Source: Sulfurimonas sp.
GTDB taxonomy: Bacteria > Campylobacterota > Campylobacteria > Campylobacterales > Sulfurimonadaceae
Direction of reading: 5' to 3'
DNA: 32,480 nt
Assembly (NCBI RefSeq): GCF_041583195.1
Contig: NZ_JBFHGL010000009.1
Location: 1-32,480, forward strand
The position numbers and the translations under genes are program-made. Shown here in pieces: positions 1 to 32,480 of this stretch. The stretch's first letter is position 1. Every line of letters begins with the position of its first letter. Under the pieces are notes generated by a model. That model did no database searches and had not been told where the DNA came from. It saw only the letters and a list, made by a program, of their open reading frames with translations.

Positions 1-2
1 AA

Positions 3-78
3 TGGTGGGCACTACTGGACTCGAACCAGTGACATCTACCTTGTAAGGGTAGCGCTCTACCAACTGAGCTAAGCGCCC
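3..78 (-). tRNA. tRNA-Val (anticodon UAC)
   Basis: The minus strand folds into a full 76-nt cloverleaf. The seven-pair acceptor is GGGCGCT with AGTGCCC, the discriminator is A and the CCA end is encoded (positions 3-5). The anticodon stem CTACC/GGTAG holds loop CTTACAA, so the anticodon is UAC, which reads GUA/GUN valine codons. It is the last of the three tRNAs visible here; the cluster may continue past position 1. Confidence 0.96.
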
Positions 79-96
79 ATTTAAACTAAAAACAAA

Positions 97-173
97 TGGC
101 GCGGTGGACGAGACTCGAACTCGCGACCCCCTGCGTGACAGGCAGGTATTCTAACCAACTGAACTACCACCGC
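97..173 (-). tRNA. tRNA-Asp (anticodon GUC)
   Basis: A 77-nt cloverleaf lies on the minus strand with acceptor GCGGTGG/CCACCGC, discriminator G and encoded CCA (97-99). The anticodon stem CCTGC/GCAGG encloses CTGTCAC, giving anticodon GUC for aspartate. It lies 18 nt after tRNA-Val and 23 nt after tRNA-Lys in the same presumed transcript. Confidence 0.96.
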
Positions 174-196
174 ATAAGTGTTTTTAGATTTAAAAA

Positions 197-272
197 TGGT
201 GACCTGTTCAGGATTCGAACCTGAGGCCACATCATTAAAAGTGACGTGCTCTACCAACTGAGCTAACAAGAC
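197..272 (-). tRNA. tRNA-Lys (anticodon UUU)
   Basis: A 76-nt cloverleaf lies on the minus strand. The anticodon stem CGTCA/TGATG encloses CTTTTAA, so the anticodon is UUU (lysine). The T arm TCAGG/CCTGA is perfect, the discriminator is A and CCA is encoded (197-199). The acceptor is odd: GTCTTGT against ACAGGTC leaves a U-U opposition at 2:71 and a U-G wobble at 4:69. All other landmarks are intact, so it is called a functional tRNA with a weak acceptor stem. It is first in the transcript, just after the promoter at 303-331. Confidence 0.92.
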
Positions 273-302
273 ATTTTGGCCTCTATTTGTTTAGAGGTCG
301 AA

Positions 303-331
303 ATTATAGACAAATCATTTTTTATTGTCAA
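303..331 (-). promoter_or_regulatory. Consensus sigma-70 promoter of the Lys-Asp-Val tRNA operon
   Basis: On the minus strand TTGACA (326-331) and TATAAT (303-308) are separated by exactly 17 bp, a perfect match to the housekeeping consensus. Transcription would start near 296 and reach tRNA-Lys after about 24 nt. The leader overlaps a small hairpin (278-285 pairing with 292-299). Campylobacterota promoters usually lack a clear -35, so full consensus suggests very strong expression, as expected for stable RNA. Confidence 0.85.
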
Positions 332-342
332 GAGTTTTTTTG

Positions 343-1440
343 TTAAATTTCAAAAAAAATATCTTTGGAGCTTAAAAGCAATATTTTTACCGCATGTAAG
401 ACACTTTGGTTTTGTACATAATTTCTGTCACCGCTTAAAAACAGGTATTCCTCTTTAGAAAAACCGTCTTTAGTTTTTAAGCCGACAAAAACTGTACCTA
501 CTGGTTTATCTACAGTTCCACCTGTATCACCTGCTATTCCACTTATGGAAAGTGCGAAATCTGCTTCACTTACATTTAAAGCACCCTCTGCCATCTCTTT
601 AACAACAACACTACTTACTGCGCCGAATTCCTCAAGAGTAGCTTCTTCTACAGCCAGCCAATTCGCTTTTATCTCATTCGAGTATGTTACAAGCGAACCA
701 TCTAGTATGTTTGAAGCTCCGTTACGTGAAGTAAAAAAGTATGACAATAATCCTCCGGTACAACTCTCGGCAAATGTTATCTTTTTATCAAACTGAGTTA
801 GTTTTTCTATTATATAAGTAGCCATGTCATCTGTCTGTATTATTTTATATGGTAAAAGTTTTGAAGCTGATGGTATGAATTTAGAAATTTCACCAAACTT
901 TTTACTGCTAACATTTACTTGAATCCAACCATCGATAATAGTAAATATGTCTAAACGAAGATCATACGTTTGGGCTACAGGATTAAGTATAGCTCTTAAA
1001 CTTTCTTCATCTTCACCAAATATATTTAAAACCTCTTTTGAATCTTCAGAGTCCAGTAACAGTTTTGGAAACTTTTGCATCTCATCTATATGAAGCACAT
1101 TTACAGCACAGTTTTTATACTCTAAAAGATAACTTGCTTCTTTATAAACATATGATTCTGATGGGATCAACATACCCTCTTTTAAAACTTGATTATCTTC
1201 TGTTACTGTACATAGAACCTTACCGATTGTTGAGAAGTTTTGCTTTGAAGTGACTATTATTACTTTAGATTCTGTATTTAACAATGAATCAAGTTCTAAA
1301 AACAAAGTATTATCGCTCTCTTTGTAAAACGTTGTATTGTCTATATAATCAAAGTTTTTTAAAACACTTCTTTGAACATAATCTTTTAAAGATGTGTTAT
1401 AAATAAATTTATTTCCTACAAATATCAAGTGTACTTTCAT
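343..1440 (-). CDS. cinA: CinA-family protein (nicotinamide-nucleotide amidohydrolase-like C-terminal domain)
   Basis: The C-terminal part of this 365-residue protein carries the CinA/PncC signature: ESCTGG, then a conserved block with SLVTYSNEIK, SGIAGDTGG and KPVGTVFVG. PncC domains hydrolyse nicotinamide mononucleotide to the acid form in pyridine nucleotide recycling. The first 200 or so residues are divergent and only loosely resemble the MoaB-like N-terminal half of long CinA proteins, so activity there is uncertain. I chose ATG at 1440 because GGAG lies 10 nt upstream; a TTG at 1458 would sit upstream of that ribosome binding site. The gene is divergent from ileS and reads towards the tRNA cluster. 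Confidence 0.82.
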   Translation of the reverse strand: MKVHLIFVGNKFIYNTSLKDYVQRSVLKNFDYIDNTTFYKESDNTLFLELDSLLNTESKVIIVTSKQNFSTIGKVLCTVTEDNQVLKEGMLIPSESYVYKEASYLLEYKNCAVNVLHIDEMQKFPKLLLDSEDSKEVLNIFGEDEESLRAILNPVAQTYDLRLDIFTIIDGWIQVNVSSKKFGEISKFIPSASKLLPYKIIQTDDMATYIIEKLTQFDKKITFAESCTGGLLSYFFTSRNGASNILDGSLVTYSNEIKANWLAVEEATLEEFGAVSSVVVKEMAEGALNVSEADFALSISGIAGDTGGTVDKPVGTVFVGLKTKDGFSKEEYLFLSGDRNYVQNQSVLHAVKILLLSSKDIFFEI

Positions 1441-1476
1441 AAGTTTCAAACTCCACAATTAGCATCATTTGTAAGT

Positions 1477-1482
1477 ATTATA
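1477..1482 (-). promoter_or_regulatory. -10 box for the cinA-like gene
   Basis: TATAAT on the minus strand lies 37 nt before the chosen ATG (1440). No good -35 is visible 16-18 bp further up, which is normal for this phylum. Confidence 0.55.
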
Positions 1483-1515
1483 GCACTTTAAAGAGCTTTT
1501 TAATCAATAAAAAGG

Positions 1516-1521
1516 TATAAT
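1516..1521 (+). promoter_or_regulatory. -10 box for ileS
   Basis: TATAAT lies 45 nt before the ileS ATG, in the 125-bp gap between the divergent cinA-like gene and ileS. The -35 region is weak. Confidence 0.55.
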
Positions 1522-1565
1522 CGCAAAATTTTAATATATAAAAACTCTTAATATTTGAGGCACAA

Positions 1566-4322
1566 ATGGACTACAAAGAAACATTACTATTACCTACAAC
1601 TAGCTTTGCTATGCGTGGTAACCTAATCGAGAACGAACCTAAGCGTTATGCTTCTTGGGATGATAAAAAAGTTTATGAAAAGATGAAAGCTAACCGTAAA
1701 GGTGCACAAAGCTTTACACTACACGATGGACCTCCGTATGCAAACGGAAACACTCACATCGGTCATGCTCTAAACAAAACTTTAAAAGACATCATTATCA
1801 AGCATAACTACTTCAACGGAAAAAGCGTTCGTTTTACTCCAGGTTGGGATTGTCATGGTCTACCGATAGAGCAGCAAGTTGAGAAAAAGCTTGGCGGAAA
1901 AGCTAAAAAAGAGCAACTTGAAGTTTCTAAAGTAAGAGAGCTGTGCCGTGAGCACGCTGCAAAATTTGTAGATATCCAAAGAGAAGAGTTTAAAAAATTA
2001 GGGATCATTGCTGATTGGGAAAATCCATATGTAACTATGGACTATAAGTTTGAAGCAAACATCTACCGTACACTTTGTAATGTTGCTAAAAAAGGTCTTT
2101 TAGTTGAGAGAAGCAAACCTGTATACTGGTCATGGGCTGAGCGTACAGCACTAGCTGAAGCAGAGGTTGAGTACGAAGATAAAGAGTCACACTCTATCTA
2201 TGTAGCATTTGAGCTTAGTGATGAAGCTAAAACAAAAGCCGGTCTTGTTGGAGATGCTGCTCTTGTTATCTGGACTACAACTCCTTGGACACTTCCTGCA
2301 AATACAGGTATATCTCTACACCCAGAAGAGAAGTATGTCCTAACTACTGATGGTTATATCGTAGCAAAAGCATTATATGAATCTTTACTTGAACTAGGTG
2401 TAGTAAAAGGTGAAATAGCTCAGGAAGTAGATCAAAAAGTACTTGAAAATGAAGTAGCTATAAACCCACTTAACAAACGTACATCTAAAATAGTTCTAGG
2501 CGAGCACGTTATGATGGACAGTGGTACAGGTGGTGTTCATACAGCACCTGGTCATGGTGAAGACGATTACCGTGTAGGTCTAAAGTATGACTTAGAAGTT
2601 GTAATGCCTGTTGATGAGACTGGTTGTTATGATGAGACGATCGTTCGTGATGGACTATTACCAAACCCAGAAGAGTTTGTTGGTAAGCTGATCTTCAAAT
2701 GTAACGAACCGATCTTAGAGCTTCTAGGTGATGCACTACTTTATGATTCTAAGTTCACTCACTCGTACCCACACTGTTGGAGATCTCATACTCCACTGAT
2801 CTTCCGTGCTACTAAGCAGTGGTTTATCTCGGTTGACGGTACACCTGAGGGTGAGAACAAAACACTTCGTGACATAGCTCTGACTGAAGTTGAGAAAACT
2901 CTTTTCTTCCCTGAAACTGGAAGAAACAGACTTAACTCTATGGTTGAGAACCGTCCAGACTGGTGTATATCTCGTCAGCGTGACTGGGGTGTGCCAATAG
3001 CGTTCTTTAGAGTAAAAGCTACAGGTGAAGTTATACTAGATGAGAAAGTTCTAAACTTTACAGCAATGGTATTTGAGATGCACGGGAGCGATGCATGGTA
3101 TTCAATGCCGACTGAAGAACTTTTATATCCGGGAAGTGGATATACTGCTGATGAAGTTGAAAAAGTAAGCGACATTCTTGATGTATGGTTTGATTCTGGT
3201 TCAACTTGGTACTCTGTTTTAAAATCTCGTAACTATGACGCTGGAGAGTATCCTGCTGATCTTTACGTAGAAGGTTCAGATCAACACCGCGGTTGGTTCC
3301 AGTCATCAATGTTCTTAAGTACGGCTGTTGAGCATGTAGCTCCATACAAAGCTGTTCTTACTCACGGTTTCACTGTTGATGAAAAAGGTGAGAAGATGAG
3401 TAAGTCTAAGGGTAACGTTGTTGCACCTGAGAAAGTTCTAAAACAATATGGGTCTGAGATACTTCGTCTTTGGGTAGCTTCAAGTGACTACCAAGGGGAT
3501 CTTAAAATTTCTGATGGTATCTTAAAACAAACTGCCGAGAGTTACCGTAAACTAAGAAACACATTTAGATTTTTACTTGCGAACATTAACGATTTAGATG
3601 CTCTTACTCCTGTAGATCAAATGGGTGAATTAGACAAATGGATCTTAAGTGTAGCTGGTGATGTGTTTGAGAGCGTACACGCATCGTTTAGTAAGTACAA
3701 CTATGTAAACGGTATGAACACGCTTAACAACTTCATAGCTAACGAGTTAAGCGGTATCTATATGGATATCACTAAAGATAGACTTTATTGTGATGGCATG
3801 AATGACACTCACCGTAGAGCAAGCCAGAGTGCTATGGCTATGATCGTTAAACAGCTTCTTACTCTTATGGCTCCGATCATCACATACACTTGTGATGAAA
3901 TAGTTGAGACTGCTCCGGCGATCATCAAGGGTGATGCTGAAGATATATTTGACTTTGTATATGAGCCGATGGAGAAAGTTGAAAGCAACTTTGATGGCGA
4001 GTATATGAAAAAAGCTCGTTTTGGTTTTGGTTCTGCGATAGACTCACTTAAAAAAGACAAAACAATCAAAGCTACACTAGAGCTAACTCTATACACTGAC
4101 TCTGCAAAAGTTCTAGCTTTAGATTCTACAGAGGCTGAAGACTGGTTCGTTGTTTCTGGTGTAAGTACTGAAAAAGGTTCTACAGAACTTGGAAGTTTTA
4201 AAGTGGATGATGATGAGTTTATAATCTACAAAGCTGAAGCACACAAATGTCCACGTTGTTGGAAGTTCAATTCAGAAGCTGAAGACACAACTTGTACTAG
4301 ATGTGGCGAGGTTTTAGCGTAA
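1566..4322 (+). CDS. ileS: Isoleucyl-tRNA synthetase
   Basis: This cytoplasmic class I synthetase charges tRNA-Ile with isoleucine and edits mischarged valine. At 918 residues it has normal length for the bacterial enzyme. Visible landmarks are [12 protein letters not shown] with the HIGH motif at residues 64-67, the editing-domain region ([11 protein letters not shown]), KMSKS at 610-614, and a C-terminal zinc finger with Cys 895, 898, 910 and 913 (CPRC and CTRC). ATG at 1566 follows GAGG at a suitable distance. The stop codon overlaps the start of the next small gene (TAATG), so the two are probably translated in tandem. Confidence 0.98.
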
Positions 4323-4444
4323 TGCCTGATTTCACACAACCTGTAGAGATGAGTTTTGTATTTATCTCTATAGGTGCAATACTACTTGTCACTGCTATAG
4401 GCATAGGACTTGTAAAACTTGGAAAAAAGTCTAGAAACTCTTAG
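4322..4444 (+). CDS. Small single-span membrane protein coupled to ileS
   Basis: A 40-residue open frame starts at the ATG that shares its A with the ileS stop (TAATG). The protein begins [10 protein letters not shown], has one hydrophobic span (about residues 11-32, rich in Ile, Leu, Val and Gly) and ends in a basic tail (KLGKKSRNS). I recall a similarly small membrane gene between ileS and gatA in Campylobacter jejuni, which supports a real gene, but its function is unknown to me. The last codons and the stop form the left arm and loop of the terminator that follows. Confidence 0.72.
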   Translation: MPDFTQPVEMSFVFISIGAILLVTAIGIGLVKLGKKSRNS

Positions 4445-4453
4445 ACTTTTTTC
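4422..4453 (+). terminator. Strong intrinsic terminator of the ileS operon
   Basis: A perfect 12-bp inverted repeat pairs 4422-4433 with 4442-4453 around an 8-nt loop. The core is GTCTA/TAGAC flanked by six A on the left and six T on the right, so it could stop transcription from either side. The stop codon of the 40-residue gene lies in the right arm. Confidence 0.88.
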
Positions 4454-4539
4454 TTCTCCCTCCCCTTCTCTTTTTTTATAATCATTTAATATAACTTTTT
4501 CTGTTTTCTAATATTTATATTGTTTCAAGTAAATATTTA

Positions 4540-4545
4540 TATAAT
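4540..4545 (+). promoter_or_regulatory. -10 box for the membrane/coiled-coil gene
   Basis: TATAAT lies 29 nt upstream of the ATG at 4575; no matching -35 was seen. The rest of the gap after the ileS terminator (4454-4574) is A+T-rich with nothing else recognisable. Confidence 0.45.
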
Positions 4546-4574
4546 ACTCGATAAATAAATACTAAGGGAAAAAC

Positions 4575-5036
4575 ATGATATTAAATATTCTTCAATATGG
4601 ATATTTAGGCTTATTAGCCATAATGATTTATTTATGTTACAAAATTATCTCAAACTATCAAAAACATAATACTCCGTTTATACAGACAATAATATTAGTA
4701 ATAATATTTTTAGGCATCAGTTGTGTAGGTGGTTATATGGGATATCTTTGGGCAGATAAAGAATTAAAAGTTGCACTATCAAAAGAAACGTCTTTAACCA
4801 TTATGAAAGAACAAATTCAAGCAGCTAGAAAAAGACTTGAAAGTAATAAAAAAACTCTAAAAAAAGCTCAAGCTAAAGCTTTAAATGATGCTAATGCAGG
4901 TTATATGCTAGATGGTGCAAGAGATATAGCATTTAAAAGAGCGAAAGATATCGAAAATTTTATTAATAAACAAGAAGAAAATTATCAAAAAGAAATCAAA
5001 GAAATAGGTATAGCTTTTAATATTAAAAAGCAATAA
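4575..5036 (+). CDS. Membrane protein with lysine-rich coiled-coil tail, function unknown
   Basis: The 153-residue product has two hydrophobic spans (about residues 4-27 and 39-61) followed by a charged Lys/Glu/Ala-rich region to the end that reads as a coiled coil, with many ARKRLESNKKTLKKA-like heptads. I do not recognise the family. The ATG follows AAGGGA at 7 nt. The gene is notably A+T-rich and sits at the head of a patch of damaged genes (5.0-6.03 kb), so it may be accessory DNA. A membrane tether or scaffold is possible, but nothing in the sequence settles it. Confidence 0.75.
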   Translation: MILNILQYGYLGLLAIMIYLCYKIISNYQKHNTPFIQTIILVIIFLGISCVGGYMGYLWADKELKVALSKETSLTIMKEQIQAARKRLESNKKTLKKAQAKALNDANAGYMLDGARDIAFKRAKDIENFINKQEENYQKEIKEIGIAFNIKKQ

Positions 5037-5044
5037 TATGAAAT

Positions 5045-5152
5045 ATGTATATCCAAAAACACTTTAATATAACAGAACAAAAGCAGATTCAAGCCTTTAC
5101 AAAATCAAATCCATTTGCCACACTTACATCAAATACTAGGAGCAAAAGATAA
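5045..5152 (+). pseudogene. paiB-like gene fragment (FMN-binding split-barrel family)
   Basis: The frame opens with MYIQKHFN and continues to NPFATLTSN, which matches the first 30 or so residues of PaiB / FMN_bind_2 proteins (MYIPKHF and PFATL are the family hallmarks). Those proteins are about 200 residues; here the frame stops after 35 (stop 5150-5152). The next 100 bases encode the unrelated phosphatase-like gene, so the missing part was deleted, not just frameshifted. The ATG lies 8 nt after the previous stop. I consider it a remnant, though a short peptide could still be made. Confidence 0.65.
5138..5142 (+). promoter_or_regulatory. Shine-Dalgarno site pointing to an AUA start
   Basis: AGGAG is followed by 6 nt and then ATA AAA ACG ATT, where the phosphatase-like protein family is expected to begin. 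The site decides the start of the next gene even though the start codon is not a standard one. Confidence 0.6.
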
Positions 5153-5586
5153 AAACGATTTTAAACTTTATCAAAATTAATGATTATATATCAACAGCAG
5201 GACAACCAACAAAAAAAGAATTTAAACTTATTTCAAAAAACAAATTTGATGTAGTAATAAATTTAGCACTACATAATAGTAATAGTGCTTTAAAAAATGA
5301 AGATAAAGTTGTATCAAAAAATAATATGATTTATATCCATATTCCAATATCTTGGGAAAATCCAGAAATTGACAGATTAAAATTATTTTGCAATACATTA
5401 AAAACATTACAAGAACAGAATAAAAAAGTTTTTATACATTGTGCAAAAAACTATAGAGTATCCATTTTTATATATCATTATAAAAAAATGATATTAAAAG
5501 ATAAAAGTGCTAAATTAGTTTTACCAAAAGGATTTAAACCAAACAAAGTTTGGAAAAATATAATTAACATGCATATTAAAGCATGA
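5149..5586 (+). pseudogene. Tyrosine-phosphatase-like protein with AUA in place of the start codon
   Basis: The open frame from 5149 encodes 145 residues: INDYISTAGQPTKKEF, FDVVINLALH, YIHIPISWENP, then FIHCAKNYRVS and KPNKVWKNI near the end. This is the layout of a bacterial dual-specificity/tyrosine phosphatase-like family with a Cys in the P-loop (HCxxNxRVS). There is no ATG, GTG or TTG before residue 60; an ATG at 5326 would discard the entire front half. A good ribosome binding site (5138-5142) sits 6 nt before ATA 5149, so either ATG mutated to ATA and the gene is dying, or AUA is used at low efficiency. The paiB fragment overlaps its start. The P-loop has four, not five, residues between Cys and Arg, so phosphatase activity is not assured. 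Confidence 0.6.
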
Positions 5587-5618
5587 CAAAATATAGCTAA
5601 CTTATAAAAGGAGTAAAA

Positions 5619-6030
5619 GTGAATTTTGTAGCAGCTATAACAATAACGCTTTTAATCATTATAGGCTTATTTCATTTCTACTGGGCTTTTGGTGGAAAGT
5701 TAGGTATAAACAAAGTTATACCAGAAGTTAATAACGAAGCACTTTTTTAAACCCGGAAAAATTATAACTGTATTTGTCGCTCTTGTGTTATTTAGCTTTG
5801 CATTTATTGCCTACAAACTTTACTTCTGCTCTGACAACTCTGAACTTATAGCTATATTTGGATGGATCATTTCAGCTGTCTTTACACTAAGATCAGTTGG
5901 TGACTTTAATATGGTAGGCTTTTTCAAAAAAATAAAAGATACGGAATTTGCAATTTATGATACAAAATATTTTTCACCATTATGTTTGATATTAGGTGTT
6001 ATATTTGCTACACTGACATACAACGTATAA
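5619..6030 (+). pseudogene. DUF3995-family membrane protein, frameshifted at a T6 run
   Basis: Translation from GTG 5619 (AAGGAG at 5608-5613, 5 nt spacing) gives 43 residues including FHFYWAFGGKLG and VIPEVNNEALF, the DUF3995 N-terminus, then stops at TAA 5748-5750. Removing one T from the run 5743-5748 restores a frame continuing KPGKIITVF and on to TYNV at 6030, for 136 residues in total with about four membrane spans, the expected size. DUF3995 proteins have no assigned function. The break is either a mutation, a phase-variable tract, +1 slippage at UUU-UAA, or a sequencing error in a homopolymer. Confidence 0.75.
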
Positions 6031-6051
6031 ATAATAAAAAAGGTAAAAGGT

Positions 6052-7632
6052 ATGGGGTTACTAGACTGGTCAATTATTGGTGCTTATTTTATATTTTTAC
6101 TCCTTTTTGGTTATTTTGTAGGTAGAAAAAACCATGATCAGGACGACTACTATGTAGCTGATCGTAAACTATCTTGGTGGGCTGTTGGAATATCTACTAT
6201 GGCTACACAAAGCTCCGCTATTAGTTTTATATCTATCCCCGCATTTGTAGCTGTTAAAGAAGGTGGAGGACTCACATGGCTTCAGTATGAACTTGCCCTG
6301 CCGCTTGCTATGATCGTCACATCTATTTTTCTAATCCCCCTATTTCGTAAGTTAAAACTGGTGAGTGTTTATGAATACCTGCAACTACGCTACGATACAA
6401 GTGTAAGAAACACTGTTGCAGTAATATTTCTACTTAGTCGCGGGCTTGGTACCGGTATAGCCTTGTATGCCACTGCGATCGTTATGCAAAGCATTACAGG
6501 GTTTGAGCTGTGGATCTCTATTTTAGCTATGGGGCTTATTATACTTATTTATGACACTTTAGGCGGTATGAAAGCCGTTGTTTATTCAGATATTCTGCAA
6601 ATGGGACTGCTATTACTTGGAGTTGTAGTATCGATCTATATCGCCGTAGATATTATTGGAGGATTTGGTGTTATGTTTGAAACGTTTCCAAAAGAGCGTT
6701 TACAGACACTAGATTTTAGCTGGGGTTTTAATACCGATGGCTCTATGCCGTTTTGGGCATTTTTATTTGGAGGCTTCTTTTTATATTCTGCTTATTACGG
6801 AACGGATCAGAGTCAGGTTCAAAGAGAGCTCTCAACCAAAAATATAAACGAATCAAAACTATCACTTTACTTTAACGGTTTTGCCAGATTTCCACTTACA
6901 CTACTATATGTGCTAATGGGTATAGCGGTAGGTACGCTTTATATGCAAGACAGTTCACTTCAAGCCTCTATTGCATCTACTTCTGCTGATCACCTTATAC
7001 CTCAGTTTATTTTAGAGTACCTCCCTATTGGTGTTAAAGGGTTGTTGATCGCGGCCATTTTAGCAGCTGCCATGTCAAGCATAGATTCGGCACTAAACTC
7101 ACTCTCAGCCGTAACTCTGCATGACTTTGTGTTAAAAGAAAAACATATTGAGGGTGTAAAAGAGATCCGTTTAAGCCAGTTCACTACTGCTTTTTGGGGA
7201 ATTGCCATTATAATCTTTGCTTTTTTTGTAGGCTCTATAGCCGATACCGTCATAGAAGCCATAAACAAAATAGGTTCTGCATTTTACGGCCCTGTTCTGG
7301 CTGTATTTTTAGCGGGAGCTATACATAAAAATATTGGAAGCAATGCTATTTTGATCGGTCTTTTTAGTGGTGTTGGCATAAATGTGTTTTTATGGATTAT
7401 GCATCCTGAAATTATGTGGATGTGGTGGAACGTGATCGGAGTGGTTATAGCTTATGTTATTGCACTGCTTCTTTCACTTACTTATTTTAAAAACACTAAT
7501 GTACATTCAAAATATACTGCAAAACACAATATAGCACTTAACTGGAGAAGAATGGACACTCTTTTGGTAGGCTATTTTTTCATTATGTTTATTATGCTTT
7601 GGGCTATTGAAAGAGGTTTAGCAAACATATAA
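6052..7632 (+). CDS. Sodium/solute symporter (SSS family)
   Basis: A 526-residue polytopic inner-membrane protein with roughly 13 hydrophobic spans, normal for the SSS/SLC5 fold. Family marks seen are an N-terminal span followed by GRKNHDQDDYYVADRKL, the TMATQSSAISFISIP stretch in the second span, YEYLQLRYD, GGMKAVVYSDILQ, the GTDQSQVQRELSTKN loop, and AAAMSSIDSALNSLSAV. SSS members couple Na+ entry to uptake of sugars, amino acids, organic acids or vitamins; the substrate cannot be read from sequence. ATG 6052 has AAAGG upstream. It lies 21 nt after the frameshifted DUF3995 gene and is followed by a weak terminator. Confidence 0.92.
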   Translation: MGLLDWSIIGAYFIFLLLFGYFVGRKNHDQDDYYVADRKLSWWAVGISTMATQSSAISFISIPAFVAVKEGGGLTWLQYELALPLAMIVTSIFLIPLFRKLKLVSVYEYLQLRYDTSVRNTVAVIFLLSRGLGTGIALYATAIVMQSITGFELWISILAMGLIILIYDTLGGMKAVVYSDILQMGLLLLGVVVSIYIAVDIIGGFGVMFETFPKERLQTLDFSWGFNTDGSMPFWAFLFGGFFLYSAYYGTDQSQVQRELSTKNINESKLSLYFNGFARFPLTLLYVLMGIAVGTLYMQDSSLQASIASTSADHLIPQFILEYLPIGVKGLLIAAILAAAMSSIDSALNSLSAVTLHDFVLKEKHIEGVKEIRLSQFTTAFWGIAIIIFAFFVGSIADTVIEAINKIGSAFYGPVLAVFLAGAIHKNIGSNAILIGLFSGVGINVFLWIMHPEIMWMWWNVIGVVIAYVIALLLSLTYFKNTNVHSKYTAKHNIALNWRRMDTLLVGYFFIMFIMLWAIERGLANI

Positions 7633-7633
7633 C

Positions 7634-7665
7634 AACTATAACTAATATTCAAAATTATTATAGTT
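7634..7665 (+). terminator. Weak terminator-like hairpin after the symporter gene
   Basis: AACTATAA (7634-7641) pairs with TTATAGTT (7658-7665), and T-rich sequence follows (TATTTAGTTTTTATT). The stem is A+T-rich, so its strength is doubtful. The rest of the 114-bp gap up to endA holds only a possible TATAAC box (7722-7727). Confidence 0.4.
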
Positions 7666-7746
7666 TATTTAGTTTTTATTATTAAAAAAATCTACATACT
7701 TTCTTTTATTTAAAAATATTCTATAACTCCGCATTCAGGAGTTTAG

Positions 7747-8481
7747 ATGATCAAAAAATTACTTTTACTTGCGCTACTTTCAACGCTTCTTTTGGCTCAA
7801 AACGAATCATTTTCCAAATCTAAAAAGATGCTGCGTCAAATATATCAAGGTCATCAGACTACCATATACTGTGACTGCAAATACAACTATAAAAATAAAA
7901 AAAATATGATCGACAAAGAATCTTGCGGATATATACCAAGAAACATAAGAACCAAAAAAGGGAAAATAAACCAAAGAGCAAACCGTATAGAGTGGGAACA
8001 TCTGATTCCAGCTGAGAACTTCGGACGTCAATTTGCGTGTTGGCGCGAAGGAAATCCTGAGTGTATAAAGAAAAACGGCAAAACTTATAAAGGTCGCAAG
8101 TGTTGTGAAAAGGTAAATCAAAAGTACAGAGTTATGCAAGCAGATATGCATAACCTTTTCCCAGCCGTAGGTGAGCTAAACGGCGATCGTAAGAATTTTA
8201 GATTTGACTTTGAAGAGGCAGTTGGCGGACAGTACGGTGAATGTAAATTTGATGTGCTTTTTAAACAAAAAAGAGCCAGAGTAAAAGATGATATCAGAGG
8301 TATAATAGCCAGAGATTATTTGTACTTTAATAAACAATACGGCATGAAGCTATCAAAACAGGAACTAAACAAGTATCAATCTTGGAATAAACTATATCCA
8401 CCAAATGAATGGGAGATAGAACGTAATCAACGTATAGCTAAAAAACAAAGAAATCTAAACCCTTTTATACCATCAAAATAA
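7747..8481 (+). CDS. endA: Secreted endonuclease I (EndA/Dns family)
   Basis: The 244-residue product starts with a signal peptide (MIKKLLLLALLSTLLLAQ) and matches periplasmic or secreted non-specific nucleases. The catalytic region reads EWEHLIPAENFG (residues 82-93, His 85) and is followed by the conserved DMHNLFPAVGELNGDRKN block. Eight or so cysteines (CDCKY, CGYIP, CWREG, KCCEK) suggest disulphides outside the cytoplasm. Family members degrade DNA for nutrition or limit transformation. ATG 7747 has AGGAG 5 nt upstream. It stands alone between the symporter and the copper cassette. Confidence 0.93.
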   Translation: MIKKLLLLALLSTLLLAQNESFSKSKKMLRQIYQGHQTTIYCDCKYNYKNKKNMIDKESCGYIPRNIRTKKGKINQRANRIEWEHLIPAENFGRQFACWREGNPECIKKNGKTYKGRKCCEKVNQKYRVMQADMHNLFPAVGELNGDRKNFRFDFEEAVGGQYGECKFDVLFKQKRARVKDDIRGIIARDYLYFNKQYGMKLSKQELNKYQSWNKLYPPNEWEIERNQRIAKKQRNLNPFIPSK

Positions 8482-8631
8482 GATTATATTTACTATGTTT
8501 CAATGAAAAAGCCATAAAAGTTCTAAATTATTCTCAAAACTGCGCTTACATTATATAAATTTTTTTATTACCTGTATTTACCTATTTAAAGGCTCTTCCA
8601 AGAATACATTAAAATAAAAAAATCTTATACC

Positions 8632-8660
8632 TTGACTTGTAACTTTTAATAGAATATCAT
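8632..8660 (+). promoter_or_regulatory. Promoter of the copper-handling cassette
   Basis: TTGACT (8632-8637) and TATCAT (8655-8660) are 17 bp apart and lie 30 nt before the ATG at 8690. No MerR-type dyad with a stretched spacer is evident. Upstream, 8482-8631 contains A+T-rich sequence with no gene that I can see. Confidence 0.6.
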
Positions 8661-8689
8661 AATATTTAGCGTCCAAAAAAGGAGACAAC

Positions 8690-9127
8690 ATGAAAAGTTT
8701 AACACGAGTTTCAGTGGTTCTAGCACTTTTGGCACTTCCAGTAGGTATTATGGCAGATGATGACAGACCTTACAGAGGAATGGGTCCAGGATATGGCAAT
8801 ATGATGGGTCCTGGTTACGGCAATATGATGGGTCCTGGTTATAGAGGTCACGGTTATGGAATGATGGGACAACCTTGCGAAGATTGTGGAAATTATCACC
8901 GTCAGGAATACCAGAAAGAGTATAAAACTCTTTCAGAAAAAGAAGTTAAGACTAAAGTTAAGGCGTTTCTTTCGGAACATCTTAAAGGTTTCTCTATATC
9001 TAAAATGGAAAAAGATGAAATGCCTAGAGGGTATACATACTGGTTCATAATAAAAGATCAAAACGGTAATGAGATGGATCTATATGTAAATCCTTGGGGA
9101 TATATACGCGGTCCATATGTAAGGTAA
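8690..9127 (+). CDS. Periplasmic Met/Gly/Tyr-rich protein, probable copper binder
   Basis: The 145-residue product has a signal peptide (cleavage near IMADDD, residues 20-23), then a repeat of eight residues MGPGYGNM at 31-38 and 39-46 with a partial third copy, further MM pairs, and a CEDC motif (Cys 63 and 66). A mixed charged domain follows (about 75-145, ending YVNPWGYIRGPYVR), vaguely PepSY-like in size and pattern. Met-rich and CxxC segments commonly bind Cu(I). The SHOCT gene and Cu-ATPase follow, which supports a role in periplasmic copper buffering; that function is inferred. ATG 8690 has GGAG 5 nt upstream. Confidence 0.8.
   Translation: MKSLTRVSVVLALLALPVGIMADDDRPYRGMGPGYGNMMGPGYGNMMGPGYRGHGYGMMGQPCEDCGNYHRQEYQKEYKTLSEKEVKTKVKAFLSEHLKGFSISKMEKDEMPRGYTYWFIIKDQNGNEMDLYVNPWGYIRGPYVR
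8780..8845 (+). repeat. In-gene 24-bp tandem repeat encoding MGPGYGNM
   Basis: Two full 24-bp units and most of a third run in frame (8780-8803, 8804-8827, 8828-8845). Copies differ at synonymous positions (CCAGGATAT against CCTGGTTAC), so the repeat is kept at protein level and is not a recent duplication. Confidence 0.85.
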
Positions 9128-9136
9128 CACTTTATT

Positions 9137-9165
9137 ACGGCTATTCATTTTATAAAAATAGCCGT
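9137..9165 (+). terminator. Hairpin after the Met-rich gene
   Basis: ACGGCTATT (9137-9145) pairs perfectly with AATAGCCGT (9157-9165) around an 11-nt loop, ten nt after the stop codon. The following T tract is poor (ATGTTTC), so it may act as a partial terminator or an mRNA 3'-end stabiliser. Confidence 0.5.
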
Positions 9166-9186
9166 ATGTTTCAAAAATTATGCTGA

Positions 9187-9234
9187 ATAACTATCAGCTA
9201 CATCATTTATCTAGATGATATAGCTGATAGTTAT
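9187..9234. promoter_or_regulatory. Long palindrome ahead of the SHOCT gene
   Basis: ATAACTATCAGCTA (9187-9200) pairs with its exact complement (9221-9234); after a C/A mismatch ATCAT (9202-9206) pairs with ATGAT (9215-9219) around an 8-nt loop. It is 24 nt upstream of the SHOCT ATG. It could be an operator, an mRNA processing hairpin or an attenuator. No regulator gene lies next to it. Confidence 0.6.
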
Positions 9235-9257
9235 CTCTAAAATTGAGGGGGATATAT

Positions 9258-9482
9258 ATGCACTGGGATTATGAGATGGGACATGGATTTGGCTTTGGAA
9301 TGGGATGGTTTTGGATTATATTGCTGATAGTTGTTTTTATTTTATTGCTAAGGTTGGCAGATAAACAAGATATTGGAACAAAAACTACTGATGCACTAGA
9401 TATTTTAAAAGAGCGTTATGCAAAAGGTGAGATCAATAAAGAGGAGTTTGAAGAAAAACGTAAAGACCTTGCTGAGAGCTAA
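9258..9482 (+). CDS. SHOCT-domain small membrane protein
   Basis: The 74-residue product has a Met/Gly/His/Trp-rich front (MHWDYEMGHGFGFGMGW), one membrane span (about 17-36) and a C-terminal SHOCT motif (ALDILKERYAKGEINKEEFE). Proteins of this build are often encoded beside heavy-metal ATPases, and their exact role is unknown. ATG 9258 is preferred because the run GAGGGGG ends 7 nt before it; an upstream TTG at 9243 lacks such a site. The next gene begins 11 nt after its stop, so it is co-transcribed with the ATPase. Confidence 0.85.
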   Translation: MHWDYEMGHGFGFGMGWFWIILLIVVFILLLRLADKQDIGTKTTDALDILKERYAKGEINKEEFEEKRKDLAES

Positions 9483-9493
9483 AAGGATATAGC

Positions 9494-11683
9494 ATGGAAC
9501 ATCAACGAAAAAACTCAACTTGTGAAATTGCAGGTGGTGAATGCGACAGTGAACCTGCACTAAATACTAAAATTCAATACACCTGTCCAATGCACCCAGA
9601 GATCATACAAGACTCACCAGGTAGTTGTCCAAAATGCGGGATGGCTCTTGAACCAATGCAGGTAACCCTCCAAGAAGAAGATGACAGTGAATACAACAAA
9701 ATGCGTCTTCGTTTTATATTATCTATCATCTTTGCTTTTCCCTTACTAATTTTCTCTATGGGAGATATGTTTCCAGGCGAGCCTATATCAAACTTAGTTG
9801 GTACAAAAGGTCGTATATGGGGTGAACTTCTATTTGCCACACCTATATGTACATGGATCGCTTGGCCTTTTTATGTTAAAGGAATCAAGTCTTTAAAAGG
9901 TTTTAACCTAAATATGTTTACCCTTATTGCACTAGGTGTTAGCGTTGCATATAGCTACAGTATGGTTGCTGCTATGTTACCAAATATATTTCCTGAATCA
10001 TTTCAAGGAGCAGACGGAGATGTTGCCGTATATTTTGAAGCATCAGGAGTAATCGTTACACTGATCCTGCTTGGTCAGGTGTTAGAGCTTAGAGCTCGTA
10101 CACGTACATCAGCAGCAATAAAAAGTCTTCTTGGATTAGCACCAAAAACAGCAAGAGTTATTCAAGAAGATGGAAGTGAAAAAGATCTGGACTTAAACCT
10201 TGTCCAAAAAGGTGATCACCTTCGTATACGCCCTGGTGAAAAAGTCCCAGTTGACGGAATAGTACTAGAAGGAAGCTCTACACTTGATGAATCAATGGTC
10301 ACTGGAGAAGCGATCCCAGTTCATAAAGAAGTAGGAGCACAACTCATTGGTGCAACGATCAACAAAACAGGATCACTTATAATGCAAGCTGAAAAAGTCG
10401 GCAATGAAACTCTGTTATCAAGAATTGTAACAATGGTTGCAGAAGCTCAGCGAAGTCGTGCACCAATCCAAAACCTTGCAGATATAGCTGCATCTTATTT
10501 TGTACCTGCTGTAATATTTATCGCAATTACTACATTTATTTTATGGGCAATTTACGGTCCTGAACCTAGTATGACATATGCCTTAATCAATGCCGTAGCA
10601 GTCCTAATCATAGCTTGTCCATGTGCTCTTGGTTTAGCAACACCTATGTCAATAATGGTTGCAATGGGTAAAGGAGCAAGTAACGGTATACTATATAAAA
10701 ATGCCGAAGCTATCGAAAACATGCGTAAAGTGAACTTACTATTGGTAGATAAAACAGGGACATTGACTAAGGGGCACCCTGAAGTAGTAGGTATTGTACC
10801 AAGTGCTGATGTAGATGAAAAGATCATGCTCGGTTTTGCTGCATCACTTGAAAGAAGTAGTGAGCACCCTCTTGCTGAAGCTATTATTGAAGCATCAGAT
10901 GGCATAAAACTAGAAGAAGTTAATGAATTTGATTCAGTTACCGGTAAAGGGATCAAAGGGAAAATAAACGACGAGATTATTATTCTTGGCAACATGGCAA
11001 TGATGCAAGAACACAATATAGACTTAGAACCATTGAGTAAAGAGTTTAAACAAAGAGAAAGTAGCGGGCAAACTGTTATGTTTTTGGCAAAGAATAACAC
11101 TTTAATAGGCCTTATTGCAGTATCTGATCCTATAAAAGATGAGATGAAAGAGACAATAACCACACTTCACGAGCAAAATATCAAAATCGTTATGCTAACA
11201 GGTGACAATGAAGGAACTGCACGTGCCGTTGCAAATCAACTTGGAATTGATGATTTTGAAGCCCAACTTTTGCCTGAAGATAAAGTAGATGCACTTAAAA
11301 AGTATAAATCAAAAGGCTACACTATTGCCATGGCTGGTGATGGCGTAAATGATGCACCAGCGTTAGCTCTTGCAGATGTTGGAATTGCTATGGGAACCGG
11401 TGCCGATATTGCAATGGAAACAGCTGATCTGACTCTTGTGAAAGGTGATTTGAAAAAAATTCTACATGCTAGAAAACTAAGTGCCTTAACGATCAGAAAT
11501 ATTAAACAAAACCTTTTCTTCGCTTTTGTATACAACTCTCTTGGTATACCTCTAGCCGCAGGAGTGTTTTATCCGTTTTTCGGAATTTTATTAAGCCCTA
11601 TTATTGCAGCTGCTGCAATGAGTTTTAGTTCAGTATCTGTAATTGCAAATGCATTACGTCTTCAAACAAAAGATATTAACTAA
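9494..11683 (+). CDS. copA: Copper-exporting P1B-type ATPase (CopA-like)
   Basis: This 729-residue inner-membrane pump exports Cu(I) using ATP. In place of the usual ferredoxin-like HMA domains it has a short N-terminal metal-binding domain (CPMHPEI and CPKCGMALEP, Cys 31, 45, 48). Conserved elements: TGEA in the actuator domain, CPC at 375-377 in the ion-path helix, phosphorylated Asp 419 in DKTGTLT, SEHPLA, and GDGVND at 615-620. The final helices contain YNSLGIP and MSFSSVSVIANALRL, the Tyr-Asn and Met-Ser-Ser features of the Cu(I) class. It is the third gene of the cassette and ends 8 bp from the convergent permease genes. Confidence 0.93.
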   Translation: MEHQRKNSTCEIAGGECDSEPALNTKIQYTCPMHPEIIQDSPGSCPKCGMALEPMQVTLQEEDDSEYNKMRLRFILSIIFAFPLLIFSMGDMFPGEPISNLVGTKGRIWGELLFATPICTWIAWPFYVKGIKSLKGFNLNMFTLIALGVSVAYSYSMVAAMLPNIFPESFQGADGDVAVYFEASGVIVTLILLGQVLELRARTRTSAAIKSLLGLAPKTARVIQEDGSEKDLDLNLVQKGDHLRIRPGEKVPVDGIVLEGSSTLDESMVTGEAIPVHKEVGAQLIGATINKTGSLIMQAEKVGNETLLSRIVTMVAEAQRSRAPIQNLADIAASYFVPAVIFIAITTFILWAIYGPEPSMTYALINAVAVLIIACPCALGLATPMSIMVAMGKGASNGILYKNAEAIENMRKVNLLLVDKTGTLTKGHPEVVGIVPSADVDEKIMLGFAASLERSSEHPLAEAIIEASDGIKLEEVNEFDSVTGKGIKGKINDEIIILGNMAMMQEHNIDLEPLSKEFKQRESSGQTVMFLAKNNTLIGLIAVSDPIKDEMKETITTLHEQNIKIVMLTGDNEGTARAVANQLGIDDFEAQLLPEDKVDALKKYKSKGYTIAMAGDGVNDAPALALADVGIAMGTGADIAMETADLTLVKGDLKKILHARKLSALTIRNIKQNLFFAFVYNSLGIPLAAGVFYPFFGILLSPIIAAAAMSFSSVSVIANALRLQTKDIN

Positions 11684-11690
11684 GGTACTG

Positions 11691-12185
11691 TTATTTAGTT
11701 TTGTCTGCAATAATTCCTTGCAAAAATGCTCCAAGCAGGATATATGCAGATAAAATAAGCGTAAACCCAAGTCCGAAATAAGCGATCATCACAGGTATCC
11801 AAGGAAGCTTTATTGCTCTTGCGTAAAAAAATGCAATTATAAGCCCTTCCCTAGCCCCTTCATTTCGCATCTGTGAGAGGATCGGATACCAAATATAAGT
11901 AGAACCATGACTAAGCAAACCTCCAAGTATAGCTATTATCCACCCTTTTAAACCACTATCTTCACCTATATGTTTAACCATATTTTTTGTCTTTATAAGT
12001 GTTGTGAAAGTAGCCATCAGTAAAAGAACAACAGCTATTATCGGTGCTATAGATCTTAAAATCTCATAACTCTTTTTTAGTGCATCAGTTGCTACAGATG
12101 AGTCTATAAAAGCAGTAACTATATATATTGTTATAGTTATTATTAGCATTATCCACGAGATCTTATTTTTAGGCTTTTTACTCAT
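11691..12185 (-). CDS. Half-size permease, C-terminal-half type (ArsP_1/DUF318-like)
   Basis: The 164-residue membrane protein has about five spans. Its central part, ILGGLLSHGSTYIWYPIL followed by MRNEGAREG and AFFYARAIKLPWIP, matches the second half of predicted permeases of the ArsP_1 group. It starts at ATG 12185, overlapping the stop of the other half by 4 nt (ATGA), so the two are translationally coupled and probably form a heterodimer. The substrate is unknown; its position facing copA suggests metals, but that is only context. Ends 8 bp from copA with no obvious terminator between. Confidence 0.75.
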   Translation of the reverse strand: MSKKPKNKISWIMLIITITIYIVTAFIDSSVATDALKKSYEILRSIAPIIAVVLLLMATFTTLIKTKNMVKHIGEDSGLKGWIIAILGGLLSHGSTYIWYPILSQMRNEGAREGLIIAFFYARAIKLPWIPVMIAYFGLGFTLILSAYILLGAFLQGIIADKTK

Positions 12186-12613
12186 CTTAAGATCTCCAGA
12201 GTTATAACCGTAAAAAACGAGATTATAAAAGTAAAAATAAATGCCAACAAATTTCTAACTACAGTAAAACGACCTCCAAACAGACTCCACTCTAGCGGCA
12301 ACTGTATAACTCCCAAAGTTACCCATGCCAATATAAACGCACTAACCGCATACAGTGATACACCCTCTTTTAAAAGCTCTCCACCGAGTATATAACTTAC
12401 AAAAGGCTGACCTACAGATACACCTCCGATTATTGTACCGACAAACATATCGTGTATTGCATTTGAGTTAAACACAGAGTGGATCATATCAGGCGTTAAT
12501 ATTGTTTGAAGTAGCCCGACAAGGCCAATTACGGCTATGAGCATAGGTGCGATCATAATAAATGATTTTTTAGTGTTAGTTAAAATCTCTTTGCAGTTTA
12601 GGCATGAAAACAT
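12182..12613 (-). CDS. Half-size permease, N-terminal-half type (ArsP_1/DUF318-like)
   Basis: The 143-residue product begins MFSCLNCKEIL, with a CxxC, and has four spans. The key stretch GGVSVGQPFVSYILGGELL, followed by EG and an AF-LP pattern, parallels the matching stretch in the downstream half, consistent with the internal duplication of ArsP_1 permeases. ATG 12613 lies 10 nt after GGAG; an upstream TTG (12619) would be only 4 nt from it. The gene is divergent from the alpha/beta hydrolase gene. Confidence 0.75.
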   Translation of the reverse strand: MFSCLNCKEILTNTKKSFIMIAPMLIAVIGLVGLLQTILTPDMIHSVFNSNAIHDMFVGTIIGGVSVGQPFVSYILGGELLKEGVSLYAVSAFILAWVTLGVIQLPLEWSLFGGRFTVVRNLLAFIFTFIISFFTVITLEILR

Positions 12614-12662
12614 TGGCAAGGCTCTCCTTTTTCAAAATTTTATCATATATATTTTTTTAGAG

Positions 12663-12668
12663 TATAAT
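12663..12668 (+). promoter_or_regulatory. -10 box for the alpha/beta hydrolase gene
   Basis: TATAAT lies 37 nt before the proposed AUU start at 12705, giving a leader of about 30 nt. This placement supports translation starting near 12705 and not at the later TTG (12885). Confidence 0.55.
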
Positions 12669-12692
12669 TGCTACATCTGATATTGAGTATTT

Positions 12693-12698
12693 AAAGGA
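12693..12698 (+). promoter_or_regulatory. Shine-Dalgarno site pointing to an AUU start
   Basis: AAAGGA is followed by 6 nt and then ATT AAG TTT TTA, exactly where a membrane-anchor start is expected. It decides the start of the hydrolase gene despite the non-standard codon. Confidence 0.6.
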
Positions 12699-12704
12699 TC
12701 ACCA

Positions 12705-13478
12705 ATTAAGTTTTTAAAAAATGTTTTTAAATCTTTTTTAGTATTAGTACTTGTATTATACATAGCGTCATGCTGTTTTATATATATTAAACAGGATGCT
12801 ATACTTTACCATCCTAAACCAAAGGGTATTAACAATTTTAAAGAAAAAGTATTTGAGAACGAAGGTGAGTCTATACATGCAACCTTGGTAAACGAAGGAC
12901 AAAAAAAAGCGATCATCTATTTTGGCGGTAATGCTGAAGATGTAGAGTACAACTTTCTTCGCTTTACAATGACTTTTAAAAAGCATACTGTTTATCTTGT
13001 ACAGTATCGCGGGTACCTAAACTCCACTGGTATACCGAATGAAAAAAGCCTCTATTCAGATGCACTTCATATATATGATCAGATAAAAAACAGATATGAA
13101 AGTGTATCTGTAATTGGCAGAAGTCTCGGTTCTGGCATAGCTACATATTTGGCATCTAAAAGAGAGATTGAAAAGCTTGTACTTGTAACTCCGTTTGACA
13201 GCATAGAAAAAGTTGCACAACAAAAATTTAAAATCTTTCCTATATCTTTGATGTTAAGAGATAAATATGATTCTGCATCAAGAATAGAAGATATAGATAC
13301 AGATACGCTGATCATTTATGCCCAAAACGATATGACTGTATATAATGAGCGAACAAAGGAGCTTATAAAAGAGTTTCCAAAGTCTCAACTTAGTGTAAAA
13401 CTCTTAAAAAATGAGACACACAATTCTGTACTTGAAAATGTGGAGTACTACACCTATATGAAAAAGTTTTTTTATTAA
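12705..13478 (+). CDS. Membrane-anchored alpha/beta hydrolase with apparent AUU start
   Basis: From ATT 12705 the 257-residue frame encodes a positively charged start (KFLKNVFKSF), a hydrophobic anchor (about residues 11-29), AILYHPKPKG, and a hydrolase fold with nucleophile Ser 140 in GRSLGSG, Asp 209 in YAQNDMTV and His 239 in NETHNS. This is the layout of BEM46/YfhR-type hydrolases, whose substrates are unknown. An in-frame stop (TGA 12684) precedes and no ATG, GTG or TTG occurs before TTG 12885, which would remove the anchor and first strand. The promoter and ribosome binding site both point to ATT, as in E. coli infC. A recent start-codon mutation is the alternative. Confidence 0.75.
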   Translation: MKFLKNVFKSFLVLVLVLYIASCCFIYIKQDAILYHPKPKGINNFKEKVFENEGESIHATLVNEGQKKAIIYFGGNAEDVEYNFLRFTMTFKKHTVYLVQYRGYLNSTGIPNEKSLYSDALHIYDQIKNRYESVSVIGRSLGSGIATYLASKREIEKLVLVTPFDSIEKVAQQKFKIFPISLMLRDKYDSASRIEDIDTDTLIIYAQNDMTVYNERTKELIKEFPKSQLSVKLLKNETHNSVLENVEYYTYMKKFFY

Positions 13479-13542
13479 CCTATACTTGATATTTCTTTTC
13501 TAAATAGATAAACTATAAAATTATATTATAAAAGGATCTACT

Positions 13543-13746
13543 ATGGTAAAGACAATTGAACTTAGCGGAACAAAAAAAGGTCTAATATCTATAACAAAGA
13601 TTTCACAACCTTATGGACCAGGTAGCAACGATGTAGCAAGTATTGGTATCTCATTAGCTGGTAGTACCGACAATCACGAATGGAAAGTACATATCCCATT
13701 AGATAACCTTGATGATGTTATAAAGGCTCTTCAAGAGTTAAAATGA
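13543..13746 (+). CDS. Small conserved-looking protein, function unknown
   Basis: The 67-residue soluble product (MVKTIELSGTKKGL through IKALQELK) has no membrane span and no motif that I recognise. Its alternating pattern (GLISITKI, VASIGISLAG, EWKVHIPL) suggests a small beta-sheet domain with a final helix (LDDVIKALQEL). ATG follows AAAGGA at 6 nt. The stop is 4 nt from the start of the isoaspartate methyltransferase gene, which has a poor ribosome binding site of its own, so the two are probably coupled. Confidence 0.75.
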   Translation: MVKTIELSGTKKGLISITKISQPYGPGSNDVASIGISLAGSTDNHEWKVHIPLDNLDDVIKALQELK

Positions 13747-13750
13747 GTCA

Positions 13751-14365
13751 ATGTTTACAAATAAAGACTTAGTTGATCATCTAATAGATACAAATTCTTT
13801 ATATTCAGAACAGATCATAGATGCATTTACTCATATAGACAGAAAAGATTTTATTCTAAACTATAGCAGTGAAGCATACTATGACTGTCCACTTCCTATA
13901 GGTGAGAATCAAACTATTTCACAACCCACAACCGTAGCTATGATGTTTGAGATGCTCTCACCTAAAAAAGGTGAATCTATTTTAGATATAGGAAGCGGTT
14001 CCGGATGGACTACGGCACTGCTTTCATACATAGTAAAAGATGAAGGTTCAGTTACAGGTTTGGAGAGAATTGATGAGCTTGTAGAACTTGGCAGAAAAAA
14101 CCTTCAAAAATACAACTTTAAAAATTCAAAAATTTTAAAAGCTTCAGATACACTTGGAATAGACAACGAAAGTTTTGACAAGATCTTGGTATCTGCCTCA
14201 GCGGAACATATACCTTATGAGTTAACTAAACAGCTTAAAGAAGGCGGTAAACTTGTCATACCGGTTCGAAATTCTATATATGAAATAACTAAAGAAAAAA
14301 ATGATAAACTAAATACCATAGAACATTACGGATTTGTATTTGTTCCTTTAATATATAAGGGTTAG
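13751..14365 (+). CDS. pcm: Protein-L-isoaspartate O-methyltransferase
   Basis: The 204-residue cytosolic enzyme transfers a methyl group from S-adenosylmethionine to isoaspartyl residues in aged proteins, starting their repair. The family fingerprint is clear: GENQTISQPTTVAMM (substrate side) and the SAM loop ILDIGSGSGW, then GLERIDELVELGRKNL and a GGKLVIPV strand. The usual TAAAPEIP stretch is altered here (VSASAEHIPYEL). The start overlaps no good ribosome binding site, so coupling to the 67-residue gene is likely. Confidence 0.92.
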   Translation: MFTNKDLVDHLIDTNSLYSEQIIDAFTHIDRKDFILNYSSEAYYDCPLPIGENQTISQPTTVAMMFEMLSPKKGESILDIGSGSGWTTALLSYIVKDEGSVTGLERIDELVELGRKNLQKYNFKNSKILKASDTLGIDNESFDKILVSASAEHIPYELTKQLKEGGKLVIPVRNSIYEITKEKNDKLNTIEHYGFVFVPLIYKG

Positions 14366-14375
14366 GTTATGAAAA

Positions 14376-14678
14376 ATGAGTAGTCCGGAGCTTATTGTTA
14401 TACTTATAAATCTAAGCATTTTAAGCTTCTCTTACCTTTGGCTTTTTCCGCGTGTTGCAGGATCAGACGGTATGCAACTGGCAAAATACGATGCGGTGTC
14501 ATTTGTTATAGCTATTAGTATATCTGGTATTTTGTTTTACGGCTCATACATAGAGTTTAATGCTCTGTTTTTGACACTTGACTGGTTTTGGTTTAGCGTA
14601 CTTAGTTTTTTTGTCTTTGAAACACCCTATGCGCTTTGGTATTTCAATAAAAATAATGTCTGGGATTCTTTTAAATAA
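14376..14678 (+). CDS. Small membrane protein, function unknown
   Basis: The 100-residue product has three hydrophobic spans (about residues 5-25, 40-58 and 66-90) with many aromatic residues (LDWFWFSVLSFFVFETPYAL). I do not recognise the family. ATG 14376 comes 10 nt after the methyltransferase stop; an ATG 7 nt earlier is in a frame that stops at once. It is placed between pcm and ppsA in the same direction and with short gaps, so it is probably part of the same transcript. Confidence 0.72.
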   Translation: MSSPELIVILINLSILSFSYLWLFPRVAGSDGMQLAKYDAVSFVIAISISGILFYGSYIEFNALFLTLDWFWFSVLSFFVFETPYALWYFNKNNVWDSFK

Positions 14679-14692
14679 ATAAAGGAGTGGTT

Positions 14693-17071
14693 ATGAGATA
14701 TATACGTTTTTTTAATGAGCTTAGTATAGGTGATGTGCCTCAGGTAGGTGGTAAGAACGCTTCACTTGGAGAGATGTATAACGAGCTTACATCTCAAAAC
14801 ATAAACATCCCTAACGGCTTTGCAACTACAAGCGAAGCTTATTGGCTTCTTTTAAGCCAAGATGATCTAAAAGAGAAGATCTATGAAACTCTTAAAAATA
14901 TTGATGCAAAAAACACAAAAGAGCTTCAAGATAAAGGTAAAAAAGTTCGTGAGCTTATCTTAAATACAAAGATGCCAAAAGAGCTTGAAGATGAAATCAA
15001 AAATGCCTACACAAAACTATCAAAAGAGTACAGCTCAGATAGCACAGATGTAGCCGTTCGCTCATCTGGAACAGCTGAAGATCTACCGGATGCCTCGTTT
15101 GCAGGCCAGCAAGAGACATTTTTAAATGTAAATACTCCAAATGAACTACTCCACAGTGTACACAGATGTTTCGCATCACTCTTTAACGACAGAGCGATCA
15201 GCTACAGAGACTCCCGCGGATATGATCATTTCAAAGTCGCTCTCTCAGTTGGTGTTCAAAAAATGGTAAGAAGTGATGAGTCCTCAAGTGGAGTTATGTT
15301 CAGTATAGATACCCAAAGCGGATCAGACAAGCTTGTACTTATAAACTCAATCTGGGGACTTGGTGAAAATATAGTAAGTGGACGTGTAAATGCAGATGAG
15401 TTTTTAGTTTACAAACCTACTTTAAAAAAAGGTATAAACACCATACTAAAACGCTCTTTAGGAAGTAAAAAAGAGAGACTAATCTATGCAGATAGTAGTA
15501 AAAATACTCTAAATATAAAAACTAGTAAAGAGGAGCAAAACAGCTTTTCCATAGATGATCAAGATGTGATCGAACTTGCTAAACAGGCTGTTATTATAGA
15601 AGATCATTACAAAAAACCTATGGATATAGAGTGGGCTAAAGATGCAAAAGACAATAAGCTCTACATAGTTCAAGCACGTCCAGAAACAGTGCAAAGTAAA
15701 AAACAAACAAGCTCACATATACAGGAATACACTCTAAACTCCAAAGGTGCAAAAGTTTTAACTTCAGGTATAGCTGCAGGTGATCGCATAGGTAGCGGGA
15801 GGGTTCATATTATCAACGATATATCTGAATTTTCTGAATTTAAAGATGGTGAGGTTTTAGTAGCCCCTACTACAAATCCCGACTGGGAACCCGTTATGAA
15901 AAAAGCCTCTGCAGTAGTGACAGACAAAGGAAGCCGTACCTGCCATGCAGCCATAGTTGCACGCGAAATCGGTGTAACAGCGGTAGTAGGATGTGGAGAT
16001 GCTACAAAAGTGCTAAAAAATGGCCAAAGTGTAACGGTAAGTTGTGCAAGCGGTAATGAGGGCTTTATATACGATGGAGAGTTAGATTACTCTGTTAAAG
16101 ATATAGACTTAGCCGAGTTAAAACCAACAAAGACTCATCTGTTTATGAACGTAGCTGATCCAAGCCAGGCGTTCAAACTAGCACAGATGCCAAATGACGG
16201 TGTTGGTCTTGCTAGAATGGAGTTTATAATGAACCACTCTATAAACACACACCCTATGGCTTTGGTTGATATGCACAAAGGTAAAAGCGTAAGAGATGAA
16301 GAGAAGATCAGAGCATTTATGGCACCATATACTGATGCTAAAGAGTTCTTTATAAACAGGCTCAGCGAAGGTATAGGCACTATAGCTGCAGCATTTTATC
16401 CTAAACCCGTAATAGTAAGAACGAGTGATTTTAAAAGCAACGAGTATAAAAATATGCCTGGCGGATTTGATTATGAAGCTGAGGAAGAAAACCCGATGAT
16501 CGGATTTCGAGGAGCTAGCAGATACTACGATGAGAGTTGTAGAGAATCATTTGAGTGGGAATGTGAGGCTTTAAAATTTGTACGTGATGATATGGGACTT
16601 GATAACGTAAAAGTGATGTTTCCATTTGTCAGAACTGTTGATGAGGGTAAAAAAGTTATAGAGGTTATGAACTCTCAGGGGCTGGCACAGGGGAAAAATA
16701 ATCTTGAAGTATATGCAATGTGTGAAATACCTGCAAATGTAATACTGGCAGATGAGTTTTTAGAAGTGTTTGATGGCTTCTCGATAGGTTCTAACGATCT
16801 TACTCAGCTAACCCTTGGTGTTGACAGGGACAGTGCCAAGATTGCCCATATATTTGATGAGAGAAACAACGCGATCAAAAAGATGCTTAAGATGGTTATA
16901 GATGTATCAAACGAAAAAGGAAAGTACATAGGAATATGTGGTCAGGCTCCATCAGATTATCCTGAGATAACCAAGTTTTTGGTCGAGTCTGGGATCAGTT
17001 CTATATCTTTAAACCCTGACTCACTTTATAAGATGCATAAGGTAGTTACAGAGCTAGAGGGTAAAACTTAG
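14693..17071 (+). CDS. ppsA: Phosphoenolpyruvate synthase
   Basis: The 792-residue cytosolic enzyme makes PEP from pyruvate and ATP, releasing AMP and phosphate, for gluconeogenesis. Domains appear in the usual order: N-terminal ATP-grasp (GGKNASLGEM, AVRSSGTAEDLPDASFAGQQ), swivelling phosphohistidine domain with His 418 in SRTCHAAIVARE, and a C-terminal PEP/pyruvate barrel with GSNDLTQLTLGVDRD and catalytic Cys 749 in GICGQAPSD. ATG 14693 is chosen with AAAGGAG 5 nt upstream. PEP synthase fits an organism that fixes carbon by the reverse TCA cycle, as Sulfurimonas-like bacteria do. Confidence 0.95.
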   Translation: MRYIRFFNELSIGDVPQVGGKNASLGEMYNELTSQNINIPNGFATTSEAYWLLLSQDDLKEKIYETLKNIDAKNTKELQDKGKKVRELILNTKMPKELEDEIKNAYTKLSKEYSSDSTDVAVRSSGTAEDLPDASFAGQQETFLNVNTPNELLHSVHRCFASLFNDRAISYRDSRGYDHFKVALSVGVQKMVRSDESSSGVMFSIDTQSGSDKLVLINSIWGLGENIVSGRVNADEFLVYKPTLKKGINTILKRSLGSKKERLIYADSSKNTLNIKTSKEEQNSFSIDDQDVIELAKQAVIIEDHYKKPMDIEWAKDAKDNKLYIVQARPETVQSKKQTSSHIQEYTLNSKGAKVLTSGIAAGDRIGSGRVHIINDISEFSEFKDGEVLVAPTTNPDWEPVMKKASAVVTDKGSRTCHAAIVAREIGVTAVVGCGDATKVLKNGQSVTVSCASGNEGFIYDGELDYSVKDIDLAELKPTKTHLFMNVADPSQAFKLAQMPNDGVGLARMEFIMNHSINTHPMALVDMHKGKSVRDEEKIRAFMAPYTDAKEFFINRLSEGIGTIAAAFYPKPVIVRTSDFKSNEYKNMPGGFDYEAEEENPMIGFRGASRYYDESCRESFEWECEALKFVRDDMGLDNVKVMFPFVRTVDEGKKVIEVMNSQGLAQGKNNLEVYAMCEIPANVILADEFLEVFDGFSIGSNDLTQLTLGVDRDSAKIAHIFDERNNAIKKMLKMVIDVSNEKGKYIGICGQAPSDYPEITKFLVESGISSISLNPDSLYKMHKVVTELEGKT

Positions 17072-17086
17072 TTGTTTAAACAACTA
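17069..17086. other. 18-bp perfect palindrome across two convergent stop codons
   Basis: TAGTTGTTTAAACAACTA equals its own reverse complement. It contains the ppsA stop (17069-17071) and the stop of the opposing diguanylate cyclase gene (17076-17078). As RNA it could form a 7-bp stem with a tetraloop from either strand, but there is no T tract, so termination is uncertain. Confidence 0.6.
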
Positions 17087-18056
17087 CTATATTTCGACCC
17101 TTATTCTTAGCCTCATATAGTTTCATATCACAGGTCTTCATCCACTGCTTCCAGTCTTTAACTGAACTGAGACCGGCTACACCAATACTGACAGTTACAC
17201 TGCGATCCGGTATTAATGAAAGGTTTTCAATACCCTTTCGTATTTTTTCTGCTATGTCAATGCTATTAGCTCCATCTGTATTGTATAGCAGAACCAAAAA
17301 TTCTTCTCCTCCGATTCTAAATGCCTTGTCACTCTCTCTAAGAGAGTTCTTTAAAAATTCTCCAAGCTGTATGAGAACGTGATCACCAGTATCATGACCT
17401 AATTCATCATTAATGTTCTTAAAATGATCAACGTCCATAATAATTAGTGTGTGTGCGGTATTTGTTCGATTAGCTTGATGAATCGCATGTTCCAAAAAGT
17501 CTTTAAGCATTGTCCTATTGTATAAACCGGTTAGCTTGTCAGTAATAGCCATTTTTTGCAGATCACTATATTGCTTGGATACTACATGAAGAAAAACAGC
17601 CGAATATGCACTAACCAATGAGAATGTTATAGTGAACCTGATAGCTTCGTCCGTCGCAAAAAGATACCACACTACGGGAATATTAACCAGTGCAAATATA
17701 ATATTTGACATCCATGCCTGACGCTCTGACATCATGAAGTAATATAAAATTAGTGTCGAATAACACCAATAGGTACCGGTTATTCCAACAAAGTTTGTTA
17801 GATAAGCTACAAATAACGTTGTAAAAGGGGTAAGCCAGATAAACGTATAAATAGTTTTATATATTTTTCTCTTACAAGCCCAGGCAACCAAGTATAGACT
17901 CAATGAGGTAATAAAAGCACCTATACCAATACCCATGTGTTCAATAGTAATGTGATAAAAAGCAAAAGGCAATATCAAAGTTCCAGCAATTACAGAAAGC
18001 CAGAACGTGGATTTAAGATAAAAATCCGTTTGATATCGTGAGTATAAATCATCCAT
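17076..18056 (-). CDS. Membrane diguanylate cyclase (GGDEF domain)
   Basis: The 326-residue protein makes the second messenger c-di-GMP from two GTP. The first 165 or so residues contain about six hydrophobic spans, a membrane sensor of unrecognised type. A GGDEF domain follows (DKLTGLYNR, MDVDHFKNINDELGHDTGD) with active-site GGEEF at 249-253, so it should be active, and an inhibitory RxxD site (Arg 240 to Asp 243) placed five residues before it, implying product feedback. The start ATG 18056 has AAGG about 8 nt upstream. It faces ppsA with only 4 bp between stops. Confidence 0.92.
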   Translation of the reverse strand: MDDLYSRYQTDFYLKSTFWLSVIAGTLILPFAFYHITIEHMGIGIGAFITSLSLYLVAWACKRKIYKTIYTFIWLTPFTTLFVAYLTNFVGITGTYWCYSTLILYYFMMSERQAWMSNIIFALVNIPVVWYLFATDEAIRFTITFSLVSAYSAVFLHVVSKQYSDLQKMAITDKLTGLYNRTMLKDFLEHAIHQANRTNTAHTLIIMDVDHFKNINDELGHDTGDHVLIQLGEFLKNSLRESDKAFRIGGEEFLVLLYNTDGANSIDIAEKIRKGIENLSLIPDRSVTVSIGVAGLSSVKDWKQWMKTCDMKLYEAKNKGRNIVVV

Positions 18057-18100
18057 GCTGTTGCCTTACTATTGTTTGTTGAAATTCTTTGTTTATTTAT

Positions 18101-18128
18101 ATTATATTTTTTAATGTGTAGTATACAA
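18101..18128 (-). promoter_or_regulatory. Promoter of the diguanylate cyclase gene
   Basis: TATAAT (18101-18106) lies about 45 nt before the start codon, with TTGTAT (18123-18128) 16 bp further up on the minus strand. Confidence 0.5.
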
Positions 18129-18151
18129 AAATATATCTTAAATAACTAAAT

Positions 18152-18760
18152 TCACTCAACTCCCAACTTTACCTCAACAAGAAGATTATCCCCGCAAAAG
18201 ATCTTTCCTACAAACAGATCACCCTTTTTATAATTGCCGACACCTTTTGGTGTCCCGCTCATTATAATATCTCCATCTTCTATACTCATAAACGAATCTA
18301 TCTCTTTTATCATCTCCATCGGCTTATAGATCATCAGATCATAGTTTGCATGCTGAGTAAGTTTATCGTTTATATACAACTCCATTTTAAGGTCTTTTAA
18401 ATCACCATCAAACTTTACAAACTCGCTGAGTACGGCAGAGCCATCAAAAGCTTTTGCCCTCTCCCAAGGAAGACCTTTTTGCTTTAGTTTATTTTGAATA
18501 TCTGCTTTTGTCAAATCAAGTCCGAAGCCCACTGCTTCAATTTTTTTATCTTTCATTAAAAAGCAGATCTCACCCTCAAAGCGAGTGTCATCACTTATAA
18601 ATTTTAAACTCTCACTTATTGCAGAATTTGGCTTATTAAACACGACCATAGAATCAGGCGTTTCGTTGTTTAACTCTTTTATATGTTCAACGTAATTTCT
18701 GCCTATGCAGATCACTTTAGAAGGTGCTATATTTTCTTTACCGTATTTAATATATTTCAT
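18152..18760 (-). CDS. Fumarylacetoacetate hydrolase family protein
   Basis: The 202-residue product covers just the catalytic FAH fold. It shows CIGRNYVEHIKEL, the metal-binding pair in RFEGEICF (Glu 62, Glu 64) with a third acid in GLDLTKADIQ (Asp 82), GSAVL and SGTPKGVG. Small FAH proteins of this type hydrolyse acylpyruvates or decarboxylate oxaloacetate using Mg2+; which applies here cannot be told. ATG 18760 is used; it lies 5 nt after the stop of the ATPase and lacks a strong ribosome binding site, so it is probably translated by coupling. A TTG at 18769 is an alternative. Confidence 0.88.
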   Translation of the reverse strand: MKYIKYGKENIAPSKVICIGRNYVEHIKELNNETPDSMVVFNKPNSAISESLKFISDDTRFEGEICFLMKDKKIEAVGFGLDLTKADIQNKLKQKGLPWERAKAFDGSAVLSEFVKFDGDLKDLKMELYINDKLTQHANYDLMIYKPMEMIKEIDSFMSIEDGDIIMSGTPKGVGNYKKGDLFVGKIFCGDNLLVEVKLGVE

Positions 18761-18765
18761 ATTTT

Positions 18766-21342
18766 TCAATTACTTTTTAATACTCTCTTTCTTATAATTT
18801 TTTCTATCTCCATAACGACTATTAGTATAAGTGCTATGATAAGAAGTACAGACCATGTATTTAGATCTACAGGTTGAATATTTAATACTTTTTGCATAAA
18901 AGGTATATACATTGAAGCTATATGAATACCTTGTGCAAATATAACACATACCCATAAAAATATATTTTTCTTATAATCTATTTTAAAAATAGAATGATTT
19001 TCGCTTCTAGAATTAAATACATGTACATTCTCAAATAAAACCATTAATAGAAGTGTAATATTCCTAGCTGATTCTTCTGCATAACCAAAGTGTAACAGTG
19101 TATAAAAAACTGCAAAAGCAGATATACCCATATAAAGTCCGCCAACTATAACTCGGCTTATCATAATAGAGTTAAAAATAGGTTCTTTTGGATCTCTGGC
19201 TTTTCTTTGTAATACGCCAGGTTCAGCTTTTTCAACTCCTAAAGCTATATGCTGAATACCGTTAGTTACTAAGTTTAACCACAACAGTTGTACAGGCAAA
19301 AGAGGTATTGGTATGAAAAAAAGCATTGAGAGCATTACAAGTACCATCTCTGCAAAACCGGTAGATATAAGCAGATGTATAACTTTACGTATATTATCGT
19401 ATGCTATACGCCCTTCCTCTATACCATTTACAATGGAACTAAAGGCATCATCTGTTAGTATCATGTCACTTGATTCTCTTGCTACGTCCGTACCGCTTTT
19501 TCCCATAGATATACCGATGTTTGCCCTTTTTAGTGCTGGAGCGTCATTAACACCGTCACCAGTTACAGCTACAAAATGACCAATATCTTGAAACTTTTGT
19601 ACTATTACTTGTTTTTGTTCAGGTGAAACACGGGCAAATACACGTTTATCTGCTATTTCATCTTTTGGGGCACCTCTTTCTTGCCAGTGACTAACAGCCA
19701 CACCGTCCATAACCTCTTCTTTACTTATGGCAATCCCAAGCTCTTTAGATATAAACAAAGCAGTATTTGGATGATCACCTGTCACCATCACAACTTCAAT
19801 ACCGGCTTGTTCAGCTGTTGTAACTGCTTCTTTTACACCTTCTCTTAATGGATCAATAATAGCAGCAAAACCTATATATTTATATCCCTCTTTTGCAATA
19901 CCACTCTCATCATTAAATTTATATGCAAATGCTATATTTCTAAAACCATCAGCCGCCCATTGGTCTACTTGTTTTGAGAGAGTTTCAAATTCTTCTTCAT
20001 TAAGATCACTTTTTTCCATTATAAGCTCAGGTGAACCTTTTATAAAGTCTGTCTTTTGTCCATCTATATTATATGAAGCTGCTGAATATCCATTTTGAGG
20101 CTCATACGCAAGCATATGCAATGGAGTGATGTTGTTCTTTATATTTATAATACTTGAATCTATATCTAAAGCATATTTAGCCAAAGCTACATCAACCTGA
20201 TCGCCTAAATAATAAAAGTCGTTTTCATCTTTATTTATTGTAGCTTCATTACACAATAAAGAGGCAAGTAGTATATTCTCATCTATTTTCTCTTTTGAGC
20301 TATAAACTTTTTTTGGCGTTACAAAGTGCTCAACACTTAACTTGTTTTGCGTCATAGTACCGGTTTTATCGCTGGCTACAAGTGTACATGAGCCAAGTCC
20401 CTCTATGGCTGATAGTTTTCTAACTATAACGTTTCTCTTACTCATAACCGAACTTGCAACACTTAGAGCTACTGTAATTGCTACCGGCAGACCTTCAGGT
20501 ATAGTTGATACTGCAATTGCCACACTGAAAAAGAAAATTTCTTTAAGTGAAAACTCTTGATAGATTCCGATAATGATAATAAATACAACAAATAGTGCAA
20601 TCATCTTTGCTATATTTAGCGAAAAAGTTTCCATCCTCATTACAAGAGGCGGTTTTGAAATGCTTGACTTTGAAAGCAGCAATGCTATTTTACCGATTTC
20701 ACTATGTTCGGAAACAGCTGTTACAATACCGATACCGCGACCTTTAATAACCATTGAACCTGCATAAAGCATATTTTTTCGATCGCCTATTGGTTCATCT
20801 TCATCTTCAGATATATATCCAGAATCTTTTGTAACATCTATAGATTCACCAGTAAGAAGAGATTCGTTAACTTGAAGATCACTTGTCTCTATTAATCTGA
20901 CATCGGCAGGAACTTTTATGCCAGATTCAAAATATACTATATCTCCGACTGTTATCTCTTCACTTAATAGTTCAACTTTTTTACCATCTCTTAAAACATT
21001 TACGTATGTTTTAAATACTTTTTTTAATGCATCAGCTCTTTGATTGGCACTATATTCCTGATATGTCCCTATAAAAGAGTTAATCAGCAATACCGCAAAT
21101 ATAAAACCTGCATCCGTATACTCTTTTATAACTAAAGAGACTATTGCAGCTATTAAAAGTACATATATAATCGGACTTTTAAATTGTGCTATAAAGATAT
21201 CTAAAAGTGTACTTTTTTTTGCTTCTGGTATAGCATTTAATCCATAATGGGCTAAACGTTTTTCAGCTTCTTTTGAGTTTAGACCATCTATTGTACATTC
21301 AAGAGAAGAGAGTGTATCTTCTACTGTTTTGGTATGGAACAT
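18766..21342 (-). CDS. P2-type cation-transporting ATPase
   Basis: This 858-residue inner-membrane pump has the P-type order: N-terminal cation ATPase domain, LLTGES actuator, PEGLP in helix 4, phosphorylated Asp 325 in [18 protein letters not shown] (Asp 600) and six C-terminal spans. Overall it resembles Ca2+/Mn2+ pumps (P2A). Two ion-site regions differ from SERCA: helix 6 reads NLVTNGIQ where SERCA has NLVTDG, and helix 5 reads LISTGFAEM where SERCA has Asn at the Gly. Ion specificity is therefore open. ATG 21342 is preferred because AAGAGGT precedes it by 8 nt; a GTG at 21351 overlaps that site. Confidence 0.88.
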
Positions 21343-21363
21343 GTCGTGCACCTCTTTGGAAAA

Positions 21364-21392
21364 ATTCTACCATACACTTGTGCATTTTGCAA
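21364..21392 (-). promoter_or_regulatory. Promoter of the P2-type ATPase gene
   Basis: On the minus strand TTGCAA (21387-21392) and TAGAAT (21364-21369) are separated by 17 bp, about 22 nt before the ATG. The divergent gatA -10 lies in the same 113-bp gap. Confidence 0.55.
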
Positions 21393-21418
21393 CTTTATGA
21401 AAAACATATATATTTGGA

Positions 21419-21424
21419 TATAAT
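21419..21424 (+). promoter_or_regulatory. -10 box for gatA
   Basis: TATAAT lies 31 nt before the GTG start of gatA; the -35 region is weak. Confidence 0.5.
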
Positions 21425-21455
21425 ACAAAAAATTTTTATTTATGCAGGAAAATTT

Positions 21456-22793
21456 GTGATTACGTTAAAAGAAGCACTAAAATTAAACAAAGAAGAATTA
21501 ACAAAACTAAAAGAAGAATTAAAAACAAAAATAGAAGCAAATTCAGATCTAAACGCTTATATAAGTGTTGAAAATGTCGGTGATGGTGTACCTGTAGCTA
21601 TTAAAGACAATATTCAAGTAAAAAACTGGTCTGTAACATCTGGTTCAAATATACTTCAAGGCTATATTGCACCGTATAATGCTACTGTTATTGAGAAGAT
21701 GCTTAAAGCCGGTCTTAGTCCATTTGGTCGTACAAATATGGATGAATTTGCTATGGGTTCTACTACAGAATCAAGTTTTTACGGTAAAACACTAAATCCT
21801 ATAAATAAAGACCATGTTCCTGGTGGAAGTTCAGGAGGAAGTGCTGCTGCTGTTGCTGCTGGACTTGCCGTGGCTGCACTTGGAAGCGATACAGGTGGGT
21901 CAATCCGTCAACCAGCTTCATTTTGTGGAATTGTTGGTATGAAACCAACATATGGACGTGTAAGCCGTTACGGTTTAGGCGCTTATGCATCAAGCCTTGA
22001 TCAAATCGGTCCTATGACACAAAACGTTGAAGATGCTGCGATACTTTATGACATCATAAGTGGACATGACGAAAAAGATTCAACTTCTGCTCCAAAAGAT
22101 GATAAAGTTTCTGATAAACTAAATCCAGAAAGAAAACTAAAAATTGCCGTCTTACCTAAGCATGTTGAAAATGCAAGTACCGATGTTAAAAATGCGTATG
22201 AAAAAGCTATAGCAGCTTTAGAGAATGCAGGTCATGAGATAGTAAACTACGAGCTTATGGATGCAAAATTTGACATATCAGCTTATTACATCACTGCAAC
22301 TGCGGAGGCTGCTACAAACCTTGCCCGTTATGACGGTATACGTTATGGTAACCGTGTAGAAGGTAAAAATCTTCAAGACACTTTTATTCAAACAAGAAGT
22401 CAAGGTTTTGGTGATGAAGTTAAACGCCGTATTATGCTTGGAAACTTCGTATTAAGCAGTGGTTATTATGAAGCTTATTATGTGAAAGCACAAAAAGCAA
22501 GACATATGATCAAAGATCAGTATGAAAAGATTTTTGAGGATATGGACCTTATCTTATCACCTATTGCACCGGGAATTGCGCCAAAATTCGGTGAACTCTC
22601 AAACCCGATGGATATGTACCTTAGTGACCTTTACTCTATCAGTGTTAACCTTGCAGGTCTTCCTGCAATTTCACTTCCTATCAGTAAAAGTGACAACGGT
22701 ATGCCAGTTGGATTACAACTGATAGCAAATTCTTATAATGAACAGACACTATTTGACGGTGCACTTAGTTTAGAAAAAGAGATAAACTTCTAA
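21456..22793 (+). CDS. gatA: Aspartyl/glutamyl-tRNA amidotransferase subunit A
   Basis: The 445-residue amidase subunit of GatCAB converts Glu-tRNA-Gln and Asp-tRNA-Asn to the amidated forms. The Ser-Ser-Lys triad is complete: Lys 50 in PVAIKDNIQ, Ser 125 in PGGSSGGSA and Ser 149 in [14 protein letters not shown] 21456 is chosen because AGGA sits 6 nt before it and the protein then starts [10 protein letters not shown], right for the family; extending upstream would run into the divergent promoter and ATPase gene. gatB and gatC are not in the window. It is followed by a signalling operon after a 73-bp gap. Confidence 0.96.
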
Positions 22794-22815
22794 CAATTAA
22801 GAACACATTAAAACT

Positions 22816-22859
22816 CTTTAATATAAAATAAACCTTTCGTGGGTTTAATTATATTAAAG
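22816..22859 (+). promoter_or_regulatory. Long hairpin that captures the ribosome binding site of the response regulator
   Basis: CTTTAATATAA (22816-22826) pairs perfectly with 22849-22859, and inside it TAAACC (22829-22834) pairs with GGTTTA (22842-22847) around the 7-nt loop TTTCGTG. The AAAGG ribosome binding site (22856-22860) for the ATG at 22867 is in the right arm, four of its five bases paired. No T tract follows, so this looks more like translational control than a terminator. Confidence 0.7.
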
Positions 22860-22866
22860 GCTGTTT

Positions 22867-24366
22867 ATGAATGATCTAAAAAAGCTAGCCAAAGAGGCTC
22901 AAGCTTTTAGTGTTTTATTTGCTGAAGACAACACTAAACTCAGAAATAATGTTGCCAAACTTTTAAATAAATTTTTCTCCAACGTCGATATTGCAGAGAA
23001 CGGTAAAACTGCATTAGAACTTTTTAAAAAAAACTCATACGATATTGTTATAACTGATATTATCATGCCTGAAATGAATGGTATGGAGCTTGCCAAATAT
23101 ATAAAAGACCTTAACACCCATGCAAAAGTAATCATCATGTCTGCTTTTGATGACAGAGAATACCTTATGAACTCAATCGAACTTAAAGTATTCAGATTTT
23201 TAAAAAAGCCAGTAGGCATATATGAGTTTGCAGATGTTATTAATGATGCCATTACAGAGCTAAAAGAAGAACAAAATGCCAATGTTTTCAATACAAATTT
23301 AAAAAATGTATTTAACTACCAATCATCTATAGTTTTAATGTTAAAAGATTTTAAACCTATTATGGCAAATCAAATGTTTTTAGACTTTTTTGGTGTTGAC
23401 GACCTTGAAAATTTTTTTCAAAAGCACAAGGACTTGGGCAACGTATTTTTAAAACATGATGGATTTTTATATCAAACTGAAGATAAAAACTGGTTTGATG
23501 AGATTCGTGAAAATACAAAAGAGATGCATAATGTTAAACTTTTTGACAAAAACAAGAAATTTAAACACTTTATACTAAAATATACGGAGATTCCAGATCA
23601 GGAATCATATGGGATTTTATCTTTTGATGATGTGACAGACTTAAAACTATTAGACCTATATGATGCTTCTCAAATAGACAATCAAGAAAATTTAGAAAAT
23701 GAAAAAGCTATGTTTGATCTTTTAAACATCTTACATAGAAACTATGCCACAGTAGAAGTCCATAACTACTATAAAGGCTTAAGCATAACCAACGATGGTA
23801 CGATAACTGAAATAAACGATAAGAAAATAACATTAAAAACAAAATTCAGTCAAATAAGAGCTATCCAGTATGAAAAAAAAACAATTCTTGTCTCTGACTC
23901 ATTACCATATGCCATAGAAGCCAAAAGTGTAGAAAGAATCAGTTATGATAAACAAGAAGTTGTCCTTAGTGATTTAAAATTCATTCAAACATCTGCAGTT
24001 GATAGAAAAACTGTAAGAATAGTTCCAGATGAGAAGCAATCAATTTCACTATTTCTGGGAGAAAACAAATTTCATACCGATATAACTATAGACGACATAT
24101 CTTTAGAAGCTATAAAACTCAGTATGTACACTATTCCTGCAGGACTTGAAGAGGGTGATGAAGTTTGGCTGAATATTGTCTTGGAATTTGATAAAAAACC
24201 GTTTATTATAAATACCTCTGCAAAACTACTGCATAAAGATGCACGAAAAAATGACTATCACCTTATCTTTGCATTTGAAGATCTAAATAAAAGTGAATTG
24301 ACTAAATACATAACAAAAAGACAAATGGCAATAATCAGAGAATTTAAGGGGATTAAAGATGAATGA
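22867..24366 (+). CDS. Response regulator with REC, PAS-like and PilZ-like regions
   Basis: The 499-residue cytoplasmic protein starts with a full receiver domain (about 13-128): acidic pair Glu 20/Asp 21, phospho-acceptor Asp 64 in VITDIIMPEMNG, Ser 92 and Lys 114 in FLKKP. Residues 150-270 look like a degenerate PAS domain (FDDVTDLKLLDL at its end). A region of beta strands follows, and residues 379-490 resemble PilZ, with RxxxR at 380-384 (DRKTVR) and DISLEA at 410-415, where PilZ normally ends in Gly. It has no DNA-binding domain. The output may be c-di-GMP binding or protein contacts. It overlaps the next gene by 8 nt. Confidence 0.85.
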   Translation: MNDLKKLAKEAQAFSVLFAEDNTKLRNNVAKLLNKFFSNVDIAENGKTALELFKKNSYDIVITDIIMPEMNGMELAKYIKDLNTHAKVIIMSAFDDREYLMNSIELKVFRFLKKPVGIYEFADVINDAITELKEEQNANVFNTNLKNVFNYQSSIVLMLKDFKPIMANQMFLDFFGVDDLENFFQKHKDLGNVFLKHDGFLYQTEDKNWFDEIRENTKEMHNVKLFDKNKKFKHFILKYTEIPDQESYGILSFDDVTDLKLLDLYDASQIDNQENLENEKAMFDLLNILHRNYATVEVHNYYKGLSITNDGTITEINDKKITLKTKFSQIRAIQYEKKTILVSDSLPYAIEAKSVERISYDKQEVVLSDLKFIQTSAVDRKTVRIVPDEKQSISLFLGENKFHTDITIDDISLEAIKLSMYTIPAGLEEGDEVWLNIVLEFDKKPFIINTSAKLLHKDARKNDYHLIFAFEDLNKSELTKYITKRQMAIIREFKGIKDE

Positions 24367-25120
24367 CAATAAAGAAAAAATATTATATGATGATGGTACA
24401 CATAAATGTGTGATGTTTAGTTTTGATGATGAAGAGCTTGGGGATTCTTTCTTATCTGTAAATCAATATTTGATTATTCAAAAAGATTCTGCAGTGTTAG
24501 TAGATCCTGGAAGTGAAGCTATATTTGACGAGCTGTATGATGCAGTAAGCAGATATATAGATGTGCAGAAAATTAAATTTGTTTTCCTCTCACACCAAGA
24601 TCCTGATGTATCAGGTTCAATAACTCAGTGGGCTATGAGCACAAAAGCAAAATTTGTGTTATCAAGCTTATGGGTTAGATTTATGAGCCATTACGGCTTT
24701 TTGGAAATGACCAGAATCATACCGCTTAATGATAAAGGAGCAAAACTAAACTTCGGAGCAGATTATTTGGAGTTTGTTCCTGCTCATTTTCTACATTCGC
24801 CTGGTAACTTTTCACTTTATGACTCAAGATCTAAAATTTTATTCTCAGGTGATATAGGAGCAGCAATAGTAACTTCTATGGGTGAGTATAAAAAAGTTGA
24901 AGATTTTGATTCACATGTAAAATATTTGGAAGCGTTTCATAAAAGGTATATGGGTTCAAATAAACTTTGTCGTGCATGGGTAAACAGAGTCAAAGCTCTT
25001 GAACTCTCAAAAATTGCACCGCAACATGGATTTGTATTTGAAGATGAAAACTCTGAAAAATTTTTAGACTGGCTTGAAAACCTTGAATGTGGAAGTGATC
25101 TGATAGATGATCTTTTCTAA
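24359..25120 (+). CDS. Di-iron metallo-beta-lactamase-fold protein (ODP/flavodiiron-like)
   Basis: The 253-residue protein has the beta-lactamase core of flavodiiron proteins but no flavodoxin domain. Metal ligand positions are readable: HQDPD at 79-83 (His 79, Asp 81, Asp 83), His 146 in HFLHSPGN, Asp 165 in FSGDIG and His 223 in PQHGF. The usual second His of HxExDH is Val 84. Stand-alone versions (ODP) bind O2 at a di-iron site and act as sensors in Treponema chemotaxis. Placed between a response regulator (8-nt overlap) and a kinase (15-nt gap), it is probably the sensory partner. AAGGGG gives the start. Confidence 0.85.
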   Translation: MNDNKEKILYDDGTHKCVMFSFDDEELGDSFLSVNQYLIIQKDSAVLVDPGSEAIFDELYDAVSRYIDVQKIKFVFLSHQDPDVSGSITQWAMSTKAKFVLSSLWVRFMSHYGFLEMTRIIPLNDKGAKLNFGADYLEFVPAHFLHSPGNFSLYDSRSKILFSGDIGAAIVTSMGEYKKVEDFDSHVKYLEAFHKRYMGSNKLCRAWVNRVKALELSKIAPQHGFVFEDENSEKFLDWLENLECGSDLIDDLF

Positions 25121-25135
25121 ACAAAAAAGTAAAAC

Positions 25136-27937
25136 ATGAATATTTTTGATACGAAAGAGTTACAAAAAAGTGTAATTTTATATATATCATTAGCAATGCT
25201 GACTCTTTTGCTATCAAGCATATTCACTATAAGTTTTGCACACAAACAATATATAGAAGAAAAAGAGAAAGAATATAAAAACAAGATCGATGTTAATATA
25301 CAAGATGCTATCAATTATATTATAAAGCACTACTACTATAGGGTTAGAAGTTTATCTGAAACGGCAAATATCAGAAGTTACATTTTAAATAATGATAGAG
25401 ATGGTTTATATAAAGTCTTGTACCCTATGTTTAAACTTATGCAGGAAGAGAACTCATACCTAAAAATCATGCATGTTCATTTAGCAGATGGCAGATCATT
25501 TTTAAGGGTACATAAACCGGATGACTATGGTGACAATATAGCACAAACAAGAGCTATGATAAGAAATATTCATAAAAGCCATAAAACTACAACAGGTTAT
25601 GAAACAGGCAGACATGATAGTGTATACAGAATCATAAGTCCCATTTTTGATACAAACGGAACTTATATAGGGGCAATAGAAATTGGTATTGAACCGACCT
25701 TTTTAATTGAAGCTATAAAAAATATCAGTGATTCTTTTGGAGTACTTTTCATTAAAGAAGATGAGCTTAAAATTTTTTCATCTTCAGATGAAAATGAGAA
25801 GTTTAAAAAACTATATAATCAATTCAAACCGATAGACTTCAATGATCATAAACACTACGATATAGATGGTCAAGACTACATGACACACTTTATAATTTTA
25901 AAAAACTTTTCCGATGAAGACAGTGTAAAGATCATTACATTTCAAAAAAAAGATAATATTTTTTCATCTTTTTTTTATACCTATTATTTAAGATACTTAC
26001 TTATTTTAAGTCTATTTTTTGTCATTGTTTTTATGGTAATTAAACAAGTCAGAAAGTATCAAGAAAGTGTTGAAGATATTTACAATCAGCAAGTTGATGA
26101 ATTAACTAAGAGTAAAACTAACCTCCAAGATTTGTTTGATACTACACCTGATATTTTGATAACAATAAACTCTAAAACAATAAAGAATGCAAACAAAGCT
26201 ATGCTGGAGTTTTTCGGTTATAACACACTTGAAGACTTTCTAAGTGAGCATAATTGTATATGTGATTATTTTGAAGAAGTTTATGAGTGTCTTGAAGAGA
26301 GTGTACATGGGCTGAAGTGGTTTGAATATATAAAACAAAATAACCATAAAGTACATAAAGTATCGATGACAAAAAACGGAAAAAAGTATTTTTTTGATAT
26401 AAAATCTAAAAAACTATCTTACGATACAGACAATACACACTTGGTAGTATTTACAGATATAACAGAAATAGAGCTCTCAAGAGAAAGATATATATTTGCA
26501 TTAAATGCTACTAATGATGGTTTATGGGACTTAAACCTAGTAAATAATGAACTATATTTATCAAACAACTGGAAAAAACAACTTGGATATAATCCTGATG
26601 AACTAGAAAGTTCACAAGAAGTCTGGAAAGAACTTCTACATCCTGATGATAAAGATAAAGTAATAAATAATTTTCAAAGTAATATAAAAGGGCAAACTGA
26701 TACTTATGAATGTGTATACAGACTAAAACATAAAGACGGACACTGGGTATGGATTTTAGACAGAGGGAAAACTTTGTTCGATCACAATGAAATAGCGATT
26801 CGTGCTATAGGTACACATACAGATATTACAAAAGTGAAACAATTAGAAAAAGATTTAAAGGGTCAAAAATACATATTTGAACTTTTTATGGATCATATCC
26901 CTGCCTATGTAGTTATAAAAGATATAGATCAAGAGTATGTATATGCAAACTTACTAAGCAAACATTTTTTTGATAATGAAAACCATCAAATTGAAGGGGG
27001 AGAGAACTTTTTTGATGAAGAAACTATAAATAAAATTAAATCTATGGATGATATAGCTTATGAAAAAGGCAAGTGTGAAGATATTCTTAAAATTCCTAAA
27101 GCAAATATTGACAGATATTATAGAGTAATTAAGTTCTCTATAAAAAATAATGAATCCAAAAAGCGTATAGCAACAATAGCTTTTGATATTACGGAAGATT
27201 ACAATAACAAACTGGAACTTAAAGAACAGCAAAATATTATGATCTCACAGTCACGTCAAGCTGCTTTAGGAGAGATGATCAGCATGATAGCCCACCAGTG
27301 GAGACAGCCAATCAGCATTATCTCTATGGAAGCGAGTAATATGCTTGCAGATATTGAATTTGACAACCTAAACAATATATTATCAAAAGAGTATGCAAAC
27401 AATATCATGTACCAAACTCAAGAACTCTCACATACTATAGATGATTTTAGAAACTTTTTTAAGCCTGTAAAAATACGTGAAAAAGTGAAACTGGAAAACA
27501 TATTTTTTAATGTAATGAAGATCATTGGAAAGTCTTTGGAAAACAATAGTATTAACGTAGTAATGGAGATTGACAACACTATAGAGTTATATACTTATTC
27601 AAGAGAGCTCATGCAGGTTATTATAAACCTAATTAAAAATGCTAAAGACTCTCTTGTTGAACACAATAAAGAAAATCCAACGATAAAAATTTTAACAAAA
27701 AAAGAAAAAAATATTATCACAATAAGTATATGCGATAACGGTTCAGGAATAGATGAAAAAAATAAAGAGAAGATCTTTGAACCCTATTTTAGTACAAAAG
27801 ATCAAAAAGATGCAACAGGACTTGGACTTTACATGAGTAAAACAATTATTGAAAGACATCTAAATGGAAAAATATCTGCAAATAATACTGAAAAAGGTAT
27901 ATGTTTTTGCATAATAATTCCTGATGACCTAGACTAA
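25136..27937 (+). CDS. Membrane sensor histidine kinase (Cache-like, three PAS, HisKA/HATPase)
   Basis: The 933-residue kinase has a first span (about 13-35), a periplasmic domain (36-280) resembling double Cache sensors (MHVHLADGRSFLRVHKPDDYG, YRIISPIFDTNGTYIGAIEIG), a second span (283-303), then PAS regions at about 325-440, 455-570 (PAS_3 type, ending HTDITKVKQ) and 580-690. The H-box is MIAHQWRQP with phospho-His 720, the N-box has Asn 831 and Asn 835 (NLIKNAKDS), then DNGSGID and GLGLYMSK. It presumably phosphorylates the response regulator two genes upstream. The ligand is unknown. Its end overlaps the convergent MFS gene by 4 bp. Confidence 0.92.
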   Translation: MNIFDTKELQKSVILYISLAMLTLLLSSIFTISFAHKQYIEEKEKEYKNKIDVNIQDAINYIIKHYYYRVRSLSETANIRSYILNNDRDGLYKVLYPMFKLMQEENSYLKIMHVHLADGRSFLRVHKPDDYGDNIAQTRAMIRNIHKSHKTTTGYETGRHDSVYRIISPIFDTNGTYIGAIEIGIEPTFLIEAIKNISDSFGVLFIKEDELKIFSSSDENEKFKKLYNQFKPIDFNDHKHYDIDGQDYMTHFIILKNFSDEDSVKIITFQKKDNIFSSFFYTYYLRYLLILSLFFVIVFMVIKQVRKYQESVEDIYNQQVDELTKSKTNLQDLFDTTPDILITINSKTIKNANKAMLEFFGYNTLEDFLSEHNCICDYFEEVYECLEESVHGLKWFEYIKQNNHKVHKVSMTKNGKKYFFDIKSKKLSYDTDNTHLVVFTDITEIELSRERYIFALNATNDGLWDLNLVNNELYLSNNWKKQLGYNPDELESSQEVWKELLHPDDKDKVINNFQSNIKGQTDTYECVYRLKHKDGHWVWILDRGKTLFDHNEIAIRAIGTHTDITKVKQLEKDLKGQKYIFELFMDHIPAYVVIKDIDQEYVYANLLSKHFFDNENHQIEGGENFFDEETINKIKSMDDIAYEKGKCEDILKIPKANIDRYYRVIKFSIKNNESKKRIATIAFDITEDYNNKLELKEQQNIMISQSRQAALGEMISMIAHQWRQPISIISMEASNMLADIEFDNLNNILSKEYANNIMYQTQELSHTIDDFRNFFKPVKIREKVKLENIFFNVMKIIGKSLENNSINVVMEIDNTIELYTYSRELMQVIINLIKNAKDSLVEHNKENPTIKILTKKEKNIITISICDNGSGIDEKNKEKIFEPYFSTKDQKDATGLGLYMSKTIIERHLNGKISANNTEKGICFCIIIPDDLD

Positions 27938-29100
27938 TTTTTTATCTTACCTACCCTTTTAGCACTTAGCAAAAATACTATACCGAGCGATACTATAAAA
28001 GCTGTCACATATAACGAAGCATTGTAATTTCCGTACATTTCAAATAAAGCTACACTATATAGTGGTGCACCAACCTGTCCAATACCATATGCTGCCGTCA
28101 TAGCACCCATAAACATAACTGGATTTCCACCTGCTAAAGTTCCTCCGTAATGCATAAAAAGAGCGACGTGAGCTATAAAAGTACTTCCGTATAATGCACC
28201 ACTTAGAAGATTCATATATATATCATTTGTAAAAGTTGGAATAAGTATACCTATAACCTGAAGAACAAAAGTCACTATAATAATATCTACACTGTTATAC
28301 TTATGAGCAAGCCACATCCAAAAAATTGCCGATGGTATACCAGCAATTCCTACTATTAACCAGCCTAAACTACCTGAACCTTCAAGTCCATCTAATGAAT
28401 TTATAATATCAGGGAAAAAAGTAGCCTGAACTACAAAACCAACACCTGCAGTAAAATAAGCTAGTATCAAAAAGATCACATACGGTGTAAACATAGATTT
28501 TGAAACTTTATGTTTTGGAGCCTCCTTTTTCAATTCTTTATCAAAAGAGAGAATATAAATTACATAAAAAGAAAGTATAAAAGCAAGTACACTCAATACC
28601 ATCCACGCACCACTCCATGTAGAGCTTTTAAGTACATACTGACTTATTAACTCTGTTGAAGTAATCGCTATACCTATACCTGTGAAATGTATACCCATTG
28701 CTTTTGTTTTATCTTCGTAGTTGATTTTAACCATAACTATAGCACCGCCAACAATTAGTACCATAGCCGAACCAAACCCTGCGATAATACGTGATATAAA
28801 CCAAAGTATCTCATTCGTAGTTGTAGCCAATACGAGAGTGGTTAATACACTTAAAATCATACCTATTCTAAAAAACCTTACTTTAACGTTTATATCTTTC
28901 ATAAATATACTAAAAACTGCACCGCTTAAATAACCTGCATAATTAACAGATGCAAAAAGTCCGGCATTTGTAACACTTAAAAAATCTTCTAACATAGGTG
29001 GCAGAAGCGTAGTGAATGCAAATCTTGCCACACCGACCCCTACTACTATGCTGAGTATTCCGGCAAGTAATATATTAAAGTTTTTATTTCTGTCAAACAT
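27934..29100 (-). CDS. MFS transporter, YbfB/YjiJ (MFS_4) type
   Basis: The 388-residue inner-membrane protein has about 12 spans. The N-terminus, GVGVARFAFTTLLPPML, followed by ASVNYAGYLSGA and SRIIAGFGSAMVLIVGG, is typical of the YbfB/YjiJ family of uncharacterised transporters. Its start overlaps the end of the marR-type gene by 8 nt, so the two form one operon; MarR-linked MFS proteins are commonly inducible exporters of small toxic compounds. Substrate unknown. Confidence 0.88.
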   Translation of the reverse strand: MFDRNKNFNILLAGILSIVVGVGVARFAFTTLLPPMLEDFLSVTNAGLFASVNYAGYLSGAVFSIFMKDINVKVRFFRIGMILSVLTTLVLATTTNEILWFISRIIAGFGSAMVLIVGGAIVMVKINYEDKTKAMGIHFTGIGIAITSTELISQYVLKSSTWSGAWMVLSVLAFILSFYVIYILSFDKELKKEAPKHKVSKSMFTPYVIFLILAYFTAGVGFVVQATFFPDIINSLDGLEGSGSLGWLIVGIAGIPSAIFWMWLAHKYNSVDIIIVTFVLQVIGILIPTFTNDIYMNLLSGALYGSTFIAHVALFMHYGGTLAGGNPVMFMGAMTAAYGIGQVGAPLYSVALFEMYGNYNASLYVTAFIVSLGIVFLLSAKRVGKIKN

Positions 29101-29515
29101 TTAGATAGGCTTTATTTAGAAGTTCTATGAATTTTTCTTTTTCTTCTTCACTAAAAGTACTTGAAAGCTTTTCATTTTGCTGCGTTGAAAGCGGTGCTAT
29201 CTTTTGAACTAACTGCTTAGAGCTATGTGTTGCAAAAAGCTTTACAGAGCGTCTATCATTCTCATCAGAGTCTCTTAAAAGATACCCTCTCTCTACTAGT
29301 TTATCTATCATTCTGGTCAGATTACCTTGATCTTTATAAGTTGAATCAGATAACTCTTTTTGAGTAATACCGTTTTTTTCAACAACCCTGAAAAGTACAG
29401 TCCACTGTTCTGGAGATACACCGTACGGTTTTATTAGTTTGTTAAAACTGTTTTTATTTGCTATTGAGAGCCTATTTATCAAATACCCAAACGAGCTGTC
29501 CATATCAAACTTCAT
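29093..29515 (-). CDS. MarR-family transcriptional regulator
   Basis: The 140-residue dimeric winged-helix repressor type shows the family pattern: INRLSIANKNSFNKLIKPYGVSPEQW at the front (read in parts), recognition helix in DQGNLTRMIDKLVERGYL, and the wing DENDRRSVKLFAT. These proteins usually repress their own operon until a small ligand binds. It precedes the MFS gene with an 8-nt overlap, and its promoter contains operator-like palindromes (29550-29568). AAGGA lies just before the ATG at 29515. Confidence 0.93.
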   Translation of the reverse strand: MKFDMDSSFGYLINRLSIANKNSFNKLIKPYGVSPEQWTVLFRVVEKNGITQKELSDSTYKDQGNLTRMIDKLVERGYLLRDSDENDRRSVKLFATHSSKQLVQKIAPLSTQQNEKLSSTFSEEEKEKFIELLNKAYLNV

Positions 29516-29542
29516 GTATATCCTTCTAAAAAACTAAACAGC

Positions 29543-29571
29543 ATTATACTTGTTAAAACAATTATTGTCAA
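29543..29571 (-). promoter_or_regulatory. Consensus promoter with MarR-type operator
   Basis: On the minus strand TTGACA (29566-29571) and TATAAT (29543-29548) are exactly 17 bp apart. The spacer contains the palindrome TTGTTAAAACAA (29550-29561), which overlaps a second one, ACAATTATTGT (29558-29568). Such TTG-rich dyads between -35 and -10 are typical MarR sites, so autorepression is likely. Confidence 0.75.
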
Positions 29572-29617
29572 CACAACTATTTAGCTTTTAATTTTTATAG
29601 ATTTTTAACAACAAATC

Positions 29618-31107
<1,490 letters not shown>

Positions 31108-31108
31108 C

Positions 31109-31591
31109 ATGTCTGATGTGAAATATGCCGGATTTTGGGTTAGATTTTTAGCGTCACTTATTGACACTATAGTTCTAGCTCTTCCATTAGCCGTAATTAT
31201 TTACTTTTTAAGTGATGGAAACTGGTTTGATTTTTCACAATATCAGCAAAACATGCAAGCCGCACTAGCGGGAAATGCACACAAAGCCTTAACAAATTCT
31301 CCACAGATGTCTATGAAATGGGAACTTCTTTTTGAGGTGGCTATTTTAGTAATTACTATAGTTTTTTGGAGAAGATGGCGTGGTGCTACTCCAGGTAAGA
31401 AATATCTAAACATTAAAATTGTAGATGCTAAAACACACAAAGACATCGACAATAAACAAGCGATCACTCGATCGATCGGTTACATAATATCAACACTTCC
31501 TTTTTTAATCGGATTTTTAATGGTTGCGTTTCGCAAGGATAAACGCGCTTTACATGACCTTCTTGCCGATACAGTTGTAATACAAGAATAA
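31109..31591 (+). CDS. RDD-family membrane protein
   Basis: The 160-residue product opens YAGFWVRFLASLIDTIVL, the RDD signature (Arg, Asp in the first span), with three to four hydrophobic spans and GATPGKKYLNIKIVDAKT before the last ones. RDD proteins are small membrane proteins of mostly unknown function, a few linked to ion exchange. ATG lies one base after the guaB stop, so translation is coupled to guaB. Confidence 0.9.
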   Translation: MSDVKYAGFWVRFLASLIDTIVLALPLAVIIYFLSDGNWFDFSQYQQNMQAALAGNAHKALTNSPQMSMKWELLFEVAILVITIVFWRRWRGATPGKKYLNIKIVDAKTHKDIDNKQAITRSIGYIISTLPFLIGFLMVAFRKDKRALHDLLADTVVIQE

Positions 31592-31605
31592 GGTTTACAC
31601 TTTTG

Positions 31606-31614
31606 TGATAGAAT
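31606..31614 (+). promoter_or_regulatory. Possible extended -10 promoter of the sulfhydrylase gene
   Basis: TGATAGAAT fits an extended -10, 38 nt before the ATG at 31653. A nearer TATAAT (31635-31640) would start transcription inside the ribosome binding site and is less likely. Confidence 0.35.
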
Positions 31615-31652
31615 TCCGTTAAATAAATTTTTATTATAATTAAGGAACCATA

Positions 31653-32480
31653 ATGGACTTACAAACATCGGCACTACACGCAGGTTATGAGAAGGATTCA
31701 CAAGGAACAATGGCAGTTCCAATTTATCAAACTACGGCCTATGAATTTCGTGATGTAGAACATGCTGCTAATCTTTTTGCTCTTAAAGAGCTTGGAAATA
31801 TTTATACTCGTTTAAACAATCCTACGACAGATGTTTTTGAGAAGCGTTTTACTGAATTAGAAGGCGGTGAAGCTGCACTTGCAACTTCAAGCGGTATGAG
31901 TGCTATATTTTTTGCAATAGCAAATGCTGCTGAAGCTGGTGATAACATAGTATGTGCAAAACAACTTTATGGTGGAAGCTTAACTCAAACAGCTCATACT
32001 CTAAAACGCTTTGGAATTGAAGCTAGATTCTTTGATGTACATAACCCAAGTGCTATAGAAGAGTTAGTAGATGATAAAACAAAAGTTATCTTTTTTGAAT
32101 CTTTAACAAATCCTAGTATAGATGTAGCAGATATAGACGCTATAGTATCTATAGCAAATAAGTATAATATATTAACTGTAGTTGATAACACTGTTGCAAC
32201 TCCTGTTTTATGCCGTCCACTTGAACGCGGTGTTGATATAACTGTTCACAGTGCATCAAAATACACAACAGGTCAAGGTCTTGCGATCGGCGGAATCATG
32301 GTTGAGAGAAAAGGACTTATTGAGAAGTTAAAAGGAAATGCTCGTTATGCACACTTCAATGAGCCAGATGCATCTTACCACGGTTTAGTTTATACTGATG
32401 TACCTCTTCCACCTTTTACGCTTCGTGCACGTTTAAGCCTTCTTCGTGATTTAGGTGCCGTTGTTTCACCGTTTAACTCT
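31653..32480 (+). CDS. metY: O-acetylhomoserine sulfhydrylase (partial, cut by window end)
   Basis: The first 276 residues are visible and remain open at the window edge; the full family length is about 420. It is a PLP-dependent enzyme of the Cys/Met group that makes homocysteine from O-acetylhomoserine and sulfide. Seen are TSALHAGYEKD, the YTRLNNPTTDVFE segment (Tyr 51, Arg 53), ATSSGMSAIFFA, VVDNTVATP and the PLP lysine 203 in HSASKYTTGQG. AAGGAA precedes ATG 31653 by 5 nt. Direct sulfide assimilation suits a sulfur-oxidising, sulfide-rich lifestyle. The closely related cystathionine-forming enzymes cannot be fully excluded. Confidence 0.9.
   Translation, partial: MDLQTSALHAGYEKDSQGTMAVPIYQTTAYEFRDVEHAANLFALKELGNIYTRLNNPTTDVFEKRFTELEGGEAALATSSGMSAIFFAIANAAEAGDNIVCAKQLYGGSLTQTAHTLKRFGIEARFFDVHNPSAIEELVDDKTKVIFFESLTNPSIDVADIDAIVSIANKYNILTVVDNTVATPVLCRPLERGVDITVHSASKYTTGQGLAIGGIMVERKGLIEKLKGNARYAHFNEPDASYHGLVYTDVPLPPFTLRARLSLLRDLGAVVSPFNS

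Follow-up and report, generated by a model that had tools for sequence, protein, structure and literature searches.

A stand-alone ODP-family protein encoded with a REC-PAS-PilZ response regulator in Sulfurimonadaceae

In the window analysed here, the whole 32,480-nucleotide stretch of Sulfurimonas sp. DNA, a gene for a stand-alone ODP-family protein lies between the genes of a response regulator and a histidine kinase. Comparison with related loci indicates that the conserved unit is the pair of regulator and ODP rather than the trio, because the regulator gene stands directly upstream in 60 of 63 Sulfurimonadaceae loci encoding close relatives of this ODP while at least 24 have a kinase gene next. 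Direct O2 sensors that use neither haem nor flavin are few; ODP is one of them, and work on its signalling has dealt with chemoreceptors. Our best reading is that an O2/Fe sensor has switched partners, from chemoreceptors to a c-di-GMP effector under phosphorylation control, with the kinase being exchangeable. The pairing with a flagellar-brake-like regulator suggests, from sequence comparison, a possible direct control of swimming by oxygen. Such a c-di-GMP effector would be a second, simpler partner for ODP, allowing signal transmission to be studied with two soluble proteins.

The three genes and their products

The three genes are all read from the + strand. The first (22867-24366) encodes the REC-PAS-PilZ response regulator of 499 aa, the second (24359-25120) the ODP-family (PF19583) protein of metallo-beta-lactamase fold (253 aa), and the third (25136-27937) a membrane sensor histidine kinase of 933 aa with Pfam matches to dCache_3, PAS, HisKA and HATPase_c. 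The 3' end of the regulator gene overlaps the ODP start by 8 nt (ATGAATGA, 24359-24366, + strand), through which the two genes may be translationally coupled, and a gap of 15 nt separates the ODP and kinase genes. This tight layout had been described in an earlier sequence-only reading, and the open reading frames and domain matches confirm it. Promoter-like sites occurred at shuffle level (33 versus 29.6 in shuffles), and terminator-like sites exceeded that level only slightly (3 versus 1.4), so neither promoters nor terminators are claimed.

Pfam matches and a predicted model (pLDDT 87 for the whole regulator) place a REC domain at residues ~13-135 (E 6e-24), a PAS domain at ~136-265, a YcgR-N domain at ~272-375 and a PilZ domain at ~376-475. 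The PAS match is weak: E is 0.063 in the window protein, and a threshold of E<=0.01 is passed by 7 of 40 orthologues. PilZ scores 16.5 bits in the window protein, below the Pfam cut-off of 22.5, but is matched in 19 of the 40 orthologues at E<=0.01 and agrees with the predicted fold. Residues 272-499 were modelled separately (pLDDT 93), since the receiver domain had filled the second-look list of the whole-regulator fold search. The best fold matches of this part were MotI/DgrA (E 9.7e-9) and YcgR (E 2.3e-8). Its predicted model aligned with YcgR 5y6f at Z 14.2 over 207 residues (rmsd 11.1), with the PilZ structure 5y6g at Z 13.3 (rmsd 2.5 over 115) and with the YcgR-N structure 5y6h at Z 9.8 (rmsd 2.5 over 92). 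As modelled, the C-terminal half of the regulator is a YcgR/MotI-type module, with YcgR-N and PilZ folds in tandem. No DNA-binding domain was matched in the regulator among Pfam profiles, and the earlier description of a REC-PAS-PilZ-like protein with a non-DNA-binding output holds up.

A YcgR-like fold is no proof of a flagellar target, because MrkH, a c-di-GMP-dependent transcription factor, scores nearly equally (Z 13.7 versus 14.2). One variant compatible with our best explanation is that the regulator-ODP unit acts through PilZ on attachment, pili or gene expression. This variant draws on the two-domain fold shared with MrkH and on the window, where no flagellar gene was recognised on reading the ORFs, but the motor-directed YcgR and MotI/DgrA are among the top fold matches, chemoreceptors are encoded with ODP in other bacteria and the regulator lacks a matched DNA-binding domain; we regard it as somewhat unlikely.

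The c-di-GMP-binding motif of the PilZ domain (residues 380-419; 24004-24123, + strand) reads R380xxxR384 and D410xS412xxA415 in the window protein. Among 53 orthologues, counted after removal of L208 (a duplicate of L125), R380 and S412 are present in 53 and R384 and D410 in 52, and the last position is A or G in 51 (A 42, G 9). The canonical motif is RxxxR and D/NxSxxG; Ala415 departs from its strict Gly, which counts against our best explanation. The phospho-acceptor Asp64 and Lys114 are each retained in 52 of the same 53 rows. In the kinase, the phospho-site is His720 and ATP-binding stretches start at 831, 867 and 894. By sequence, kinase and regulator carry the conserved two-component residues (Asp, His and ATP-binding motifs), with Asp64 and His720 placed as first read.

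The product of the middle gene matches the ODP profile at 249 bits, against a curated cut-off of 27.2, and aligns over nearly its full length with the solved ODPs 6qrq (E 1.7e-76) and 6qnm (E 2.9e-75). Entries 6qrq, 6qwo, 6qnm and 6r9n are all titled oxygen-binding di-iron protein, and we take them to be the Treponema denticola and Thermotoga maritima ODP structures from Muok 2019. The ligand columns H79, D81, D83, H146, D165 and H223, as well as Q222, are occupied identically in 63 of 63 close relatives; PMC7785958 notes a Gln at motif 5 for the T. maritima ODP. Judged by these residues, the protein is an ODP-family member with the whole metal-ligand set, in keeping with the earlier assignment, and likely an iron-based oxygen sensor.

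Identity as a flavodiiron protein was ruled out by the missing C-terminal flavodoxin domain, as only ODP and lactamase-fold families were matched in the 253-aa protein. The nearest solved enzymes are nevertheless flavodiiron proteins, including NO reductases, and this kinship together with the metallo-beta-lactamase fold would suit an enzyme or scavenger (acting on O2 or NO, or a zinc hydrolase) that is merely co-transcribed with two-component genes. Against such a role, which we consider improbable, stand the unmatched flavodoxin domain, the locus itself, in which no electron donor was recognised by reading, the ODP-type ligands with invariant Asp81 and Gln222 (63 of 63), and the signalling genes that other ODP groups likewise have as company. 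Apart from this gene, an open frame of 417 aa at G000:C10:21436 has the length of a flavodiiron protein.

Gene order across Sulfurimonadaceae

Two of the three loci without a regulator directly upstream lie at contig ends, which leaves a single locus (L116) where the ODP lacks an adjoining regulator. The overlap between the two genes is -8 or -11 in 41 of the 60 pairs. The regulators next to ODP average 44% pairwise identity, and adjacency at 60 of 63 loci despite this divergence exceeds chance. Two loci were left out of the 63: L133, with stops in the ODP and a non-adjacent regulator, and L132, with a shortened, 44% identical ODP and a regulator in fragments. In L132 both members of the pair are thus broken or shortened, and the kinase and a REC-HD-GYP protein look intact. 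A REC-HD-GYP protein is also encoded in the operons of 17 of the 63 relatives. Regulator and ODP distances correlate with a Mantel r of 0.84 (54 pairs, 0 of 2000 shuffles), genome phylogeny being uncontrolled.

The three-gene order proposed from the sequence stands for regulator and ODP and not for the kinase, and a conserved three-gene system was rejected. The count of 24 neighbouring kinases is a lower bound, as the next gene leaves the contig in L075, L086 and L094; a further locus (L076) has Cache and PAS matches without a kinase core. The kinases at ODP loci span 382 to 1148 aa, so their sensor parts differ between loci. The ODP is dispensable, because a close ODP is missing from 39 of 101 regulator-bearing genomes (those with >=132 bits in the regulator search), a co-occurrence count that ignores genome phylogeny. 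On the regulator tree, which has 54 rows including L208 as a duplicate of L125, ODP presence switches at least 10 times. At 20 regulator loci without ODP, hand-picked for spread, the kinase is the next gene in 13, lying within 60 nt in 10 of these.

These counts bear on where the ODP acts. O2-bound ODP could alter the autophosphorylation or phosphatase activity of the histidine kinase, much as Muok 2019 is said to have found iron-peroxo ODP destabilising phospho-CheA in Treponema. Such an action may exist, but we do not favour it, and as the principal explanation we think it unlikely. A kinase does lie next to the ODP in at least 24 of the 63 loci, and 9 of 17 sampled ODP fusions contain kinase domains. 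However, the ODP remains beside the regulator in the 39 loci without a recognised neighbouring kinase, the kinases vary in length and sensor parts, and across the 22 kinase-bearing loci the distance correlation of kinase and ODP (0.59) is lower than that of regulator and ODP (0.86), with kinase and regulator at 0.49 (phylogeny again uncontrolled). A comparison of kinase-core scores near and far gave a Mann-Whitney p of 0.03 (n=25 and 11), which is too weak for use. We prefer an action on the regulator, because the ODP stays with the regulator where the kinase is absent and regulators without ODP have a kinase in 13 of 20 loci. The earlier suggestion that the ODP gates the phosphorelay keeps some force from the kinase fusions, but the ODP accompanies the regulator and not the kinase.

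The PAS domain is the likeliest docking domain for ODP. Mean PAS identity is 42.3% with ODP versus 41.9% without, giving no special conservation, while PilZ shows 42.2 versus 37.5 and the regulator C-terminus 65.0 versus 56.3. Because PAS is no better conserved in ODP-bearing loci, the docking surface is left unnamed.

ODP partners elsewhere and known systems

Coupling of the ODP to a methyl-accepting chemotaxis protein (MCP) was rejected for Sulfurimonadaceae: none of the 63 loci has an MCP gene next, and MCP matches within positions -3 to +4 occur in 6 (one MCP query, E<=1e-4). Among 30 ODP loci of other bacteria an MCP is found at +1 or +2 in 22, and a REC-PAS-YcgR-like regulator adjoins the ODP in 0. 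The 30 exclude L208 and L210, which carry Campylobacterota names (L208 had the regulator upstream), and include L203, L218, L219 and L228, placed outside Campylobacterota by assumption from 46-48% identity. In Treponema denticola and Thermotoga maritima the ODP partner is a soluble chemoreceptor and CheA, according to PMC7666581 and PMC6978683. The window ODP resembles those proteins in family, in being stand-alone, in its length of ~250 aa and in aligning over nearly the whole length, but its company is a REC-PAS-YcgR-like regulator and a Cache kinase. The ODP-MCP chemotaxis subgroup of Muok 2019 is defined by an adjacent soluble chemoreceptor; here the next gene encodes a kinase.

The regulator shares the YcgR-N and PilZ fold and the RxxxR and DxSxx(A/G) motif with YcgR of E. 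coli and MotI/DgrA of B. subtilis, but its module is attached to REC and PAS-like domains, which would bring it under phosphorylation and perhaps ODP control. The Cle proteins of Caulobacter are, to our knowledge, without a YcgR-type PilZ domain or an ODP partner. They are comparable as CheY-like c-di-GMP effectors that tune the flagellar motor (PMC5677366). Haemerythrin- and globin-coupled c-di-GMP enzymes likewise join a sensor, or candidate sensor, of O2 to c-di-GMP signalling (PMC10101095 and PMC10882959) but use another sensor fold in fused form, unlike the separate ODP here.

Other ODP groups also keep signalling company. Of 13 loci with other stand-alone Sulfurimonadaceae ODPs, 12 carry a GGDEF, EAL or HD-GYP gene at position +1 or +2; the thirteenth (L146), on a contig of 3.5 kb where no gene for c-di-GMP turnover was seen, has a kinase upstream. 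The 17 sampled ODP fusions of Campylobacterales, a retrieved subset of all those found, carry GGDEF in 8 and a histidine kinase in 9. In four of these nine, the kinase fusion is preceded by a gene for uroporphyrinogen-III methyltransferase that belongs to a heme d1 type run. This run and the kinship to NO reductases would fit a variant in which the regulator-ODP unit responds to NO or Fe(II) instead of O2; we find it rather unlikely, as the ODP studies described in PMC7319448 and PMC6978683 deal with O2 and iron rather than NO. In discussing Muok 2019, PMC7319448 had already mentioned, in general terms, ODPs that share operons with other signalling genes or are joined to signalling domains in one protein. 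The earlier statement that no pathway of this kind had been described therefore stands for the combination alone, as no published pathway with ODP and this regulator was found among the literature matches listed, subscription journals being mostly outside their coverage.

A proposed route from oxygen to the motor

We propose, at about even confidence, that the core is a unit of regulator and ODP in which the ODP shifts the regulator's state according to O2, the flagellar motor being the likeliest target. Against this proposal weigh the ODP-less regulator genomes, the lone ODP of L116 and the PAS domain, whose conservation does not rise with ODP. The regulator would serve as a YcgR-type c-di-GMP receptor behind a receiver and a PAS-like domain. 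The ODP would hold two irons and alternate between its reduced form and a peroxo form with O2 bound, one of which would bind the regulator and alter its phosphorylation lifetime or the conformation of REC-PAS-PilZ. The c-di-GMP-loaded PilZ domain would then dock, or fail to dock, on its target; at a certain O2 level, docking on the motor would slow or stop swimming. The membrane Cache-PAS kinase would phosphorylate Asp64 as a second, exchangeable input, and REC-HD-GYP, where encoded (17 of 63), would tune c-di-GMP.

More tentatively, Campylobacterota may have rewired ODP, a putative di-iron O2 sensor, away from chemoreceptors and into c-di-GMP signalling, such that in Sulfurimonadaceae the free protein docks on a flagellar brake, which sums O2, phosphorylation and c-di-GMP and bypasses CheA. 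If true, this would provide an O2 route to the motor independent of CheA and bear on the swim-or-stay choice of O2-limited sulfur oxidisers in redox gradients. The source genome matches comprise 1 FliM, 20 MCP, 62 GGDEF and 16 HD-GYP.

Architecture of the locus and its three proteins

The locus was read from sequence as a tight three-gene run, and three plus-strand open reading frames confirmed this layout. These encode a response regulator of 499 residues (22867-24366), a di-iron-type protein, ODP, of 253 residues (24359-25120) and a kinase of 933 residues (25136-27937), with an 8-nt overlap between the first two genes and a 15-nt gap before the third. The genome is 2.38 Mb in size and 99.9% complete, the window being on contig C9. 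Neighbors were named by reading, without a family call: gatA on the 5' side, and a MFS transporter and a MarR-like regulator on the opposite strand on the 3' side. Between gatA and the regulator start lies an AT-rich inverted repeat (22806-22869; 21-nt arms, 81% complementary), which may be a terminator, an operator or chance, together with a second, smaller inverted repeat.

The second protein, previously assigned as flavodiiron/ODP-type, matched the ODP family PF19583 with 249 bits (cut-off 27.2). It aligned over nearly its whole length with the solved oxygen-binding di-iron proteins 6qrq (E 1.7e-76) and 6qnm (E 2.9e-75), while flavodiiron proteins matched far more weakly (E 3.3e-10 and worse). 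Columns aligned with the flavodiiron ligands contain H79, D81, D83, H146, D165 and H223, plus Q222; PMC7785958 remarks on an unusual glutamine in the T. maritima ODP. This residue set, Q222 included, is unchanged in 63/63 close relatives, 12/12 examined ODPs of a second stand-alone group, 16/17 fused ODPs and 32/32 ODP loci L202-L233. The kinase comprises dCache_3, PAS domains, HisKA with His720 and HATPase_c.

The REC domain of the regulator was evident (E 6e-24), and its PilZ domain fell under the Pfam cut-off; of 40 orthologues, 19 matched PilZ at E<=0.01, and L249, a paralogue from the same genome as the window, scored above the cut-off (23.4 vs 22.5 bits). Structure modelling gave a pLDDT of 87 for the whole regulator (40-sequence input) and 93 for residues 272-499 modelled alone. 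A fold search with the latter model matched MotI/DgrA (E 9.7e-9), YcgR with c-di-GMP (2.3e-8), VCA0042, PA4397 and MrkH. VIA-align superposed it on YcgR with a Z of 14.2 over 207 residues and an rmsd of 11, presumably because the two domains sit at a different angle; separate comparisons gave Z 13.3 (2.5 A, 115 residues) for the PilZ of YcgR and Z 9.8 (2.5 A, 92 residues) for YcgR-N. The c-di-GMP motif of PilZ consists of RxxxR and D/NxSxxG. Among 53 distinct ODP-adjacent regulators it is retained as R380 (53), R384 (52), D410 (52), S412 (53) and A/G415 (51); the corresponding counts in 20 ODP-less regulators are 19, 18, 17, 20 and 9, with serine at position 415 in the remaining 11. Because of the REC match, the orthologue PilZ matches, the fold matches and this motif, the regulator is predicted to be REC-PAS-YcgR-N-PilZ, its PAS being placed from weak matches. 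The PilZ-like output domain of the sequence-only reading is thus supported by the modelled YcgR-N plus PilZ fold and the motif kept in 51-53/53. Genome-wide matches numbered 62 for GGDEF and 16 for HD-GYP; a PilZ family search at E<=0.01 returned one match and missed both the regulator and L249.

Conservation and history of the regulator-ODP pairing

A search of 228 Sulfurimonadaceae genomes at >=336 bits yielded 63 close ODPs, window included. An orthologue of the regulator lies directly 5' on the same strand in 60/63; of these 60 pairs, 26 have a spacing of -8 and 15 a spacing of -11. Two others meet a contig end and one (L116) lacks it. A kinase follows the ODP in at least 24/63. Within this family, the regulator-ODP part of the proposed three-gene order is therefore well conserved, and the kinase as third gene less so. 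Same-strand runs with gaps <=60 nt contain a kinase in 26 of the 63, a REC-HD-GYP protein in 17 (Pfam check done on three), a GGDEF-EAL protein in two and none of these in 25. In L083 and L087 a GGDEF-EAL protein of ~1210 residues takes the kinase position after the pair, that of L087 being CBS-PAS-GGDEF-EAL by Pfam.

The regulator occurs somewhere in 62/63 ODP genomes, and 39 genomes have it without a close ODP (Fisher p 1e-27, kinship ignored); in the exception, G307, the ODP sits at a contig start. Among 20 hand-picked ODP-less regulator loci, a kinase is the next gene in 13, within 60 nt in 10, and the ODP therefore looks like an optional gene between the regulator and its kinase. Regulator and kinase overlap by 8 nt in ODP-less L250, L251 and L253, and a REC-HD-GYP gene lies further along in L251 and L252. 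In L132 both ODP and regulator are damaged, with kinase and REC-HD-GYP kept.

On a quick regulator tree, ODP presence requires at least 10 changes, six forced by well-supported branches; shuffled labels averaged 17.8 and were as low as observed in 0/500. The nesting of ODP-less L252 among ODP-bearing regulators points to ODP losses. Regulator and ODP change together: their distances correlate with a Mantel r of 0.84 (54 pairs; 0/2000 shuffles as high; genome tree ignored). Across 22 kinase-bearing loci, r was 0.86 for regulator-ODP, 0.59 for kinase-ODP and 0.49 for kinase-regulator, again ignoring the genome tree.

Partners elsewhere and a proposed mechanism

Thirty loci without a Campylobacterota name (Thermodesulfovibrio, Aquificales, Spirochaetes, Synergistaceae and others; four titles give no phylum) hold ODPs 44-52% identical. 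A soluble chemoreceptor, mostly of 279-296 residues, stands at +1 or +2 in 22/30, as in the published ODP system; an orthologue of the window regulator stands 5' of the ODP in 0/30. The eighth of the remaining loci, L231, ends at a contig end; the other seven, all Aquificota (L209, L221, L225, L227, L229, L232, L233), have secreted-looking genes after the ODP and no chemoreceptor. Pfam assigns the next gene of L232 to SCO1-SenC and that of L221 to PCu(A)C, the other five being alike by first residues, which perhaps links these ODPs to oxidase assembly. Outside these thirty loci, L210:2988-5765 encodes REC-GGDEF with a weak PilZ match (E 0.014) before an ODP 45% identical, a cyclase and perhaps also a receptor in one protein.

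The architecture, motifs and regulator-ODP pairing are established from sequence or models, and taken alone, that regulator and ODP form a functional pair is very probable. In the mechanism we propose, the ODP would sense O2 or iron and act on the regulator, which would also be phosphorylated by the kinase and bind c-di-GMP through PilZ, its output being directed at the flagellar motor or some other surface function; the chances of this whole chain are evenly balanced. Readings in which the output is not the motor, or the signal not O2, are variants of the same mechanism, so the likelihoods of the readings need not add to one. In general terms, PMC7319448, writing on Muok 2019, already notes ODPs that share operons with further signalling genes and ODPs joined to signalling domains. 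No publication on the regulator-ODP pairing was found among the matches listed, from coverage mostly outside subscription journals.

Other ODPs, c-di-GMP genes and fusions

Thirteen ODPs of the second stand-alone group of the family (32-39% identical) were inspected, and in 12 of them position +1 or +2 is occupied by a gene for a GGDEF, EAL or HD-GYP protein, the exception being L146; Pfam identified PAS-GGDEF-EAL in L144 and REC-HD-GYP in L136. Seventeen fetched fusions comprise eight ODP-GGDEF and nine ODP-kinase proteins, five of the latter identified by Pfam and four by a kinase-core query. Seven strong ODP-GGDEF cases with the ODP at the N-terminus (L037-L042 and L044), from four families of the order (f4, f5, f8, f11), are candidate non-haem O2-responsive diguanylate cyclases. 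The eighth, a relative at L043:5004-6518, has lost most metal-ligand residues, has a weak GGDEF and is likely a degenerate or re-purposed sensor.

A small regulator gene overlaps 6/9 ODP-kinases. Scans of L035 and L148 identified its product as REC-Trans_reg_C (OmpR-type), which makes this a transcriptional branch and not one of c-di-GMP. In 4/9 (L035:2490-7676, L036, L148 and L149) a uroporphyrinogen-III methyltransferase gene lies directly 5' of the fusion with its small overlapping regulator, and NirJ-like radical SAM genes, under the curated cut-off, stand at -3 in the three loci scanned. The fusions near such genes are candidates for an O2 or NO switch for denitrification; L035 also contains a Cytochrom_D1 propeller.
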